64,000 nucleotides of DNA from Streptomyces sp. ISL-12 (lineage in GTDB: Bacteria > Actinomycetota > Actinomycetes > Streptomycetales > Streptomycetaceae). This document shows positions 1-64,000 of this stretch, in pieces; positions within the stretch are counted from its first letter, which is position 1; each line of letters starts with the position of its first letter. The notes below the pieces were generated by a model. The model was given only the letters and a program-made list of their open reading frames with translations. It had not been told where the DNA came from and did not search any database. Made by a program: the position numbers and the translations under genes. The stretch covers positions 124,001 to 188,000 of the forward strand of contig NZ_JAGGOO010000028.1 of the NCBI RefSeq assembly GCF_018614415.1, written 5' to 3'.

Positions 1-932
1 AGGTGCTCACCGTGCAGTCGCCGCTGTCCGTCGGCCAGTTCGGCGGGAAGTGGGCCTCGTACAACGCGCCCCCGGACCTGCCCTACGACCAGCGGGAGGA
101 GGACGGCGGCTCCCTGGTCTTCGAGACCGATCCGCTCACCGAGCCGCTGGAGATCCTCGGCTCGCCGACCGTGGACCTCGACCTGTCCGTCGACCAGCCG
201 GTCGCCATGGTGGCCGCCCGGCTCTCCGACGTCCGCCCGGACGGGGCCGCGACCCGGGTGACCTACGGCCTGCTCAACCTCACCCGGCACGAGAGCACCG
301 AGCACCCCGAACCCCTGGAGCCCGGACGCCGTTACCGCGCCACCGTCCACCTCAACGGAGTGGCGCAGACCTTCCCGCCCGGCCACCGCGTACGGCTCTC
401 CCTGTCGACGTCCTACTGGCCGCTGGCCTGGCCGCCGCCGAAGCCGGCCCGCCTCGGCGTCCGGGAGCACTCCAGCACGCTCACCCTGCCCGTCCGCCCG
501 GCGGACGCGCCCGACGGCGCACCGGCCACCCCGTTCGGCGAACCGGAGGGCACCGAGCCCCTCGCCACCACGCAGCTCACCCCGCCCGAGGAGCGCTGGG
601 AGGTGAGGCGCGACCTGATCGACTACCACGCCGCACTGGACATCGTGAAGGACCGCGGCACGGTCCGCTTCGAGGAGATCGGCCTGGACGTGGGCCGCCG
701 CGCCCACGAGCGCTACGCGGCGGTCGCCGACGACTTCACCTCCGTCAGCGGGGAGTCGACCTGGACCATGACGTTCCGGCGCGCGGACTGGGACGTCCGC
801 GTCGTCACACACACCCGGCTCACCTGCGACGAACGGGACTTCCACGTCGACGCCACGCTCGACGGCTATGAGGGCGACCGCCGGGTCTTCTCCCGCACCT
901 GGAACGAGACGGTCCGCCGCGATCTGCTGTAG
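1..932 (+). CDS. CocE/NonD-family hydrolase, C-terminal part (5' end outside window)
   Basis: The reading frame is open from the window edge, so the gene begins upstream. What is visible is the end of the catalytic region followed by the X-Pro dipeptidyl-peptidase C-terminal (PepX_C) jelly-roll: a stretch around residues 45-60 (LEILGSPTVDLDLSVDQP), then LSDVRPDGAATRVTYGLLNLTRHES and the VRLSLSTSYWPLAWPPP segment typical of CocE-like acyl hydrolases. Such enzymes cleave esters or amides of small acyl groups; the substrate here cannot be told. The last 100 residues (from about residue 200) extend past the usual jelly-roll and look like a separate small domain. The catalytic serine is not in the window. 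Confidence 0.8.
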   Translation, partial: VLTVQSPLSVGQFGGKWASYNAPPDLPYDQREEDGGSLVFETDPLTEPLEILGSPTVDLDLSVDQPVAMVAARLSDVRPDGAATRVTYGLLNLTRHESTEHPEPLEPGRRYRATVHLNGVAQTFPPGHRVRLSLSTSYWPLAWPPPKPARLGVREHSSTLTLPVRPADAPDGAPATPFGEPEGTEPLATTQLTPPEERWEVRRDLIDYHAALDIVKDRGTVRFEEIGLDVGRRAHERYAAVADDFTSVSGESTWTMTFRRADWDVRVVTHTRLTCDERDFHVDATLDGYEGDRRVFSRTWNETVRRDLL

Positions 933-960
933 GGCGCCTCTTCGCTGAGGATCCCATTGG

Positions 961-976
961 CTTAGGCTTACCTAAG
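961..976. promoter_or_regulatory. Iron-box-like palindrome upstream of the beta-propeller gene
   Basis: CTTAGGCTTACCTAAG has perfect 6-bp arms (CTTAGG/CCTAAG) around CTTA. Fourteen bases, TTAGGCTTACCTAA, match the core of the actinobacterial DmdR/DtxR iron box at 13 of 14 positions as I remember that consensus. A further TTTACCT half-site follows at 978-984. The site lies about 65 bp before the start of the downstream gene, a position suited to repression. Confidence 0.6.
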
Positions 977-1040
977 CTTTACCTCGGGAATACCTTCAGC
1001 CTGCCCTCGTCAGTGGGGCACCCGCAGAAAGACCGCACAC

Positions 1041-2093
1041 ATGCCTACCCTCCACCGACGTGTCCCCCTGACCGCCGCGGGCGCCGTGGCCCTCGCGCTG
1101 GCCGGCGCACTCGTGCCGGCCGGCGCCGAGGCCGCGGCGCCCGCCTCGTCCGTCACCTCCGCACCGCTCGTCCAGGGGCTGTACCAGTCCGCGTACTCGG
1201 AGCGCAACGACGTGCTGTGGGCGACGGCGTCGGTGGGACAGCCCCCGGCGGCGGTCACCCGGTCGCGGCTGGTGCGGCTCGACCCGGACACCCTGGAGGT
1301 GGAGGCGGCCTACGACGCCCCGCTCGACGAGTCCGACGGCACCGTCGAGGCGGTCTACGGCATCGACGTCGACGACGAGCACAACACGGTGTGGGTCACC
1401 AACACCCGCGACGACAGCGTCGCCGTCTACAGCCAGCGCACCGGCCGGCACCTCGCGACCGTGCCCGGCGTCGCGCACGCGCGGGAGGTCGTCGTGGACG
1501 AGGAGCGCGACCTGGTGTGGGCGAGCGCCTACGGCAGCGGCTCCGTCGTCGCCTTCGACAGCCGTACGTACCGGGAGGTCAGGCGCGTCACCGTGGCGGG
1601 GGCCGGTCCGACGGGACTGGCGCTGGACGAGCGGACCGGCACCGTCCACGCCGCCGACTTCACCCACGACCGCATACTGAGCATCACTCCCCGTTCCGAC
1701 GTCCCCCGGATCGCCCCCACCGGTGACGGCCCGCTCTCGGTCGCGCTCTCCGCCGACGGCCGCACCGCCTACACCGCCGACCAGGGCGCGGGCACGGTGT
1801 CGGTCGTCGATCTGCGCAAGGGCGCGGTCACCCGGTCCATAGCCACCGGCGAGGGTGCCAAGTCCGTGGCCACTGACCCGTGTTCCGGCCGGGTCCTGGT
1901 CGTCAACCGGCTGGCCGCGAGCGTCTCCGTGGTCGCCCCGCGGCCGGGCACCGTCACCGAGACCATCGCCACCGCGGCGCTCCCCAACCACGTCCACGTG
2001 CGTGACGACGGCACCGCCTACGTCCTGGACAAGTCGGCCTCGGGGCCGGGCGGCGAGGACCGCGTCACGCGCATCACCCTCGCCGCCCGCTGA
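1041..2093 (+). CDS. Secreted YncE-like beta-propeller protein
   Basis: A 350-residue protein with an N-terminal signal peptide (two Arg, then an Ala/Leu/Val-rich core, cleavage probably near AEA-AAP around residue 34). The rest consists of about seven repeats of the YVTN/YncE beta-propeller type: NTVWVTNTRDDSVAVYS, DLVWASAYGSGSVVAFDS, TAYTADQGAGTVSVVDL, RVLVVNRLAASVSVV. YncE-like proteins are exported; their function is poorly defined. The iron-box-like palindrome upstream suggests iron control, which matches the Fur-regulated yncE of E. coli. The gene stands alone between converging or unrelated neighbours. The ATG start is chosen because it begins the signal peptide directly; the SD is weak. 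Confidence 0.8.
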   Translation: MPTLHRRVPLTAAGAVALALAGALVPAGAEAAAPASSVTSAPLVQGLYQSAYSERNDVLWATASVGQPPAAVTRSRLVRLDPDTLEVEAAYDAPLDESDGTVEAVYGIDVDDEHNTVWVTNTRDDSVAVYSQRTGRHLATVPGVAHAREVVVDEERDLVWASAYGSGSVVAFDSRTYREVRRVTVAGAGPTGLALDERTGTVHAADFTHDRILSITPRSDVPRIAPTGDGPLSVALSADGRTAYTADQGAGTVSVVDLRKGAVTRSIATGEGAKSVATDPCSGRVLVVNRLAASVSVVAPRPGTVTETIATAALPNHVHVRDDGTAYVLDKSASGPGGEDRVTRITLAAR

Positions 2094-2097
2094 GACG

Positions 2098-2898
2098 TCA
2101 GCCGCCGAGCCCGTAGAAGCGGATCGGCGAGTTCGGCCGGAAGCCGATGCGCGGGTACACGGGCGCGCCGGCTTCCGTCGCGTGCAGCGTCGCCCGCGTC
2201 AGCCCGGTGGCCCGCGCGCCCTCGTGCAGCGCCTTCCTGGTCACGGCCTCGCCGTAGCCCCGGCGCTGCCACTGGGGGTCCGTGGCGACGAGGGCCACGA
2301 AGAGACGGCCGTCGGCCGGCACGGCCCCGGCGCACGCCACCGGGACACCGTCCCGCAGGGCGAGATAGGCGTACACGTCGTTCTTCCAGAGCGCGGAGCC
2401 GGCCAGCCCGTCGCGGCCCTCGTCCAGCGGGAAGCCGTACGCGCGGGAGTTGAGGTCCGCGTAGGCCGTCAGGTGGTCGTCGGTGCTCACGCGTACGAAC
2501 GTCAGGTCGGGGTGGACGGGGTCGGGCACGGGCAGCAGGTCACCGGCCATGCCGGTGCCGGGGAAGGCGAGCCGGAGCCCTGCCCGCCCGGCCGCGTCGT
2601 CCAGGGCCGCGCGGGCCCCGTCGTCCAGGAGGTCCTCGAAGAGCCAGAGGAAACCGGGGTGCCGCTTGGACCGCATGACGTCGGCGGCCTGGGCCAGCCG
2701 CCGGGCCAGGAGGGAGGCGTCGGCCTTCACCTCGGTCAGCGTGACACAGTTCCAGAAGGCGAAGCGGCTGTCCGCCCAGCGGACGGCGATGCCCGGCAGG
2801 TCACGTACGTCTGCCCCCGGGTCGCGGTCGAGGACCAAGGCCCGCCACACCGTGGCGAGTTGCTCCATCGATTCGGTCGAGTCCGCGAGATCCTTCAC
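2098..2898 (-). CDS. GNAT-family N-acetyltransferase
   Basis: A 266-residue protein whose C-terminal half is a GNAT fold with the acetyl-CoA loop QWQRRGYGEAV (Q/R-x-x-G-x-G/A) near residue 207, preceded by the beta-4 strand RLFVALVATDP and followed by THLHATEAGAPVYPRIGF-like text typical of the fold's end. The first 120 residues resemble the N-terminal half seen in two-domain GNAT proteins of actinomycetes and may be a degenerate GNAT repeat. The substrate is unknown. It ends a few bases after the convergent propeller gene. Confidence 0.8.
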   Translation of the reverse strand: MKDLADSTESMEQLATVWRALVLDRDPGADVRDLPGIAVRWADSRFAFWNCVTLTEVKADASLLARRLAQAADVMRSKRHPGFLWLFEDLLDDGARAALDDAAGRAGLRLAFPGTGMAGDLLPVPDPVHPDLTFVRVSTDDHLTAYADLNSRAYGFPLDEGRDGLAGSALWKNDVYAYLALRDGVPVACAGAVPADGRLFVALVATDPQWQRRGYGEAVTRKALHEGARATGLTRATLHATEAGAPVYPRIGFRPNSPIRFYGLGG

Positions 2899-3045
2899 CG
2901 AAACTCCTCAAACGGTCGTGTGCGTGGAGAGCTGTCGTGGAGTCAACGAGCGGAAGCGGCCCCGGGTTCACGCGTCTGCGCGCCGCCGGTGGGCGACGCG
3001 CAGACGGGCCGTGCGAGGTGAGGTGTCCCTCTCAGATACGGCGGC

Positions 3046-4404
3046 TCAGGCCCAGCAGCCGTTCACCGTGGCGGCGAGGCCGTCCATGGCGTCCTTGATG
3101 TCGGCCGGGGCGGCCGTGGAGTTGTTCTCGATGAACGAGAAGATCCGCCACTCGCCGTCCTCGGTCCGCGTCACACCGCTCAGCGCGATGGCCCCGGTGA
3201 GGGTGCCGGTCTTCGCCTGCACCTTGCCGACGGCGCACTCGGAGTTGGCGTCGTCGAAGCGTCCCCACTCCGGGCCGAGGCTGGCACCGGCCTCACCGGC
3301 GACCGGCAGGCCGTCCAGGATCGAGCTGAGGGCGGGGGCCTCGGTGATCGAGTCGAGGAGCTGCGCGAGGGTGGCCGCCGGGATGCGGTCGGCACGGGAG
3401 AGACCGCTGCCGTCGTACATCTCGAAGTTGTCGAGCGAGATGCCGTACGAGCTGAGCACCTGGCGGACCAGCTCGACGCCGCCCTCGAAGGTGGCGGGCT
3501 TGCCCATCTCCACGGCGGTCATCCGCAGCAGGGTCTCGGCGATGTTGTTGTCGCTGGTCTTGAGCATCTGCTTGACGATCGACGACAGCGGCGCCGACTT
3601 GTGCTGCGCCACCGGCACGTCGGACTGCTTCGCCGTCGCCCGGCTGACCTCGCCGTCGACGGTGACGCCCTGCGCCGCGAGCTTCTCGGCGAAGACGTTG
3701 CCGGCGTCGATGGACGTGTCGTTCACCGCGGCGCCGTCGACGACGAGCGAACGGACCGGGGCCACCTCGGTGGGGTAGTAGCCCTCGTTCCAGCCGTTGG
3801 CGAGGGTCGGCTCGGCGAACAGGCTGTCGTCCACGCGGACCTTGACGTCGGTGACGCCCGCGGCCTTGAGGCCGTCGACCGCCGTCTTCGCCATCTCGGC
3901 CAGGTCGTCGCTGGTGAGGGTGCGGTCACCGCCGCCGATCAGGGTGAGGGTGCCGTCGCCGTAGACGACCTTGGTGGTGAACTCGTGGTTCGCGCCCAGC
4001 AGCGTCAGGGCGGTGGTCGCCGTGGCGAGCTTGGCGTTGGAGGCCGGCATGAGCGCGGTGGAGCCGTTGTGGTCCCACAGGGCGGTGTCCGAGTCGGCGT
4101 CGAGGACCACGCCGCTGACGTCGGAGCCCAGGCGTTCGTCGGCGACGCGCTCGGTGAGGTTCTTCACCAACTGCGCGTCGTCGGCGTCGAGGCCGTCGAC
4201 CGAGACGCCCTGCGCCGCAGTCGTGGAGGCGCTGTCGGCGGCGAACGCCGAGGTGCCGGCCAGTGTGGCCGAGGCCACCGGCACGGCCATCGCGAGCACG
4301 AGGGCCCGGCGCGCGCCGACGCGGCTCACTCTTGCCTTGCGGTGCCGGCGGCTGCCGCCGGGGGAGAAGGTGTTCGTGGGGGTTTCTTCTGGCGTACCAG
4401 TCAT
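3046..4404 (-). CDS. dacB: D-alanyl-D-alanine carboxypeptidase/endopeptidase, PBP4 (S13) family
   Basis: A 452-residue penicillin-binding protein that would trim or cleave peptidoglycan cross-links outside the membrane. All three active-site motifs are present in order: SNAK (SxxK, near residue 120), SDN in the segment TSDNNIAETLLR, and KTG in the segment AKTGTLTGAI. The N-terminus has a basic stretch (SRRHRKAR...RVGARR), one hydrophobic segment and an Ala-rich cleavage region. The 90-residue insertion between SxxK and SDN is the S13-specific domain. Length fits the family. It is monocistronic, with a 320-bp upstream region containing a palindrome at 4517-4536. Confidence 0.9.
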   Translation of the reverse strand: MTGTPEETPTNTFSPGGSRRHRKARVSRVGARRALVLAMAVPVASATLAGTSAFAADSASTTAAQGVSVDGLDADDAQLVKNLTERVADERLGSDVSGVVLDADSDTALWDHNGSTALMPASNAKLATATTALTLLGANHEFTTKVVYGDGTLTLIGGGDRTLTSDDLAEMAKTAVDGLKAAGVTDVKVRVDDSLFAEPTLANGWNEGYYPTEVAPVRSLVVDGAAVNDTSIDAGNVFAEKLAAQGVTVDGEVSRATAKQSDVPVAQHKSAPLSSIVKQMLKTSDNNIAETLLRMTAVEMGKPATFEGGVELVRQVLSSYGISLDNFEMYDGSGLSRADRIPAATLAQLLDSITEAPALSSILDGLPVAGEAGASLGPEWGRFDDANSECAVGKVQAKTGTLTGAIALSGVTRTEDGEWRIFSFIENNSTAAPADIKDAMDGLAATVNGCWA

Positions 4405-4727
4405 AAAGGAAATCCAGAGATCGGTTACATCGTTCTGTGGGGTGGAACGGCGGGCACATTACCAGCCGTCAGATGAACAACTGAGATGCAGAATGATTGC
4501 GTGTGAACGACTTGCAACGAATCATGACCGATTCGTGACGGTGCAGTCCGGGAGGCCCGGGAATGAGCACCTCAAGAGGGGCTGCGACCCTTCCTTTTGA
4601 CGAAAAAGTAAATCGCGGAGGCGCTTTCCGGACGCCCTTGCGCAGGCTCTCTCCGGGTGCTGTCGGGCACGTTCTCCTGCCCTTTGGTGCAAGGGGTCGG
4701 CCGCCCGGCGACGCGGTACCGGCCGTG
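4405..4727. other. Non-coding stretch between dacB and the DUF664 gene
   Basis: No convincing coding sequence on either strand; base composition is lower in G+C than the flanking genes, as expected for a promoter region. It contains the inverted repeat ACGAATC-N6-GATTCGT (4517-4536), about 115 bp upstream of dacB. I see no RNA gene. Confidence 0.5.
4517..4536. promoter_or_regulatory. Inverted repeat upstream of dacB
   Basis: ACGAATC, six bases, GATTCGT: perfect 7-bp arms with a dimeric-regulator spacing. It could be an operator or part of the dacB promoter region. No neighbouring regulator gene suggests its ligand. Confidence 0.35.
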
Positions 4728-5276
4728 TCACATCCCGACCGCGCCGTCGAGGCGTTCGCGCAGCAGATCGGCGTGACCGTTGTGCCGGGCGTACTCCGCG
4801 ATCATGTGCACCATGATCGTGCGCAGCGACACCGGCTCTCCGGTGCGCGCACGGATGCCCGTCTCGTCCAGCGTCGCCGCGGCGGCGACGATCCGCCGCG
4901 ACCGCTCGCACTCCGCGCGCCAGACGGCGAAGGCCGCCTCGGGGTCACCGTCGAGCCGGTCGAAGTCCTGGTTCGGGTCGTCGTCGGAGTAGTGCAGCAT
5001 CGGGACGTCCTCCCCGGCGAACTGCATGCGGAACCACCACCGTTCGGCACCGGCCAGGTGCCGTACCAGACCGTGCAGGGACATCCCGGACGGCGGCACC
5101 GCCCGCGTGGACAACTGCTCGGCGGACAGGCCGGAGCACTTCTGCTCGAACGTCGCCCGGTGCCAGTCCAGGAACGCGCCGAGCGTCTCGCGCTCGGTGC
5201 CGACGGAGGGCAGCGCGGGGCGGGCGTCGGCGGCCCAACGCGGTGCGTAGTGCTGGGGTACGGGCGTGTCGCTCAT
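4728..5276 (-). CDS. DUF664/DinB-superfamily protein (mycothiol-transferase-like fold)
   Basis: A 182-residue four-helix protein of the DinB/DUF664 group, which includes thiol-dependent transferases of actinomycetes. The metal-binding histidines expected for the fold are visible: SLHGLVRHLAGAERWW around residues 67-80 and MVHMIAEYARHNGHADLLRE near residues 155-175. The FRMQFAGEDVP and HYSDDDPNQDFD segments are typical of the family. It may use mycothiol or another thiol with an electrophilic substrate; that part is inference. It lies just downstream of the WYL regulator on the same strand. Confidence 0.8.
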   Translation of the reverse strand: MSDTPVPQHYAPRWAADARPALPSVGTERETLGAFLDWHRATFEQKCSGLSAEQLSTRAVPPSGMSLHGLVRHLAGAERWWFRMQFAGEDVPMLHYSDDDPNQDFDRLDGDPEAAFAVWRAECERSRRIVAAAATLDETGIRARTGEPVSLRTIMVHMIAEYARHNGHADLLRERLDGAVGM

Positions 5277-5362
5277 GGTCGGCCTTCCGGTCCGGGGCCC
5301 CGGGGGTCGGCCGGGGTCCTACGGAGTCTGGCAGGCACCACTGACAGCGCCCGGCCGTACGC

Positions 5363-6373
5363 TCACCCCGCCGGGGACGCGCCCGGCTGCTCGCCGGCCG
5401 CGACGGCACAGCGGCGGGCCAGCAGCGCGAACGCCTCCCGTAGCTCGGCGGGCCGGACGTCGTGGAGACCGGCGTCGAACCGGCCCATCGCCGAAGCCAG
5501 GCCCATCCACGACCAGGAGCCGAGCACCACCCGGCAGCGGCCGGGGCCCAGCGCCTCCACCATTCCGTCCTGTACGTAGGGAGCGACGGAGGCCGCGGGC
5601 ACGTCCAGGACCGCCTCGCCCCGGCAGGGCCAGGCGGCCGGACCGTCGGAGCCGCGGAACCGTCCGGCGACGAAGGCGGCCACATCACCGCCCGGCACCT
5701 CGCGAGGGGTGAAGCGGGGGCCGGTGGGCGTGCGCGGAAAGACGCGGTCCACGCGGAAGGTGCGCCAGTCCTCGCGGTCCAGATCCCAGGCGAGGAGGTA
5801 CCAGCGGCCCCGCCAGGCGACCAGGTGGTGGGGCTGCACCCGGCGCCGTGCAGCGCCGGTGTCCTCCGGGCCCGGGGCGGGGGAGGAGGCGGTGGTGTAG
5901 TCGAAGCGCAGTTCCTCGCGGGCGCGGATCGCGCCGCTGATCTCCATCAGCACCCCGCTGTCCGCCTGCACCGGCTCGGCCTCGGGCGGAGCCACCACCG
6001 TCACCTGGAGCGCGGCGATCCGGTGCCGCAGCCGGGCCGGCAGTACCTGCCGGAGGGTGGTGAGGGCGCGGGCGGCGGCCTCCGCGATACCCGCGCCGGT
6101 CACGGTGGCCGTCTGGAGCGCCACCGCGAGGGCGACGGCCTGCTCGTCGTCGAACAGCAACGGGGGCAGCTGCGATCCGGCGTCGAGGCGGTATCCGCCG
6201 TCGGGTCCTTTGACGGCCGTGACGGGATAGCCGAGCTCCCGCAGCCGGTCCACGTCGCGGCGGACCGTGCGCGCGCTCACGCCGAGCCGGCCGGCCAGTT
6301 CCTCCCCCGGCCAGTCGCGGCGGGTCTGGAGCAGCGAGAGCAGCGCGAGCAGTCGAGCGGACGTCTTCGGCAT
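5363..6373 (-). CDS. WYL-domain transcriptional regulator (YafY/DeoR type)
   Basis: N-terminal winged helix (residues about 5-60: LLSLLQTRRDWPGEELAGRLGVSARTVRRDVDRLRELGYPV) followed by the GPDGGYRL wing, then a WYL ligand-sensing domain (HHLVAWRGRWYLLAWDLDREDWRTFRVDRV, about 190-220) and a WCX C-terminal extension. The start is set at the ATG of MPKTSARLL; a second ATG three codons upstream is possible. It is divergent from the VOC gene, and a perfect 10-bp inverted repeat sits in the shared promoter, so it probably represses itself and that gene. The DUF664 gene downstream may belong to the same unit. Confidence 0.9.
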   Translation of the reverse strand: MPKTSARLLALLSLLQTRRDWPGEELAGRLGVSARTVRRDVDRLRELGYPVTAVKGPDGGYRLDAGSQLPPLLFDDEQAVALAVALQTATVTGAGIAEAAARALTTLRQVLPARLRHRIAALQVTVVAPPEAEPVQADSGVLMEISGAIRAREELRFDYTTASSPAPGPEDTGAARRRVQPHHLVAWRGRWYLLAWDLDREDWRTFRVDRVFPRTPTGPRFTPREVPGGDVAAFVAGRFRGSDGPAAWPCRGEAVLDVPAASVAPYVQDGMVEALGPGRCRVVLGSWSWMGLASAMGRFDAGLHDVRPAELREAFALLARRCAVAAGEQPGASPAG

Positions 6374-6391
6374 GGGACACATTCTCTCCCG

Positions 6392-6416
6392 GTAGCGGAC
6401 ACTCCCTGTCCGCTAC
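6392..6416. promoter_or_regulatory. Perfect inverted repeat, candidate operator of the WYL regulator
   Basis: GTAGCGGACA, five bases (CTCCC), TGTCCGCTAC. The 10-bp arms are perfect. The site is 19 bp upstream of the WYL regulator start and about 115 bp upstream of the divergent VOC gene, so one bound dimer could control both promoters. Confidence 0.65.
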
Positions 6417-6531
6417 CCCTGCGAGTGTGAGGTCACCGACGCCGGCCGGGGTCCGACAAGGACTGTCACCGACCGTCACCGACCGGCGTCCGATCCGAAA
6501 CCGCACACAGAACCACAGGCCAGGAGCCCCC

Positions 6532-6954
6532 ATGTCCATCAAGACCACGACCCACCTCAACTTCCGGGGCGACGCCCGCGCCGCGCTCGACTTCTACTCC
6601 TCCGTCTTCGGCGGCCAGGTCGTCGCCGTGACCTACAAGGACACCGGGAACGTCCCCGTCCAGGCCGAGGCGGACTGGGTGATGTGGGGCCAGGTGACCG
6701 CGGACAACGGCTTCCACGTCATGGCCTACGACGTGCCGTCCGCGATGCCGTACCACCCGGGTGAGAACCCCGTCTTCGTCTCGGTGCGCGGTGACGACGC
6801 CGACGAGATCACCGGCCTGTGGGAGAAGCTGGCCGTCGGCGCCACCGTCGTGCAGCCGCTGGCGCCCTCCGCCTGGGCGCCGCTGTACGGCATGCTCAAG
6901 GACAGCTTCGGCGTCGTCTGGGTGCTGGACGTCGCCGCCCCGTACAACGGCTGA
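6532..6954 (+). CDS. VOC-family protein, PhnB/3-demethylubiquinone methyltransferase-like
   Basis: A 140-residue single-domain VOC fold: THLNFRGDARAALDFYSSVFGGQ at the start, metal-fold strand WVMWGQVTADNGFHVMAYDVP, and ending WAPLYGMLKDSFGVVWVLDVA, the PhnB-like signature. Start ATG at 6532 is preceded by CAGGAG at proper spacing; upstream in-frame codons cross the promoter and are not used. Catalytic activity is unknown for most members. Divergent from the WYL regulator with an operator-like repeat between them. Confidence 0.85.
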   Translation: MSIKTTTHLNFRGDARAALDFYSSVFGGQVVAVTYKDTGNVPVQAEADWVMWGQVTADNGFHVMAYDVPSAMPYHPGENPVFVSVRGDDADEITGLWEKLAVGATVVQPLAPSAWAPLYGMLKDSFGVVWVLDVAAPYNG

Positions 6955-6968
6955 CCTCACCCCTCCAG

Positions 6969-7000
6969 CGGGGTGCGGCCGGACGTCCGGCCGCACCCCG
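6969..7000. terminator. 32-bp perfect palindrome, probable terminator
   Basis: Sixteen-base arms (CGGGGTGCGGCCGGAC and its complement) meet with no unpaired centre, just 14 bp after the VOC stop codon. No U-tract follows, which is normal for Streptomyces. It separates the VOC gene from the aldo/keto reductase gene. Confidence 0.7.
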
Positions 7001-7042
7001 TCCCCTCCGCCCCCTTCCGCCGCGAACCAAGGGAACACCGCT

Positions 7043-8074
7043 GTGAGAATGCGTGAGCTGGGCCGCACCGGCATCCAGGTCAGCGCCTACTGCCTGGGCA
7101 CGATGATGTTCGGCAAGCTGGGCAACCCCGATCACGAGGACTGCGCCCGGATGGTGCACCGGGCGCTGGACGCCGGGATCAACTTCATCGACACCGCCGA
7201 CGTCTACGGCTACAGCGAGACCGAGGAGATCGTCGGCAAGGCGCTGAAGGGCCGGCGCGACGACGTGGTGCTGGCCACCAAGGTCAACGGCCGGATGGGG
7301 GAGGGCCCCAACCGCGGCGGCAGCTCCCGGCGCTGGATCATCGCCGAGGTGGAACAGTCGCTGCGCCGCCTGCGGACCGACCACATCGACCTCTACCAGC
7401 TCCACCACCCCGACCCCACGACCGACATCGAGGAGCCCCTGTCCGCGCTGACCGACCTGGTGCGCGCCGGCAAGGTCCGCGCGATCGGCACCTCCAACCT
7501 GCCACCGTCACAGATCGTCGAGGCGCAGTGGACGGCGCAGCGGCGCGCACTGCAACGGCCGCGCTCCGAACAGCCCCCGTACTCCCTCCTCAACCGCGGC
7601 ATCGAACGCGAGGTGCTGCCGGTCTGCCGGACGTACGGCATGGGCGTCCTGGTGTGGAGCCCGCTGGCCATGGGACTGCTGACGGGGAAGTACCGCAAGG
7701 GCGACCCGCGGCCCGACAACCAGAGGATGCGCTGGGTGCCCGGACACCTCACCGACGAGCGCAAACTCGACGCCGTGGAGCGGCTGGCCGCCGTCGCCGA
7801 GGAGGCCGGTCTGTCACTGCCTCACCTGGCCATGGCCTTCGCCACCGCCCACCCCGACGTCAGCTCCGCCATCATCGGCCCCCGCACCGGCGAGCAGCTG
7901 GACGACCTCCTCGCGGGCGCGGCCACCACACTCGGCGACGACGTCCTCGACCGGATCGACGAGATCGTCCCGCCCGGCACCGACGTGGGCCCCATCGACG
8001 TGTCCTACACCCCGCCGGCCCTCACCCGCCCCGCCCTGCGCAGGCGCCCGGCCGGCGAGCGGGCCGCGGCCTGA
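7043..8074 (+). CDS. Aldo/keto reductase
   Basis: A 343-residue NADP-dependent (beta/alpha)8 oxidoreductase. The catalytic tetrad is visible: D and Y in FIDTADVYGYSETEE (about residues 50-60), K in LATKVNG and H in LYQLHHPDP. SGRT-like cofactor contacts are represented by SSAIIGPRTGEQL near the C-terminus. GTG at 7043 is preceded by AAGGGA; an ATG two codons later is an alternative. It reduces carbonyl compounds, substrate unknown. The next gene begins 4 bp after the stop, so the two are probably cotranscribed. Confidence 0.9.
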   Translation: MRMRELGRTGIQVSAYCLGTMMFGKLGNPDHEDCARMVHRALDAGINFIDTADVYGYSETEEIVGKALKGRRDDVVLATKVNGRMGEGPNRGGSSRRWIIAEVEQSLRRLRTDHIDLYQLHHPDPTTDIEEPLSALTDLVRAGKVRAIGTSNLPPSQIVEAQWTAQRRALQRPRSEQPPYSLLNRGIEREVLPVCRTYGMGVLVWSPLAMGLLTGKYRKGDPRPDNQRMRWVPGHLTDERKLDAVERLAAVAEEAGLSLPHLAMAFATAHPDVSSAIIGPRTGEQLDDLLAGAATTLGDDVLDRIDEIVPPGTDVGPIDVSYTPPALTRPALRRRPAGERAAA

Positions 8075-8078
8075 GACC

Positions 8079-9203
8079 ATGACGACCGTCCTCGACACCC
8101 GCGCCCTGAACCGCGCCACCCTCGCCCGGCAGTTCCTGCTCGACCGGACCACCGCCCCCGCCCTCGACGTCATCACCCACCTGTGCGGCATGCAGGCCCA
8201 GGAGCCGCAGGAACCCTTCACCGGACTGTGGTCGCGGATACGGGCCTTCCGGCCCCCGCACCTGGACACGCTGCTGACGGGGCGCAGGGCCGTGCGCACC
8301 CACCTGATGCGCCGCACCGTCCACCTCATGGCCGCCGTCGACGCCCTGGCCTGGCGCGCCCGGCACGACAGCATGCTGCGGCAGCGGGTGGTGACGACCT
8401 ACCGCGCCGAACTCGCCGGCCTCGACCTGGAGGAGGTCGCGGCGGCCGGGCGGGCGGTGATGGCCGACGGCCGGCCCCGCACCATGGCCGAACTCGTCCA
8501 GGCCCTCGACGGCCGCTGGCCCGGACCGCCCCGCCGGGTCCTGGGCGAGCTGCTCGTCGCCGCCCTCGTCCCCATGGCCCAACTGCCCCCGCGCGGCCTG
8601 TGGCGGGCCAAGGCGGGCGTACGCAACCTGCCGCTGTCGACCTGGCTGGGACGGGACCCCGACCCGCTCCCCGCCGACGGCTCCGACCCCGTGGGCCGGA
8701 CCCTGGTCCGCCGCTACCTGGCCGCCTACGGACCCGCCGCCTCCGCCGACCTGCGCTCCTGGTGCGGCCTGACCGGACTGCCCGCCGCCGTCAAGGCCGT
8801 ACGCGACGAACTCGTCACCTTCCGCGACGAGCGGGGACGCGAACTCCTCGACCTCCCCGACGCGCCGCGGCCCGACCCGGACACCCCCGCACCCGTCCGG
8901 TTCCTGCCGGCGTTCGACAACGCGATCCTCGGCTACCACGACCGCACCCGCGTCATCGACGACGCCCACCGCGGCCTGTCCGTCGCCGGCGAACGGGTCG
9001 TCCTGGTCGACGGCCGGGTCTCCGCCACCTGGTCCATGGACCTCGGCACCCTCGTCGTCACCCCGCTCAGGACCCTCTCCCCGGCGGAGCGCGCCGACGT
9101 CACCGAGGAGGGCCGGGCGCTGGCCGCCTTCCTGACCGATGACGACACCGGCACCGACACCGGCGACGCCGGCGGCCGCGTACGGCTGGAGCGGCACGGC
9201 TGA
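8079..9203 (+). CDS. Winged-helix DNA-binding domain protein (HTH_42 / AlkX-like family)
   Basis: A 374-residue member of the large actinobacterial family with tandem winged helices; diagnostic text is LARQFLLDRTTAPALDVITHLCGMQAQEPQEPFTGLWSRI at residues 13-50, MRRTVHLMAAVDA, and the C-terminal FLPAFDNAILGYHDRTRVI. Relatives include DNA glycosylase-like proteins that unhook interstrand crosslinks made by natural products; the QxQ motif that matters in that group corresponds to the QAQ here (GMQAQEP), which is intact. Translationally close to the aldo/keto reductase. Confidence 0.8.
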   Translation: MTTVLDTRALNRATLARQFLLDRTTAPALDVITHLCGMQAQEPQEPFTGLWSRIRAFRPPHLDTLLTGRRAVRTHLMRRTVHLMAAVDALAWRARHDSMLRQRVVTTYRAELAGLDLEEVAAAGRAVMADGRPRTMAELVQALDGRWPGPPRRVLGELLVAALVPMAQLPPRGLWRAKAGVRNLPLSTWLGRDPDPLPADGSDPVGRTLVRRYLAAYGPAASADLRSWCGLTGLPAAVKAVRDELVTFRDERGRELLDLPDAPRPDPDTPAPVRFLPAFDNAILGYHDRTRVIDDAHRGLSVAGERVVLVDGRVSATWSMDLGTLVVTPLRTLSPAERADVTEEGRALAAFLTDDDTGTDTGDAGGRVRLERHG

Positions 9204-9599
9204 TCAGGGGCCGGCGGCCCAGCCGGTGGCGGCCACCGCCTCCCGCGCGATGTAGGTGACCCGGCAGCCGTCCGCCGCCACCCGCACGGTGTCCGCCGGG
9301 ACCCGCTCGTCGAGGAGCCGTGCCTTGCGCAGGCTGCCGCGCAGGTCCCGGTCCAGCTCCGAGCCGAGTTCACGGCCCGTCAGCCGCTCGCGAGCGGTGG
9401 TGTCGGGCGGTGAGCAGGACCCGTGCGATCCGCACCCCGGCGCCCATCGCCCGCTGGCCCACCGGCACAGCGCGCCACAGAGCTTCCCCCTGTGCACGCC
9501 TGCACGCCTGTTTACATCGATGTACACGCGGCTCTAGCCTGGCGCGCATTCCGCTTCCCAGAAGGTCCCGGGAAGCCCGCAGGAGAGGAGAACCCGCTG
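9204..9599. other. Intergenic stretch with a possible gene remnant and an operator
   Basis: The minus strand from about 9430 to 9204 reads a coherent stretch (RELGSELDRDLRGSLRKARLLDERVPADTVRVAADG...) without a plausible start or domain; upstream sequence is low complexity. It may be the tail of a deleted gene or chance. The right part holds the LacI-type operator at 9511-9526 and the leader of the sialidase-like gene. Confidence 0.35.
9511..9526. promoter_or_regulatory. LacI-type operator, copy 1
   Basis: TTTACATCGATGTACA, with a perfect 12-bp palindromic core TACATCGATGTA and central CG, as LacI/GalR repressors prefer. The same 16 bases occur at 16529-16544 between the regulator gene and the importer operon. 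This copy lies 74 bp before the start of the sialidase-like gene. Confidence 0.75.
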
Positions 9600-11273
9600 A
9601 TGCTCCGCCTGTTCCACGCCCTCGGACGCCGCCGCCCCCACGCCCTGCTGCTCGCCCTCGCCGTCGCGTTGACGAGCCTGGTGCTCGCCGCGCCCGCCGA
9701 AGCGGCCCCCGCCGCCTCCACGACGGACGCCGTCTCCGCCACGGCCACCGGCACCCCGCTGCGCGACGGCACCGGTCTGTACCCGCGCGCCGTCCGCCTC
9801 GCCCACAACGGCGCCGCCAACGGCCGGATCCTCGCCAGTGTCGTCACCTTCGACGGAAACAACGGCATCGGCGCCATCCACGAGAGCACCGACAACGGCG
9901 CCACCTTCCGTGAGGTCGGCCGGGTCTCCGACCCCGAGTCGACGTCCGGCCAGGGGCTGTGCTGCACCACCCTCTTCGAACTGCCCCGGCAGGTCGGCGC
10001 GTTGCCCGCCGGCACCCTGCTCTGGGCCTCCTCGGCCGGACAGGACGAGACGGACCGCCGGATGGCGCTGCGTATCTGGCGGAGCAACGACGTGGGCCGC
10101 ACCTGGTCCTACCTCTCCTCGTGCGCCGTCGCCACCGGCACCGGCGGCCTGTGGGAACCGGAGTTCTCCATCGCCTCGGACGGCGCGCTGGTCTGCCACT
10201 ACTCCGACGAGACGGACTCCGCGCACAGCCAGAAGCTAGTCGCCGTACGCAGCTACGACGGCGTCACCTGGCAGGGCCGCCACGACACCGTGGCCAGCAG
10301 CCTGCAGACCGACCGGCCGGGCATGCCGGTCGTCCGCAAGCTGCCCAACGGCACCTACTTCATGAGTTACGAGATCTGCACCCCCGGCGGCCAGTACCAG
10401 TGCGTGGTGCACTACCGCACCTCCGCCGACGGCTGGAACTGGGGCACCGTCACCGACCTCGGCGTCCGCCCCGAGACGGTCGACGGCAAGTACTTCCGCG
10501 CCACGCCGACCATCGCCTGGGCCCCGGACCCGAACGGCGGCGCCAATGGCCGGCTGCTGCTGATCGGGCAGCGCCTGCTCAACAAGGACGGCAGCGTCGC
10601 CGCCGAGAGCGGCCGGACGATCCTCGCCAACACCGAGAACGGCAGCGGCCCCTGGTACGAGATCGAGGCGCCGGTCGACGTGCCCGACCCGCAGATCAAC
10701 TACTGCCAGAACTACAGCTCCCCGCTGCTGCCCTCGGCCGACGGCCGTACCGTCCTGCAGATCGCCACCGACTTCGACGGCGCGGTCTGCAAGCCGTACT
10801 ACGCCACCGGCTCCGTCACCGGCACCGGTGACGGAGCCGGAGTCGTCGACGGGGCGGTGTACCGGCTGGTCAACGCCAACAGCGGGCAGTGCCTCGACGT
10901 GGCCGCCGACTCCCGCACGGCAGGCGGCAACGTCCAGCAGTGGACGTGCAACGGCCTCGGCCCGCAGCAGTGGACCGTCAAGGCCCACGGCACCGGGTAC
11001 TTCACGCTCACCGGCCGCAACAGCGGCTACTGCCTGGACGTGGAGAACGGCTCCGCCACCGCGGGCGCCAACGTCCGCCAGTGGTACTGCAACGCGGCCG
11101 CCGCCCAGGACTGGAAGTTGGAGAACACCGGCCGGGGCTACTACCGCGCGGTCGTCCGTTCCAGTGGGCAGTGCCTGGACGTGGCCCAGGGCTCGCGGAC
11201 GGCCGGTGCCAACGTCCAGCAGTACACCTGCAACGGGCTCCAGCCGCAGATCTGGCGGCTGGAGCGGGCATGA
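9600..11273 (+). CDS. Secreted sialidase-fold glycoside hydrolase with ricin-type lectin domain
   Basis: 557 residues. A signal peptide (MLRLFHALGRRRPHALLLAL..., cleavage near AEAAP) is followed by a five/six-bladed propeller region (about 55-400) containing BNR/Asp-box-like repeats such as STDNGATF and SNDVGRTW. Residues about 425-557 form a ricin B beta-trefoil with three repeats, each with CLDV and a Q-x-W motif (VQQWTC, VRQWYC, VQQYTC...QIWRLE). Enzymes with this fold include sialidases and exo-arabinanases (GH33, GH93); which one cannot be decided here. ATG 9600 has AGGAGAGGAG upstream. An operator shared with the importer operon points to exported degradation of the polymer whose products are imported. 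Confidence 0.8.
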   Translation: MLRLFHALGRRRPHALLLALAVALTSLVLAAPAEAAPAASTTDAVSATATGTPLRDGTGLYPRAVRLAHNGAANGRILASVVTFDGNNGIGAIHESTDNGATFREVGRVSDPESTSGQGLCCTTLFELPRQVGALPAGTLLWASSAGQDETDRRMALRIWRSNDVGRTWSYLSSCAVATGTGGLWEPEFSIASDGALVCHYSDETDSAHSQKLVAVRSYDGVTWQGRHDTVASSLQTDRPGMPVVRKLPNGTYFMSYEICTPGGQYQCVVHYRTSADGWNWGTVTDLGVRPETVDGKYFRATPTIAWAPDPNGGANGRLLLIGQRLLNKDGSVAAESGRTILANTENGSGPWYEIEAPVDVPDPQINYCQNYSSPLLPSADGRTVLQIATDFDGAVCKPYYATGSVTGTGDGAGVVDGAVYRLVNANSGQCLDVAADSRTAGGNVQQWTCNGLGPQQWTVKAHGTGYFTLTGRNSGYCLDVENGSATAGANVRQWYCNAAAAQDWKLENTGRGYYRAVVRSSGQCLDVAQGSRTAGANVQQYTCNGLQPQIWRLERA

Positions 11274-11276
11274 GAT

Positions 11277-11304
11277 GGGGGCGGGGGCCGCGGCCCCCGC
11301 CCCC
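11277..11304. terminator. 28-bp perfect palindrome, bidirectional terminator
   Basis: GGGGGCGGGGGCCG followed by its exact complement, in the 39-bp gap between two converging genes. Position and symmetry suit a terminator for both transcripts. Confidence 0.75.
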
Positions 11305-11312
11305 TCCCTCTC

Positions 11313-13130
11313 CTACTCCTGTTCCTCTATGGCGGCCGGCCGCAGCTGCGCTGCACGCACCCGCGCGATGTCCAGCTTGGTGGAACGGTCGAAGCGGTAG
11401 ACGCCGTTCTGCTCCTGGAAGACGTCCGTCAACTGGGTGTAGCAGTAGCCGAACATGTTCGGGTCGTTCAGCAGCACCTCGGTCAGGCCGCTGAACCGGG
11501 CGTGGAACTCGTCCTCGTCCCGCACCCGTTCGCCGTAACCCCAGGACTGGGTACGGTCCTCACCGGACAGCTCGGCCGCCGCCTCGGGGTCCCACCAGAT
11601 GCCGCCGAACTCGCTGACGAAGTACGGCTGTCCGCCGTAGGGGAGCGAGTAGGCGGCGCCGTTCTCGTAGGCGTTGACGAACGGCTCGTCCTTCGCCAGC
11701 CCCGACATCTGCTGCCGGAAGGCGGCCGGGTCCTGCTCGTAGCTGTGGGAGTCGTAGACGTCCGTCTCGGCCACCCGGTGGGCGTAGCCGGAGGCGTCGA
11801 TCACCGGCCGGGTGGTGTCCATCGCCTTGGTGGCCAGGAACATCGCGCGGGTGACGTCGTCGAGCTGGGTGATGCGGTCGTGCAGCTTCTGGTACGTCTC
11901 GTTGAGCGGGCACCAGCCGATGATCGAGGGGTGGGAGTAGTCCCGTTCCAGGGCCTCCAGCCACTGGGCGACGTAGGAGGCGTCGGGCTTCTGGTTGTCC
12001 CCCGAGGAGCCGCCGGTCTCGCAGCCCCAGTCGCCGAACTCGCCCCAGACCAGGTAGCCGAGGCGGTCGGCGTGGTAGAGGAAGCGTTCCTCGAAGACCT
12101 TCTGGTGCAGCCGGGCGCCGTTGAAGCCGGCCTCCAGGGCCAGTTCGATGTCCCGGACCAGTGCCTCGTCGGTCGGCGCGGTCATCAGCCCGTCCGGGTA
12201 CCAGCCCTGGTCCAGGACGAGGCGCTGGAAGACCGGGCGGCCGTTGAGGAGGACGGCCTTGCCGCGCAGGCCGACGGCGCGCAGACCGGCGTAACTCTCG
12301 GCGCTGTCGACGACCTCCCCCCGCGCGTCGAGGAGTTCGAGCCGCAGCCCGTACAGGTGCGGGTCGTCCGGTCCCCACTCGCGGCGCCGGTCCTCGGGCA
12401 CCGGCAGGTGCAGGCGCGGTGCGAGGTCGAGGTCGGCGCGGGCCTCGGCGCGGCTCACCTCGCCGTCACTGTCGGTCAGCACGGCCCGCACGCGGTGGCC
12501 GGGGCGGTTGCCGGACAGCGGCAGTTCGAGGTGGAAGGCGCTGCCGGCGAGGTCCGGGGTGATCCGGGGACGGCGCAGATGGACGTCGGGCACCGGCTCC
12601 AGCCACACGGTCTGCCAGATGCCGGTCACCCGCGTGTAGTTGCAGTCGTGGTTGGCGTACTGGACGGCCTGCTTGCCGCGGGCCTGCGGCCCGGACTTGG
12701 GGTCGCGGGCCCGGACGGTGATCACGACCTCCTCGCCCGCTCCGGCGATGTCGCCGAGGTCGGCGGTGAACGGCGTGAAGCCGCCGCGGTGCCGGGCGAC
12801 CTCCACGCCGTTCACCCACACGGTAGTGTCGTGGTCGACCGCGCCGAAGTGCAGCAGCACCCGGCGTCCCGCCCACTGAGCGGGCAGGGTCAGGGCCCGC
12901 CGGTACCAGACGGCGTGCAGGAAGTCGGTGTCACCGATGCCCGACAGCTCGGACTCGGGCGGGAAGGGCACGAGGATCTCGCCGCGCAGTTCCCGGCCGA
13001 GCAGACCGCGTTCCAGGCCGCTGTCCCCCCGGTCGGTCTCGAACTGCCAGGCGCCGTTCAGATTGAGCCAGTCGCGGCGCGTGAACTGCGGTCGCGGGTA
13101 CTCCGGGCGCGGTACGGAGTGAGTGGGCAC
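11313..13130 (-). CDS. Glycoside hydrolase family 2 protein, cytoplasmic
   Basis: 605 residues, no signal peptide. The order is jelly-roll sugar-binding domain (RRDWLNLNGAWQFE ... VNGVEVARHRGGFTPF, residues 15-180), immunoglobulin-like domain (about 185-285) and TIM barrel. The acid/base Asn-Glu is in IIGWCPLNETY (about residue 400), and the nucleophile Glu in PYFVSEFGG (about 515). This is the organisation of beta-galactosidases, beta-glucuronidases and related retaining enzymes; the exact sugar is not predictable. It is the last gene of the importer operon, so it probably cleaves the imported oligosaccharide. Confidence 0.88.
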   Translation of the reverse strand: MPTHSVPRPEYPRPQFTRRDWLNLNGAWQFETDRGDSGLERGLLGRELRGEILVPFPPESELSGIGDTDFLHAVWYRRALTLPAQWAGRRVLLHFGAVDHDTTVWVNGVEVARHRGGFTPFTADLGDIAGAGEEVVITVRARDPKSGPQARGKQAVQYANHDCNYTRVTGIWQTVWLEPVPDVHLRRPRITPDLAGSAFHLELPLSGNRPGHRVRAVLTDSDGEVSRAEARADLDLAPRLHLPVPEDRRREWGPDDPHLYGLRLELLDARGEVVDSAESYAGLRAVGLRGKAVLLNGRPVFQRLVLDQGWYPDGLMTAPTDEALVRDIELALEAGFNGARLHQKVFEERFLYHADRLGYLVWGEFGDWGCETGGSSGDNQKPDASYVAQWLEALERDYSHPSIIGWCPLNETYQKLHDRITQLDDVTRAMFLATKAMDTTRPVIDASGYAHRVAETDVYDSHSYEQDPAAFRQQMSGLAKDEPFVNAYENGAAYSLPYGGQPYFVSEFGGIWWDPEAAAELSGEDRTQSWGYGERVRDEDEFHARFSGLTEVLLNDPNMFGYCYTQLTDVFQEQNGVYRFDRSTKLDIARVRAAQLRPAAIEEQE

Positions 13131-13173
13131 ACATGCTCCAGTGGATCGATCGGGCAGAGCGGAGGGAAAGGGT

Positions 13174-14067
13174 TCAGGAACCGCCGAGGCCGGTGGTGGC
13201 CACGGAGTCGACGATGCGGCGCTGGAAGAACAGGAACACCACGATCAGCGGCAGCGCGGCCAGCAGCGCGGACGCCATCCCCGGCACGTACTGGACGCCG
13301 TGGGAGTCGCGCACCGTGGCCAGTCCGACCGGCAGGGTCATCAGGTCCGAGTCGTTGGTCACGATGAACGGCCACAGGAAGTTGTTCCACGCCCCGATGA
13401 AGACGAAGATCGACACCGCGGCCACGATCGGCCGCGACAGCGGCAGCACGACCGACCGGAACACCCGGAACTCGGAGGCGCCGTCGATCCGGGCCGCCTC
13501 CTCCAGCTCCCGGGGGATGCCGTCGAAGAAGCGCTTGAGGATGAACACCATCATGGGCGCGACCACCTGCGGCAGGATGACCGCCGCGTAGGTGTCGACC
13601 AGGTCGAACAGCAGCATCTGCTTGAACAGCGGCACGATGAGCAGCTGCGGCGGGACCATGATGGCGGCCACGGTCACGGCGAGCAGCGCCCGGCGCCCGT
13701 GGAACGTGCCCCGCGAGAAGCCGTACGCCGCGAGCGTGGAGACGGCCACGGTGATGAGGGTGACCAGGCCGGCGATCAGGAAGCTGTTGAACGCCCAGAC
13801 GGGTACGTCCCCGCGCTCCAGGATCCGCCGGTACGCGTCCAGCGTGAAGGCGCCCTTGAACGGGGAGAGTCCCGGCTTCGATACGTCCTGTTCGCTCTGC
13901 ACGGACGTGACGACCGCCCACACGAACGGCAGCAGCCAGACCGCCGCCAGGACGACGAGCGCCGTCCCGGCCAGCACACGGGGCAGCCGGCCGTGGCCGA
14001 GGAGCAGCGGAGAGCCGGCCGCCTCCCGGGGACGCCGGGGGCTCAGGGGCGTTGCGGTAGCGGACAC
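13174..14067 (-). CDS. Carbohydrate ABC transporter permease, MalG type
   Basis: 297 residues with six membrane segments and the EAA loop EAARIDGASEFRVFRSVVLPLSRP near residue 205 that docks the ATPase. The GTG start at 14067 lies 2 bp after the stop of the upstream permease and uses the GGAGG inside that gene's end; the frame remains open much further upstream, but that is antisense-like sequence over other genes. It forms the heteromeric channel with the MalF-type permease. No ATPase is encoded nearby; in Streptomyces such importers share MsiK. Confidence 0.9.
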   Translation of the reverse strand: MSATATPLSPRRPREAAGSPLLLGHGRLPRVLAGTALVVLAAVWLLPFVWAVVTSVQSEQDVSKPGLSPFKGAFTLDAYRRILERGDVPVWAFNSFLIAGLVTLITVAVSTLAAYGFSRGTFHGRRALLAVTVAAIMVPPQLLIVPLFKQMLLFDLVDTYAAVILPQVVAPMMVFILKRFFDGIPRELEEAARIDGASEFRVFRSVVLPLSRPIVAAVSIFVFIGAWNNFLWPFIVTNDSDLMTLPVGLATVRDSHGVQYVPGMASALLAALPLIVVFLFFQRRIVDSVATTGLGGS

Positions 14068-14069
14068 GG

Positions 14070-15020
14070 TCAGTCCTCCTGGCGGAAGAGGCGGAGCTGC
14101 ACGAGCGAGACGACGACGATCAGCGCGAAGAAGAGGTACGAGACCGCCGAGGCGTAACCGAGCCGGTAACCGGTGAAGCCGACGTCGTACACGTACTCCA
14201 GGACGGGACGGGTCGAGCCGTTGGGGCCGCCCTTGGTCATGATGTAGATCTGGTCGAACACCTTGAGCGAGGCGAGGACCTGGAGCATGGCCACCAGCGC
14301 GGTGGTCCGGCGCAGTTGCGGCAGGGTGATGGACCACAGCCGGCGCCACGCGCCCGCGCCGTCCAGTGCCGCGGCCTCGTCGAAGGTCGTCGGCAGGGAC
14401 TGGAGGGCGGACAGGTAGAGCAGGAAGTTGAAGCCGACCGTCCACCACACGGTCAGGGCGGCGATCGACCACATGGCGACCGACTCGTCGGACAGCCAGC
14501 CGACCGGCTCCATGCCGAGGGTGTCCAGGAGCTGGTTGGCGAAGCCCAGGTCCGGCTGGTACAGCCAGGTCCAGATCAGGGTCACCACCGTCACCGGCAG
14601 CAGGTAGGGGGCGAAGAACGCCAGCCGCCAGGCCCACTGCCCGGCGATCCCGCTGTGCACCAGCAGGGCCATCGCCAGTGCGATCAGCACCAGCGGGACG
14701 CTGGAGACGACGGTGAAGAAGACGGTGTTGCCGAGGCTGCTCCACACGTCCGGGTCGCCGAACGCCTCGGCGTAGTTGTCGAAGCCGACGAAGGACGTGT
14801 CGCGCAGCGTCAGCGAGGAGTCGGTGAAGCTCATCCACAGGCCCTGTACCAGGGGCCAGACGAGAAAGAGCGCGAACAGCAGCAGGAACGGCAGGACGAA
14901 GACCAGGCCGGAGCCGGGAGAGCCGAGGCCGCGGCGCCGGCCGGTGCGGCGGGGGCCGTCCGTGCGGCTCGGGTCCGAGCCGGTGCGCAGGTCGCCGCCG
15001 GAAGGTGCGGTGGTGGTCAC
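14070..15020 (-). CDS. Carbohydrate ABC transporter permease, MalF type
   Basis: 316 residues; six to seven membrane segments, an Arg-rich cytoplasmic N-terminus, and the EAA loop EAAALDGAGAWRRLWSITLPQL. I chose GTG at 15020 because GAAGGAG sits 8 bp upstream; a GTG three codons earlier overlaps that SD and is unlikely. The C-terminal FDQIYIMTKGGPNGSTRPVLEYVY is the usual MalF-like sequence. Second gene of the operon, directly after the binding protein. Confidence 0.9.
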   Translation of the reverse strand: MTTTAPSGGDLRTGSDPSRTDGPRRTGRRRGLGSPGSGLVFVLPFLLLFALFLVWPLVQGLWMSFTDSSLTLRDTSFVGFDNYAEAFGDPDVWSSLGNTVFFTVVSSVPLVLIALAMALLVHSGIAGQWAWRLAFFAPYLLPVTVVTLIWTWLYQPDLGFANQLLDTLGMEPVGWLSDESVAMWSIAALTVWWTVGFNFLLYLSALQSLPTTFDEAAALDGAGAWRRLWSITLPQLRRTTALVAMLQVLASLKVFDQIYIMTKGGPNGSTRPVLEYVYDVGFTGYRLGYASAVSYLFFALIVVVSLVQLRLFRQED

Positions 15021-15041
15021 GTGGGTCACTCCTTCTGCCGG

Positions 15042-16409
15042 TCAGGCCACCGGGTCGGGCTGCTTCAGCAGCGTGTCGGCCTCGCGGACCATCTGCCGCA
15101 CCGCCTTCTCGGCGGTGGTGTCGCCCAGCAGCGCCGACTGGAGCGGCTGGCACATCCGGATCTGGAAGTTCGAGGCGGCTCCGGCGAACCAGTTCGGCGG
15201 ATCGAGCACCGCCGCCTTCCCGGCGTCCGCGTACGAGGACTGCGGGTTCAGGGCGGCGTACTCCGGCTCGGCGAGGACGGGCTGGTACGCGGGGATGTGA
15301 CCGGCGCTCGCCCAGGTCAGGCTCTGCTTGATGATCGACGCGACGTAGCGGTGGGCCTCGCGCCGCCGGGCCGGGTCGGGGTCGTCCTGGTGCGGAAGGA
15401 CGAAGCTGTGGCTGTCGGTGTATACGGCGGGCTGGTCGAAGACCTGCGGGAAGGGCGCGGCGCCGAGCGGGAAGCCGGACTTCTTCAGCGTCGGCAGCTC
15501 CCACTCGCCGAGCATGGCCATGCCGCCGCGGCGGCCGGTGAACATGGTGAGACCCGCGTAGTAGTCCAGGTTGTTGGGGTTGGTCCTGCCGTCGAACAAC
15601 TGCTGCAGGAACGACACGACCCGGATCGCGGCGTCGACGTCGATCTTCGGCGGGCCGCCGTCCGGGAGGGTGAACTCGGCTCCGGTCTGGGCGTAGAGGC
15701 CCGCGAACAGCCGCCAGTTCTGCGCGGTGTCGTTGACGTGGCCGAACACGACGCCGGCCTGGCCGGTCGCCTCGGCGAGCGCCTTGCCCGCGTCCAGCAT
15801 CGCCTCCGGGGACCCCATCGGCGCCAGTTCGCCCGAGGAGTCGAGCAGTCCCGCCTTGTCGGCGGCGTCCTTGTCGTAGAAGACGATGAACGGGTGGATG
15901 TCCAGCGGGATCGCGTAGACGGTGCCGTCGTGCCGGGTCCGGCTCCACACCGCCTGGGTGAAGTCCCGCTCCGTGACCCCGAACTCGGCGAGCAGGTCCA
16001 GGTCGAAGGGGTCGAGCAGGCCGCCGGGCGCGTAGCCGGCCAGCCGGGACAGGTGAAGGACTGCCACGTCGGAGGCCCGTCCGCCGGCCGCCGACATGGC
16101 CAGCTTGGTGTAGTACGACGGACCCCAGTCGAGGATCGTCCGGTCGACGTCGAAGCCCCGGGAGCCGCCCGCCACGGCCTTGATCATGTCGTCCATCAGC
16201 AGGCCGTCGCCGCCCTGGAACAGGTCCCAGACGCTCAGCGCGGAGGCGCCGGAGGCCGAGGCGGGGGAGGCGCAGCCGGACAGCGAGCCCGCGGCGAGCA
16301 GCGCGCCCGCCCCGGCCAGGCCGGTGCCCAGCAGACGGCGGCGGGTCAGGCCGCGGCCCGGATCGGACGCCGCCGCGGGCGGTGCGGGGACAGGAGATCG
16401 CGCAGTCAT
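15042..16409 (-). CDS. Sugar-binding lipoprotein of the ABC importer
   Basis: 455 residues. The leader combines a twin-arginine-like TRRRLLGTG and a lipobox LSGC, so the protein is probably exported by Tat and anchored as a lipoprotein. The mature part has the extracellular solute-binding family 1 layout (SVWDLFQGGDGLLMDDMI..., GLTMFTGRRGGMAMLGEWELP). Two ATG codons are adjacent; the second (16409) has AGG 6 bp upstream and is preferred. First gene of the importer operon; the shared operator is 120 bp upstream. Confidence 0.88.
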   Translation of the reverse strand: MTARSPVPAPPAAASDPGRGLTRRRLLGTGLAGAGALLAAGSLSGCASPASASGASALSVWDLFQGGDGLLMDDMIKAVAGGSRGFDVDRTILDWGPSYYTKLAMSAAGGRASDVAVLHLSRLAGYAPGGLLDPFDLDLLAEFGVTERDFTQAVWSRTRHDGTVYAIPLDIHPFIVFYDKDAADKAGLLDSSGELAPMGSPEAMLDAGKALAEATGQAGVVFGHVNDTAQNWRLFAGLYAQTGAEFTLPDGGPPKIDVDAAIRVVSFLQQLFDGRTNPNNLDYYAGLTMFTGRRGGMAMLGEWELPTLKKSGFPLGAAPFPQVFDQPAVYTDSHSFVLPHQDDPDPARRREAHRYVASIIKQSLTWASAGHIPAYQPVLAEPEYAALNPQSSYADAGKAAVLDPPNWFAGAASNFQIRMCQPLQSALLGDTTAEKAVRQMVREADTLLKQPDPVA

Positions 16410-16528
16410 CATTGACCTTTCGACGGCCGGACACGCGTGCCGGCGCGGCGGGGGACCACGGGGCGCGTGGCCCCCGCCGGGTCCGGCAGGCGGGGCGCGC
16501 ACCGGCTGACGCGGTGCGGTGGCACGTT

Positions 16529-16544
16529 TTTACATCGATGTACA
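16529..16544. promoter_or_regulatory. LacI-type operator, copy 2
   Basis: TTTACATCGATGTACA, identical over 16 bp to 9511-9526. It lies between the divergent binding-protein gene and the LacI-family gene, so the repressor probably controls its own synthesis, the importer/GH2 operon and the secreted hydrolase. Confidence 0.75.
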
Positions 16545-16680
16545 TTGGCTGTAAAGAGTCTGCGTCGGATGGCCGGAGGCGGGGAACTCCCCGGCGGACG
16601 AGAGGGGACGGGGACCGCCCCGCTGGTCCTCGGCCTGCCGCGATCTACACTCGGGGCCGACGAGGGACGGGGAGGTTGCG

Positions 16681-17778
16681 GTGGTACGGCCCAGGATCAA
16701 GGACGTCGCCCGGCACGCCGGGGTGTCCGAGAAGACGGTGTCCAACGTGATCAACGACTACGTCCATGTCTCGGAGCGCACCCGGCGGGTGGTCCGGGAG
16801 GCCATCGACCAGCTCGGCTACAAGGTCAACCTGGCCGGCCGCCACCTGCGCAAGGGCCGCACCGGCATCATCGCCCTGGTCGTCCCCGAACTCGACGTCC
16901 CCTACTTCGCCGAACTCGCCCGGCACGTCATCCGCGAGGCCGAGCAGCGCTCCCTGACGGTCCTCATCCACCAGACCGGCGCCGACCGCGACCACGAACT
17001 GGCGGCGCTGGCCGGATTCGGTTCCACCTTCGTCGACGGGGTCATCCTCAGCCCGCTCGCGCTGACCGCCGACGATCTGCGCGACCGGGCCGGCACTCCG
17101 CCGACCGTGCTGCTCGGCGAGCTGCTGGAGGAGGGCGCGGACCACGTGGCCATCGACAACGAGCGGGCCGCGCGGGAGGCGACCGGGCACCTCATCGGCC
17201 TGGGGCGCCGCGTGATCTGGGCCGTCGGCGGCCGGGACGACGCGGGCCTGGGCACCGCGGAGGCCCGCACCCGCGGCTACCGCGCCGCCCTCGCCGCGGC
17301 GGGCCTCGCCTTCGACCCGGCCGCGCTGCTGCCCGTGTCCTCCTTCCGGATGCCCGACGGAGCGGAGGCCGTGGCCCGGGCGCTCGGCGCGGGGCACCGC
17401 CCCGACGCGCTGCTCTGCCTCAACGACCAGCTGGCGCTGGGCGCGCTGCGCACCCTGTACGAGCACGGGCTGCGGGTGCCCGAGGACGTCGCCGTCATCG
17501 GCTTCGACGACGTGGAGGGCGGACGGTTCAGCACACCGACGCTGAGCACCGTCGCCCCCGACAAGGCGGCGGTGGCCCGGATCGCCGTCGAACTGCTGCT
17601 GCGCCGGATGGACGAGGCCGCGGACCCGGCCCCGGCGGACGCCGCCGCGGCCGGCGTCCGGTCGCCCCAGGACCTGGTCGTGGCCCACCGGCTCGTGCTC
17701 CGGGAGAGCACGGAGGGGGCCGTGCGACGCACGCCGCGCGATCAACGGAACATGAGGGACGGAAAGTTGGGTAAATGA
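16681..17778 (+). CDS. LacI-family transcriptional repressor
   Basis: 365 residues. Helix-turn-helix IKDVARHAGVSEKTVSNVINDYVHVSERTR (residues 4-35) and hinge helix near residues 50-60 (VNLAGRHLRKGRTGII), then the periplasmic-binding-like effector domain ending LSTVAPDKAAVARIAVELLLRRM. GTG start with GGGGAGG 6 bp upstream. The effector is likely a mono- or oligosaccharide released by the neighbouring hydrolases. The C-terminal tail past residue 340 is longer and more charged than usual. Confidence 0.92.
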   Translation: MVRPRIKDVARHAGVSEKTVSNVINDYVHVSERTRRVVREAIDQLGYKVNLAGRHLRKGRTGIIALVVPELDVPYFAELARHVIREAEQRSLTVLIHQTGADRDHELAALAGFGSTFVDGVILSPLALTADDLRDRAGTPPTVLLGELLEEGADHVAIDNERAAREATGHLIGLGRRVIWAVGGRDDAGLGTAEARTRGYRAALAAAGLAFDPAALLPVSSFRMPDGAEAVARALGAGHRPDALLCLNDQLALGALRTLYEHGLRVPEDVAVIGFDDVEGGRFSTPTLSTVAPDKAAVARIAVELLLRRMDEAADPAPADAAAAGVRSPQDLVVAHRLVLRESTEGAVRRTPRDQRNMRDGKLGK

Positions 17779-17841
17779 GATCAACATCTGATTGGATTGG
17801 GCAGGTGATCTTGCGTTCCTGTCCGTGAAAGGCGCTCGCTG

Positions 17842-18375
17842 ATGTCTTCCGTCCTCGCCCAGGCCCCGACCGTCGTTCCGCCCGCCTCGCGCGCGGCGAC
17901 GGACCATACCGGTGCGCCCGTGCGCGGCGGCAGGACCGCAGACCGTTTCCCGGCCAGGCACCAGGGCGCCCTGCGGGTCGCCACGCCCAGTTACCGGCCC
18001 GACGCCCCGTACCCCGCCGTGCCGTTCGAGGCGGACGGCCCCGGCGTGCTCCGTGTCATCGCCGACCCCCGCACCCCGGTCTTCGTCACCGTGCACACCA
18101 GCGGGCGCCGCCGCTACGGCTACTGGCAGCCCTACGACTCCCGGACCAAGCGGGGTGGCTGCTACGTCGCCCTGCCGAGCGCGGTCTGCGAGGAGCTGTA
18201 CGCCGGGGGCCGCATCGCGCTCGACGGGCCGCTGGTGGACCCCGGCAAGACGACGTACCGCGTCCGCCCCGCCGGCGCCCCGGCACCGCCCTCCCGCCTC
18301 CCGGCCGCGCCGGTCCGGACGCCGGTCCCGCCGGTCTCCCCGGCGCGCGCGGTGCCCCGGCCGCTGGCCGCCTGA
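17842..18375 (+). CDS. Hypothetical Streptomyces protein, Pro-rich tail
   Basis: 177 residues, no family recognised. Residues 50-135 form the only ordered-looking part (VPFEADGPGVLRVIADPRTPVFVTVHTSGRRRYGYWQPYDSR...GGCYVALPSAVCEELYAGGRIALDGPLVD), with two cysteines; both ends are Pro/Ala-rich and probably disordered. GAAAGG precedes the ATG. It follows the repressor by 63 bp but need not belong to its unit. Confidence 0.65.
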   Translation: MSSVLAQAPTVVPPASRAATDHTGAPVRGGRTADRFPARHQGALRVATPSYRPDAPYPAVPFEADGPGVLRVIADPRTPVFVTVHTSGRRRYGYWQPYDSRTKRGGCYVALPSAVCEELYAGGRIALDGPLVDPGKTTYRVRPAGAPAPPSRLPAAPVRTPVPPVSPARAVPRPLAA

Positions 18376-18461
18376 GGTCCACGGTACGTACGGCGTGACC
18401 GGCTGCCTTACAGTGTCTCCGTCAGTTCTCGGAGCAGTGACCTGTGAGGTGCCCAGCAACC

Positions 18462-20360
18462 ATGCCGGCCGCAACGTTTGAGTTCCAGGTAGAAGCCCGT
18501 CAGCTGTTGCAGCTGATGATCCACTCCGTCTACTCGAACAAGGACGTCTTCCTGCGCGAGCTCGTCTCCAACGCCTCCGACGCGCTGGACAAACTGCGCC
18601 TGGAGGCGCTGCGCGACGACACGCTCGACGCCGATGTGTCCGACCTGCACATCGAGATCGAGACCGACAAGGACGCCCGTACCCTCACGGTGCGGGACAA
18701 CGGCATCGGGATGTCGTACGACGAGGTCGGACAGCTCATCGGCACGATCGCCAACTCGGGCACGGCCAAGTTCCTCCAGGAACTGCGGGAGGCCAAGGAC
18801 GAGAGCAACGCCGAGGGGCTGATCGGCCAGTTCGGCGTGGGCTTCTACTCCGGGTTCATGGTCGCCGACGAGATGACCCTGGTGACCCGGCGGGCCGGCG
18901 AGACCCAGGGCACCCGCTGGTCGTCGCGCGGCGAGGGCACGTACACCCTGGACACGGTCGAGGACGCGCCGCAGGGCACCTCGGTCACCCTGCACCTGAA
19001 GCCGGCCGACTCCGAGGACGCGCTGCACGACTACACCTCCGCCTGGAAGATCCGCGAGATCGTCAAGCGGTACTCGGACTTCATCACCTGGCCGGTCCGG
19101 ATGGTGCCGGAGGCCGGTGAGGACGGCGCGACGCCGGAGCCCGAGACGCTGAACTCCATGAAGGCCCTGTGGGCCCGCTCGCGGGACGAGGTGTCCGACG
19201 AGGAGTACCACGAGCTCTACAAGCACCTCAGCCACGACTGGCGCGAACCGCTGGAGACGATCCGCCTCCAGGCCGAGGGCACCTTCGAGTACCAGGCCCT
19301 GCTGTTCGTCCCCTCCCACGCCCCGCACGACCTGTTCACCCAGAACTACCGGCGCGGGGTGCAGCTCTACGTCAAGCGCGTCTTCATCATGGACGACTGC
19401 GAGGCGCTGCTGCCGCCCTACCTCCGCTTCGTCAAGGGCGTCGTCGACGCGGCCGACCTGTCGCTCAACGTCTCCCGCGAGATCCTCCAGCAGGACCGGC
19501 ACATCCAGCTGATGCAGCGCCGGCTGACGAAGAAGGTCCTGTCCTCGGTCAAGGAGCTGATGACCGGTTCCCCGGACAAGTACGCCACGTTCTGGCGGGA
19601 GTTCGGGGCGGTCCTGAAGGAGGGGCTGGTCACCGACTCCGACAACCGGGACGCCATCCTCGCCGTCGCCTCCTTCGCCACGACCGGCTCCGAGGAGGAG
19701 CCGACCACGCTGAAGAGCTACCTGGAGCGGATGAAGGACGGCCAGGACGCGATCTACTACATGACCGGCGAGTCCCGGCAGGCCATCGAGAACTCCCCGC
19801 ACATGGAGGCGTTCCGGGACCGCGGCATCGAGGTGCTGCTGCTCACCGACCCCGTCGACGAGGTGTGGGCCGACGCGGTGGGGGAGTACGAGGGCAAGCC
19901 GCTGAAGTCCGTCGCCAAGGGCGACATCGACCTCGGCACGGACGGCGACGGCAAGTCCGAGGAGGAGCGCGAGAAGCAGACCGCCGACTACGCGGACCTG
20001 CTCGGCTGGCTGAAGGAGCAGCTCGGCGCGGAGGTCAAGGACGTGCGGCTGTCGTCCCGGCTCACCGTCTCCCCGGCCTGCGTCGTCTCCGACGCGCACG
20101 AGATGACCCCGGCCCTCGAGCAGATGTACCGGGCGATGGGCCAGGAGGTGCCGGAGACCAAGCGCATCCTGGAGCTCAACCCCGACCACCCGGTCGTCAA
20201 GGGCCTGAACGAGGCGTACACCGAGCGCGAGGACCGTACCTCCCTCGTGGAGACCGCCGAACTGCTGCACGGCCTGGCGGTGCTCGCCGAGGGCGGTCAG
20301 CCGAAGGAGCCCGCGCGCTTCGTCAAGCTGATGACGGACCGTCTGGAACGCACGCTGTAG
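18462..20360 (+). CDS. htpG: Molecular chaperone HtpG (Hsp90)
   Basis: 632 residues, the usual bacterial Hsp90 size. ATP-site motifs of the GHKL fold are intact: [14 protein letters not shown] (residues 26-40), DNGIGMS, and [13 protein letters not shown] with GTSVTLHLK. The middle domain has the [10 protein letters not shown] region with the catalytic Arg, and the C-terminal dimerisation domain ends without MEEVD, as in bacteria. ATG 18462 ([16 protein letters not shown]) has GAGGTG upstream; an earlier GTG would place the SD inside the gene. Cytosolic protein-folding chaperone. Confidence 0.97.
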
Positions 20361-20431
20361 TACGCGCGTTGCAGTAGGCGGATCGGGGGTACCGGGAGGA
20401 CGACGGTGACGGGACGGCCGGAAGGGTGACG

Positions 20432-20683
20432 ATGGGTTCGGTGGCTCAGTTGCGGCAGCTCAGGGCCGTGTACACGGGCGGGGTGGCCGCCTGGTCCTTC
20501 TGCCTGCTGTTCGGCGTGGTCACGGGCGACGGGTCGGCGCGGCAGACGGTCCTGCTGCTGGCCCTGCTGGCCGCCTTCCTGGTCCTGCTGCTGTGGTCCA
20601 CCTGGTGCCTGTGGGAGGCCGGGGCGCACCGCCCGGCGGACCGGGCGCGGGGCGCCGGGGGCGGGTACGCCGACCGGTCGTAG
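20432..20683 (+). CDS. Small two-helix membrane protein
   Basis: 83 residues with two hydrophobic segments (VYTGGVAAWSFCLLFGVVTG, and TVLLLALLAAFLVLLLWSTWCLW) and a charged Arg/Ala/Gly tail. GGAAGG lies 7 bp before the ATG. No family is recognised. It starts 71 bp after htpG on the same strand. Confidence 0.65.
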   Translation: MGSVAQLRQLRAVYTGGVAAWSFCLLFGVVTGDGSARQTVLLLALLAAFLVLLLWSTWCLWEAGAHRPADRARGAGGGYADRS

Positions 20684-20699
20684 CGCAGGGCCGGCCGGG

Positions 20700-20963
20700 T
20701 CAGCGGACCCTGTCGCGCAGATACTCGGTGAGGGCGGTGCCCGGCCGGAAGGCCGCGGTGCCGTCCTCGCTGTGGAAGCCGCCGAAGCTGCCCAGGGACA
20801 CCGTCTCACCGCGGCGCAGGGCCTGGGCGATGGCGCCGGGCCGCTCCACGGTGCCGAAGACAGCGTCGAAGACCCTGCCGACCTCCTCCGGCGCCAGCGG
20901 CCGTTCGCCGCCGTGCCCGGCGGTCGCCTCGGAGGCCGCTGCGACCAGACGCGCCTTGTCCAT
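20700..20963 (-). CDS. HU-like DNA-binding protein lacking the beta-arm
   Basis: 87 residues aligned with the HU/IHF fold: helical N-terminus MDKARLVAAASEATAG...PLAPEEVGRVFDAVFGTVERPGAIAQALRRGETVSLGSFGGF and the end FRPGTALTEYLRDRV, which corresponds to the F-K-P-G-K-x-L ending of HU. Between GSFGGF and FRPG there are only about eight residues, where ordinary HU has about thirty carrying the arm with its intercalating proline. It may bind DNA weakly or act as a partner. The ATG at 20963 begins the HU-like sequence; the frame extends further upstream without HU similarity. Confidence 0.7.
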   Translation of the reverse strand: MDKARLVAAASEATAGHGGERPLAPEEVGRVFDAVFGTVERPGAIAQALRRGETVSLGSFGGFHSEDGTAAFRPGTALTEYLRDRVR

Positions 20964-21095
20964 GAGCCGTACCCGTCCGTTCCCGTAGCCGTTCCCTGGC
21001 GTTTCCGTAGCAGTGGAGAACCACGGCGGGACCACCGTGGCCGACACTCCCCCCAGCATCCGGGCAGTCCGCCCCGGGCGCACGTCGGACCCGGC

Positions 21096-21557
21096 TCACT
21101 CGCCGAGTGCCGCCGCCATGGTGTCGAGGTCGGCCAGGAGAGCCGCGAGGCGTTGCCCGGGGATGGCTTCGATCATGCGTTCCTCGATGGCGTAGACGGC
21201 GCCGCGGGCCGCGTGCAGGCGCTGCCGCCCGGCCGGGGTGAGGTGGACGGGCAGGGCCCGGCCGTGCTCGGCGCCGGCCGCCCGGGTGATGAGACCCGCG
21301 TCCATGAGGCCGCGCAGGACCACGTTGGCCGACTGCCGGGTGACGAAGGTGCCGCGGGCCAGGTCGGCGTTGGACAGGCCCGGCTGTTCGTCGCAGAGTT
21401 CCAGGCAGGAGTACTGCGGCACGGTGAGGTCGTGCTCGCGCAGGGCCCGGTCCATGGCGCCGCGCAGGGCGGCGGCGGCGCGCTTGAGGCGGTACCCCAC
21501 GTGTTCGGTGACGTCCTTGGCCGGATGGGGCGAGGGTACGGGTGTGCGGTCATCCAT
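21096..21557 (-). CDS. MarR-family transcriptional regulator
   Basis: 153 residues: VPQYSCLELCDEQPGLSNADLARGTFVTRQSANVVLRGLMDAGLITRAAGAEHGRALPVHLTPAGRQ is the MarR winged helix (residues 45-115), flanked by dimerisation helices. The start codon ATG at 21557 lies inside the first of two identical-spacing inverted repeats in the divergent promoter, so the protein probably represses itself and the VOC gene. Confidence 0.9.
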   Translation of the reverse strand: MDDRTPVPSPHPAKDVTEHVGYRLKRAAAALRGAMDRALREHDLTVPQYSCLELCDEQPGLSNADLARGTFVTRQSANVVLRGLMDAGLITRAAGAEHGRALPVHLTPAGRQRLHAARGAVYAIEERMIEAIPGQRLAALLADLDTMAAALGE

Positions 21558-21573
21558 GTCAGCATTTTGACAT
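21556..21573. promoter_or_regulatory. MarR operator, site 1
   Basis: ATGTCA-N6-TGACAT. It overlaps the regulator's start codon. The same arms and spacing recur 46 bp away. Confidence 0.65.
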
Positions 21574-21601
21574 GGGGGAGGGGTGGTGCCTACAGTCGGG
21601 C

Positions 21602-21619
21602 ATGTCAAAGTCCTGACAT
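21602..21619. promoter_or_regulatory. MarR operator, site 2
   Basis: ATGTCA-N6-TGACAT, same arms and spacing as site 1 with a different spacer (AAGTCC). It lies 30 bp before the VOC gene start. Confidence 0.65.
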
Positions 21620-21648
21620 CGCAGCTCCAGTAACCCCTCGGAGGAACC

Positions 21649-22023
21649 ATGTCCGCCACCGCCGTCGAAGGTCCCGATTTCGTCGCTCTCCAGGTGAGGG
21701 ACGTGCCCGCCGCGGCCGCGTTCTTCGAGGAGCGCCTCGGGCTGCGCCGGGCCCCCGCCTCGCCGCCTGGTGCGGTCGTCTTCGCCACCAGCCCGATCGC
21801 GTTCGCCGTCCGCGAGCCGCTGCCGGGCGTCGACCTCACCGGCGACGCGCGCCCCGGCCTGGGTGTCGCGCTGTGGCTGCGCACCCCGGACGCGGGCGCG
21901 GTGCGCGAGCGGCTCCTGGCGGCGGACACGCCGGACGTCGGCCCTCTCCAGGACAGCCCGTTCGGCCCGATGTTCTCCTTCACCGGCCCCGAGGGTTACC
22001 GGCTCACCGTGTACGGCGGCTGA
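21649..22023 (+). CDS. VOC-family (glyoxalase/bleomycin-resistance-like) protein
   Basis: 124 residues, a single VOC module pair: FVALQVRDVPAAAAFFEERLGLRRAP at the start, LGVALWLRTPDAGAVRERLLAADT in the middle, and FTGPEGYRLTVYGG at the end, with the Glu metal ligand position occupied. GGAGGAACC precedes ATG 21649. Such proteins bind or modify small electrophiles or drugs. Divergent from its probable MarR repressor. Confidence 0.85.
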   Translation: MSATAVEGPDFVALQVRDVPAAAAFFEERLGLRRAPASPPGAVVFATSPIAFAVREPLPGVDLTGDARPGLGVALWLRTPDAGAVRERLLAADTPDVGPLQDSPFGPMFSFTGPEGYRLTVYGG

Positions 22024-22115
22024 CCGCGGGTGCCGCCGTCCTCACCCCCGGCGGTCCGTTCTCGCTCGGCGCCGCCGTGCGGCAGGGGCGGACGCGCGAG
22101 GGGAGTGGCGGCATC

Positions 22116-22158
22116 ACCGCCCACCCGGCCGGCCCGCACGGTCCGGCCGGTGGGCGGT
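22116..22158 (+). terminator. Hairpin downstream of the VOC gene
   Basis: ACCGCCCACCCGGCCGG and CCGGCCGGTGGGCGGT pair over 16 bp with one bulge around a 10-base loop, about 95 bp after the VOC stop. The right half is also part of the long inverted repeat shared with 22665-22713. Confidence 0.5.
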
Positions 22159-22181
22159 CATCGGCCGCCGGGTCCGGACGA
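22134..22181. repeat. Long inverted repeat, left arm
   Basis: These 48 bases are identical, on the opposite strand, to 22665-22713, except for one missing base (GGCCGGTGGG here, GGCCGGGTGGG there when both are read in the same sense). The arms enclose 483 bp. Confidence 0.8.
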
Positions 22182-22575
22182 GCCGCACCGCCGCCGTCAC
22201 CTCACCGCCCGCGCCGCGGACCCACGGCGCGGGCCTCCCGCGGTTCCGCCGGGCGCCCAGGCGCCCGGCGGCCAGGCCCACCGTCAGGCCGGCGAGCTGG
22301 AGCAGGGTGGTCACGAAGAGGAAGGTGCCGGACGGCGCGGACAGCAGCTCCGCCACCTGGGGTGCGACGAGCGCCCCGGTCAGCAGGAAGACGCAGCACC
22401 CCGCGGCCACCGCCAGGGTCCACCGCCGCGGCCGGAGGGCCACCAGCGCCGCGACGGCCCAGCAGAGGTGAGGGCCCGGCCCGTCGTACCCTGACCGGCG
22501 TCCGCCGCACCGGCCGCCGGCGGACCCGCGACGGCGGCGAGGGGCCCGCGGGTCTCCTCGATTCCGTCGGCGCGG

Positions 22576-22894
22576 TCATCGGCGTACCGCCGCCCGGCGC
22601 CTGCGCGCGAGCGCCGGCGCACCCGTCACGATCACCGCGACGACGGCCACGATCCGCAGCAGCGTCGTCCGGACCCGGCGGCCGATGACCGCCCACCCGG
22701 CCGGACCGTGCGGCCACGAACGCGAACCGTGGACGCATACAGAGCACCAGTCCGACGGCGAGCGGGACCAGCGGACCGGGAGGTGTCAGCGGGTGGTCCG
22801 CCCCGCCGATGATCTCGACGACGACCGCCGCCACCACGAGGAACTGCGCCGCGATGACGGCTTTCACAGTGTTCGGGTGGTTTTCCGTGTCCAT
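22576..22894 (-). pseudogene. Small membrane-protein gene with a one-base frameshift
   Basis: It begins MDTENHPNTVKAVIAAQFLVVAAVVVEIIGG, a clear membrane segment, then LVPLAVGLVLCMRPRFAFVAARSG. At the C-run around 22696-22698 the frame is lost; removing one base restores RWAVIGRRVRTTLLRIVAVVAVIVTGAPALARRRRAAVRR and a stop at 22576. The left arm of the inverted repeat carries this shorter, in-frame version, which supports one extra base here. Product unknown, probably a three-helix membrane protein. Confidence 0.6.
22665..22713. repeat. Long inverted repeat, right arm
   Basis: 49 bases, the reverse complement of 22134-22181 with a single inserted base. It lies inside the membrane-protein reading frame and carries its frameshift. 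Confidence 0.8.
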
Positions 22895-23045
22895 GGTGTC
22901 ACGCCAGGCCCGGACCCGGCCCGGTACGTCCTCCCAGGAGAGGCTCGCGCCCTGCTTCCCACGCGGTGGGGCCCGTTGCAGTGACCGAGACGGGCCCGGC
23001 TCGTTGACCGCCGGTAAAGCGTGACGACCAGGTGCGGGAGCAGAC

Positions 23046-23948
23046 GTGGAGTTCATCCATCACAGTGTCTTCGAAGGGTTCCGTTTCGGCTGCCGGGTGG
23101 TGGAGCAGCCGGCAGCCGAAACGGAACCGGTCGTGGTCCTGGGCGGGGCCTATCAGACCATGCATTCCAACCGGCGTTCCGAGCGGCCGTGGGCGCGCGC
23201 GGCGACCCTGGTCAACGTGGAACTGCCGGGACTGGGCACCGCGGACGACCTGCCGGCCGAGTACGGCTTCGACTTCATGGGCGACGCGCTGGGACATCTC
23301 CTGGACGAACTCGCCCTGGAACGCGTCAACATCATCGCCGTGTCCTACGGCACCGCCATCGCCTACCGCTACGCCCACCGCAACGCCGAACGGGTGGCCC
23401 GGCTGGCCCTGGTGGGGGCCACGCCCTCGTTGCCGGGGGACGCGCGGGCCACGGTGGAGGCGATGAGCCGGCTGCTGCGGACCGGCGACATGGCGGAGTT
23501 CGCGCGGCGCGCGGTCGACCTGCTGGTGTGCCGGCGCCCGGAGTGCCTGGCCGCGCATCCGCACAGCGCGGCCGAGGTGCTGCGCCGGGTCCTGGAGGCC
23601 GCCGACCCGCACGACGTGGAGCGCTACGCCGCCGCCAACGACCGCCTGCTGCGGCACCCCTTCGACCACCCGGAGGGCATCCGGGGGGTGCGGGCGCTGT
23701 GCGTGAGCGGGGAGCACGACCGGCTGTGCCCGCCGCAGCGCGCCCGTGCGGTCGCACAGAGCATCCCCGGCGCGGTGTTCACCACGATGAAGGGCAGCGG
23801 ACACGTCGTCCACCTGGAGCGGCCCAAGGACTTCAGCGATGTGCTGGCGCGCTTCCTGACCGACCGGGAACTGGCGGGACACCCCAGTCTGACCACGCTG
23901 GAACACGTACCGGCGGCGGACGAGGGGAAGACGCCCGTACGGGTGTGA
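23046..23948 (+). CDS. Alpha/beta hydrolase
   Basis: 300 residues. The nucleophile elbow is NIIAVSYGTAIAYRYA (Ser near residue 99; the first Gly of GxSxG is replaced by Ala), acid Asp in CVSGEHDRLCPP and His in KGSGHVVHLERP. A GTG start is preceded by GGGAG. Substrate unknown; relatives are lipase/esterase or haloalkane-type enzymes. Codons 11-28 contain a perfect 20-bp inverted repeat that would fold the start of the mRNA into a stable hairpin. Confidence 0.8.
   Translation: MEFIHHSVFEGFRFGCRVVEQPAAETEPVVVLGGAYQTMHSNRRSERPWARAATLVNVELPGLGTADDLPAEYGFDFMGDALGHLLDELALERVNIIAVSYGTAIAYRYAHRNAERVARLALVGATPSLPGDARATVEAMSRLLRTGDMAEFARRAVDLLVCRRPECLAAHPHSAAEVLRRVLEAADPHDVERYAAANDRLLRHPFDHPEGIRGVRALCVSGEHDRLCPPQRARAVAQSIPGAVFTTMKGSGHVVHLERPKDFSDVLARFLTDRELAGHPSLTTLEHVPAADEGKTPVRV
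23077..23128. repeat. 20-bp perfect inverted repeat inside the hydrolase gene
   Basis: The arm at 23077-23096 (GGTTCCGTTTCGGCTGCCGG) is exactly complementary to 23109-23128, with a 12-base loop. It starts 31 bases after the first base of the gene. Confidence 0.85.
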
Positions 23949-24000
23949 CGGCGGCGGGCCGGCCCTCGACAAGGCCCGTGCGGCGCGGCCCGCGCCCGCT

Positions 24001-24734
24001 TCACCGGCCCGGGAGAGGCGGAGACCTGAGGAGCCGGAGCGCCGCGCAGCAGCCGAGGAACGCGGCGCAGCAGGACCACAGTCCGAGGGAGGTGAGGGGG
24101 ATGAGGCTCGTCGTGCGTCGGTGAAGACGCAGTCGACGTGCGGAGGCAGGAGACCGCGGTCGGTCGCCGCGACCTCGCCGGACGGTGCCGAGTGCAGACG
24201 GGCCACCTGCCACCGGAAGCACGCGTTGTGCAGCTCGGTGGCCGACATCCCCATGAGCGGCGACACTTGAGTGGCCCACAGGACGGCGGCCACCGCGGGC
24301 GCCAGCACCAGTCCCGCTCTGGCCCAGCGCGGCGCGCGGGACGGCAGGGCGGTCGCCCAGGCGACCGTCCCCGCCACCAGGAGCGCCGCGCCCCACCACA
24401 TCAGCCAGGTGCCGGCGGCTGTCGGATGGCTCGGCCCGTACGCCGACGAGTCCGACCAGTAGCACGACAGGTCAGGGGGGAACACGTCGGCACGGGCATG
24501 CCGCAGCGGGTAGTCGGCGTCGAGGGTCCGCTGCCCGCAGATCTCCGCGGACCGCGTCAGCGCGAACCCGTAGGCGAGCGTATGGGCGTATCCGAGGACG
24601 ACCAGGCACGCGCCCGCCACCCACCAGCTCAGGTGCCGCGGGGGACGCCGACGGCGCTTCCACAGCGCGTGACCGGCCACCCCGGCGGTCAGCCAGACCA
24701 CCAGCACCAGCCAGAGCAGAAGCCACGCGAACAC
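24001..24734 (-). pseudogene. Membrane protein with an apparent frameshift near 24115
   Basis: The N-terminal 210 codons encode four to five hydrophobic segments (VFAWLLLWLVLVVWLTAGV..., WVAGACLVVLGYAHTLAYGF, AGTWLMWWGAALLVAGTVAW, AGLVLAPAVAAVLWA) and a Cys-containing extracytoplasmic loop ending HVDCVFTDA. The rest of the membrane-like sequence (TSLIPLTSLGLWSCCAAFLGCCAALRLLRS...) is in another frame and stops at 24001. A one-base change at about 24113-24117 would join them. GTG 24734 has AAGGAGG 6 bp upstream. Broken gene or sequence error; function unknown. Confidence 0.6.
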
Positions 24735-24819
24735 CTGCCGCCTCCTTGGTCTCCCCATGAGACGGAAAAGGTCACGTCCGTGGTTGCGGCGGCCGCTGCG
24801 GTGAGCGTCACCGAGGCGC

Positions 24820-26049
24820 TCAGGCGCGCATTCCGAACAGGAAACGGGTCACCCGGGCGCGGCGGACCAGCAGTTCGTAGGCGGCGACCGTGAGCGGCAG
24901 GGCGATCGCCACGAGGACGGCGTACTCGACCGGGATCGGGGCCGGCCAGCCGGTCACGAAGTAGGCGACGGCGACCACGACCGGCTGGTGCAGGACGTAC
25001 AGGGGCAGCACGGCGGCGGCGAGACAACCGTGAAGGCGCCGCCGTGCCGTCGCTGCCGGCACCGGTCGCGGCTGCGGTTCCGGTGCGGTGTCGGGCGGCC
25101 GTCGGGTGCGGCGGCGGTCCAGGAGGCCGGGGACGGCGACCACCAGGCACCATCCGGACGCCCCGAACAGCGCCCGCGCGACGGTGGCCTGCGCGCCGGT
25201 GTCCGTGAAGGGCTCCTCGGCGACGGCGAACCCGGGACCGGCCCCCGCGAACAGCAGCACACCGAGCCAGGCCGCGGGCACCGCCGACTCCCGCACCGCG
25301 GCACGGAAGCGGTCGTCGGCGGCGAGCGCGAACCCGGCCAGGAAGAACAGCAGGTACGACCAGCGGTGCCAGCCCGCGTAGTTCTCCTCCATCTTCCCGA
25401 AGGCGCAGATCGCCGAGGTGCCGAGGGCCGGCAGGAGCACCACGCCACGGCGGCGCGCGGCGGTCCGCGCCGCACGGTCGCGGGCACGGCGCAGCCACCC
25501 GCGCGGCAGCCACCGGTGCAGCGGCGCCAGCAGGAGCGAGAACGCCAGGAGCAGCACGACGAACCAGAGGTGACCGGTCTCGAAGTACTCGCCCTGCACG
25601 ATGAACGGCACCTCGTCGAATTCCAGCCGCACGTCGTAGAAACGGGGCAGGAAGCCGAGGTACGACCCGTGGTGGTCCGCGCCGGCCGCGCGTTGCCGCA
25701 GCCACTGCGGCAACGGGTTCAGCACCAGGGTCGCGAACACCAGCGGGACGCCGAGCCGCAGCAGACGCTCCCGGGCGAAGCCGCCCGCGCCACGGCGGCG
25801 CAGCGAGTACCAGGCGCCGAGCCCGGAGATGAGGAACAGCAGCGGCATCGCCCAGACGACCCCGAACCCGGCGACGATCAGCACGGCCTCGCTGGTCTCG
25901 GCGTTCTTGACGTAGAAGTCGTCGTCCGCGGCGAAGACCAGCGCCGAATGGAAGAAGACCAGCCCGATCACGATCAGCATCCGGATCACGTCCAGCTCCG
26001 GCCGCCGCTGCGGCGACTGTCCCCGTGCGGGATGCGTGTGCGTCGCCAT
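24820..26049 (-). CDS. Acyltransferase-3 family membrane protein
   Basis: 409 residues with about ten transmembrane helices. It starts with the family signature ELDVIRMLIVIGLVFFHSALVF (active-site-like His in FFHSA), then AMPLLFLISGLGAWYSLRRRG and a later GHLWFVVLLLAFSLLLAPL. Acyltransferase-3 proteins move acyl groups onto extracytoplasmic glycans, lipids or antibiotics; the acceptor cannot be predicted. Divergent from the ankyrin-GNAT gene. Confidence 0.88.
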   Translation of the reverse strand: MATHTHPARGQSPQRRPELDVIRMLIVIGLVFFHSALVFAADDDFYVKNAETSEAVLIVAGFGVVWAMPLLFLISGLGAWYSLRRRGAGGFARERLLRLGVPLVFATLVLNPLPQWLRQRAAGADHHGSYLGFLPRFYDVRLEFDEVPFIVQGEYFETGHLWFVVLLLAFSLLLAPLHRWLPRGWLRRARDRAARTAARRRGVVLLPALGTSAICAFGKMEENYAGWHRWSYLLFFLAGFALAADDRFRAAVRESAVPAAWLGVLLFAGAGPGFAVAEEPFTDTGAQATVARALFGASGWCLVVAVPGLLDRRRTRRPPDTAPEPQPRPVPAATARRRLHGCLAAAVLPLYVLHQPVVVAVAYFVTGWPAPIPVEYAVLVAIALPLTVAAYELLVRRARVTRFLFGMRA

Positions 26050-26141
26050 GCCGGCCCCCCGTCGCCCCGACTGCCCCCACTGTCGACGGACCGGCGGCCG
26101 GACGCCAGGGAAGAACGCACTACCGTGTCCGTGTGATCACC

Positions 26142-27254
26142 ATGGAATGGGACTGCCTCACCGACCGCGACCGCTTCAACGACCGGTACGTGGCGGAGCG
26201 GGACCGCTTCGCGGACGCGGCCCGGGACGCCGACTGGAACGGCGTGTTCGACCGGTTGGGCAAGCATCCGGGGTGGGCCAACCTGCCCCGGCCCGGCAAC
26301 CGCAGCGGTTTCGCCCCGCTGCACCAGGCGGCCTGGCACGGCGCGGACTTCGCCGTCGTCTCCCGGCTGATCGCGCACGGCGCCTGGCGCACCCAGCGCG
26401 CCCGGGACGGGCGGCGCCCCGTGGACGTCGCGCGGGAGCGGGGGCACACGCGTCTGCTCCAGCTCCTGGAACCGGTCCAGGTGCGCCGCCTCCCCGGCCC
26501 CGAGGACGTGCTGGAGCACCACTTCCACACCCTGCTGCGGGAACGCACCGGCACCTGCTTCCAGCAGACCGAGTACCTGCTGCCACCGCTGACCCCGCTG
26601 ACGGAGGGCCCGGCCGTGGCGATGACGTTCACGGTGATCGGCATGATGGGCGGCTTCACCTACCGCCTGGACGAGAACTCCCTGCGCGTGCACGGCCACT
26701 CGCGCATGGACGCCGACGACGGGGACCACTACCGCGTGACGGCCACGGGCTGGTCCAGGATCGAACGCCGGCCCGTGCCGGCGTCGTCGACGACGACGAT
26801 CCGTCCCGCGACCGCGCGGGACGCGGCGGTGATCGCACGGATCCACCTGGACTCCCGGGCCGCGACGATGCCGTACCTGCCCCCGCCGCGCCACGGCCAC
26901 GAGGACGTCACCCGGTGGATCGAGGACGTGGTGCTCAAGACGTGCCGCGTGTGGGTGGCGGTACGGGGGACCGAGGTCGTCGGCTACGCCGCCCTCGAAG
27001 GAGACATGCTCGAACACCTGTATCTGCGGCCGGACGTCCGCCGCCGGGGCATCGGCACGCTCCTGCTCGACGAGGCCCGACGGCACAGCCCGCACGCCCT
27101 GTCCCTGTACGTCTTCCAGCGCAACACCGAGGCGCGCGCGTTCTACGAGCGCCACGGCTTCCGCGTCCTCGACACGAGCGACGGCGGCCGGAACATGGAG
27201 AACCTGCCCGACATGACGCTGCGCTGGACGGCGTCACCGGACCCCGCGCCCTGA
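26142..27254 (+). CDS. Ankyrin-repeat protein fused to a GNAT acetyltransferase
   Basis: About 370 residues. The first part has ankyrin-type repeats (GFAPLHQAAWHGADFAVVSRLIAHGAWRTQRARDGRRPVDVARERGHTRLLQLL, residues 55-110) and a family-specific region through FTVIGMMGGFTYRLDENSLRVHGHSR. After a short linker (PVPASSTTT) comes a full GNAT domain (TIRPATARDAAVIARIH..., acetyl-CoA loop LRPDVRRRGIGTLLLDEAR, ending FYERHGFRVLD). The ankyrin part may choose the protein or DNA-associated partner and the GNAT part modify it. A GTG three codons upstream is an alternative start. Confidence 0.8.
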   Translation: MEWDCLTDRDRFNDRYVAERDRFADAARDADWNGVFDRLGKHPGWANLPRPGNRSGFAPLHQAAWHGADFAVVSRLIAHGAWRTQRARDGRRPVDVARERGHTRLLQLLEPVQVRRLPGPEDVLEHHFHTLLRERTGTCFQQTEYLLPPLTPLTEGPAVAMTFTVIGMMGGFTYRLDENSLRVHGHSRMDADDGDHYRVTATGWSRIERRPVPASSTTTIRPATARDAAVIARIHLDSRAATMPYLPPPRHGHEDVTRWIEDVVLKTCRVWVAVRGTEVVGYAALEGDMLEHLYLRPDVRRRGIGTLLLDEARRHSPHALSLYVFQRNTEARAFYERHGFRVLDTSDGGRNMENLPDMTLRWTASPDPAP

Positions 27255-27293
27255 GGCGGTCACCGGCCGGCCGCCCGGGGAAGGGCACTCTCC

Positions 27294-28196
27294 TCATCCG
27301 CCGCGCAGGTGGTCGTGGAGGGTGCGTGCCACCCGGGCCATCAGCGCCTCGGCGGCCGGCTGGAGCACGGCCGGGACCGTGGACTCGGTCAGCGCGACCA
27401 CGGCGAGCGTGTCACCGTCGTCGTGCTCGACCACGCCCGCCTCGTGCCGGAGGTTCAGCAGGGTGCCGGTCTTGGACGACCACGTCGAGGCGTCGGAGGA
27501 GAAGTCGGGCGCCAGCCGGTGCCGGATGACGTTCTGGCCCATCAGGGAGCGCACCCGGGAGGCCACCTCCGCCGGGATGCGCGAAGGCGTCCACAGTGCC
27601 TGGAGCAGGTCGGCGAAGGCCCGCGCGGAACCGGAGTTGGCCCGGCTCACGTCGAGCTGCGGGACCGGATGCCCGCCGCCCGCCGTCCGGGACCCGATCG
27701 CCAGTGAGTGGGCGAGGTGCGCGTCACCGGGCCCGAGCCGCTCGGCGGGGGTCTCCACCAGGTCGCGCATGCGGTGCCGTACCGCGAGACCGGTGACGCC
27801 CGCATCCCGTACGGTCCGGTGCACCTCGGCGGGCGGTACCAGGTCGAACAGGGCGTCCGCGGCGGCGTTGTCGCTGACGGACGTGGACAGGTAGAGCAGG
27901 TCGTCCACGGCCACCCGCGCGGGGTGCCGGAACCGGCTGAGTCCCGTCGGCCCCGGGGAGGTGACCTGCCCGGGGGCCACCTCCACCGTCGTGGCGCCGT
28001 CGAGCGCCCCGCGGTGGACCCGCTCCAGCACGGCGACGGCGAGGGCGACCTTCACCAGGGACGCGACGGGGAACTCCCGGTCCGCGTCGACGCCGATCTC
28101 CTCGCCCGTCGACAGGTCCCGGACCAGGAAGGAGCCCGACAGACCCGCGTCGGCGAGCATTCCCCGTGCTTGCCTGACCACGCGTTCGGTACTCAA
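27294..28196 (-). CDS. blaB: BlaB-like penicillin-recognising regulator of beta-lactamase induction
   Basis: 300 residues with class-A beta-lactamase motifs SLVK (SxxK), SDN (SVSDNAAADALFD) and KTG (SSKTGTLLN), but no signal peptide, so it is cytoplasmic. This and its position next to a LysR gene and a divergent beta-lactamase match blaB of Streptomyces cacaoi, required with blaA for induction. TTG is the start: GAGGAGG is 7 bp upstream and the TTG overlaps the blaA stop (TTGA), indicating coupled translation. The longer upstream frame is antisense noise. Confidence 0.85.
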   Translation of the reverse strand: MSTERVVRQARGMLADAGLSGSFLVRDLSTGEEIGVDADREFPVASLVKVALAVAVLERVHRGALDGATTVEVAPGQVTSPGPTGLSRFRHPARVAVDDLLYLSTSVSDNAAADALFDLVPPAEVHRTVRDAGVTGLAVRHRMRDLVETPAERLGPGDAHLAHSLAIGSRTAGGGHPVPQLDVSRANSGSARAFADLLQALWTPSRIPAEVASRVRSLMGQNVIRHRLAPDFSSDASTWSSKTGTLLNLRHEAGVVEHDDGDTLAVVALTESTVPAVLQPAAEALMARVARTLHDHLRGG

Positions 28197-29122
28197 GCGC
28201 CGTCCTCCTCGGCGCCGTTCCGCTCCGCGCTGTCCGCCGCCGAGCCGTCCGCCTCCGCGCCGAGGGCCCGTGCCACCTGCGCCCCCAGACCCTCGCGCAC
28301 CCGTTCCGCGTCGTCGCCCGTCAGCGCCGCGACCCCGTACCCGCGCACGACGGCCTCGCCCGCGAGCGGACGCCACCGCAGCCCCAGTTCCGCCGCCTGC
28401 GGCCGGGGGCAGAGCAGGAGGTCGTCCGTACGCAGCGTCTCCGACACCGCTTCGACCAAGGACGCGGCGACGGTGATCTGGGCCGGGACGAGCGCGGCCC
28501 GGTGGCCGAGCTGCTCCAGCCGGTCCCGGATGTGCGGTACGTCGTCCTCCGGCTGGATCCGCAGCCGCCGGAACCCGGGCTGCGCCCGCCCGGGCCGCAG
28601 GGTCTCCAGCCGCAGCGGCTTGACCGGCGCGTCGCCACCGGCCCGGGACGCGACGCCGAGCGGCACGGTCCAGTCGGCCTCGTCCCGGGGCAGCGCGAGG
28701 AGCGCGGCGCGCACGTCGTGGGAGCGGAGCAGCTCCGCGCGTTCCGCCGGCCCCGCGGGGCGCAGGTCCAGGACGGTGCCCTGGTCCCGGGCGGCCGCGT
28801 CGAGCAGCGCCAGCCGCCGCACCGGGCAGGTCCGGGGCACCGCGAGACCGAACGGCCGCAGCCTGGCCCGCTCGGCGTCGTACTCCATCGCCTCCGCGAG
28901 CCGCACCAGCCGCTTCGCGGACGGCAGCATGTCCCGCCCGAACACGGTCAGCGTGGCGCGCCGCGTCGTGCGGTCGAAGAGCCGCTCCCCGAAGTGCCGT
29001 TCCAGCGCCGCGATCCGCCGGCTGGCCACGGACTGCGGCACCCGGGCCGCCGCGGCACCGAGCGTGAAGCTGCCGCGTTCACTGACGTGCACGAACACCC
29101 GGCAGGCACTGACGAGATCCAC
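28193..29122 (-). CDS. blaA: BlaA-like LysR-family activator
   Basis: 309 residues with the LysR helix-turn-helix at the N-terminus (ACRVFVHVSERGSFTLGAAAARVPQSVASRRIAALERHFGERLFDRTTRR, residues 6-55) and a co-inducer domain after it. The last 20 residues are Glu/Ala-rich. It is divergent from the beta-lactamase gene and overlaps blaB by 4 bp; both features match the S. cacaoi blaA-blaB locus, where BlaA activates the beta-lactamase promoter. A T-N11-A palindrome lies in the shared 84-bp promoter. Confidence 0.88.
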   Translation of the reverse strand: MDLVSACRVFVHVSERGSFTLGAAAARVPQSVASRRIAALERHFGERLFDRTTRRATLTVFGRDMLPSAKRLVRLAEAMEYDAERARLRPFGLAVPRTCPVRRLALLDAAARDQGTVLDLRPAGPAERAELLRSHDVRAALLALPRDEADWTVPLGVASRAGGDAPVKPLRLETLRPGRAQPGFRRLRIQPEDDVPHIRDRLEQLGHRAALVPAQITVAASLVEAVSETLRTDDLLLCPRPQAAELGLRWRPLAGEAVVRGYGVAALTGDDAERVREGLGAQVARALGAEADGSAADSAERNGAEEDGA

Positions 29123-29132
29123 GGCACCCGAG

Positions 29133-29153
29133 CCTATGCCACAAACGCATGGG
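29133..29153. promoter_or_regulatory. LysR (T-N11-A) site between blaA and the beta-lactamase gene
   Basis: CC-t-ATGC-N7-GCAT-g-GG with a T-N11-A core (29137-29149). It starts 11 bp after the blaA start and is about 55 bp upstream of the beta-lactamase start, where BlaA is expected to bind. Confidence 0.6.
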
Positions 29154-29206
29154 AACCCTCATTTCTGTCTTTGCCCGCATGACCGGGCCGCTGACAGGCT
29201 CCTCAC

Positions 29207-30136
29207 ATGCCTACTCCGAAGAACCGGGCGGCGCTGTTCGCGGCGCCCTTCCTGCTCGTACCGGGCCTGCTGACCGGCTGTGCCGACGCCACCGGCGTCC
29301 AGGCGGCCCCCACCCCCTCCGCTTCCGCCTCCGTCCCGTCGTCCGCCTCCCCGGCGGCGACCCGCGCTCTCGCCGAGGTCGAGAAGCGGTACGACGACGC
29401 CCGGCTGGGCGTGTACGCACTGGACACCGGCACGGGCCGCACCGTGACGTACCGGGCGGACGAGCGGTTCGCGCACTGCTCGGCGTTCAAGGCCCTGGCC
29501 GCCGGCGTCCTGCTGAAGCGCGCCACCGACGACCAGCTCGACCGGGTGGTCTCCTACGACTCCTCCGACCTGCTGGAGTACGCGCCGGTCACCTCCGAGC
29601 ACGTGGACACCGGGATGAAGCTGAGCGCCCTCGTCGACGCCATGCTGCGCTACAGCGACAACACGGCCGCCAACCTGATCCTGGAGGAACTCGGCGGCCC
29701 CGGGAAGGTCGAGGCGGCGCTGCGCGGCCTGGGCGACACCACGACCAACCTCGACCGCGTCGAACCGGAGCTGAACGAGGCGACGCCCGGCGACGACCGG
29801 GACACCAGCACCCCGCGCGCCCTCGCCACCGACCTGCGCCGGCTGCTGCTGGAGGACCATCTCCCCGAGGCCCGGCGGAAGATGCTCGGGGACTGGATGG
29901 CGCGGAACACGACCGGCGACCCCTACATCCGGGCCGGTGTCCCCTCCGGCTGGAAGGTCCAGGACAAGACCGGCGCCGGCGGCTACGGCACCCGCAACGA
30001 CATCGCCGTCGTCCGCCCGCCGGACGGCGCTCCGATCGTCGTCGCCGTCCTGTCCGACCGCGGCACGAAGGACGCCGCCTCCGACGACGCGCTGATCGCG
30101 GACGCGACGAAGACGGTCGTCGCCGCGCTGCGCTGA
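29207..30136 (+). CDS. blaL: Class A beta-lactamase, lipoprotein-type leader
   Basis: 309 residues. Signal peptide with lipobox LLTGC near residue 25, then a Ser/Ala/Pro linker. Catalytic residues are intact: CSAFK (Ser70/Lys73 equivalents), YSDN (Ser130), EPELNEA (Glu166 in the omega loop) and DKTGAGGYG (Lys234-Thr-Gly). It hydrolyses penicillins and some cephalosporins outside the membrane. The divergent blaA and blaB genes suggest induction by beta-lactams. Confidence 0.92.
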   Translation: MPTPKNRAALFAAPFLLVPGLLTGCADATGVQAAPTPSASASVPSSASPAATRALAEVEKRYDDARLGVYALDTGTGRTVTYRADERFAHCSAFKALAAGVLLKRATDDQLDRVVSYDSSDLLEYAPVTSEHVDTGMKLSALVDAMLRYSDNTAANLILEELGGPGKVEAALRGLGDTTTNLDRVEPELNEATPGDDRDTSTPRALATDLRRLLLEDHLPEARRKMLGDWMARNTTGDPYIRAGVPSGWKVQDKTGAGGYGTRNDIAVVRPPDGAPIVVAVLSDRGTKDAASDDALIADATKTVVAALR

Positions 30137-30155
30137 GCGTCCGCTCCGGTCAGGT

Positions 30156-30767
30156 TCAGTGCCGCGCGAGGATCGCGGTGAGGCCGAACTCGAAGCGCTC
30201 CTCGAAGGAGCCCGGGCTGAGGTGATCGCCCACCCGGTGCAGGGCCGGGTGGGTGGCCTCGGTGACCGCGTCCCGCAGCCGGTCGCCCAGGGACTGGCGC
30301 TGGGCGGCCTGTTCCTCCTGGGTGAGACCGAGGGCGAAGTACATGACCGTCCAGGTGGTCCAGGCGGCCCGGCGCTCGTCCAGGCCGCCCTCCAGGAGCG
30401 CGGCGACGAACGTCTCGGCGAACCGCAGGGTGTGCGGTTCGGCGGCGTAGGTGCCGACGACGAGCGCCGCGCCGTCGCGGTGGCCGAGCAGGGCGCGGCG
30501 GTAGCGGCGGGCCAGCTCACGGGCGCGCGGGTCCGGCGTGTCAGGCAGGCCGTCCAGCGGGATCTCCCCGACGACCGCGTCCGCCATCAGCTCCAGCATC
30601 CGGGCCTTGGTCTTCACGTGCCACAGCACGGTGTTCATCCGGACGCCGAGCCGGTGGGCCACCGCGCGGGTGGAGAGCGCGTCCAGGCCCTTCTCGTCCA
30701 GCAGCTCCAGCGCGGCGCGGATCACGGTGCCGGGTTCGAGCCGCTCGGCCGTTTGCTTATTGGTCAT
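30156..30767 (-). CDS. TetR-family repressor
   Basis: 203 residues: VIRAALELLDEKGLDALSTRAVAHRLGVRMNTVLWHVKTKARMLELMAD is the TetR helix-turn-helix, with the TetR_C-type effector domain after it (AWTTWTVMYFALGLTQEEQAAQ). Its start codon lies inside one of two TTGGTCA-type palindromes in the promoter shared with the flavin monooxygenase, so it probably represses both genes until a substrate of the enzyme binds. Confidence 0.9.
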   Translation of the reverse strand: MTNKQTAERLEPGTVIRAALELLDEKGLDALSTRAVAHRLGVRMNTVLWHVKTKARMLELMADAVVGEIPLDGLPDTPDPRARELARRYRRALLGHRDGAALVVGTYAAEPHTLRFAETFVAALLEGGLDERRAAWTTWTVMYFALGLTQEEQAAQRQSLGDRLRDAVTEATHPALHRVGDHLSPGSFEERFEFGLTAILARH

Positions 30768-30774
30768 TGACCTA
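30760..30774. promoter_or_regulatory. TetR operator, site 1
   Basis: TTGGTCATTGACCTA, six matching positions per arm around one central base, overlapping the TetR start codon. Confidence 0.65.
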
Positions 30775-30795
30775 GTTTACTGCGGGCGAGGCGCA

Positions 30796-30810
30796 TTGGT
30801 CAGTGACCAA
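30796..30810. promoter_or_regulatory. TetR operator, site 2
   Basis: TTGGTCAGTGACCAA, a perfect 7+1+7 palindrome, 36 bp from site 1 and 38 bp before the monooxygenase start. Confidence 0.7.
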
Positions 30811-30848
30811 GAAGCGCTGACCGGAACACGACCCGGAAAGGCCCAGTC

Positions 30849-32315
30849 ATGCAGGCACACCACGTCGTCATCGCCGGAGGCGGCCCCGTCGGACTCTGGC
30901 TCGCCGCCGAACTGCGGCTGGGCGGGATCCCCGTCACCGTCGTCGAGCAGCGCACCGAGGCCGACGAGCGCTCCAAGGCGCTCACCATCCACCCGCGCAC
31001 CATCGAGGTCCTGGCCGCACGCGGGGCCCACCGGCCGTTCCTCGCCGAGGGCCTGCCGATCCCCACGGGCCACTTCGCGATGCTCGACGACCGGCTCGAC
31101 TTCCGGGAACTGGACACACCGTTCCCGTACACCCTCGCCCTGCCGCAGGCCCGCACCGAGGAACTGCTCCAGGAGCACGCGCACGGGCTGGGCGCGACGA
31201 TCCGGCGCGGGCACCGCGTCACCGCCTTCACCGAGCGGGCGGAGTCGGTGACCGCCCAGGTGGCGGGGCCGGAGGGCGGGTACGAGATCGAGGCGGCGTA
31301 CGTCGTCGGCTGCGACGGCACCCGCAGCACCGTGCGCACCGCCGCCGGCATCGGCTTCCCCGGCACGCCCTCCACCGTCCTCGGCTGGCTCGGCGACGTC
31401 ACCCTCGACAACCCGCCCCGGCCCGGCTTCAGTTCCCTGAACACCCGAGGCGGGGTGATGGTCGCGCCGCTGCCCGGCGGACGGTTCCGCATCGTCGGGG
31501 TCAGCCCCGACAGCCTCACCACCGAGTGGCCCGGCGACCTCACCTTCGACGAACTGCGGCAGAAGGTCACCGCCGTCACCGGGGACGACTTCGGCATGCG
31601 CGACCCGTCCTGGCTCTCCCGCTTCGGCAACGCCACCCGGCTGGCCGCCGAGTACCGGCGGGGCCGGGTCCTGCTGGCCGGCGACGCCGCCCACCAGCAC
31701 TTCCCCGCCGGCGGAGTCGGCATGAACGTCGGCATCCAGGACGCCCACAACCTCGGCTGGAAGCTGGCCGCGACGCTGAACGGCTGGGCCCCGGACGGCC
31801 TGCTGGACACCTACCACGCCGAACGGTGGCCGGTGGGCGCCCAGTTGGCGCAGCACAGCCGCGCCCAGACCTCCCTCATGGCCACCTTCACCCCCGAGGC
31901 CCTCGATCTGCGCTCCCTGCTCAGCGGCATGATCGCCGACCAGCCGGCGTTCGCCCGCGCCCTCGCCGAACGGCTCACCGCGCTCGCCGTCCGCTACCCC
32001 GCCGCCGACCCCACGGCCCACCCGCTCACCGGCACCCGCGCCCCCGACCTGTCCCTCACCGGCACGGACACCGGCCTGTCCGGCCTGCTGCGGCCCGACG
32101 CGTACCTGCTGCTCGACCTCACGGCCGGCGGCGCGCTCGGCGGCCTCGCACGGCCGGGGCTCGCCGTCCGCACCGGAACGCTCGACCAGCCCCCCGCCCC
32201 CTGGGCCGACGTGCGCGCCGCCCTCGTCCGCCCCGACGGGCATGTCGCCTGGGCCGGCACCGGCCGGGACGACGCGGCCCCGGCCGTGGACAGGTTCGTC
32301 ACCCCTCGCCGGTGA
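30849..32315 (+). CDS. FAD-dependent aromatic monooxygenase (class A flavoprotein)
   Basis: 488 residues. Rossmann motif VVIAGGGPVGLWLAAELRLGG at residues 6-26, the DG motif GCDGTRSTVR near 155, and the second FAD motif GRVLLAGDAAHQHFPAGGVGMNVGIQDAHNLGWKLA near 275. The C-terminal thioredoxin-like domain (RAPDLSLTGTD...) is as in polyketide hydroxylases and the rifampicin monooxygenase group. It hydroxylates a phenolic or quinonoid compound; with the TetR pair it may act in drug tolerance. Confidence 0.88.
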   Translation: MQAHHVVIAGGGPVGLWLAAELRLGGIPVTVVEQRTEADERSKALTIHPRTIEVLAARGAHRPFLAEGLPIPTGHFAMLDDRLDFRELDTPFPYTLALPQARTEELLQEHAHGLGATIRRGHRVTAFTERAESVTAQVAGPEGGYEIEAAYVVGCDGTRSTVRTAAGIGFPGTPSTVLGWLGDVTLDNPPRPGFSSLNTRGGVMVAPLPGGRFRIVGVSPDSLTTEWPGDLTFDELRQKVTAVTGDDFGMRDPSWLSRFGNATRLAAEYRRGRVLLAGDAAHQHFPAGGVGMNVGIQDAHNLGWKLAATLNGWAPDGLLDTYHAERWPVGAQLAQHSRAQTSLMATFTPEALDLRSLLSGMIADQPAFARALAERLTALAVRYPAADPTAHPLTGTRAPDLSLTGTDTGLSGLLRPDAYLLLDLTAGGALGGLARPGLAVRTGTLDQPPAPWADVRAALVRPDGHVAWAGTGRDDAAPAVDRFVTPRR

Positions 32316-32369
32316 CGGGGCGCCTCCACCGCGCAGCGCGCGCAATCTCCTCCGGTTAGGATCCGGGGC

Positions 32370-33314
32370 ATGCCGCTCACCGTGCAGGACGTGGACCGGT
32401 TCGAGGCCGCCAGGCCCCGTATGGAGGCCATCGCCTACCGCCTCCTCGGCTCCGCGAGCGATGCCGAGGACATCGTCCAGGAGACCTTCCTGCGCTGGCA
32501 GAGCGCCGACGTCGAGCGCGTCGAGGTCCCCGAGGCCTGGCTGACCAAGGTGCTCACCAACCTGTGCCTCAACCAGCTCACGTCGGCCCGCGCGCGGCGC
32601 GAGACCTACGTGGGGCAGTGGCTGCCGGAGCCGCTGCTCGCCCCGGACCCGATGCTCGGCCCGGCCGACACCGCCGAGCGGCGCGAGTCGGTCTCGTACG
32701 CGGTCCTCACCCTGATGGAGCGGCTGTCCCCCAGGGAGCGGGCCGTGTACGTGCTGCGGGAGGCCTTCGACTACTCCCACCGGGAGATCGCCGCGCTCCT
32801 CGACGTCACCGAGGCGGCCGGCCAGCAGCTCTTCCACCGCGCCAAGAAGCACCTCGCCGAGGGCAGGGCCCGCGGCGAGGTCGACGAGGCCGCCGCGCGG
32901 CGGGTGGTCGAGGAGTTCCTGGCGGCCGCCACCAGCGGGCGGACCGAGACGCTCGTGGAACTGCTCACCGCCGACGCCGTCGCGATCGGTGACGGCGGCG
33001 GGAAGGTCCCGGCCCGGACCAAGCCGTTCGAAGGGGCCCTCGCGGTCGCGAAGTTCCTGCGGGGCCTGTTCAAACCCGCCCGCTCCAAGCGCGCCCTGGT
33101 CGGCGGCTCGCCGGCCATCCACCTCACGAGCGCCAACGGCGGCCCCGCGGTCGTGGCGGTCCTCGACGGCCGGGTCGTCGGCATCATGTGCCTGGAGGTC
33201 ACCGCCGACGGCATCGCCGCGTTCCGAAGCCAGGCCAACCCCGACAAACTCCGGCGCGCGACCGAGGTCTGGGCGGCCACCGAGCACGGGGAGCCCCTGT
33301 TCCACGCCTTCTGA
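32370..33314 (+). CDS. ECF41-type sigma factor with SnoaL-like C-terminal domain (SigJ-like)
   Basis: 314 residues. Sigma region 2 (ARPRMEAIAYRLLGSASDAEDIVQETFLRW) and region 4 (LSPRERAVYVLREAFDYSHREIAALLDVTEAAGQQLFHRAKKHL), then a SnoaL/NTF2-like extension. The three ECF41 landmarks are present: WLPEPL between regions 2 and 4, DGGGK in the extension and NPDKL near the end. In this group the extension controls the sigma activity in place of an anti-sigma factor, and the gene next door encodes the partner enzyme. Confidence 0.9.
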   Translation: MPLTVQDVDRFEAARPRMEAIAYRLLGSASDAEDIVQETFLRWQSADVERVEVPEAWLTKVLTNLCLNQLTSARARRETYVGQWLPEPLLAPDPMLGPADTAERRESVSYAVLTLMERLSPRERAVYVLREAFDYSHREIAALLDVTEAAGQQLFHRAKKHLAEGRARGEVDEAAARRVVEEFLAAATSGRTETLVELLTADAVAIGDGGGKVPARTKPFEGALAVAKFLRGLFKPARSKRALVGGSPAIHLTSANGGPAVVAVLDGRVVGIMCLEVTADGIAAFRSQANPDKLRRATEVWAATEHGEPLFHAF

Positions 33315-33346
33315 ACACTTCGGAACACTTCAGGCCGGTCACTCGT

Positions 33347-33366
33347 GATGTGAGGTGCTTCACATC
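33347..33366. promoter_or_regulatory. Inverted repeat upstream of the ECF41 partner gene
   Basis: GATGTGA-N6-TCACATC, perfect 7-bp arms, 90 bp before the oxidoreductase. TGTCAGG at 33374, with CCGGTTC 16 bp on, is a weak candidate for an ECF41 promoter. Confidence 0.4.
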
Positions 33367-33456
33367 GCGTTCCTGTCAGGAAAGGGCCGGCCGCCCGGTT
33401 CAAGGGGCGGAAGCACGCACGACACGTGCGGGACCCGCGCAGACAGGAGCAGGACC

Positions 33457-34656
33457 ATGCAGCACCGCATCATCGTCCTCGGCGCCGGCTACGCCGGAAC
33501 CGTCGCGGCCGGCCGCCTCGCCAAGCGGCTGCACCGCGACGACGTGACCATCACCCTCGTCAACGCCGAGCCCGACTTCGTCGAACGCGTGCGGATGCAC
33601 CAGCTCGCGGCCGGCCAGGATCTCAGGCCCCGGCCGTTGCGCGAGATGTTCGCCGGCACCGGCGTGGAACTGCGGATCGCCCGGGTCACCGGCGTCGACG
33701 TCGACCGCCGGACCGTCACCGTCGCAGACCCGGACGGCGGCACCGGGGAACTGGCCTACGACACCCTCGTCCACGCCCTCGGCAGCGGCCGGCACGACCA
33801 GGGCGTCCCCGGAGCCGCCGAGCACGCCTTCGAGGTCGCGAGCCGGCCCGGCGCCCTCCGGCTGCGCGAGCGGCTGGCCGGCCTGGCCGCCGGGCAGCCC
33901 GTGGTCGTCGTCGGCGGCGGCCTCACCGGCCTGGAGGCCGCGACCGAGATCGCCGAGGCCCGCCCGGACCTCGCCGTCGGCCTGGTGACCCGCGGCGCTC
34001 TGGGCGACTGGCTGTCCGACAAGGGCCGCCGGCACCTGCGGAAGGTCTTGGCCCGGCTCGGCATCACCGTGCACGAGCACACCGCCGTCACCGCCGTCGA
34101 GGCCGACCGCGTCGTCACCACCGACGGCACGGCCGTACCGGCCGCGGCCACCGTGTGGACCACCGGCTTCGCGGCCCACCCGATCGCGCGGGCCACCGCC
34201 CTGGAGGTCACCGGCACGGGCCAGGTCGTGGTCGACCGGACCATGCGCTCGGTCTCCCACCCCGACGTGTACGCCGTCGGCGACGCGGCCTGGGCGATGG
34301 GCCCCGGCGACAAGCCGCTGCGGATGTCGTGCGCCTCGGGCGGCCCCACCGCGTGGCAAGCGGCCGACGCCATCGCGGCCCGCCTGACCGGCGGGAAGCT
34401 CCCGGACCTGACGATCCGCTACTTCAACCAGTGCGTCTCCCTGGGCCGCGGGGACGGCCTGATCCAGTACGTCACCGCCGACGACCGGTCGGTCGGCGCG
34501 GCCCTGACCGGCCGGCTCGCCGCCCTCTACAAGGAACTGGTCTGCAAGGGCGCGGCCTGGGGCGTCGCCCACCCGACGCTCGGCCTGCCGGTGCGCCGCC
34601 GCCGTGTCGTACGGGACACGAACCGGACGGAGCAGGCCGTCGAGGCGGCGGCCTGA
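33457..34656 (+). CDS. NAD(P)/FAD-dependent oxidoreductase, partner of the ECF41 sigma factor
   Basis: 399 residues, two-dinucleotide-binding flavoprotein of the NDH-2/ferredoxin-reductase type. The FAD site is IIVLGAGYAGTVAAGRLAKRL (residues 5-25), the NAD site VVVVGGGLTGLEAATEIAEARPD near 150, and the C-terminal FAD motif HPDVYAVGDAAW near 270. Genes like this are the usual targets of ECF41 sigma factors. AGGAGCAGGACC precedes the ATG. The electron acceptor is unknown. Confidence 0.88.
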   Translation: MQHRIIVLGAGYAGTVAAGRLAKRLHRDDVTITLVNAEPDFVERVRMHQLAAGQDLRPRPLREMFAGTGVELRIARVTGVDVDRRTVTVADPDGGTGELAYDTLVHALGSGRHDQGVPGAAEHAFEVASRPGALRLRERLAGLAAGQPVVVVGGGLTGLEAATEIAEARPDLAVGLVTRGALGDWLSDKGRRHLRKVLARLGITVHEHTAVTAVEADRVVTTDGTAVPAAATVWTTGFAAHPIARATALEVTGTGQVVVDRTMRSVSHPDVYAVGDAAWAMGPGDKPLRMSCASGGPTAWQAADAIAARLTGGKLPDLTIRYFNQCVSLGRGDGLIQYVTADDRSVGAALTGRLAALYKELVCKGAAWGVAHPTLGLPVRRRRVVRDTNRTEQAVEAAA

Positions 34657-34804
34657 CGCGCGGCGCCCTGTCAGGTGCGGACGGGACGCACACATAGCTT
34701 GCGGCGGGCGCGGCGCGGGGCGGGCCGGGGCCTGGTAGTCAGGAGCGGTCGGCGCGTGCCGCCGCCGGCGCACCGCCCACCGACCGTCTCCCAGGGAGTC
34801 GCCC

Positions 34805-35149
34805 GTGCCCCGCTCACAGGCCCGTGTCGTCACCGACCGCCCGCACCGCTATGCCAGACAGCTCGCCGCCCACCTCGGCAGGCGGGCCCGTACCGACTGG
34901 GACGAGGAGGCCGCCGAGGGCCGCCTGGTCTTCCAGGACGGGACCGGGACCCTCGCCGCCACCGACGGGGCCCTGCTGCTGACCGTGGAGGCGCCGGACG
35001 ACAGGCTGCCGCGGCTGGAGGACGTCGTCGGCCGTCACCTGGTGCGCTTCGGCGCCAGGGACGAACTGGTGGTGGCCTGGCACCGGGACACGGGCGAACC
35101 CGGCACCGTCCAGCGCGGCACCGGTGACCCGGGTACCCCCGGCGCCTGA
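34805..35149 (+). CDS. DUF2218 domain protein
   Basis: 114 residues: ARVVTDRPHRYARQLAAHLGRRAR...RLVFQDGTGTLAATDGALLLTVEAPDDRLPRLEDVVGRHLVRFGARDELVVAWHR is the whole DUF2218 fold (a small alpha/beta protein, function unknown). The Gly/Thr/Pro tail is extra. GTG start with GGGAG about 8 bp upstream. Confidence 0.8.
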   Translation: MPRSQARVVTDRPHRYARQLAAHLGRRARTDWDEEAAEGRLVFQDGTGTLAATDGALLLTVEAPDDRLPRLEDVVGRHLVRFGARDELVVAWHRDTGEPGTVQRGTGDPGTPGA

Positions 35150-35175
35150 CGGAATCCGCTGGCTACCATGCCGTC

Positions 35176-36021
35176 ATGGAAGCAGAACACGAGCCGCCGC
35201 GACTGCCCGGCGCCACCCGGTACGCCGGGACACGGTACGGACGGATCGCCTACACGGACACCGACCCGTCAGGTTCCGCCGCCGCGCCGCCGCTGCTGTT
35301 CGTGCACGGCAACTCCTCGTCCCGGAAGGTCTTCCACGCCCAGCTCGCCGACGACTTCGGCGGGCGGCGGCTGCTGGCCCTCGACCTGCCGGGCCACGGG
35401 GAGTCGGACGACGCGGCGGACCCCGGGGCGGCGTACACGCAGCGCGGCTACGCCGCCGCGATCGTCGAGTTCCTCGGCACCCTGGACATCGACCGGGCCG
35501 TGGTCGTCGGCTGGTCGCTCGGCGGGCACATCGGCCTGGAGCTCGTCCCCCTCTTCCCCGGCCTTGCGGGGCTCGTCGTCACCGGCACCCCGCCCGTCAA
35601 CCGGGACACCCTCAGGGAGGGCTTCCGGCCGGGCCTGGCATACGCCGGCACCGAGGACCTCACGCCCGCCCAGGCGGCCGAGTTCGCCGGACAGATCACG
35701 CTCTCCCCGCCCCCCGCCTGGGTCGTCGACGACGTGGTACGGACGGACGGGCGGTCCCGGCGCCTCATGTTCGAGTCGTTCAGTGCCGGGCGGGACTCGG
35801 ACCAGAAGGCGCTCGTCGAGAAGTCCCCGGTACCGCTCGCGATCATCGACGGACGCGACGACCCGTTCGTCGACCACGCCTACGTGGCGTCCCTCCCGTA
35901 CGCCGCGCTGTGGCGCGGAACGCCGACGGTCCTGGAGGGCCGGCGCCACGCGGCGTTCCTGGAGGACCCCGTGCGGTACGACGACCTGCTCCGCGCCTTC
36001 CTGCGCGACCACGGACTCTGA
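35176..36021 (+). CDS. Alpha/beta hydrolase
   Basis: 281 residues. PPLLFVHGNSSSRKVFHAQL (oxyanion HGN), nucleophile elbow VVVGWSLGGHIGLEL (Ser near residue 115), acid IIDGRDDPFVDHAY and His in EGRRHAAFLEDP. A short cap domain lies between. Substrate unknown. It starts 26 bp after the DUF2218 gene on the same strand and may share its transcript. Confidence 0.88.
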   Translation: MEAEHEPPRLPGATRYAGTRYGRIAYTDTDPSGSAAAPPLLFVHGNSSSRKVFHAQLADDFGGRRLLALDLPGHGESDDAADPGAAYTQRGYAAAIVEFLGTLDIDRAVVVGWSLGGHIGLELVPLFPGLAGLVVTGTPPVNRDTLREGFRPGLAYAGTEDLTPAQAAEFAGQITLSPPPAWVVDDVVRTDGRSRRLMFESFSAGRDSDQKALVEKSPVPLAIIDGRDDPFVDHAYVASLPYAALWRGTPTVLEGRRHAAFLEDPVRYDDLLRAFLRDHGL

Positions 36022-36102
36022 CCAGCTGTCAACTCCGTTGTCAGACCCCTGTGGAAGAGTGCTCCGCGCCAACTCGTCCAGCGACTGAAGCGGAGCATCT
36101 CC

Positions 36103-37587
36103 ATGCGGGACCGGACCGACGCGCGACCGACCGGACGCACCGGGAATTCCCCCGGCGCCCCCGTCCTCGTCTACGACACCGAGGTGCGGGCCGGTGACCG
36201 GTGGTGGCACCGGGGCCCCCGGCTGACGGTCCGGCTGGACCGGGGCGAGCCCGGCGGGCTGAGGGAGCTGGCCTGGCGGTCCGCGAGCGGAGCCGAGGCC
36301 GTGATCGTGTTCGACGACGCGATGACGGCATTCCGCGGACAGTGCCGCACCGCCGACGGCATGACACGGGAGTACCGCGGAACCGAGCGCGGACGCCGCG
36401 CGAGCGAGGGGGAGATACCCGTCGTCCCGTCGCACGTCTTCGTCACCGAGGAGGACCGGATCGATGACGGAATCGATGACGGGATCGATGACGGGGACGG
36501 GGACGGGGCCGACGCCCGGCCGTGGGTCGGGCGGCTGCGCCTGGTCCTGGACGACGGCCAGGGCCCCGTGGAACGGGTCATCTGGCGTACGGGGAACGGC
36601 ACCTTCGGGACCGTGACCCTGCGCCCCGCGCCCGCCCGGAACACCGTACCGGTGGCGGTCAAGGAGGTCGTGGCCAGCGGCGAACACCGGAAGGCCGGCG
36701 AAGTCGCCGCGAACCTGCTCGGCCCCGGGCCCGGCAAGTGGCTGACGCCCGAGGACACCGCGACCCTCGACTTCGCCCTGCCCGCCCCGGCCGCCGTCAC
36801 CGCCTACCGGCTCACCTCGGCCAACGACTACCGGGACCGCGACCCCCGCGACTGGCGGCTGCGGGGATCGGAGGACGGCACCACCTGGTACACCCTCGAC
36901 TCACGCGTGGACCAGGCGTTCCCCCGGCGCGACCAGAGCCGTGAGTACACCGTGGCCAACTCCACGGCCTACCCGCTGTACCGGCTCGACATCGACCGCA
37001 ACTGGGGGCGGGCGCCCGAGACACAGCTGAACCGGGTGGAACTCCTCACCGACGCCGACCCCGGCCTGGTCGGCGCCCCCGTCCCCGTCTCCCGGATCGA
37101 GGCCAGCGGCGAGCACACGGGCGCCGGTGAGGTCGCGGCCAACCTGCTCCGCGCCGACGCCGGCAAATGGCTCGTCTTCTCCGGGACGGCCCGGCTGGAG
37201 TTCGTGCTGCCCGCCCCGGCCACCGTCACGGACTACGCGCTGACCTCGGCCGACGACCACTGCTCGCGGGACCCGAAGGACTGGCGGCTGGAGGGCTCCG
37301 ACGACGGCCGCACCTGGGTGACCCTGGACCGCCGGACCGGTGAGACGTTCCCCGAACGCTTCCTGGTACGGGAGTTCACCGTGACCGGCGCGGCGCCGTA
37401 CGCCCGCTACCGGCTGCACATCACCGCCAACGCGGAGGGCGTGGGCGAGATCCAGCTCAACAGGGTGCAGTTGCTGAGGAAGGACAGTCACCCGACTCCC
37501 GCCTACGGGCAGTTCTCCGGTGTTCTCCGGCACGGCCACGGTCCCGCCGTCGGCTACCGGGGGAGCGCCGTCCGGCCCCTGGGCTGA
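36103..37587 (+). CDS. Tandem discoidin (F5/8 type C) domain protein without a signal peptide
   Basis: 494 residues. An N-terminal domain of about 140 residues (VLVYDTEVRAGDRWWHRGPRLTVRL...) is followed by an acidic linker IDDGIDDGIDDGDGDG encoded by three 12-bp repeats, a beta-rich part, and two discoidin-like domains of about 135 residues (residues 185-320 and 325-470). Each repeat contains SGEH, GEVAANLL, KWL, DWRL-G-DG-TW-TLD and Q-LNRV-LL. Such domains bind carbohydrates. No export signal is seen at the chosen ATG, so the protein may be cytosolic or the leader may be mis-started. Confidence 0.75.
   Translation: MRDRTDARPTGRTGNSPGAPVLVYDTEVRAGDRWWHRGPRLTVRLDRGEPGGLRELAWRSASGAEAVIVFDDAMTAFRGQCRTADGMTREYRGTERGRRASEGEIPVVPSHVFVTEEDRIDDGIDDGIDDGDGDGADARPWVGRLRLVLDDGQGPVERVIWRTGNGTFGTVTLRPAPARNTVPVAVKEVVASGEHRKAGEVAANLLGPGPGKWLTPEDTATLDFALPAPAAVTAYRLTSANDYRDRDPRDWRLRGSEDGTTWYTLDSRVDQAFPRRDQSREYTVANSTAYPLYRLDIDRNWGRAPETQLNRVELLTDADPGLVGAPVPVSRIEASGEHTGAGEVAANLLRADAGKWLVFSGTARLEFVLPAPATVTDYALTSADDHCSRDPKDWRLEGSDDGRTWVTLDRRTGETFPERFLVREFTVTGAAPYARYRLHITANAEGVGEIQLNRVQLLRKDSHPTPAYGQFSGVLRHGHGPAVGYRGSAVRPLG
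36458..36493 (+). repeat. Three 12-bp tandem repeats encoding IDDG
   Basis: GGATCGATGACG, GAATCGATGACG, GGATCGATGACG, followed by GGGACG units. The repeat is in frame (Ile-Asp-Asp-Gly), so length changes would add or remove four residues. Confidence 0.85.
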
Positions 37588-37651
37588 CCTCTCGCCGGGC
37601 AGCGGACGGCGCCGCGCCGACGGGGGACCACCGGCGCGGAGCGCTCGCGGG

Positions 37652-37679
37652 CCGGCCGCTACGGGGCCGTAGCGGCCGG
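37652..37679. terminator. Hairpin terminator after the discoidin gene
   Basis: CCGGCCGCTACGG, two bases, CCGTAGCGGCCGG: perfect 13-bp arms. It also contains the stop codon of the decayed kinase-like gene on the minus strand. Confidence 0.65.
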
Positions 37680-38430
37680 GGCGTCACCGCCCTCGGCCCC
37701 GGCCGGGGCCCGCTCGATCTCGGCCGCGGGGAACGGGTCCGCGCTTGCTCCGGGCGAGCAGGCGGTGCTGGACGTCGTGCATGACGGCGGCGTGCATGAC
37801 GGCGGCGTGCGGGGCGTGGCGGTCGATGAGCGCGCGCAGGCCGGCGCAGACGCCGTCGGGCCGACGGCTCGAACGCCACCCCTTGAGGAGGGTCCGCGAC
37901 TTCGACCTGGCGGCGCCCGGGGCCGCCTTCCTCACCCGGCTCCTCGCCTACGACCGCTCCTACGCACCGACCCACATGCTCCGCGCCCACCGACTCCGTC
38001 CCGCCCGCGGCACGGTGGCCACCGAGCCAGACGGCCGGCGTTCGCGGCAGGTGCTCCAGGAAGAGGACCACACTGCGGGCGGAGCGCCCCATGGCCTCCA
38101 GCCGGCGGCGCACGGCCTGCGTCCCGTCCCAGTGCGCGACGGCCCCTTCCACTCCTCCGAACGCGTCCCCGAAGCCGGCCGGGGGAGTGTCGGGCAGGAC
38201 CCGCCAGTGGTAGAGCAGGGGGAACCCGTGTACTCGTCGCGCAGCACCCGCCGCGTGGTCATGGGGTGTGCGGCCAGTTCACGCCAGGCGCCTAAACCCG
38301 CCGACCCTGTCGCGCACTGGTAGCAGAGGGGCGAGCCCGAAGAGGTTGGCGGTCGACCGGACGTGCCGGGGCCGCAGTTCGAGGTCCGTCAGCCGCGTAC
38401 GCGTGGACCCGCGCGGCGCGTCCTGACTCG
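37659..38430 (-). pseudogene. Decayed protein-kinase-like gene with an internal inversion
   Basis: Minus-strand text from about 38400 reads LTDLELRPRHVRSTANLFGLAPL, then after frame changes ELAAHPMTTRRVLRDEYTG and LLYHWRVLPDTPPAGFGDAFGGV...HWDGTQAVRRRLEAMGRSARSVVLFLEHLPRTPAVWLG, the start of an actinobacterial kinase-like family. The following part, VRDFDLAAPGAAFLTRLLAYDRSYAPTHMLRAHRL, is on the plus strand (about 37895-38000), and the C-terminal end DGVCAGLRALIDRHAPHAAVMH... returns to the minus strand. The catalytic HxD/DFG region is missing. Three frames and an inverted segment show a dead gene. Confidence 0.6.
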
Positions 38431-38640
38431 GTCGCGTCCAGCCAAGGCTCCGCCTGTCGTCCGGTCCCGGTTCCCGTCGATCACGTCAGGAGTCTCCTCC
38501 GCTGCCCTCCTCCTCGTCAGGAGTCTTGCGCACCGCACGCCGCGTGCTTACTTTCGAGTAACTCCGCACTGCTGTCGTCGTGTTGTTGTCGTGGCCGCAT
38601 CAAATCCCGGCGGCCTCTCGCCTACCGAAGGGGTACGACC

Positions 38641-40446
38641 GTGGAAGAGATCCAGCACCGCACCCCGCTCAGCCGTCGCCACGCACTGCAGGTGGCGGGC
38701 GGTGTGGTGGCGGCCGGTACGGTCATGGGAGCGTCCCGTGCCGCCGCCGCCCCGCTGTCCGCGTCCGCCGCCGCCGCGGACGCGGACGTCATCGTCGTAG
38801 GAGGCGGCCTGGCCGGTCTCGTCGCCACCTCCGAACTGGCCGCGGCGGGCCGCAAGGTGCTCCTGCTCGACCAGGAACCGGAGGCGAGCCTGGGCGGTCA
38901 GGCGTACTGGTCGTTCGGCGGTCTGTTCCTGATCGACTCCTTCGAGCAGCGGCTGTGCGGCATCAAGGACTCCCTCGAACTGGCCCGGCAGGACTGGTTC
39001 GGCACGGCGGGCTTCGACCGAGGGGTGGACGACAGACTCGGCGAGGACTACTGGGCCCGCAGATGGGCCGACGCGTACCTGGAGTTCGCCGCGGGTGAGA
39101 AGCGCTCCTGGCTGGCGGGGATGGGCATGACCTGGGTCCCGGTCGTGGGCTGGGCGGAACGCGGCGGCCAGCTCGCCACCGGGCCCGGCAACTCCGTGCC
39201 CCGCTTCCACGTGACCCTCGGCACCGGACCGGCCGTGATGGAACCGTTCGAGAAGCGGGTGCGCGCGGCCGCGCGGAAGGGCCTGGTCACCTTCAAGTTC
39301 CGCCACCAGGTGGACGAACTGCTCACCACCGGCGGTGTGGTGAACGGGGTGCGCGGGTCCGTACTGGAGGCCAGCGACGCGCCACGGGGCACCGCCAGTT
39401 CGCGCACCGCCGTCGGTTCCTTCGAACTGCGCGCCCCCCTCGTGATCGTCGCCTCCGGTGGCATCGGCGGCAACCTGGACCTGGTCCGGCAGAACTGGCC
39501 GAGCCGCCTGGGGCCCGCCCCGCGCACCATGGTCACCGGTGTCCCCGCCCACGTGGACGGCCGGATGCTGGCCATCGCCGAACGGGCCGGGGGCCGGCTG
39601 GTGAACCGGGACCGGATGTGGCACTACACCGAGGGCCTGAAGAACCACACGCCCATCTGGCCGGGCCACGGCATCCGCATCCTGCCCGCCCCCTCCTCCC
39701 TGTGGTTCGACGCCAAGGGCCGGCGCTTCCCGACGCCCGCCATCCCGGGGTACGACACCCTCGGCACCCTGAAGATGATCAAGGACACGGGGTACGACTA
39801 CTCGTGGTTCGTGCTCAACCTGCGCATCATCAAGAAGGAGTTCACGCTCTCCGGCTCCGAGCAGAACCCCGAGCTCACCGACAAGAACCTGGTCGCCTAC
39901 CTCGCCAACCGGCTCCTCGACCAGACCCCGGCACCGGTCCAGAAGTTCCTCGACAAGGGCGAGGACTTCGTCGTCGCGGACACCCTGGAGAAACTGGTCG
40001 CGGGGATGAACGAGCTGACCGGTGAGAACCTCGTAGACGCCGCTGAACTCGGTCGGCAGATCACCGCGCGCGACCGCGAGGTGGACAACCGGTTCGGCAA
40101 GGACGTCCAGATCATGGGCATCCGCAACTCCATGGCGTACGTGGGCGACGACCTCTCGCGCACGGTCGACCTGCACAAGATCCTCGACCCCGCCGCCGGG
40201 CCCCTGATCGCGGTCCGGCTCAACCTGCTCAGCCGCAAGACCCTCGGCGGGCTCCAGACCGACCTCTCCGGCCGCGTTCTCGACGCCGACGGCGCCCCGG
40301 TCCCCGGCCTCTACGCCGCCGGTGAGGCCGCCGGTTTCGGCGGGGGCGGCGTGCACGGATACCGGTCGCTGGAGGGCACCTTCCTCGGCGGCTGCCTCTT
40401 CTCCGGGCGTCAGGCCGGCCGCGCCGCCGCCGCGGAGACCGCCTGA
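38641..40446 (+). CDS. Tat-exported FAD-binding dehydrogenase (flavocytochrome c / ketosteroid-dehydrogenase type)
   Basis: 601 residues. The leader has LSRRHALQVAGGVVAAGTVMGASRAAAA, a Tat signal. Mature protein: FAD Rossmann motif DVIVVGGGLAGLVATSELAAAGRKVLLLDQE at residues 50-80, a long substrate domain, and the C-terminal AGFGGGGVHGYRSLEGTFLGGCLFSGRQAGR. The family oxidises or reduces steroid-like or fumarate-like substrates; no haem motif (CxxCH) is present, so an external electron partner is needed. GTG start with GAAGGGG upstream. Confidence 0.85.
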   Translation: MEEIQHRTPLSRRHALQVAGGVVAAGTVMGASRAAAAPLSASAAAADADVIVVGGGLAGLVATSELAAAGRKVLLLDQEPEASLGGQAYWSFGGLFLIDSFEQRLCGIKDSLELARQDWFGTAGFDRGVDDRLGEDYWARRWADAYLEFAAGEKRSWLAGMGMTWVPVVGWAERGGQLATGPGNSVPRFHVTLGTGPAVMEPFEKRVRAAARKGLVTFKFRHQVDELLTTGGVVNGVRGSVLEASDAPRGTASSRTAVGSFELRAPLVIVASGGIGGNLDLVRQNWPSRLGPAPRTMVTGVPAHVDGRMLAIAERAGGRLVNRDRMWHYTEGLKNHTPIWPGHGIRILPAPSSLWFDAKGRRFPTPAIPGYDTLGTLKMIKDTGYDYSWFVLNLRIIKKEFTLSGSEQNPELTDKNLVAYLANRLLDQTPAPVQKFLDKGEDFVVADTLEKLVAGMNELTGENLVDAAELGRQITARDREVDNRFGKDVQIMGIRNSMAYVGDDLSRTVDLHKILDPAAGPLIAVRLNLLSRKTLGGLQTDLSGRVLDADGAPVPGLYAAGEAAGFGGGGVHGYRSLEGTFLGGCLFSGRQAGRAAAAETA

Positions 40447-40470
40447 GGGCAGCCGCTCCCCGGCCGCCGG

Positions 40471-41325
40471 TCAGTCCTTGCCGAACAGCTCCGGGGGAAA
40501 GGCTCCCGCCGCCCGCACCAGCCGGGTGAAGCCGCCGGCCAGTTCGGTCAGCCGCGCGGTGGCAGCCGGGCCCAGGTGGTCGTACGGGGCGGCGTCGAGG
40601 CGGTCGGTGAGCGTCTCGGTGTCGCCGCGCAGGGCGGCGCCCGCCTCGGTGAGGTCTCCCGCGTCGTCCAGCAGGCCGCGCTTCCGCAACCGGTCCGCGG
40701 CGGCGGCCCACTGCGCCGCGGACCAGCCGCGGGTCTGCTTGAGCACGGCCGACGTCACCGTCTCACCGGTGGCGTTGTGCAGGACCAGCGCCTCGATCCC
40801 GGAGAGCCCGGCGACCGCGAGCGCGGCGAGGTGGCCGTCGCCCCGGTGTTCGCGCAGCAGCGTCGCGGCGTGCCACAGCGCCAGATGCGGTTCCGCGGGC
40901 ACGGGGAGGGCGGCGTTGGCGGAGTACAGCGGCCGTCCCTCGCGGCGGCCCGCGCCGGCGGCGCGCAACGCCAGGCCGGCCGCCTCGGCCATCTCCTCGG
41001 AGGCGAGCGCCTTCTCTCCGAGCAGCCTGCGCAGCGTCCTGTCCGCGCCGCGCAGCCGCGCGGCGAGCACCGCTTCCGGCGTGGTGACCGTCCAGGCCGC
41101 GGGCATGTACCGGGCCACGTGCGCGTGGTCGAAGTTGTAGAACGTCGCCGTGACCGCGCCCGCCCCGACCGCCCCGAGCGGGGCCGCGCGCCCGGCGAGG
41201 TAGGACATGGCCCCGGGCTCCAGCCCGAGCGCGGCGAGTTCGTCCCGGTACTCCGGTGCGAAGTAGACGGTCGAGTGCAGGGGGCTGACGGCGTTGTGGC
41301 AGCGACGGCCGGTGGGTGCGTCCAT
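40471..41325 (-). CDS. SCO6745-family protein
   Basis: 284 residues of the actinobacterial SCO6745 family, which has a helix-turn-helix-like C-terminal region and no known activity. Diagnostic segments: CHNAVSPLHSTVYFAPEYRDELAALGL, GRAAPLGAVGAGAVTATFYNFDHAHVARYMPAAW and LHNATGETVTSAVLKQTRGWSAAQWAAAADRLRKRGLL. ATG 41325 is preceded by GAGGG at 6 bp; an ATG two codons earlier overlaps that SD. A possible GntR site lies 20 bp upstream. Confidence 0.8.
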   Translation of the reverse strand: MDAPTGRRCHNAVSPLHSTVYFAPEYRDELAALGLEPGAMSYLAGRAAPLGAVGAGAVTATFYNFDHAHVARYMPAAWTVTTPEAVLAARLRGADRTLRRLLGEKALASEEMAEAAGLALRAAGAGRREGRPLYSANAALPVPAEPHLALWHAATLLREHRGDGHLAALAVAGLSGIEALVLHNATGETVTSAVLKQTRGWSAAQWAAAADRLRKRGLLDDAGDLTEAGAALRGDTETLTDRLDAAPYDHLGPAATARLTELAGGFTRLVRAAGAFPPELFGKD

Positions 41326-41344
41326 GCCCATCCCTCTTTCCAAG

Positions 41345-41356
41345 ATAATCGATTAT
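41345..41356. promoter_or_regulatory. Palindrome shared with the GntR gene promoter
   Basis: ATAATCGATTAT, perfect 12-bp palindrome, 20 bp before the SCO6745-family start and in the promoter shared with the FemX-like gene. A copy with one mismatch is at 43405-43416. Confidence 0.55.
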
Positions 41357-41475
41357 TACTTACTTGATCGATCGTATGCACCCATAGGAGGGGAACGCAA
41401 GGGCGCGGCCGTGTGCTGCGCGGATGCGGGGGCGCCGCTCATTAGGCTGGTGCGCCCGACAAAGGAGCGCTGCGC

Positions 41476-42597
41476 ATGAGCTACCGCCTGAAGGTGATCA
41501 CCCGTCAGGAACACCTGGCTTTCGCCGCGGCCCGGCCCTCGGTGAGCCACATGCAGGTCCCCTCGTGGGGGGACGTGAAGCCGGACTGGCGGGCGGAGAG
41601 CCTGGGGTGGTTCGACGGGGACGGCCGGCTCGTCGGGGCCGGGCTGGTGCTCCTGCGGTCGCTGCCGAAGGTGCGGCGGTACTTCGCGTACCTGCCCGAG
41701 GGGCCGGTCGTCGACTGGACCGCGCCGGATCTGGAGCAGTGGCTCGCACCGATGCTCGCCCACCTGAAGGAGCGCGGTGCCTTCTCCGTACGGATGGGAC
41801 CGCCCGTCGTCGCCCGCCGCTGGAGCGCCGACGTGGTCAAGGCGGCGATCGCCGACCCGGCGGCCGAGCGGCTCGGGGACGTGGAGGCCACCACCCGGGA
41901 ACCGGCGGCCGACGAGATCGCCGGCCGGCTGCACCGGGCGGGCTGGCGGCGGACCGAACCGGGCACGGAGGACGGCTTCGCCGCCGGACAGCCGCGGTAC
42001 GTGTTCCAGGTCCCGTTCACCGGCCGGTCGCTGGACGAGATCGAGCGGGGCCTGAACCAGCAGTGGCGCCGCAACATCAAGAAGGCGGAGAAGGCCGGGG
42101 TCAAGGTGGTCGAGGGCGGGTACGACGACCTGCCGGTCTTCCACACCCTCTACACCGAGACGGCCGAACGGGACCGCTTCGTCCCCCGCCCGCTGCCCTA
42201 CTTCCAGCGGATGTGGACCGCCCTGACGGCAGAAGACCCCCGCCGCATGCGCCTCTACCTCGCCCACCACGACGGCGACACACTCGCCGCCGCCACGATG
42301 CTGACCGTCGGCGAGCACGTCTGGTACTCCTACGGCGCCTCCACCGTCCGCAAGCGCGAGGTGCAGCCGAACAACGCCCTCCAGTGGCGCATGATGTCCG
42401 ACGCCCATGAACAGGGGGCCGCCGTCTACGACTTCCGCGGCATCACCGACACCCTGGAGGAGAGCAACCACCTCGTGGGACTGCTCCGCTTCAAGGCCGG
42501 CGCCGGCGGCGAGGCCGTCGAGTATCTCGGCGAGTGGGAGTACCCGCTCAACAAGGCCCTGCACAGGGCCGTCGGGTTCTACCTGTCCCGGCGCTGA
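41476..42597 (+). CDS. FemX/FemAB-family aminoacyltransferase
   Basis: 373 residues with two GNAT-like halves; LPEGPVVDWTAPDLEQWLAPMLAHLKERGAFSVRMGPP, then LNQQWRRNIKKAEKAGVKVVEG and VQPNNALQWRMMSDAHEQGAAVYDFRGI are FemABX signatures. FemX uses Gly-tRNA to add the first glycine of the peptidoglycan cross-bridge on lipid II, and Streptomyces has a glycine bridge. The coiled-coil tRNA-binding insert seen in staphylococcal Fem proteins is short here, as usual in actinomycetes. Confidence 0.9.
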   Translation: MSYRLKVITRQEHLAFAAARPSVSHMQVPSWGDVKPDWRAESLGWFDGDGRLVGAGLVLLRSLPKVRRYFAYLPEGPVVDWTAPDLEQWLAPMLAHLKERGAFSVRMGPPVVARRWSADVVKAAIADPAAERLGDVEATTREPAADEIAGRLHRAGWRRTEPGTEDGFAAGQPRYVFQVPFTGRSLDEIERGLNQQWRRNIKKAEKAGVKVVEGGYDDLPVFHTLYTETAERDRFVPRPLPYFQRMWTALTAEDPRRMRLYLAHHDGDTLAAATMLTVGEHVWYSYGASTVRKREVQPNNALQWRMMSDAHEQGAAVYDFRGITDTLEESNHLVGLLRFKAGAGGEAVEYLGEWEYPLNKALHRAVGFYLSRR

Positions 42598-42689
42598 TAC
42601 CTCCGCGGACTGCGCGCGTTCGTCGACGACGTCGGTATCCGCACAGGCGACGAGGACCTCATCACCCGTACCGCGAGGGACCGACTCCC

Positions 42690-43379
42690 TCAGGCGGGCG
42701 CGGAACCGTCCTTCAGGTCGGCCGCGGTCCGGGTGAGGTGCTGGACCAGCACCTCGGCCGCCGCGTCGGCGTCCCGGGCGAGTGCCGCCTCCTCCAGCCG
42801 GCGGTGCTCCTCGACGCCGTCCCGGCCCGGATTGCGGTGCGCCGACCAGCGGCGGGCCAGCTCGCTCGCGGTCCACATCCGGTCGAAGGTCTCCAGCAGG
42901 ACGGGGTTGCCGCACCCCTCCAGCAGGGTCCGGTGGAAGACCCGGTGGGCCTCGGCCCAGGTGGCGCTGTAGTACTCGCCCTCCTCCGGCACATACGCCG
43001 GGGTGCGGACCAGCCGGTGGTGGGCGGCGCGTACCCGGGCCTCCCAGTCGACGTCGCCGCGCTCGACGGACATCCGCAGCATCACCGGTTCGATGGTCCG
43101 GCGGGCCTCGGCGATCTCCTGCCAGCGGCGGTCGGAGAAGGCCGGGACGGCGAAGCCGCGGTTGGGCAGCCGGTCCGCGAAGCCCTCACCGACCAGCCGC
43201 ACCAGCGCCTCGCGCACCACGGCCAGACTGACCCCCTGCTCCTTGGCGAGGTCCTGCGGTTTGAGGGCCTCGCCCGGCGCGTGGTGACCGCGCATGATCG
43301 CGTCCCGCAGATGCGCGTGGACCTGCTCGGAGAGCATCCGCTTCCCTGGAGAGGGGGAGGTGGGGGCCGACTGCGTCAT
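42690..43379 (-). CDS. GntR-family regulator with FCD domain (FadR subfamily)
   Basis: 229 residues. GntR winged helix LSEQVHAHLRDAIMRGHHAPGEALKPQDLAKEQGVSLAVVREALVRLVGEGFADRLPNRGFAV (residues 16-80), then an FCD ligand domain with metal-ligand His residues (EAHRVFHRTLLEGCGN, WSAHRNPGRDGVEEHRRL). The near-palindrome AAAATCGATTAT 26 bp upstream matches one in front of the SCO6745-family gene, so it may control that gene as well as itself. Confidence 0.88.
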   Translation of the reverse strand: MTQSAPTSPSPGKRMLSEQVHAHLRDAIMRGHHAPGEALKPQDLAKEQGVSLAVVREALVRLVGEGFADRLPNRGFAVPAFSDRRWQEIAEARRTIEPVMLRMSVERGDVDWEARVRAAHHRLVRTPAYVPEEGEYYSATWAEAHRVFHRTLLEGCGNPVLLETFDRMWTASELARRWSAHRNPGRDGVEEHRRLEEAALARDADAAAEVLVQHLTRTAADLKDGSAPA

Positions 43380-43404
43380 GGGGGCAGCATAGACGACCGA
43401 CGAT

Positions 43405-43416
43405 AAAATCGATTAT
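43405..43416. promoter_or_regulatory. Candidate GntR auto-operator
   Basis: AAAATCGATTAT, 11 of 12 bases identical to 41345-41356; palindromic core AATCGATT. Confidence 0.5.
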
Positions 43417-43428
43417 TGACCGTTTTGC

Positions 43429-43476
43429 CTATGTGTCTATGTGTCTATGTGCGGGTGCGTCGATGTGTCGATGTGT
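43429..43476. repeat. Octamer direct repeats
   Basis: CTATGTGT twice and CTATGTGC once, one divergent unit, then CGATGTGT twice. Six 8-bp units between the GntR promoter and the end of the ROK gene. It does not code. Confidence 0.7.
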
Positions 43477-43485
43477 CGGCGCGCG

Positions 43486-44643
43486 TCAGCGGCGCGGCGC
43501 GGTCGGGGCCGCCAGACCGTCGCTGAGCAGGCGGCTGTCGACCTCGTCCAGGGCCAGCCGTACCGCCCCCAGGGCCACGCTCTCGTCGCCGAGGGTGGAG
43601 GCGCGCAGTTCCGGCATGCGCAGGCAGTGCTTGGTGAGTTCGCGGCGCAGCGGGTCGAGGACCACGTCGGCGGAGCGGGAGAAGCCGCCGCCGTAGACGA
43701 CGACCTGCGGGTCCAGGGCGAGGACCAGCGCGGCGACCCCCACGGCCAGGTCGCGGGTGTAGCGGCGGACGGCCGCCCGCGCGTCCCGGTCGCCCTCGCG
43801 GGCCGCCTGGAACACCCAGGCCGCCGCCTCGCCCGGCGCGGCCGTCGCCGGTACGCCGGGGCAGCTCTGGAGATGCTCGGGAGCCGAGAGCCAGCGCACC
43901 GCCTTGAGGGCGCCGATCTCCCCGGCGGCGCCGCCGTGACCGCGACGCAGGGTGCCGTCGAGGATGAGGCCGGCGCCGGTGCGCAGGCCGGCCAGGAGGT
44001 AGACGATGTCGTCGGCGTCCTGGGCGACGCCGTTCCAGCGCTCGGCCACGGCGGCGAGCTTGCAGTCGTTCTCCACCTGGACCGGGCAGGAGAAGCGGTC
44101 CGCGAGGTGAGCGGCCGGATCGGTGGTGTGCCAGCCGGGCAGCGGAGTGAACAGGGTGGTGCGGCCGGAGGCGTCGACCGGGCCGGTCACCCCGACCGTC
44201 ACCGCCCAGATGTCGGCCGGGGTCATGTCCGCACCCCGCAGCGCCTCGTCGATGACACCGTCGACCGCCGCCAGGCGTGCCTCGGGCGGCGCCTCGGGAT
44301 CGGCCGGGCGGCGCACCGTCCGCACGAGCCGGCCCTCCAGGTCGCTCAGCATGACGAGGATCTTGTGCACGCCGATGTCGATGCCCAGCACATGGCCGGC
44401 GGTGGCCCGGAACCGGTAGCGGCGCGCCGGTCGCCCCACCACACTGCTGGCCCCCGGCTCCTCGACCTCCGCCCAGCCGTCGGCGACCAGACCCCGCACC
44501 AGCACGTCGACCGCGGGCCGGGACAGCCCGGCCCGGCCCGCCAGCTCGGTGACCGTCGACGGCGGGTTGCCGCGCAGCGCGCTCACGATGGACAGCTGGT
44601 TCATCTCGCGCATCCGGGACATGTCTGTTCCGGTCGTCGCCAT
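43486..44643 (-). CDS. ROK-family transcriptional regulator
   Basis: 385 residues. N-terminal winged helix (LSIVSALRGNPPSTVTELAGRAGLSRPAVDVLVRGLVADGW, 17-57), then the ROK ATPase-like fold with LGIDIGVHKILVMLSDLEG. The ROK zinc-site residues (CxCGxxGC) are replaced by GHGGAAGEIGALKAVRWLSAPEHLQSCPG, so zinc is probably not bound. It follows the GH36 gene on the same strand and is likely the repressor of the alpha-galactoside operon. Confidence 0.88.
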   Translation of the reverse strand: MATTGTDMSRMREMNQLSIVSALRGNPPSTVTELAGRAGLSRPAVDVLVRGLVADGWAEVEEPGASSVVGRPARRYRFRATAGHVLGIDIGVHKILVMLSDLEGRLVRTVRRPADPEAPPEARLAAVDGVIDEALRGADMTPADIWAVTVGVTGPVDASGRTTLFTPLPGWHTTDPAAHLADRFSCPVQVENDCKLAAVAERWNGVAQDADDIVYLLAGLRTGAGLILDGTLRRGHGGAAGEIGALKAVRWLSAPEHLQSCPGVPATAAPGEAAAWVFQAAREGDRDARAAVRRYTRDLAVGVAALVLALDPQVVVYGGGFSRSADVVLDPLRRELTKHCLRMPELRASTLGDESVALGAVRLALDEVDSRLLSDGLAAPTAPRR

Positions 44644-44676
44644 GCTGGTGCTCCCTGGAGGCGTCGCGGTTCGGTG

Positions 44677-44723
44677 GCCACCGCCGGATAATGCTGAGCA
44701 GTTTACTAATTGCCGGCGGTGGC
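44677..44723. promoter_or_regulatory. Inverted repeat with AT-rich centre between ROK and GH36 genes
   Basis: GCCACCGCCGG and CCGGCGGTGGC flank 25 bases that are unusually A+T-rich (TTTACTAATT). An operator/promoter is more likely than a terminator because the loop is long; it could be both. Confidence 0.45.
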
Positions 44724-44743
44724 CGTGCCGCCCGTCGAAGGCG

Positions 44744-46243
44744 TCACGCGATCGGATACCGCTGTTCCGACTCGGGGGTCACCGCCGGGCCGAAGTCCAC
44801 CTCCCGTCCGTCCAGCGCGAACCGGTACCGGCCGAGCCTGCGTACGTCCGGCCGGGCGGTCAAGTACGCCGTCAACGCCTCCAGTTCGTCGGGACGCAGC
44901 CACCCCGGCGGGTCGGACACCGCCCGGAAGCCGCAGATGTCGGCCAGATCGCGCAGCAGGCCCTGCTGCGGCTCGGTGAGGAGGTTGAGGCGGCTGCGGA
45001 AGTACACGACGTCCGGGTCGACCTCCAGGAGCGGCGCCTGCCACAGCCGGTGCACGGTGTTGACGACGGCGTTGCGGGCCAGCGCGTCCGAGGGGTCCTG
45101 GGTGGCGTAGTGCTCCCACAGCGGCGCGACGTCGGGGCCGCTGCGGATGCCGTCGACCAGTCCGAGGGAGGGCAGCAGCGGGGCGCCGCTGCCGAGCAGG
45201 TAGGCGTCCGGTCCCGCGGCCTCCCGGATGACGCTCAGACCGGCCCGGTAGGCCTCCTCACGGCCGGTGTCCACGGACCGGACGCCGGTCACCGCGCCGG
45301 CCCCGATGAAGTCGAGCTTGAGGTAGGTGTACCCCCACTCCCGGCTGACCCGGTGGATCATCTCCCGCAGGTGCTCCCGCGCCGCGGGCAGGGTGAGGTC
45401 CAGTGCCCAGTAGCCGGTGCCCCAGTTGTGCCCGGCCACCACCGGCTCGCCGGCGGCGTCCCGGAGCAGCAGCTCCGGCCGTTCCCGGGCGGTGCGGGAG
45501 TCGGGCAGGACGATGAACGGGGCGATCCACAGCCCGGGCCGCAGCCCGGCGTCCGTGATCCGGTCGGCCAGCGCGCGCATACCGGAGGGGAACTTGTCGT
45601 TGGCCTCCCAGTCGCCCACCGCCCGCTCCCAGCCGTCGTCGATCTGCACGACGTCGAAGGGCAGGCCGCGCAGGGCGGTGATGTCCTTGGTGAGCTGTTC
45701 CTCCGTGATGTTCTCGTAGTACGCGTACCAGCTGCACCACACGTTCCCCGCCCGCTTGCGGCTGAGCCCCAGCCGCTCACCGAGGTGCCGGGTGTAGGCG
45801 GCGAACACCTCCTCCTCGTCGCCGTAGGCGAGGAACCAGGGAGCCCCGTCGCGTTCGTACCACCCGGCGAGGGTGTCCCGGTCCGCGGTGAGGCGCGGGA
45901 TGTCGAGGCCGAGCGCGCCGAGCAGGAGCACCCGTCCGTCGGGGCCCTCCAGCGCGGCGACGGCGGAGGAGTGGTGGCGGGCGGGGGCGTCCCACACGGT
46001 GTCGTCGGCGGTGAGGCGGCGTTCGGCGCTCTCGATGCGCAGCGGGGCGTCGGAGAGCCGGCGCCAGCCGCACGGGCTCCACGAGTTGTGTCCGTGCCGG
46101 TAGAAGAGCGCGTCACCGAGCCCGTGCAGCACGGCCGTCCGGCCGGGTGGCAGCAGCAGACCACCGTCGACGGCCCGGGGCGGGGCGTCGCCTTCGAGCT
46201 CGACGGCGAACGCGCGCCCGCCGAGTTCTACGAGCTGGGCCAT
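44744..46243 (-). CDS. Glycoside hydrolase family 36 alpha-galactosidase
   Basis: 499 residues, shorter than large GH36 enzymes but complete. N-terminal beta-sandwich (residues 1-170), then the TIM barrel with WCSWYAYYENITEEQL and VVQIDDGWERAVGDW; the nucleophile is Asp in YTYLKLDFIG (about residue 315) and the acid/base Asp in GIRSGPDVAP (about 370). No signal peptide. It would hydrolyse imported melibiose/raffinose-type alpha-galactosides. Confidence 0.92.
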   Translation of the reverse strand: MAQLVELGGRAFAVELEGDAPPRAVDGGLLLPPGRTAVLHGLGDALFYRHGHNSWSPCGWRRLSDAPLRIESAERRLTADDTVWDAPARHHSSAVAALEGPDGRVLLLGALGLDIPRLTADRDTLAGWYERDGAPWFLAYGDEEEVFAAYTRHLGERLGLSRKRAGNVWCSWYAYYENITEEQLTKDITALRGLPFDVVQIDDGWERAVGDWEANDKFPSGMRALADRITDAGLRPGLWIAPFIVLPDSRTARERPELLLRDAAGEPVVAGHNWGTGYWALDLTLPAAREHLREMIHRVSREWGYTYLKLDFIGAGAVTGVRSVDTGREEAYRAGLSVIREAAGPDAYLLGSGAPLLPSLGLVDGIRSGPDVAPLWEHYATQDPSDALARNAVVNTVHRLWQAPLLEVDPDVVYFRSRLNLLTEPQQGLLRDLADICGFRAVSDPPGWLRPDELEALTAYLTARPDVRRLGRYRFALDGREVDFGPAVTPESEQRYPIA

Positions 46244-46295
46244 GGATCTCCTTGCGTATGAGGGTTTCCGGGTACCGGAGGGTGTGCCCGGGTGG

Positions 46296-47645
46296 TCAGT
46301 CGAGGAGGCCGTTGACCTTGTCGTTGGCCGACTTCAGGGCGGCCTCCGGCGTGGTCTGGCCGAGGATCGCCGACTGGATGGCGTCCTGGACGATGGGGCC
46401 GATCTCGGTGCCGCGTTCGGTGACGGGCAGCAGGAAGGTGCCGTCCTTCGCCGCGGCGGCGTCGGTGAAGACGCGCACGTCCTCACCCTTGGCCTGGTGC
46501 CCGGCGAGCGCCTTCTGGGTGGAGGTCTTCAGCGCGGGGAAGACGACGCCGTGCTCGGCGACGATGTCCTGGCAGTCGGCGGAGGCGAGGAACTTGACCC
46601 ACTTCCACGCCTCCTCCTTGTGGTCGGTGCCGGCCCAGATGGCGTCCGACAGACCGTTGATGGAGCTCTTGCGGCCGGCCGGGCCGATGGGCAGCGGGGC
46701 GTAGGCGAACTTGCCCTTCAGCTCCGGATCGAGGTAGGTGGAGACGGTGAAGGAGCCCGCGAGGGTCATGGCGCCCTTGCCCGCCATGAGCAGCTCGGAG
46801 TTGTAGAGGCTCGACTTCTGGTCCAGGCGGGGCGCGTACCCCTTGTCGATCAGGCGCTTGAACCAGGCGATGGTCTCGACCAGCTTGGGGTCGTCGTACT
46901 GGTAGTGGGTGCCCCACGGGTTCTTGTCGAGGTAGGAGAAGCCGTTGGCGGCGGCGAGCGGGCCCCAGCCGTTCTGGCCCGTGTTGCCGTCCTTCCACTC
47001 GGGCAGGAACCCGTAGGTCTTCACATGGTTCTTGTCGAAGGCGGGGTCGAGGCCGTTGCGCCCCTCGGTGTCGATGGTGGCCTTGGCGATCGTCTGCTCC
47101 AGGGTGCCGCCGTCGGACGGGTTCCAGGTGAGGCCGGCGAGGTCGGCGGCGTCCACGCCCTGCTTCTTCAGCAGGTCGGTGTTGTAGACGATCGCGATGG
47201 TGTCCCAGTCCTTGGGCAGGCCGTACCGCCTGCCGTCCTTCACCCAGACGTCGGTCAGCCCGGACTGGTAGCCGGACAGGTCGACCTTGTCCCGCTCGAC
47301 GTAGGGCTGGAGGTCCAGGAGCTGCTGTCCGTCGGCGTACGTCGGGTAGTAGGTGCTCTGGTCGGTCCAGACGTCCGGAGCCTCACCGGAGACGATCTCG
47401 GTGGTGAGGTTCTGCCAGTACTGGGTCCAGGCGGTCTGGGTGATCTTGATGGTGATGCCGGGGTTGGCCTTCTGGAAGACGTTCGCGCACTCCTGGTAGG
47501 CGGGCAGTTGCAGGTCGTCCCACAGCCAGTAGTCCAGGGTCGTCCTCCCCCCGGCGTCGGTGTCCGAGCCCGCGCAGGAGACGAGGGTGGCGGTGGCGGT
47601 CAGGCACAGCAGGGCCGCGCCGGCGCGGGAGAGTCGGGGGCTCAT
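46296..47645 (-). CDS. Sugar-binding lipoprotein of the second ABC importer
   Basis: 449 residues: leader MSPRLSRAGAALLCLTATATLVSCAGS with lipobox LVSC, then a family-1 solute-binding fold (TTLDYWLWDDLQLPAYQECANVFQKANPGITIKITQTAWTQYW). ATG 47645 starts the signal peptide and has an AGAGG upstream; a GTG overlapping the permease stop would add an unusual extension. Located between the permeases and the GH36 gene. Confidence 0.9.
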   Translation of the reverse strand: MSPRLSRAGAALLCLTATATLVSCAGSDTDAGGRTTLDYWLWDDLQLPAYQECANVFQKANPGITIKITQTAWTQYWQNLTTEIVSGEAPDVWTDQSTYYPTYADGQQLLDLQPYVERDKVDLSGYQSGLTDVWVKDGRRYGLPKDWDTIAIVYNTDLLKKQGVDAADLAGLTWNPSDGGTLEQTIAKATIDTEGRNGLDPAFDKNHVKTYGFLPEWKDGNTGQNGWGPLAAANGFSYLDKNPWGTHYQYDDPKLVETIAWFKRLIDKGYAPRLDQKSSLYNSELLMAGKGAMTLAGSFTVSTYLDPELKGKFAYAPLPIGPAGRKSSINGLSDAIWAGTDHKEEAWKWVKFLASADCQDIVAEHGVVFPALKTSTQKALAGHQAKGEDVRVFTDAAAAKDGTFLLPVTERGTEIGPIVQDAIQSAILGQTTPEAALKSANDKVNGLLD

Positions 47646-47677
47646 CGCAAGGGGCCTCTTTCGGGACGTGCGGGCGG

Positions 47678-48604
47678 TCACTTCACGCCGGTGAAGTTGA
47701 GGGACTCGACCAGCCGGCGGCCGAGCAGGGCCAGCAGCACCAGGACGGGCAGCACCGACAGGGCGGACCCGGCCATCAGCCCGGTCCAGTCGGGCTGGGC
47801 GTTCGGCGACTGCTGCTGGAAGATGCCGAGGGCGACGGTGAGCACCCGGGTCTGCTCCTCACGGCCGGACAGCAGCGGCCAGAGGTAGTCCTTCCAGGCC
47901 CACACCGTGGTGGTGAGGCCGATGGTGAGCAGCGGCCCACGGGTCATGGGCAGCACCACCCGCCAGAACAGACCCCAGGGGCCCACCCCGTCCAGGACGG
48001 CCGCCTCCTCCACCTCGCGGGGGATCGACAGGAAGAACTGCCGCAGGAAGAAGACCGCGAACGGGGTCATCAGCACACTCGGCGCGACCATGCCGGCGAA
48101 GGTGTTCAGCCAGCCCAGATCCTTCACCAGCACGAAGTTGGGCAGCACGGTGAAGATCGGCGGCACCATCAGCGCGGCGATCAGCACCCCGAACACCAGG
48201 TCCCGCCCGGGGAAGCGCAGCCGGGCGAAGGCGTACCCGGCCATCGCGCAGAACAGCGTCTGGAGCACGGCGATCAGCCCGCTGTAGACCACGGAGTTGA
48301 GCAGGTACCGCAGGAAGTCCACCTGTGCGCCCGAACCCCCGGCGGCCACCGCCTCCTCCTGGCTGGTCAGCCCCAGCACCCGCAGGAAGTTGATCATCGT
48401 GGGGTGGTCCGGGACGAGCCCCGTGGAGTCGGTGTACAGGTCGGCCGCCGGGGTCAGGGCGGTGCGGACCATCCAGTAGAACGGGAAGACGGTCAGGAAC
48501 AGCGCGCCGACGAGCACCGCCCACGCGGCGATCCGGCCGGGCGAGACCTTCACACGGGCCGTCACGCGGGCCTTCGTACGGGCCTTCGTGCGGATACGGG
48601 TCAT
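47678..48604 (-). CDS. Carbohydrate ABC transporter permease, MalG type
   Basis: 308 residues, six membrane segments, EAA loop EEAAVLDGVGPWGLFWRVVLPMTRG. The N-terminus is a run of Arg/Lys/Thr repeats (RTKARTKARVTARV) that is probably cytoplasmic. ATG 48604 has GAGGAG 7 bp upstream and starts 10 bp after the previous stop. No ATPase is encoded in this operon. Confidence 0.9.
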   Translation of the reverse strand: MTRIRTKARTKARVTARVKVSPGRIAAWAVLVGALFLTVFPFYWMVRTALTPAADLYTDSTGLVPDHPTMINFLRVLGLTSQEEAVAAGGSGAQVDFLRYLLNSVVYSGLIAVLQTLFCAMAGYAFARLRFPGRDLVFGVLIAALMVPPIFTVLPNFVLVKDLGWLNTFAGMVAPSVLMTPFAVFFLRQFFLSIPREVEEAAVLDGVGPWGLFWRVVLPMTRGPLLTIGLTTTVWAWKDYLWPLLSGREEQTRVLTVALGIFQQQSPNAQPDWTGLMAGSALSVLPVLVLLALLGRRLVESLNFTGVK

Positions 48605-48614
48605 GATGTGCTCC

Positions 48615-49568
48615 TCAGGCCAGGTCCGAGCGGGAGGCACGCAGCAGGCGCATCTGTACGGCGGTCAGCACGCCGAGGATCAGCGCGAGTACCACGGCGA
48701 CGGCGGAGGCGTAGCCCATGTGGAAGTAGGTGAAGGCCTGTTCGTAGATGTAGAAGTAGATGACGCGCGTGGCGCTGACCGGACCGCCCTGGGTGGTCAC
48801 CGCGATCGTGTCGAAGATCTGGAACGAGCCGATCAGCGACACCACCAGCACGAGCGAGAGCACCGGCCGCAGCAGCGGCAGCGTGACCTTCGTGAACATC
48901 CGCCACTCGCCGGCGCCGTCCAGTGAGGCGCTCTCGTACAGGTACTGCGGGACCTGGAGCATCCCGGCGTACAGCAGCAGCGCCGTATAGCCCGTGTACG
49001 CCCAGGTGTTGGCGGCGGCGACGGACGGCATCGCCCAGTCCGGCGAGGTGAAGAAGCCGTTGGGGCCCATGCCGAAGGCGCCGAGGACGTGGTTGACCAG
49101 GCCGAGGTTGGCGTCCAGCATCCACATCCACAGCAGGCCGACGGTGACGTTCGGCACCAGCCAGGGCACCAGCAGCATCGCGCGCAGCGCCACCGACCGG
49201 GTCAGGCGGTGCATGAGCGTCGCCAGGAGCAGCGCCAGCACGGTCTGCGAGACGATGTTGAGGACCACGTAGGAGCCGGTGACCTCCAGCGCGTTCCAGA
49301 ACTGTTCGTCACCGATCAGTTCGCGGTAGTTGTCCGCGCCGACGAAGTCAGGTGCGGCGAGCAGGCTGTAGTCGGTGAGTGAGTAGTAGACGCCGCGCAG
49401 GGTCGGATACGCGTAGAACAGCGCGAACCCCAGCAGCGCGGGGGCCAGGAACAGCCACGCCGCCTTCCGGTCGTCGCGGGGCCGGCGTGCCCCGCCCGGC
49501 GCCGGGGACCCGTCCGGGGGCGGGCCGACGCTCTTGTGCGGTGGCGCAACTGCGGTCTCCGCGCCCAT
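48615..49568 (-). CDS. Carbohydrate ABC transporter permease, MalF type
   Basis: 317 residues; membrane segments begin at WLFLAPALLGFALFYAYP, and the EAA loop reads YESASLDGAGEWRMFTKVTLPLLRP (Ser replaces the second Ala of the usual EAA). ATG 49568 is preceded by GGAGGGG; the upstream in-frame codons run into the promoter. First gene of the alpha-galactoside operon and divergent from the DUF4832 gene. Confidence 0.9.
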   Translation of the reverse strand: MGAETAVAPPHKSVGPPPDGSPAPGGARRPRDDRKAAWLFLAPALLGFALFYAYPTLRGVYYSLTDYSLLAAPDFVGADNYRELIGDEQFWNALEVTGSYVVLNIVSQTVLALLLATLMHRLTRSVALRAMLLVPWLVPNVTVGLLWMWMLDANLGLVNHVLGAFGMGPNGFFTSPDWAMPSVAAANTWAYTGYTALLLYAGMLQVPQYLYESASLDGAGEWRMFTKVTLPLLRPVLSLVLVVSLIGSFQIFDTIAVTTQGGPVSATRVIYFYIYEQAFTYFHMGYASAVAVVLALILGVLTAVQMRLLRASRSDLA

Positions 49569-49641
49569 GGTTCCCCTCCGAAGGGATTCGCGCCGCACCT
49601 CTTGCCAGTGGGGCACCGTGGACAACATATTGATGAGCAAC

Positions 49642-49677
49642 AGCGAAACTTTGTCAATGCTGTCGCATAACTTCGCT
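49642..49677. promoter_or_regulatory. Possible operator between the importer operon and the DUF4832 gene
   Basis: AGCGAA and TTCGCT arms 24 bp apart, with ACTTTGTCAATGCTG between them, in the 137-bp divergent promoter. The arms are short, so this is only a candidate for the ROK or another sugar regulator. Confidence 0.3.
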
Positions 49678-49705
49678 TACCTCTAGAGCCTCGGAGGCCG
49701 TCACC

Positions 49706-51712
49706 ATGCGCACCTTCGCACCACGACGCGGCAGAGAACTGCTGGCCGCGCTCTGTTCCTCCGCCCTGGCCCTGTCCCTGGCCGTGCTGCCGCTCACCGC
49801 CCAGGCCGCACCGGCCGCCGACACCGCAACCGCTTCGGCCGCCGCCGCCCAGGGCGTGCCCGAGCGCCCGGCACCTGGCCCGGACCCCGATCCCTCGCTC
49901 CCGGTCCACACCCTCACCCGCGCCGACGCGCCGCTGGACAACCCGCTCAAGGGCTTCGCCCGCTTCTACCAGCCCGGCGCCGACCAGAACACGGGCTACC
50001 CGCACGCGCTGACCTGGAGCTACTTCGGGCTCTCCGAGGTCATGAACAACGCCTCGGACTGCGGCAGTTACGACTGGAGCGTGCTGGACGAGGCGCTCGA
50101 CGAGTCCGCCTCCTACGGCAACCAGCTGGCGCTGCGCTTCTACCTGGAGTATCCCGGCGACCCCGGCGGCACCCACCCCTCCAACGCCATCCCGCACTGC
50201 TTCGACGGCCACGTCGACTACCGCGCCGACGCCGTGAACGGCACCACCCGCCCCGACTACGACAACGCGTACCTGCTGGACGGGCTGAAGGACTTCATCG
50301 CCGCGTTCGGCGCCCGCTACGACGGCGACCCGCGCATCGGCTTCATCCACATGGGTCTGATCGGCCTCTGGGGTGAGTGGCACACCTACCCCTACGACAC
50401 CGACACCGGCGACGGCCACCCGAACCACATGCCCACCGACGCCCACGGCGCCGAGATCATGCGGGCCTACACCAGCGCCTTCACCCACACCAAGGTCGAG
50501 GTGCGCTACCCGGACTCGGCGGGCGGCGCCGCCGCCGAGCTGCCGTCGGTCGGCTTCCACGACGACTCCTTCTGCTTCCGCGAGGGCAGCCCGCTCGCCG
50601 GTGTCACCCTGCCCACGTCGATGGGCGGAGCCTCGTACTCCCAGTTGCAGCGGGCCGTCGAACGCGGGGTGGAGAACCGCTGGACCACCGCCTCCATGGG
50701 CGGTGAGGTGCGCCCGGAGATCCAGCCCAGGGCCTTCACCTTCTGGCCCGCCGGCTCCGGCGACGTGGACGACATGCGGGCGTGCCTCGAACTGGAGCAC
50801 ACCACCTGGAAGATGAACGAGGGCAGCGCCGGCTACTCCTCCTCCGACCCGAACGTGGCGGCGGCGGTCCGGCTCATGGGCTACGACCTCACCGTCGACG
50901 ACGCCTACTTCCACGACACCGCCGCCGGCAGCACCACCGTCGGGGTGCGCATCAGCAACAACGGGGTCGCCCCGTTCTACTACCCCTGGACCGTCAGCCT
51001 GGGCCTCAAGGACTCCGCCGGCAACGTCGTCAAGAGCTGGGACACGCCCTGGGACCTGCGCGAGGTCATGCCGAAGAAGATCCGGGCCTTCCCCGACTGG
51101 GGCGTGGGCTCCGACCCCACCTACCTCGACTACGGCTACGCCCGGTACTTCGACGCGGACATCGACCTGAGCGGTGTCACCGCCGGCGGCTACCGGCTCG
51201 TCATGAAGGCCAAGAACCCGCTGGAGGACATCAGCTCCGACGCCAAGAAGCTGCGGTTCGCCAACACCGGCCAGAACGCGGACGGCTGGCTCGACCTGGG
51301 CGCCATGACCGTCGGCTCCGGCGGCAGCGCCGACCCGGCCGGCTACGAGGCCGAGGCCGGCGGCAACACCCTCACCGGCACCGCCGTGGTCGCCGACTGC
51401 GCCGGCTGCTCCGGCGGCGCCAAGGTCGGCTACCTCGGCAACGGCGCGACCCTCACCTTCCCCCGGGTCGACGGTGGCGACGGCGGCACCCGGCAGGTCA
51501 CGGTCCACTACGCCACCGCGGTCGCCCGCTCGGCCACCGTCCAGGTCGACGGTGGCACACCGCGCACCGTCGACTTCGCCCCCACCGCCGACTGGACGAC
51601 CCCGGGCACGGTCACACTGAGTCTCGCCCTGGACAGCGGCACGGGCAACAGCATCACCTTCGCCAACGATTCCGGATGGGCACCCGACATCGACCGGATC
51701 ACGGTGACCTGA
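49706..51712 (+). CDS. Secreted DUF4832 protein with C-terminal carbohydrate-binding module
   Basis: 668 residues. Signal peptide to about residue 36, a Pro-rich linker, then a TIM-barrel-like DUF4832/DUF4874 region (LKGFARFYQPGAD, LRFYLEYPG, RIGFIHMGLIGLWGEWHTYP, TWKMNEGSAGY) and a CBM6/CBM35-type domain at the end (YEAEAGGNTLTGTAVVADCAGCSGGAKVGYLGNGATLTF...). Glu residues in GLWGEWH are candidate catalytic acids, as in glycoside hydrolases. The activity is unknown; the divergent alpha-galactoside importer suggests a galactose-containing polymer. Confidence 0.8.
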   Translation: MRTFAPRRGRELLAALCSSALALSLAVLPLTAQAAPAADTATASAAAAQGVPERPAPGPDPDPSLPVHTLTRADAPLDNPLKGFARFYQPGADQNTGYPHALTWSYFGLSEVMNNASDCGSYDWSVLDEALDESASYGNQLALRFYLEYPGDPGGTHPSNAIPHCFDGHVDYRADAVNGTTRPDYDNAYLLDGLKDFIAAFGARYDGDPRIGFIHMGLIGLWGEWHTYPYDTDTGDGHPNHMPTDAHGAEIMRAYTSAFTHTKVEVRYPDSAGGAAAELPSVGFHDDSFCFREGSPLAGVTLPTSMGGASYSQLQRAVERGVENRWTTASMGGEVRPEIQPRAFTFWPAGSGDVDDMRACLELEHTTWKMNEGSAGYSSSDPNVAAAVRLMGYDLTVDDAYFHDTAAGSTTVGVRISNNGVAPFYYPWTVSLGLKDSAGNVVKSWDTPWDLREVMPKKIRAFPDWGVGSDPTYLDYGYARYFDADIDLSGVTAGGYRLVMKAKNPLEDISSDAKKLRFANTGQNADGWLDLGAMTVGSGGSADPAGYEAEAGGNTLTGTAVVADCAGCSGGAKVGYLGNGATLTFPRVDGGDGGTRQVTVHYATAVARSATVQVDGGTPRTVDFAPTADWTTPGTVTLSLALDSGTGNSITFANDSGWAPDIDRITVT

Positions 51713-51770
51713 CCCCGCGCCGCGTCGTAATCCGCTACCGCGGTGGCGGCGAACGGCGCAGACTGGCCCC

Positions 51771-52391
51771 ATGACCGACGACATGGGGCCCTTCCGGGAG
51801 GCGGTCGCCGTGTGGGCGGCCGGCGGGTCCGGCGACCCCGCGCGGGAGCTGGCCGCGCGGCTGCCCGTCCGGGCGGCCGTCCTGCTGGAAGGTCCGAGCG
51901 ACGTCGCCGCGGTCCGCGCGCTGGCCGAGCGGCGCCGGCGGAACCTGGCCGCCGAAGGAGTCTGCGTCCTGTCGATGGGCGGCGCGATGAACATCGGCCG
52001 CTTCGCCCGCCTCCTCGGACCGCCCGGCCTGGGCCTGCGCCTCGCGGGCCTGTGCGACGAGCGGGAACACCCCTATTACGCCCGCGGTCTGGAACGGGCC
52101 GGTGCGGCTCAGCAGGGCTTCTTCGTCTGCGCGGCGGACCTGGAGGACGAGCTGATCCGCGCGCTCGGCGTGACCCGGGTGGCCGAACTCGTCCGGGCGG
52201 GGGGCGACCAGCGCGCCCTGGACTCCTTCCTGCGCCAGCCCGCCCAGCGGGGCCGCACCCCGCGACAGCAACTGCGCCGCTTCCTCGGCACGAAGAAGGG
52301 CCGCAAGATCCACTACGGTCGCGTCCTGGTCGAGGCATGCGACGCCGACCGCGTACCCGCCCCGCTCGACGGCCTGCTCGCCTGTCTCTGA
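51771..52391 (+). CDS. Stand-alone TOPRIM (OLD-type) domain protein
   Basis: 206 residues. The TOPRIM metal site is visible: Glu40 in AAVLLEGPSDVAAV, the SMGGAMNIGRFARLL turn and the acidic CDERE at 95-99. In OLD nucleases this domain follows an ABC-type ATPase; here no ATPase domain is present in the protein or next to it. It may be a nuclease, nucleotidyl transferase or regulatory remnant. The C-terminal part (LRRFLGTKKGRKIHYGRVLVE) is basic and could touch nucleic acid. Confidence 0.75.
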   Translation: MTDDMGPFREAVAVWAAGGSGDPARELAARLPVRAAVLLEGPSDVAAVRALAERRRRNLAAEGVCVLSMGGAMNIGRFARLLGPPGLGLRLAGLCDEREHPYYARGLERAGAAQQGFFVCAADLEDELIRALGVTRVAELVRAGGDQRALDSFLRQPAQRGRTPRQQLRRFLGTKKGRKIHYGRVLVEACDADRVPAPLDGLLACL

Positions 52392-52409
52392 CCGGCGGAC
52401 GACCGTACG

Positions 52410-53648
52410 TCAGCGCGCCGCCGCCCGCCCGGCGGCAGCGGGCCCCGGGCCGTCGGCGGAAGGGTCCTGCCCGTGCCGGGCCGCGACGCGGCCGACGGCC
52501 TTCCGCACCGGCCGGGACTGCAACTGCCGGATGATCCAGGCGTTGACGCGGATACCGCGCTCCGTGACCGGCGCCGCCTGCCGCACCCGGCCCGGGAACA
52601 GCCGCTGCGCGGCGCGGGTACGGGGCCGCATCGACCGTTCGAACGCCGCGAGGGCGTCGGACAGCCGGTCCGGGTGCTCGCTCACCGCCGCCGAGCCGAG
52701 GGCGTCGGCCAGTTCGGCGGCGCCGCGCAGGGCGAGGGCCGTACCGAGCCCGCTCAGCGGGCTGGCGCACCAGGCGCTGTCGCCGAGCAGGACGACCCGG
52801 CCGTCGTACCACCTCGGCACCTGGATCTGGTCGAAGGTGTCGAGGGCGAAGTCGGGCGCGACGCGTGCGGCGGCGAGGAACTCCGCCGTACGCCAGCCCG
52901 CGTCCGCGAAGACCTCGTCGAGCAGGGCGAACCGGGCGGCCCGGTCGTGCCGCGGCGGCAGCTCGACGGCGGCGAAGGTCAACCCCACCTCCTGCGTGCC
53001 CGGATGACCGGGCCGCGCCTCCACGGACCGTCGGCCGGGCGCGTTGTGGGTCAGGAACCAGCCGTCGAGACCGGGCGTGGCCGGTGTCTCGGTGAGGGTG
53101 AACCAGGCGTGCGCGAGGCCGAGCGGGCGACGGAAGGACGCCTCGGGGCCGAAGCGCAGCCGCCTGACCCGTGAGTGCGCGCCGTCCGCGCCGACGACGA
53201 GGTCGAACTCCTCGGGCGGTGCGCCGCGGAAGTGCGCGAGCACCCCGTCCGGGGTGTCCGTGAGCTCCTCGACGGTCTCGCCGAAGCGGTGCGTGACGGT
53301 GGGGCCGGCCGCGTCGTGCAGCGCCCGGGCGAGGTCCTCGCGCAGGAGTTCCTCCTTCGACACGTACCCGTTCCCGTCGAACGCCTCGACCGGCATGGTG
53401 GCCAGGGGACGGCCGGTGCGGTCGATCCACGCGGCGCCGCGCTGCGGGACGAGCCGGCCGAGCACCTCGTCCAGCAGGCCGAGCCGCTCCAGGACGTCAC
53501 GGCTGTCCCCGCGCAGGTCGACGGTCTGCCCGCCGGTGCGCAGGTCCGGCGCGATCTCCACCACCGTGACCTCCCAGCCGGCCCTGCCCAGCAGAAGCGC
53601 GAGGGTGTCACCGGCGATACCGGCCCCGACCACCAGAACACGTGCCAT
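52410..53648 (-). CDS. FAD-dependent monooxygenase
   Basis: 412 residues. FAD motifs are VLVVGAGIAGDTLALLLGRAG (4-24), the DG motif VVGADGAHSRVRRLRFG (about 165) and GRVVLLGDSAWCASPLSGLGTALALRGAAELADAL near 295. Class A flavin monooxygenase of the tetracycline/aromatic hydroxylase type. ATG 53648 has GGGGAAGGAA upstream. Divergent from a TetR regulator; an inverted repeat lies between them. Confidence 0.87.
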   Translation of the reverse strand: MARVLVVGAGIAGDTLALLLGRAGWEVTVVEIAPDLRTGGQTVDLRGDSRDVLERLGLLDEVLGRLVPQRGAAWIDRTGRPLATMPVEAFDGNGYVSKEELLREDLARALHDAAGPTVTHRFGETVEELTDTPDGVLAHFRGAPPEEFDLVVGADGAHSRVRRLRFGPEASFRRPLGLAHAWFTLTETPATPGLDGWFLTHNAPGRRSVEARPGHPGTQEVGLTFAAVELPPRHDRAARFALLDEVFADAGWRTAEFLAAARVAPDFALDTFDQIQVPRWYDGRVVLLGDSAWCASPLSGLGTALALRGAAELADALGSAAVSEHPDRLSDALAAFERSMRPRTRAAQRLFPGRVRQAAPVTERGIRVNAWIIRQLQSRPVRKAVGRVAARHGQDPSADGPGPAAAGRAAAR

Positions 53649-53702
53649 GTCCGTTCCTTCCCCACCACTGACCCACTGACTGACGCACTGACGCGAAAGT
53701 CT

Positions 53703-53739
53703 CGCGTTAGACGCTACACCCGTCCGGCTGCCTAACGCG
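53703..53739. promoter_or_regulatory. Inverted repeat in the monooxygenase/TetR promoter
   Basis: CGCGTTAG, 21 bp, CTAACGCG; perfect 8-bp arms in the 115-bp divergent promoter. The spacing suggests either two half-sites on one face of the DNA or two dimers. Confidence 0.5.
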
Positions 53740-53763
53740 ACTTGCTCGCGATAGGCTGGTGTC

Positions 53764-54360
53764 ATGACACAGGCAGTGGGAGTGACCCGTCCCGGAGGCA
53801 GATCGGCCAGGACGCGCGCGGCGGTGCACGCCGCCGTGCGGTCGCTGCTGGACGAGTCGGCGGACGGCACGGTGACGGTCGCGGAGGTCGCCCAGCGGTC
53901 CGGCGTGCACACCGCCACGATCTACCGGCGCTGGCGCGGACCCGAGGGCCTGGTCCTGGACACCCTGTTCGAGGAGCTGAGCCGCCGCTCGCCCCTGCCG
54001 GTCACCGGGGACCTGCGCGGCGACCTGCTCACGTACACGCGCCGGATGCTGGCGGACCTTCAGGCTCCCGCCAACCGGGTCTTCGTCAGGGCGATCGCCG
54101 CCGCGGCCCGCACCGACGGCCTCACCGGCCTGGCCGACTTCGCCGAGCCCCGCGTACGCCAGGTCGAGGCGGTCCTCGCCGCGAGCGGCACCACCGAGAT
54201 CGGCTTCCTCGACATCGGAGAACTGATCCTGGCCCCGGCCTATGCGCACGCCCTGCTGGGCGAGCCGCTCACTCCGGACGCGGACGCCGAACGCCTGGTG
54301 GAGAACGTTCTCGCCGTACTGGCCCACCGCCGGTCGCGCGCCTCGTCCGCGCCGGACTGA
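53764..54360 (+). CDS. TetR-family regulator
   Basis: 198 residues. Helix-turn-helix ARTRAAVHAAVRSLLDESADGTVTVAEVAQRSGVHTATIYRRWRGPEGLVLDTLFEEL (residues 15-70), then an effector domain with LTYTRRMLADLQAPANRVFVRAIAAAART. The divergent flavin monooxygenase is its probable target, the same gene arrangement as at 30.2-32.3 kb. Confidence 0.9.
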   Translation: MTQAVGVTRPGGRSARTRAAVHAAVRSLLDESADGTVTVAEVAQRSGVHTATIYRRWRGPEGLVLDTLFEELSRRSPLPVTGDLRGDLLTYTRRMLADLQAPANRVFVRAIAAAARTDGLTGLADFAEPRVRQVEAVLAASGTTEIGFLDIGELILAPAYAHALLGEPLTPDADAERLVENVLAVLAHRRSRASSAPD

Positions 54361-54401
54361 TCGCGTCCGGCTAAAGGCCGTCCTGGTGTCGTAGGGCCCG
54401 G

Positions 54402-55162
54402 CTACCGTTTCCGGGCCACTCCGGCGTAGATCGCGCTGGTGCACCCCTCTTCCCGGCCGGGCATCGGTTCGCCCAGCTCCGGGTGCCACTCCTCGGCGAG
54501 CACCACGCCCGGCTCGACGAGTTCCAGCCCCTCGCAGAAGCGGGTGAACGCGGCGCGGCTGCGCGGCGCCAGGGTGAACCCGCCGGCCTTGTACCTGCTG
54601 TCGGCCCCCCGGGCGACCTCCGCCGAGTGGAAGTCGGTGGTGACGTGCGAGAGGGTGATGTGACTTCCCGGCGCCAGGACCTCCTTCAGCCGGTCCACCA
54701 CCGTGTGGGCCCCGTCCTCGTCGCCGAGGAAGTGCAGCAGCGCGATCATCGACAGGGCCACCGGCCGGCCGAAGTCCAGCGTCTCCCCGGCCCGCGGGAG
54801 GATCAGCTCCGTGCCGCGGGCGTCGGCCTGCACGTAGTCGAGCGCCCTCTCGGCGCTGCCGCGCAACAGCGCCTCCGCGTGTGCCACCTGGTGCAGTTGG
54901 GCTCGGTCGGTATCCCCGTGCCGATGTCGAGGAACTGCCTGACCCCCTGCGCCGCCGCCCAGCGGGTGGCCCGCTGCGTGAAGGCCCGGTTGACCCGTGT
55001 GATCAAGGGGATGTTCGGCTCCAGGGCCATCAGCTGCCGGCCCATCGCCTCGTCGACCGGGTAGTTGTCCTTGCCGCCCAGGAACCAGTCGTACATGCGC
55101 GCGGGGTGCGGTCTGCCGTTGTCGATCCGTGAGGTCTTCGGCGAGTCGTCCAGTGCGGACAT
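54402..55162 (-). pseudogene. SAM-dependent methyltransferase (DUF574 type), frameshifted and internally deleted
   Basis: Starts MSALDDSPKTSRIDNGRPHPARMYDWFLGGKDNYPVDEAMG and runs to QFLDIGTGIPTEPN, the SAM motif I. One base is missing in the following AAC(C)TGCACCAG, and the frame resumes as LHQVAHAEALLRGSAERALDYVQADARG... to the end. Family members have about 20 residues (motif II, VVYVDNDP) between HQVA and HAEALL; these are gone. The product would be cut short and lacks a SAM-binding acid, so the gene is inactive. Confidence 0.75.
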
Positions 55163-55260
55163 CGTGAACTCCTGGGACACGCGACGCGGAGGGTCCTCAA
55201 CAAGGCGTAGCCCTGGGAGAGTTGGCGTTTGGGCGTGGGGAATCGGTGCGCGTGTTCCGG

Positions 55261-56097
55261 TCACGGCCGCGCGCCGCCGCCGGCCCGGCTCGTGGTGAAC
55301 CGGGAGGGCGGCGTGCCGAAGGTGCGCGTGAACGCTGCCGTGAACGCGGCGGGGGAGGAGTAGCCGAGGCGGCCGGTGACCTCGCTGACCGACGCCGCGC
55401 GCAGCAGCGGAACGGCGGCGAGCAACCGGGCGCGGGACCGCCACACGGCGGGGCTGACGCCGGTCTCCGAGCGGAAGCGCCGGGTGAAGGCTCGCTCGCT
55501 CATGGCCACCCGCGCCGCCCACGCGGCGTTGCCGATCCCCGTGTCCGGGGCGTCCAGGTACGTACGGCACAGCGCGGCCAGGTCCGGGGAGACGGGGACC
55601 GGGACGTGGAACGGGAGCGGAGTGAGGGCGGCGATCTCGTGCAGGAGGAGCGCGGCGATGGTCCCCGCCCGCCCCGCCATGCCGTAGTCGGGCTCGAACT
55701 CGGCACTGGCCAGCAGCAGTTCGCGCAGCAGGGGCGGTACGTCCACGACCGTGCAGGCCATCGGCCACCAGGGGACGGCGCCCGCTTCGACGTACAGGCT
55801 CCGGGTGCTCACGCCCAGCATGCGCACGCGGTGCCGGGTGGCGGGCGGGATCAGGACCGCGCGGTCGGGCGGCACCGTCCAGGTGCCCTCGGCGGTGTCG
55901 ACGACCATGACGCCGGTGGCGCCGTGCAGGAACTGCGCCCGCCGGTGCCCGTGCCAGTCCAGCAGGTGGCCGGGCGGGTAGTCGGTGGCGATCGGCAGGA
56001 CGGCCCGGTCGATGTGGTCGACGTCGGCCAGGGGGACGTTTCTCACCCCCGCCACGGTACAGGCCGAGACGCGAAGGAAACGCGCCGACCTTCGCAT
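55261..56097 (-). CDS. AraC-family transcriptional regulator
   Basis: 278 residues. N-terminal cupin (HLLDWHGHRRAQFLHGATGVMVV...WTVPPDRAVLIPPATRHRVRMLG), C-terminal AraC double helix-turn-helix (GNAAWAARVAMSERAFTRRFRSETGVSPAVWRSRARLLAAVPLLRAASVSEVTGRLGYSSPAAFTAAFTRTFGTPPSRF). The ATG at 56097 leaves only 35 bp to the divergent gene; GTG codons at 56055 or 56046 may be the true start. It may control the TauE/SafE gene. Confidence 0.88.
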   Translation of the reverse strand: MRRSARFLRVSACTVAGVRNVPLADVDHIDRAVLPIATDYPPGHLLDWHGHRRAQFLHGATGVMVVDTAEGTWTVPPDRAVLIPPATRHRVRMLGVSTRSLYVEAGAVPWWPMACTVVDVPPLLRELLLASAEFEPDYGMAGRAGTIAALLLHEIAALTPLPFHVPVPVSPDLAALCRTYLDAPDTGIGNAAWAARVAMSERAFTRRFRSETGVSPAVWRSRARLLAAVPLLRAASVSEVTGRLGYSSPAAFTAAFTRTFGTPPSRFTTSRAGGGARP

Positions 56098-56132
56098 GCG
56101 GGACGGCCGGGAGACCTGGTGAGGTAGGTCCC

Positions 56133-56936
56133 ATGAGTCTTGTGGCGTTGGCCGGAATCGGAGTCCTCACCGGGCTGACCACGGTGTTGTTCGGGTTCGG
56201 CGGCGGGTTCGTCGCGGTGCCGGTCGTGGTGTGGGCCGACGCCGCGCTGGGCGCGGACGCGATGCGGGTGGCGACGGCCACCTCCGCCCTGGTGATGGTG
56301 GTGAACGCCGGGTTCGCGACGGCCGTCACCCCGCGGCGGGTGCTCGCGGCCCTGCGCGGCAGCGGCGTCCTGCTGCTCCTGCTCGCCGCCGGTGGCGCGG
56401 CCGGCGCGCTCGCCGGCCGGGTCGCCCCGCCCGGCCCGGCCCGGTGGGCGTTCGTCGGCTACGTCGCCCTGACCGTCGTGGACCTGCTGCTGCGCCCCGG
56501 TTTCCTGCGCCCGCGCGCGGAGCACGGGGACACGTCCGGCGGACCGCGTCCGCTGCCGCCCCTGCTCGGCGCCCCGGTCGGAGCGGTCGCCGCCCTCCTC
56601 GGCGTGGGCGGCAGCGTGCTGACCGTCCCCGCGATGCGCCGGGCCGGGCACCCCATGCGGGTGGCGACCGCGCTGGCCAATCCGCTCACCTTCGCCATCG
56701 CGCTCCCGGCGACCGCGGTGTCCCTGTCCGGTACCGCGCTCACGGCGGTCCCGGACACGCACCATCGCCTGGTCGGCCTGGTCGCCCCCGTGGCCGCCGC
56801 GGCGCTGCTGCTCGGCGCGCTGCCGGTGATCGTCGTCCTGCGGCGGCGCCCGCCACGGATCCCGGACCGGGTCCACTCCTGGGCGTACATCGGCCTGCTC
56901 GCCCTGGTGGCGGTCGCGATGCTGCCGCTGGGCTGA
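56133..56936 (+). CDS. TauE/SafE-family permease
   Basis: 267 residues and about eight hydrophobic segments. The duplicated family motif is visible: VLFGFGGGFVAVPVVVW near residue 18 and ALLGVGGSVLTVPAMRR near 155. These carriers export sulfite or organosulfonates; the substrate is not predictable. Divergent from the AraC regulator. Confidence 0.88.
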   Translation: MSLVALAGIGVLTGLTTVLFGFGGGFVAVPVVVWADAALGADAMRVATATSALVMVVNAGFATAVTPRRVLAALRGSGVLLLLLAAGGAAGALAGRVAPPGPARWAFVGYVALTVVDLLLRPGFLRPRAEHGDTSGGPRPLPPLLGAPVGAVAALLGVGGSVLTVPAMRRAGHPMRVATALANPLTFAIALPATAVSLSGTALTAVPDTHHRLVGLVAPVAAAALLLGALPVIVVLRRRPPRIPDRVHSWAYIGLLALVAVAMLPLG

Positions 56937-57023
56937 GGGCCGGCCCCACGCCGCCCGCACCCCTCCGACAGTGCCTTTCGGGCCGGTGGCGCGGTCCCGC
57001 GTCCGCCGCGCCGCCGAAAACCG

Positions 57024-57061
57024 AGAACCCGGCCTGCCCGCCCAGGGCATCACCGGGTTCT
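57024..57061. terminator. Hairpin between the permease and GAPDH genes
   Basis: AGAACCCGG and CCGGGTTCT, 9-bp arms, 20-base loop with an inner CCTG/CAGG pairing. It lies between converging genes. Confidence 0.5.
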
Positions 57062-57111
57062 TCTTCAGCCGGCCGCGCCGGCCGTGCCCGCCGCTGCGGC
57101 AGGAGGAGGGG

Positions 57112-58110
57112 TCAGCCGCGGGCGAGGAGCTCCAGCGTGTCGATCACACGGTTGGAGAAGCCCCACTCGTTGTCGTACCAGGCGACCACCTTGATGTGCC
57201 GGCCGTCGACCCGGGTGAGCGCCGAGTCGAAGATCGACGAGGCCGGGTTGCCGGTGATGTCGGAGGAGACCAGCGCCTCCTCCGAGTACTCCAGGACACC
57301 GGCGAGCGGGCCCTCGGCGGCGGTGCGGTACGCCGCCAGCACCTCGTCGCGGGTCACGTCGCGGGCGACGGTCGTGTTGAGTTCGACGATCGAGCCCACC
57401 GGCACCGGCACCCGGATCGAGTCGCCGGACAGCTTGCCGTCCAGGCCCGGCAGGACCAGGCCGATCGCCTTCGCGGCGCCCGTGGTGGTCGGCACGATGT
57501 TGACGGCGGCGGCGCGGGCCCGGCGGGCGTCGCGGTGCGGGCCGTCCTGGAGGTTCTGCTCCTGGGTGTAGGCGTGCACCGTCGTCATGAACCCGTGCTC
57601 GATGCCGGCCAGGTCGTCCAGGACCTTGGCCAGCGGCGCCAGCGCGTTGGTCGTGCAGGAGGCGTTGGAGACGATCGTGTGCAGTTCCGCGTCGTAGGCG
57701 TCGGTGTTGACGCCGTAGGCCAGGGTGACGTCGGCGCCGTCCGACGGGGCGCTGACGAGCACCTTCCGCGCGCCCGCGTCGAGGTGGGCGCGGGCGGCCT
57801 TGGCGGAGGTGAAGCGGCCGGTCGCCTCCAGGACGATGTCGACGCCGAGTTCGGCCCAGGGCAGCCGGGCCGGCTCCCGCTCGGCGAGCACCTTGATCCG
57901 CCGGCCGTCGACCACCAGGGTGTCCCCGTCGACGGTCACCGGCCGGCCGAGGCGGCCGGCCGTCGAGTCGTAGGCGAGCAGGCGGGCCAGACCGGCGGGC
58001 TCCGTGAGGTCGTTGACGGCGACGACCTCCAGCGAGCTGTCGCGCTCCAGCAGCGCGCGCAGCACATTGCGTCCGATGCGGCCGAATCCGTTGATGGCGA
58101 TGCGGGTCAT
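57112..58110 (-). CDS. gap: Glyceraldehyde-3-phosphate dehydrogenase, type I
   Basis: 332 residues. NAD motif INGFGRIGRNVLRALLE at 5-21, catalytic Cys in SNASCTTNALAPLAKVL (near 150), His in TVHAYTQEQ, and the C-terminal WYDNEWGFSNRVIDTLELLA. AAGGGA precedes ATG 58110. It catalyses oxidation of glyceraldehyde 3-phosphate in glycolysis or the reverse reaction. Being alone, away from pgk/tpi, it is probably a secondary GAPDH copy. Confidence 0.95.
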   Translation of the reverse strand: MTRIAINGFGRIGRNVLRALLERDSSLEVVAVNDLTEPAGLARLLAYDSTAGRLGRPVTVDGDTLVVDGRRIKVLAEREPARLPWAELGVDIVLEATGRFTSAKAARAHLDAGARKVLVSAPSDGADVTLAYGVNTDAYDAELHTIVSNASCTTNALAPLAKVLDDLAGIEHGFMTTVHAYTQEQNLQDGPHRDARRARAAAVNIVPTTTGAAKAIGLVLPGLDGKLSGDSIRVPVPVGSIVELNTTVARDVTRDEVLAAYRTAAEGPLAGVLEYSEEALVSSDITGNPASSIFDSALTRVDGRHIKVVAWYDNEWGFSNRVIDTLELLARG

Positions 58111-58245
58111 GAAGGGTGTCCCTTTCCGTCGGTTCGCCACCAGGTTCGCGCGGGACGCCGGTTGTCGACAGCGGCGCGGGAGCCAGGGTTCGAAAGTATC
58201 GCGCCACCCCTCGCGCCACCCCCGCGCCACCCGCGTCCGACCGGG

Positions 58246-59202
58246 TCACTCGCCCCTGGTGAAGGTGCGCCGGTACTCGCTGGGCGTGGTGCCCAGGACC
58301 CGCTGGAAGTGCAGCCGCAGATTGGTGCCGGTGCCCAGTCCGACGTCGGCCGCGATCTGCTCGACGCTGCGCTGGGAGCGCTCCAGCAGCTCACGGGCCA
58401 GGTCGAGGCGGGCCCGCATCACCCACTGCATCGGCGTGTACCCGGTGTCCTCGGCGAAGCGCCGGGAGAACGTGCGCGGCGACACCGCCGCGTGCCGGGC
58501 GAGTGTCTCCAGGGTGAGGGGCTCGCCGAGCCGGTGCAGCGCCCACTCCCGGGTGGCGGCGAACCGCTCGCCGAGCGGCTCGGGCACACTGCGCGGCACG
58601 TACTGCGCCTGCCCGCCGCTGCGGTAGGGGGCCGCCACCAGCCGCCGGGCCGCGTGGTTGGACGCGGCGACCCCGAGGTCGCCGCGGAGTATGTGCAGGC
58701 ACAGGTCGATCCCGGAGGCGGCGCCCGCCGACGTCAGCACGCTGCCCTCGTCGACGAAGAGGACGTTCTCGTCGACCCGGACCCGCGGGTATCTGGCCGC
58801 CAGCGCCCGCGCGTAGTGCCAGTGGGTGGTGGCACGCCTGCCGTCCAGCAGCTCGGTGGCGGCGAGGGCGAAGGCGCCCGTGGAGATGGCGGCGAGCCGC
58901 GCGCCCCGCTCGTGCGCCGCGACCAGCGCCTCGACGACCGCCTCCGGCGGGTCCTCCCGGTCCGGGAACCGGTACCCGGGGACGAAGACGGTCTCCGCCC
59001 AGGCGAGCGCGTCGAGGCCGTCGGCGACGTGGTACGACAGTCCCTCGCCGCCGGAGACGAGACCGGGCCGCGCACCGCACACCCGTACCTCGTACGGCAT
59101 GCTCGCGCGGGTCGCGAACACCTGGGCGGGGATGCCGACGTCGAGCGGCTTCGCGCCCTCCAGGACCAGGACGGCCACGCGGCGCAGACGGGAAGCTGAC
59201 AC
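58246..59202 (-). CDS. GlxA-type AraC regulator with DJ-1/PfpI domain
   Basis: 318 residues. The N-terminal amidase-like domain (RRVAVLVLEGAKPLDVGIPAQVFATR...AAISTGAFALAATELLDGRRATTHWHYARAL; the nucleophile Cys is replaced by Thr in STGAF) is followed by an AraC DNA-binding domain (LETLARHAAVSPRTFSRRFAEDTGYTPMQWVMRARLDLARELLERSQRSVEQIAADVGLGTGTNLRLHFQRVLGTTPSEYRRTF). GTG start 9 bp after vdcD, so it is probably in the same transcript and regulates the decarboxylase operon. Confidence 0.88.
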   Translation of the reverse strand: MSASRLRRVAVLVLEGAKPLDVGIPAQVFATRASMPYEVRVCGARPGLVSGGEGLSYHVADGLDALAWAETVFVPGYRFPDREDPPEAVVEALVAAHERGARLAAISTGAFALAATELLDGRRATTHWHYARALAARYPRVRVDENVLFVDEGSVLTSAGAASGIDLCLHILRGDLGVAASNHAARRLVAAPYRSGGQAQYVPRSVPEPLGERFAATREWALHRLGEPLTLETLARHAAVSPRTFSRRFAEDTGYTPMQWVMRARLDLARELLERSQRSVEQIAADVGLGTGTNLRLHFQRVLGTTPSEYRRTFTRGE

Positions 59203-59211
59203 GGGAACAGA

Positions 59212-59448
59212 TTATGCGGACCCGAGCAGCGGCGGGACGGCCGGCACCTCCGACGCCGAGGCGATGTCCTCGGCGGTCAGCCGGAACCGCTCGGGGTAGG
59301 CGTCGCGGCTGGTACGGCGGGCGGGTTCGGTGGTGCGCCACATGTACAGGCAGCGGGCGCACTGGAGCACCTGCCAGACACCGGGCACGGGGGAGTGGGC
59401 GACGGTACGCACGGTCCGGTCGGCGCAGCGGGGGCAGAGGTCGGACAT
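59212..59448 (-). CDS. vdcD: Non-oxidative hydroxyarylic acid decarboxylase subunit D
   Basis: 78 residues with two zinc-ribbon-like CxxC pairs (CPRCADRT, CARCLYMWRTTEP). This small subunit occurs only with the UbiX- and UbiD-like subunits, as in vdcBCD of Streptomyces sp. D7, which converts vanillate to guaiacol. The role of the subunit is not established. It lies 28 bp after vdcC. Confidence 0.9.
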   Translation of the reverse strand: MSDLCPRCADRTVRTVAHSPVPGVWQVLQCARCLYMWRTTEPARRTSRDAYPERFRLTAEDIASASEVPAVPPLLGSA

Positions 59449-59476
59449 CAGAGGGTGTTCCTTTCCAGGGAGTCGC

Positions 59477-60901
59477 TCAGCGGGTGGCGAGCAGGGTGCG
59501 CAGCCGCGCGGTCCACTCGGCGGTCTCGGGCAGGTCCTTGACGGGCGTGCTGAAGTTGCCGCGTACGTCGGGGGCGACCGGGGTCGTCGCGTCGATGATC
59601 ATCTTGCTGGTGACACCGGCCGGCTGGGAGGCGGGGGCCAGCTCCACCACCGACAGGTTCGGCAGGACGAGGACGTCCTCCTTCGGGTTCACCTTGGCCG
59701 ACTGGGCCCACATCACCTGCGGCAGGTCGAACGGGTCGACGTCCTCGTCGACGAGGATGACCTGGGAGACGTAACCGAGGCCGTGCGGTGTGGTCATGGC
59801 GCGCATGCCGACCGCCTTGGCGAAACCGCCGTACCGCTTGGCCGTGGAGATGATCACCAGCAGTCCGTGGGTGTACATGGCGTTGACCGCGCGCACCTCC
59901 GGGAACTCGGCGCGCAACTGCTTCAGCAGCGGCACGCTGGTGTTGGGGCCGACGAGGTAGTCGCACTCGGTCCAGGGCATGCCCAGGTAGAGGGACTCGA
60001 AGACGGGCCGGGTGCGGTACGAGATCCGCTCGATCCGGATGACGGGCATGCGCCGGCCGCCCGAGTAGTGCCCGGTGAACTCGCCGAAGGGGCCCTCGAT
60101 CTGCCGTACCCGGGACTCGACGACGCCCTCGATCACGACCTCGGAGCCCCAGGGGACGTCCAGGCCGGTGTGCGGGGCGGTGGCGATGGGCATCGGCGCG
60201 CCGCGCAGGGCGCCGGCCATCTCGTACTCGGACTGGTCGTAGCGCAGCGGCATGCCGGCGACGATCGGGATCACCGGGTCGTTGCCGAGGGTGATCGCGA
60301 CCGGGAGGTCCTCGCCGCGCTCCTCGGCGGTGCGCAGGTGCTGGGCGATGTCGTGCACGGGCACCGGCTGGAGCGCGAGCCGGTCGCGGCCGATGACCTC
60401 CATGCGGTACGTGCCCAGGTTCTGCTTGCCGAAGTGGTCCGGGTCGGCGGGGTCCCGGGAGACCACGGCGGCCTTGTCGAGGTAGAAGCCGCCGTCGCCG
60501 TCGTTGAGGCGGAACAGCGGCAGTACGTCGAACAGGTCGACGTCGTCACCGGTGACGGTGTTCTCCATCCAGGGCGCGTCCGCGCGCCGCTCCGGGGCGA
60601 TCGGGAACGCGTCCCAGCGGCGGGCGAACTCCTCGACCTGCTCGCGCGGGGAGGTCTCCTTCGGCAGGCCGAGGGCGAGGGCGTGGTTGCGCCAGGAGCC
60701 GTGCACGTTCATGGCGATCCGGGCGTCGGTGAAGCCCTTGACCCGGTCGAACCACAGGGCCGGCGCCCCCTCGCCGATACGGCCCGCGGCGTTGGCCGCC
60801 GCCGCGATGTCGGGTTCCGGCAGGACCTCGTCCGTGATCCGCAGCAGCTGTCCCTCCTTCTCCAGCGTGTCGAGGAACGAGCGCAGGTCGTCGTAGGGCA
60901 T
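59477..60901 (-). CDS. vdcC: Non-oxidative hydroxyarylic acid decarboxylase subunit C (UbiD family)
   Basis: 474 residues, the UbiD fold. It contains VNVHGSWRNHALALGLPKETSP-like start, EVVIEGVVESRVRQIEGPFGEFTGHYSGGRRMPVIRIERISYR and the catalytic E-R-E neighbourhood, then SVPLLKQLRAEFPEVRAVNAMYTHGLLVIISTAKRYGGFAKAVGMRAM. It uses prenylated FMN to decarboxylate a hydroxybenzoate. Gene order B-C-D is that of vdcBCD, so vanillate or 4-hydroxybenzoate is the likely substrate. Confidence 0.92.
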   Translation of the reverse strand: MPYDDLRSFLDTLEKEGQLLRITDEVLPEPDIAAAANAAGRIGEGAPALWFDRVKGFTDARIAMNVHGSWRNHALALGLPKETSPREQVEEFARRWDAFPIAPERRADAPWMENTVTGDDVDLFDVLPLFRLNDGDGGFYLDKAAVVSRDPADPDHFGKQNLGTYRMEVIGRDRLALQPVPVHDIAQHLRTAEERGEDLPVAITLGNDPVIPIVAGMPLRYDQSEYEMAGALRGAPMPIATAPHTGLDVPWGSEVVIEGVVESRVRQIEGPFGEFTGHYSGGRRMPVIRIERISYRTRPVFESLYLGMPWTECDYLVGPNTSVPLLKQLRAEFPEVRAVNAMYTHGLLVIISTAKRYGGFAKAVGMRAMTTPHGLGYVSQVILVDEDVDPFDLPQVMWAQSAKVNPKEDVLVLPNLSVVELAPASQPAGVTSKMIIDATTPVAPDVRGNFSTPVKDLPETAEWTARLRTLLATR

Positions 60902-60932
60902 GGGGGTTCTCTCCTCGTGTGGGGCGGTGGGG

Positions 60933-61514
60933 TCAGGAAGCGCCGCGGGCTGCGCGCAGGCCGGTCCAGCGGCGGGCGCCGGCGGCGGGCAGGTCCAGCT
61001 GGTCCAGGACGCGGGAGACGATGTGCTCCACGACGTCGTCGACCGTCTCCGGGTGGTTGTAGAAGGCGGGCACGGGCGGGACGACGCGGACCCCCATGCG
61101 GGCCAGCGCCAGCATGTTCTCCAGGTGGATCTCGCTGAGCGGCGTCTCGCGGGGGACCAGCACCAGCGGCCGGCGCTCCTTCAGCGTCACGTCCGCCGCC
61201 CGGCCCACCAGGCCGTCCGCGTAACCGGCGCGGATGCCGGCCAGTGTCTTCATCGAGCACGGGATCACGACCATGCCGTCCGTCCGGAACGAACCGGAGG
61301 AGATGGTGGCGCCCTGGTCCTCGGGCGGGTGTGCCACGTCGGCCAGCGCGGCCACCTCCCGCATGGTGCGGCCGGTCTCCAGCTCGACGGTGGCCCGCGC
61401 CCAGCGGCTGGCGACGAAGTGGGTCTCCACGTCCGGCAGTTCGGCGAGGCGCTCCAGCAGCCGCACCCCGAAGGGCGCGCCGGTGGCCCCCGTCATCGCC
61501 ACGATCACCCGCAC
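60933..61514 (-). CDS. vdcB: Flavin prenyltransferase, subunit B (UbiX family)
   Basis: 193 residues with the UbiX start VIVAMTGATGAPFGVRLLERLAEL, the flavin loop SSGSFRTDGMVVIPCSMKTLAGIRAGYADGLVGRAADVTLKERRPLVLVPRETPLSEIHLENM, and PAFYNHPETVDDVV. It makes the prenylated FMN for the UbiD subunit. GTG start at 61514. First gene of the operon; divergent from an AraC gene. Confidence 0.92.
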   Translation of the reverse strand: MRVIVAMTGATGAPFGVRLLERLAELPDVETHFVASRWARATVELETGRTMREVAALADVAHPPEDQGATISSGSFRTDGMVVIPCSMKTLAGIRAGYADGLVGRAADVTLKERRPLVLVPRETPLSEIHLENMLALARMGVRVVPPVPAFYNHPETVDDVVEHIVSRVLDQLDLPAAGARRWTGLRAARGAS

Positions 61515-61607
61515 GGCACACCTGTTCCTTTTCGGTCAGCTCCCGGTCCGTTCTCCGTCCACGCTAGGAGCCACTGCTGGCGTGGGCCGGTATGCTGAGG
61601 ACAACTG

Positions 61608-62510
61608 ATGGGGAAAAACGGACAGGTGCGCGGTATGGCTTCCACGATCACCGACGTGGCGTACCGGCCCGCGCTGAGCGCGCCGATCGGCATGGACGTC
61701 GTCGACTTCGCGGAGCTGCGGGCCCGCGGCCGGCGCCGCGGCATCGACCTGTCCAGCCCGCAGCGCCCGGACTTCCACCACCTCATCCACGTCCACCCGG
61801 ACTCCGCGCCGCTGCCGCACACCGTGGACTTCACCCGGTACGTCGTCCCGGCCGGCGGCTGGCTGTGGGTGCGGCCCGGCCAGGTCCACCAGTACGGCGC
61901 CGGACCCGAGGGGCCCTGGGCCGTGGCGACCGGGGACATCGTGATCTGGCGCCCCGGTTTCGTCCCGGACGATCCCCCGGACGCGGCGGGCCCCGTCGTC
62001 CCGGCGGGCCCGCACGCCCGGTCGGTGGACCACGCCCGCCGGCACCTGGTCGCCGAGTACGCGGACCTGGGCACGATGCCCCTGGAGGCGCACAACAAGG
62101 CGCTGCGGATGCTGCTGACGGTCCTGCTGCTGCGGCTGGCCCACGCCGCACCGCCGGAGACCACCGGCGCCGAGGCGGCCGGGGACGGGCCCTTCCCCCG
62201 CTTCCGGGCCGCCGTGGAGCGGGACTTCACCCGCACCCACCGCGTCGCCGACTACGCCGCCGCCCTCGGCTACAGCGTGCGCACCCTCACCCGCGCCGTC
62301 CACGCCGCCACCGGGACGACGGCCAAGGCGTACCTCGACGCCCGCATCGTGCTGGAGGCCAAACGCCTGCTGGTGCACACCGACCGGACCGCCGCCGACG
62401 TCGCCCGCCACCTCGGCTTCGCCGACCCCAGCGACTTCGGCGCGTTCTTCCGTAGGCACGACGGGCGCACCCCGCTGGAGTTCCGGGCGGCGGCCCGGGG
62501 GACGGCCTGA
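61608..62510 (+). CDS. AraC-family regulator, divergent from vdcB
   Basis: 300 residues. A cupin-like N-terminal half (PDFHHLIHVHPDSAPLPHTVDFTRYVVPAGGWLWVRPGQVHQYG) and a C-terminal AraC domain (FTRTHRVADYAAALGYSVRTLTRAVHAATGTTAKAYLDARIVLEAKRLLVHTDRTAADVARHLGFADPSDFGAFFRRHDGRTPLEFR). ATG 61608 has GAGGA 6 bp upstream; ATG 61635 with AGGTG is an alternative. Position suggests aromatic-acid-dependent control of vdcBCD. Confidence 0.88.
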   Translation: MGKNGQVRGMASTITDVAYRPALSAPIGMDVVDFAELRARGRRRGIDLSSPQRPDFHHLIHVHPDSAPLPHTVDFTRYVVPAGGWLWVRPGQVHQYGAGPEGPWAVATGDIVIWRPGFVPDDPPDAAGPVVPAGPHARSVDHARRHLVAEYADLGTMPLEAHNKALRMLLTVLLLRLAHAAPPETTGAEAAGDGPFPRFRAAVERDFTRTHRVADYAAALGYSVRTLTRAVHAATGTTAKAYLDARIVLEAKRLLVHTDRTAADVARHLGFADPSDFGAFFRRHDGRTPLEFRAAARGTA

Positions 62511-62521
62511 CCCCGCACGGG

Positions 62522-63508
62522 TCAGCGCGGCGCCAAGGCCGCCCAGGCGTCGTCGTCCAGCGCGAGGAACTCCTCCGTCCGCGCGCGCGACGGCATCACC
62601 GGTACGTCGTCCCGGGTGCGCAGGGCCGCCGCGGCGGCGAGATGGCCCAGCCGCAGCCGGGAGCGCTCGTCGCGGCCGTCCAGGACACCGGAGAGGTAAC
62701 CGGCCGCGAACGCGTCGCCCGCGCCGACCGGTTCGACCACCTTGACCGGCAGCGACGGCACGAACGTCCGGACACCCCCGGCGTACGAGGTGGCCCCGTG
62801 CTCCGCGTCCTTGACCACCACGGCCGGCGCCGGTCCGAGCAGCGCGGCCACGTCCTGCGCGCGGGGCGTGGCCCACAGCCCCTCGGCCTCGTCCCGGCCG
62901 ACGAACACCAGGTCGGCGGCGCGGGCGAGGGCCAGCAACCGGGGCGCCGCCTCGTCCCGGCCGCCGCGCCACAGGGCGGGACGGTGGTTGACGTCGAAGG
63001 AGACGACCGGGCCCGTACCGGTGACCCGGTCCACGAGCAGCGCGTCGAGCAGGCCGGCGCAGCCGTCCGAGAGCGCCGCGGTGATGCCCGTCAGGTGCGT
63101 CAGCCGGGCCCGGCGCAGCAGCGGCAGCCGGGCCAGCTCCGGGCCCATGCCGGCGGCGGCCGACTCCCGGCGGTAGTAGTGCGCACGGGTGCCGTCCGGC
63201 CCCGGGTCCTTGAAGTAGACGCCGGTCGGCCGGTCCGGGTCGGTCTGGACCGCGCCCACCTCAACGCCGCGCGCGGTGAGTTCGGCCAGGACACGGCGCC
63301 CGAACGGGTCGTCGCCCAGCCGGCTGAGCCAGGCGGCCCGGTGGCCGAGCCCGGCCAGCGCGCAGGCGACGTTGGACTCGGCGCCGCCGATGCCCAGCCT
63401 GAGCTGCGCCTGCTCGGCGAGCGGCCGGTCGTCCGGCGGGCCGAGGACGGCCATCGTCTCGCCGACACACACGGCGTCGGCGGCGGGCGGCGGGGTGGGC
63501 AGAGCCAC
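62522..63508 (-). CDS. PfkB-family sugar kinase, 2-keto-3-deoxygluconokinase-like
   Basis: 328 residues. AVCVGETMAVLGPPDDRPLAEQAQLRLGIGGAESNVACALAGLGHRAAWLSRLGDDPFGRRVL at the start and the PfkB signature VEPVGAGDAFAAGYLSGVLDG near 245 with the catalytic Asp in GAGD. Sequence at the start resembles KDG kinases. GTG 63508 is preceded by AGGAGG at 5 bp; a GTG overlapping the upstream stop is also in frame but lacks an SD. It phosphorylates a sugar acid, with the adjacent dehydrogenase probably in the same pathway. Confidence 0.85.
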   Translation of the reverse strand: MALPTPPPAADAVCVGETMAVLGPPDDRPLAEQAQLRLGIGGAESNVACALAGLGHRAAWLSRLGDDPFGRRVLAELTARGVEVGAVQTDPDRPTGVYFKDPGPDGTRAHYYRRESAAAGMGPELARLPLLRRARLTHLTGITAALSDGCAGLLDALLVDRVTGTGPVVSFDVNHRPALWRGGRDEAAPRLLALARAADLVFVGRDEAEGLWATPRAQDVAALLGPAPAVVVKDAEHGATSYAGGVRTFVPSLPVKVVEPVGAGDAFAAGYLSGVLDGRDERSRLRLGHLAAAAALRTRDDVPVMPSRARTEEFLALDDDAWAALAPR

Positions 63509-63540
63509 GGGAACCTCCTGGGGATCGGTGTCGCGCGGGC

Positions 63541-64000
63541 TCACGCGCCGGACAGACGCAGCATGACCTTGCTGCTGCCGCTGCCCGGGTCCGCGGCGGC
63601 CGACAGCGCCTCCTCGGCCCGCGCCAGCGGGAACCGGTGGGTGATCAGCGGGCGCACGTCCACGCCGTCCCGCAGGGCGAGCAGCGCGTCGTCGATCTCC
63701 TCGACGAAACGGTACGAGCCCGTCCAGGTGATCTCGCGGGTCACCAGGTCACCGAGGACGGCGCTGACGGCCGTACCGGGCAGGTTGCCGACCTGGACCA
63801 GGGTGCCGCCCCGGGCGGTGGCCCGCAGCACCGCGCCGAGCGCCGCCGGAGCGCCGGACGCCTCGAAGACGACCTCCACGTCCTCGGGCAGCACCTCGCC
63901 GCGGGAGAGGTCACGGGTCTCGGCGGCGCCCATCGCACGGGCTACGGCGAGGGCGTCCGCCGACAGGTCGGCGGCGATCACGGTGTCCGCGCCGCGGTAC
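63541..64000 (-). CDS. Zinc-type alcohol/polyol dehydrogenase, C-terminal part (5' end outside window)
   Basis: The visible 150 residues include the NAD-domain end (VIAADLSADALAVARAMGAAETRD), VEVVFEASGAPAALGAVLRATARGGTLVQVGNLPG and the C-terminal PLITHRFPLARAEEALSAAADPGSGSSKVMLRL of medium-chain dehydrogenases such as L-idonate or sorbitol dehydrogenase. The zinc ligands are outside the window. Its stop is 32 bp before the kinase start used here. Confidence 0.8.
   Translation of the reverse strand, partial: YRGADTVIAADLSADALAVARAMGAAETRDLSRGEVLPEDVEVVFEASGAPAALGAVLRATARGGTLVQVGNLPGTAVSAVLGDLVTREITWTGSYRFVEEIDDALLALRDGVDVRPLITHRFPLARAEEALSAAADPGSGSSKVMLRLSGA

Follow-up and report, generated by a model that had tools for sequence, protein, structure and literature searches.

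The 64,000-nt stretch of Streptomyces sp. ISL-12 DNA analysed here (the window) contains, between an intact glyoxalase-family gene and an intact alpha/beta hydrolase gene, a long inverted repeat set among what appear to be the remains of a DNA glycosylase gene, read on the plus strand, and of two membrane-protein genes, A and B, read on the minus strand. The features are, in order of position:

21649 to 22023, plus strand: intact glyoxalase-family gene (PF00903, E 7.8e-8)
22024 to 22082, plus strand: relic of the glycosylase N-terminus, LTPGGPFSLGAAVR (HMM score 19.1, reached by 0 of 1000 shuffles)
22038 to 22980: segment of 943 nt without a counterpart at the syntenic locus of Streptomyces griseoviridis JCM 4250 (the alignment breaks off at 22037 and picks up again at 22981)
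22068 to 22133, plus strand: possible second glycosylase relic, AAVRQ...ITAHPAG, weak (HMM domain conditional E 0.023)
22113 to 22161: strong imperfect hairpin, between the glyoxalase gene and the left arm and taking in part of the latter (22105 to 22170 folds at -30.8 kcal/mol as DNA, z -5.41)
22134 to 22181, plus strand: left arm of the inverted repeat, 48 nt, with glycosylase codons PYEAAAWAVIGHRVR, one base under the glycosylase register; presumed source copy
22182 to 22231, plus strand: glycosylase relic past the left arm (22151 to 22231 against relative G181, 77% nucleotide identity over 82 nt)
22237 to 22491, minus strand: remnant of membrane gene B, family positions 52 to 127 (HMM E 2.8e-12)
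22576 to 22664, minus strand: putative C-terminal remnant of membrane gene A, family positions about 107 to 132, in another frame (HMM 7.5 bits)
22665 to 22713, minus strand: right arm, 49 nt, an inverted glycosylase fragment in gene A, in register with PYEAAAWAVIG
22714 to 22894, minus strand: N-terminal part of membrane gene A, family positions 20 to 68 (HMM E 2.3e-11)
23046 to 23948, plus strand: intact alpha/beta hydrolase gene, beyond the segment

The two arms are reverse complements of each other except for one base in the C-run at 22696 to 22698, and they enclose a spacer of 483 nt (22182 to 22664), just as an earlier reading made from the letters of this DNA (hereafter, the sequence-only reading) had described. 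Within the arms, perfect pairing extends over blocks of 33 nt and 17 nt, and no other exact inverted repeat of the window matches the former in length. When the window was simulated 30 times with a first-order Markov model, the longest such repeat within 2 kb measured 14 to 18 nt; the inverted arms are far beyond chance. A search of the own genome (8.39 Mb, a draft assembly in 217 contigs) matched the arms with E 1.9e-15, while the next match, at E 2e-5, was weaker by ten orders of magnitude, among the 40 first-look candidates scored out of 748. Outside the own genome, a DNA search of 61 genomes yielded weak short matches alone. Two tight palindromes, at 6969 to 7000 and 11277 to 11304, come next in length among the exact inverted repeats of the window.

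Sequence comparison identifies the arms as a coding fragment of an AlkA-like DNA glycosylase gene. At the position of the arm, the glycosylase of relatives reads SPYEAAAWAVIGHRVR, and relative G181 is identical to 22151 to 22199 of the window at 44 of 49 nt. A glycosylase HMM, built from 7 of the 10 orthologue loci (the three that lack the PFSL motif used for trimming were left out), gave the reading of each arm a score that 0 of 1000 shuffles reached. In G181, the matching stretch sits inside a complete gene directly after MarR-like and glyoxalase genes, the same order as in the window. The protein encoded there matches two PDB entries, 2yg8 (DNA-3-methyladenine glycosidase II, E 1.2e-11) and 1diz (3-methyladenine DNA glycosylase II, E 2.3e-9), and also NF007641 (E 6e-12, yet far under the family cut-off); Pfam returned nothing at or above cut-off for it. 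Orthologues at E 1e-50 or better were found in 10 of the 362 genus genomes searched, among them none in the own genome, which elsewhere carries a homologue of 31% identity. At all ten orthologue loci, a glyoxalase match (partial in two cases) lies upstream of the glycosylase. The sequence-only reading had placed the right arm within a broken membrane-protein gene, which agrees with our analysis, and had also regarded the arm as membrane-gene sequence, which the G181 alignment and the HMM rule out.

Of the glycosylase gene itself, the window retains no more than relics. The match of the N-terminal relic begins at 22014, inside the end of the glyoxalase gene, and 22000 to 22081, glyoxalase end included, is 80% identical to G181 at the nucleotide level over 82 nt. 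The weak middle relic has a score that 7 of 1000 shuffles reach, for a tested piece (22068 to 22151) that overlaps the left arm, while the score of 22151 to 22231 is reached by 0 of 1000. Third-position GC on the plus strand moves from the glyoxalase frame to two other frames across the relic stretches. The hairpin at 22113 to 22161 has a further similarity: the region of its left stem is like the right arm in direct orientation (86% of 29 nt).

On the opposite strand, the reading frames at 22894 to 22700 (65 residues) and 22491 to 22237 (85 residues) both match a family of membrane proteins of ~130 residues. Piece A has matches in 8 and piece B in 9 of 392 genus genomes, the own genome included in both counts, and the HMM of the family comprises 8 sequences, two of them identical, from 11 loci tried (3 gave no match). 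Since the family positions of the two pieces overlap (20 to 68 and 52 to 127), A and B represent two gene copies. The C-terminal remnant of gene A was outscored by 3 of 1000 shuffles (one shuffle unreported by the program), a modest match for a short piece. In comparison with distant relatives, the right arm, together with five to six unaligned residues before it, occupies the place of family positions about 69 to 106; it would thus replace about 33 to 38 residues of gene A, by eye the third transmembrane segment. For gene B, we noted a frame change upstream, in that an ATG at 22579 overlaps the gene A stop while the family match lies in another frame. Both genes of this tandem look decayed.

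Pfam gave nothing above its cut-offs for the membrane genes, and a search of plasmids with the family gave no match. A TIGR03382 match in NCBIfam on piece B (15.9 bits against a cut-off of 15.85, E 0.015, 20 residues) was taken as a chance hydrophobic match, and TIGR02206 on a relative of the membrane genes (G011) reached 13.5 bits, below its NCBIfam cut-off of 75. Neither A nor B was found, at E 1e-3, in any of 13 stretches comprising the 10 orthologue loci and three from G181 and S. griseoviridis. Likewise, an undamaged gene A at the same place was seen in none of 392 genus genomes (own included; two first-look candidates scored per genome).

For the hydrolase gene, a search of a named genome collection that reaches close relatives only returned a single relative, S. 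griseoviridis JCM 4250 (contig BMSM01000002.1). This contig is syntenic, with about 87 to 88% DNA identity on both sides of the 943-nt segment that it lacks. The window stretch from 24014 to 29164, about 5 kb, does not align to it either, about 2.8 kb of other sequence being present there; the region is therefore variable beyond the 943-nt segment. We also observed that the start of the hydrolase gene contains a perfect 20-nt inverted repeat (23077 to 23096 and 23109 to 23128), of which 15 of 20 positions pair in S. griseoviridis, all five differences being on the right arm. No relative carrying the 943-nt segment was found among 392 genus genomes, and a repeat of the genus search centred on G157, taken to be the S. 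griseoviridis record (372 genomes), added none to the two relatives already found. A literature search by title or abstract opening, with terms that named neither locus nor genes, returned no paper on the locus, a result that makes no claim about what is in print.

The flanks of the arms bear on which of the two is the original. The downstream flank of the left arm (22182 to 22231) is glycosylase-like, with a score that 24 of 851 control offsets reach. In contrast, the right arm has no glycosylase-like sequence on either side (88 and 245 of 851 offsets in gapped comparison, 633 and 711 of 851 ungapped), and the idea that a longer glycosylase sequence extends beyond the right arm gained no support from this offset test. 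Because only the left arm continues into glycosylase-like sequence, we take it as the probable source and the right arm as its inverted copy. Upstream of the left arm, the flank (22098 to 22133) shows no likeness to the glycosylase where one would expect it (478 of 851), which we put down to deletions within the relic.

The single-base difference can be read in the same terms. On the minus strand, gene A reads in frame 0 before the right arm and in frame 1 after it, and a hypothetical right arm of 48 nt would bring both parts into one frame. From this the sequence-only reading had concluded that the extra base breaks the gene, that the left arm keeps the in-frame form and that the repair of the frame by the other arm is a rare internal control. 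However, when the opening 18 nt of the right form are set against the PYEAAA codons of the 10 orthologues, on average 10.6 of 18 positions agree (background 6.16, sd 2.01), while in the one-base-shifted register, as in the 48-nt form, agreement falls to 5.7 of 18. In 50 of 10000 draws from 187 shared offsets the value of 10.6 was reached, equivalent to about one offset, for a test that rests on 18 nt. Of the two forms, only that of 49 nt stays in the glycosylase register, and for this reason it is most likely that the copy was made at 49 nt and that the left arm later lost one base. A 48-nt arm would indeed join the gene A frames, but this apparent repair, the supposed internal control, is a one-in-three coincidence. 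The frame shift in gene A is real, but a foreign segment in place of residues, and not the base alone, would account for the break.

We also considered that there might be a deletion junction inside the left arm, at 22150/22151, which would assign its first 17 nt to the weak middle relic. The arm can be read as one continuous piece or as joined at this point, and both readings rest on few letters; we set the junction aside because, in the register test, the right form agrees with the PYEAAA codons over its opening 18 nt.

Taken together, we think it probable that the inverted repeat is a mutational scar, formed by break repair or a template switch in a stretch of decaying DNA that two intact genes enclose. 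On the plus strand, downstream of the glyoxalase gene, an AlkA-like glycosylase gene would have decayed to short relics, and a 49-nt piece of it would have been copied, in inverted orientation and about 0.5 kb away, into the converging gene A. A likely step is a break or collapsed fork in gene A that was repaired with a captured or copied fragment from nearby, via either Ku-type end joining or polymerase template switching, and the left arm, as the source, would have lost its one base afterwards. The sequence itself shows that the arms are identical but for the one base, that they come from a glycosylase gene, that further relic adjoins the left arm, that the right arm interrupts gene A and that the 49-nt form is in register. 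We infer both the repair event and this order of events, and we assume that neither the glycosylase nor gene A is functional any longer. A Ku gene is present in the own genome (one PF02735 match, E 2.3e-48). By eye, the present junctions show no clear microhomology.

The arrangement has the marks of such a scar. The insert is tens of bp long and recurs elsewhere in the same genome with its source kept, as a 49-nt and a 48-nt arm with one indel between them; the source lies 483 nt from the insertion, a proximity that is usual in published cases, if not required; and the target, gene A, is interrupted at the insert, to judge from distant relatives. In the part of the published work on Streptomyces ambofaciens considered here, scars of I-SceI break repair in the central chromosome held inserts of 42 and 83 bp from near the break and a third, of 30 bp, from the terminal repeat far away (PMC5869714). 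Our case resembles these in having tens of bp of own DNA at the putative repair point, two of the three described inserts likewise deriving from near the break; in contrast to these laboratory nuclease scars, it is old, natural and inverted, and the donor gene has decayed too (PMC5869714).

How the inverted copy was written is less clear. A strand that stalled during replication may have used the opposite strand about 0.5 kb off as a template and then returned, a version that we regard as possible at somewhat less than even chances and that is one form within the scar explanation, not an alternative to it. It would account for a copy that is both inverted and local, with a strong hairpin abutting the source; yet a distance of about 0.5 kb would exceed the hairpin scale of template switching, and the residues that gene A has lost at the insert are explained just as well by break repair. 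The stem in the hydrolase gene adds a further parallel, since all five of its S. griseoviridis differences fall on one arm, as in quasipalindrome switching (PMC7202029), but five differences in 20 nt are not extreme, given that other 20-nt windows of the hydrolase gene reach 9.

With quasipalindrome template-switch mutation, the locus shares the inverted copying of a neighbouring stretch; that process, however, perfects imperfect hairpins (PMC7202029), whereas 483 nt separate the present arms and the sequence on either side of the target bears no relation to the source. The arms therefore do not represent a close imperfect inverted repeat made more perfect. Similarly, short-range template switching and the homogenisation of arms are, in the sections of the two reports used here, local events between inverted copies or creating them, but were described there in yeast and great apes, while ours is a single bacterial pseudogene locus (PMC8604942; PMC7954356).

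We consider it rather unlikely that an error of sequencing or assembly is all that lies behind the one-base difference. The draft state of the assembly and the short C-run in GC-rich sequence would favour such an error, but the agreement of the 49-nt form with the glycosylase register makes the right arm, at least, look correct. In any case, a sequencing error in an arm would not change the scar reading.

A broader proposal concerns the 1.1-kb stretch from 22038 to 23130, which contains the arms, the abutting hairpin and the hydrolase stem and might be a small hotspot of inverted template copying. The last of these features would fit a quasipalindrome template-switch change. We hold the hotspot to be doubtful, with the chances well against it; if perfecting on one side were to recur in relatives, the locus would document template switching in Streptomyces as it occurs in nature.

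An invertible switch would require the interior (22182 to 22664) to flip between the arms, altering the expression or the ends of the membrane genes. Phase-variation invertons are invertible promoter or gene segments, and the present locus is like them in having inverted arms around a few hundred bp; in addition, arms of this length (48/49 nt) might on rare occasions allow inversion by homologous recombination. Unlike invertons, however, the locus has arms that are gene relics and stem from coding sequence, it ends in broken genes on both sides, and a single orientation is coherent. Both gene A (family positions 20 to 68, then about 107 to 132) and the glycosylase relic are collinear as they stand, which argues that the present orientation is ancestral. 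None of the 16 PF00589 and 5 PF00239 matches in the own genome, the two recombinase families searched, lies on the contig of the window (C140), though a recombinase of another family, or one encoded on a different contig, might act instead. Given the collinear genes and this lack of recombinase matches on the contig, a switch is very improbable, and the inversion of the interior that the sequence-only reading had envisaged finds no backing in the syntenic relative either, which is without the whole 943-nt segment.

The same reading had offered, as its other option, that one arm was copied, which we share, and that the left arm was the copy, taken from the membrane gene, which is hardly credible: the link that a 48-nt form would make between the two reading frames of gene A is outweighed by an arm that encodes glycosylase, by a left site that is the conserved place of that gene and by the left arm alone running on into its sequence.

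The locus thus illustrates that a striking inverted repeat, one arm of which seems to restore a reading frame, can turn out to be an accidental scar. Once the arm is recognised as part of a dead gene next door, the copying acquires a direction and the indel is read the other way round. If the scar reading is right, as we think probable, the repeat would be the equivalent in nature of the short inserts of nearby DNA that laboratory break repair has left in Streptomyces.
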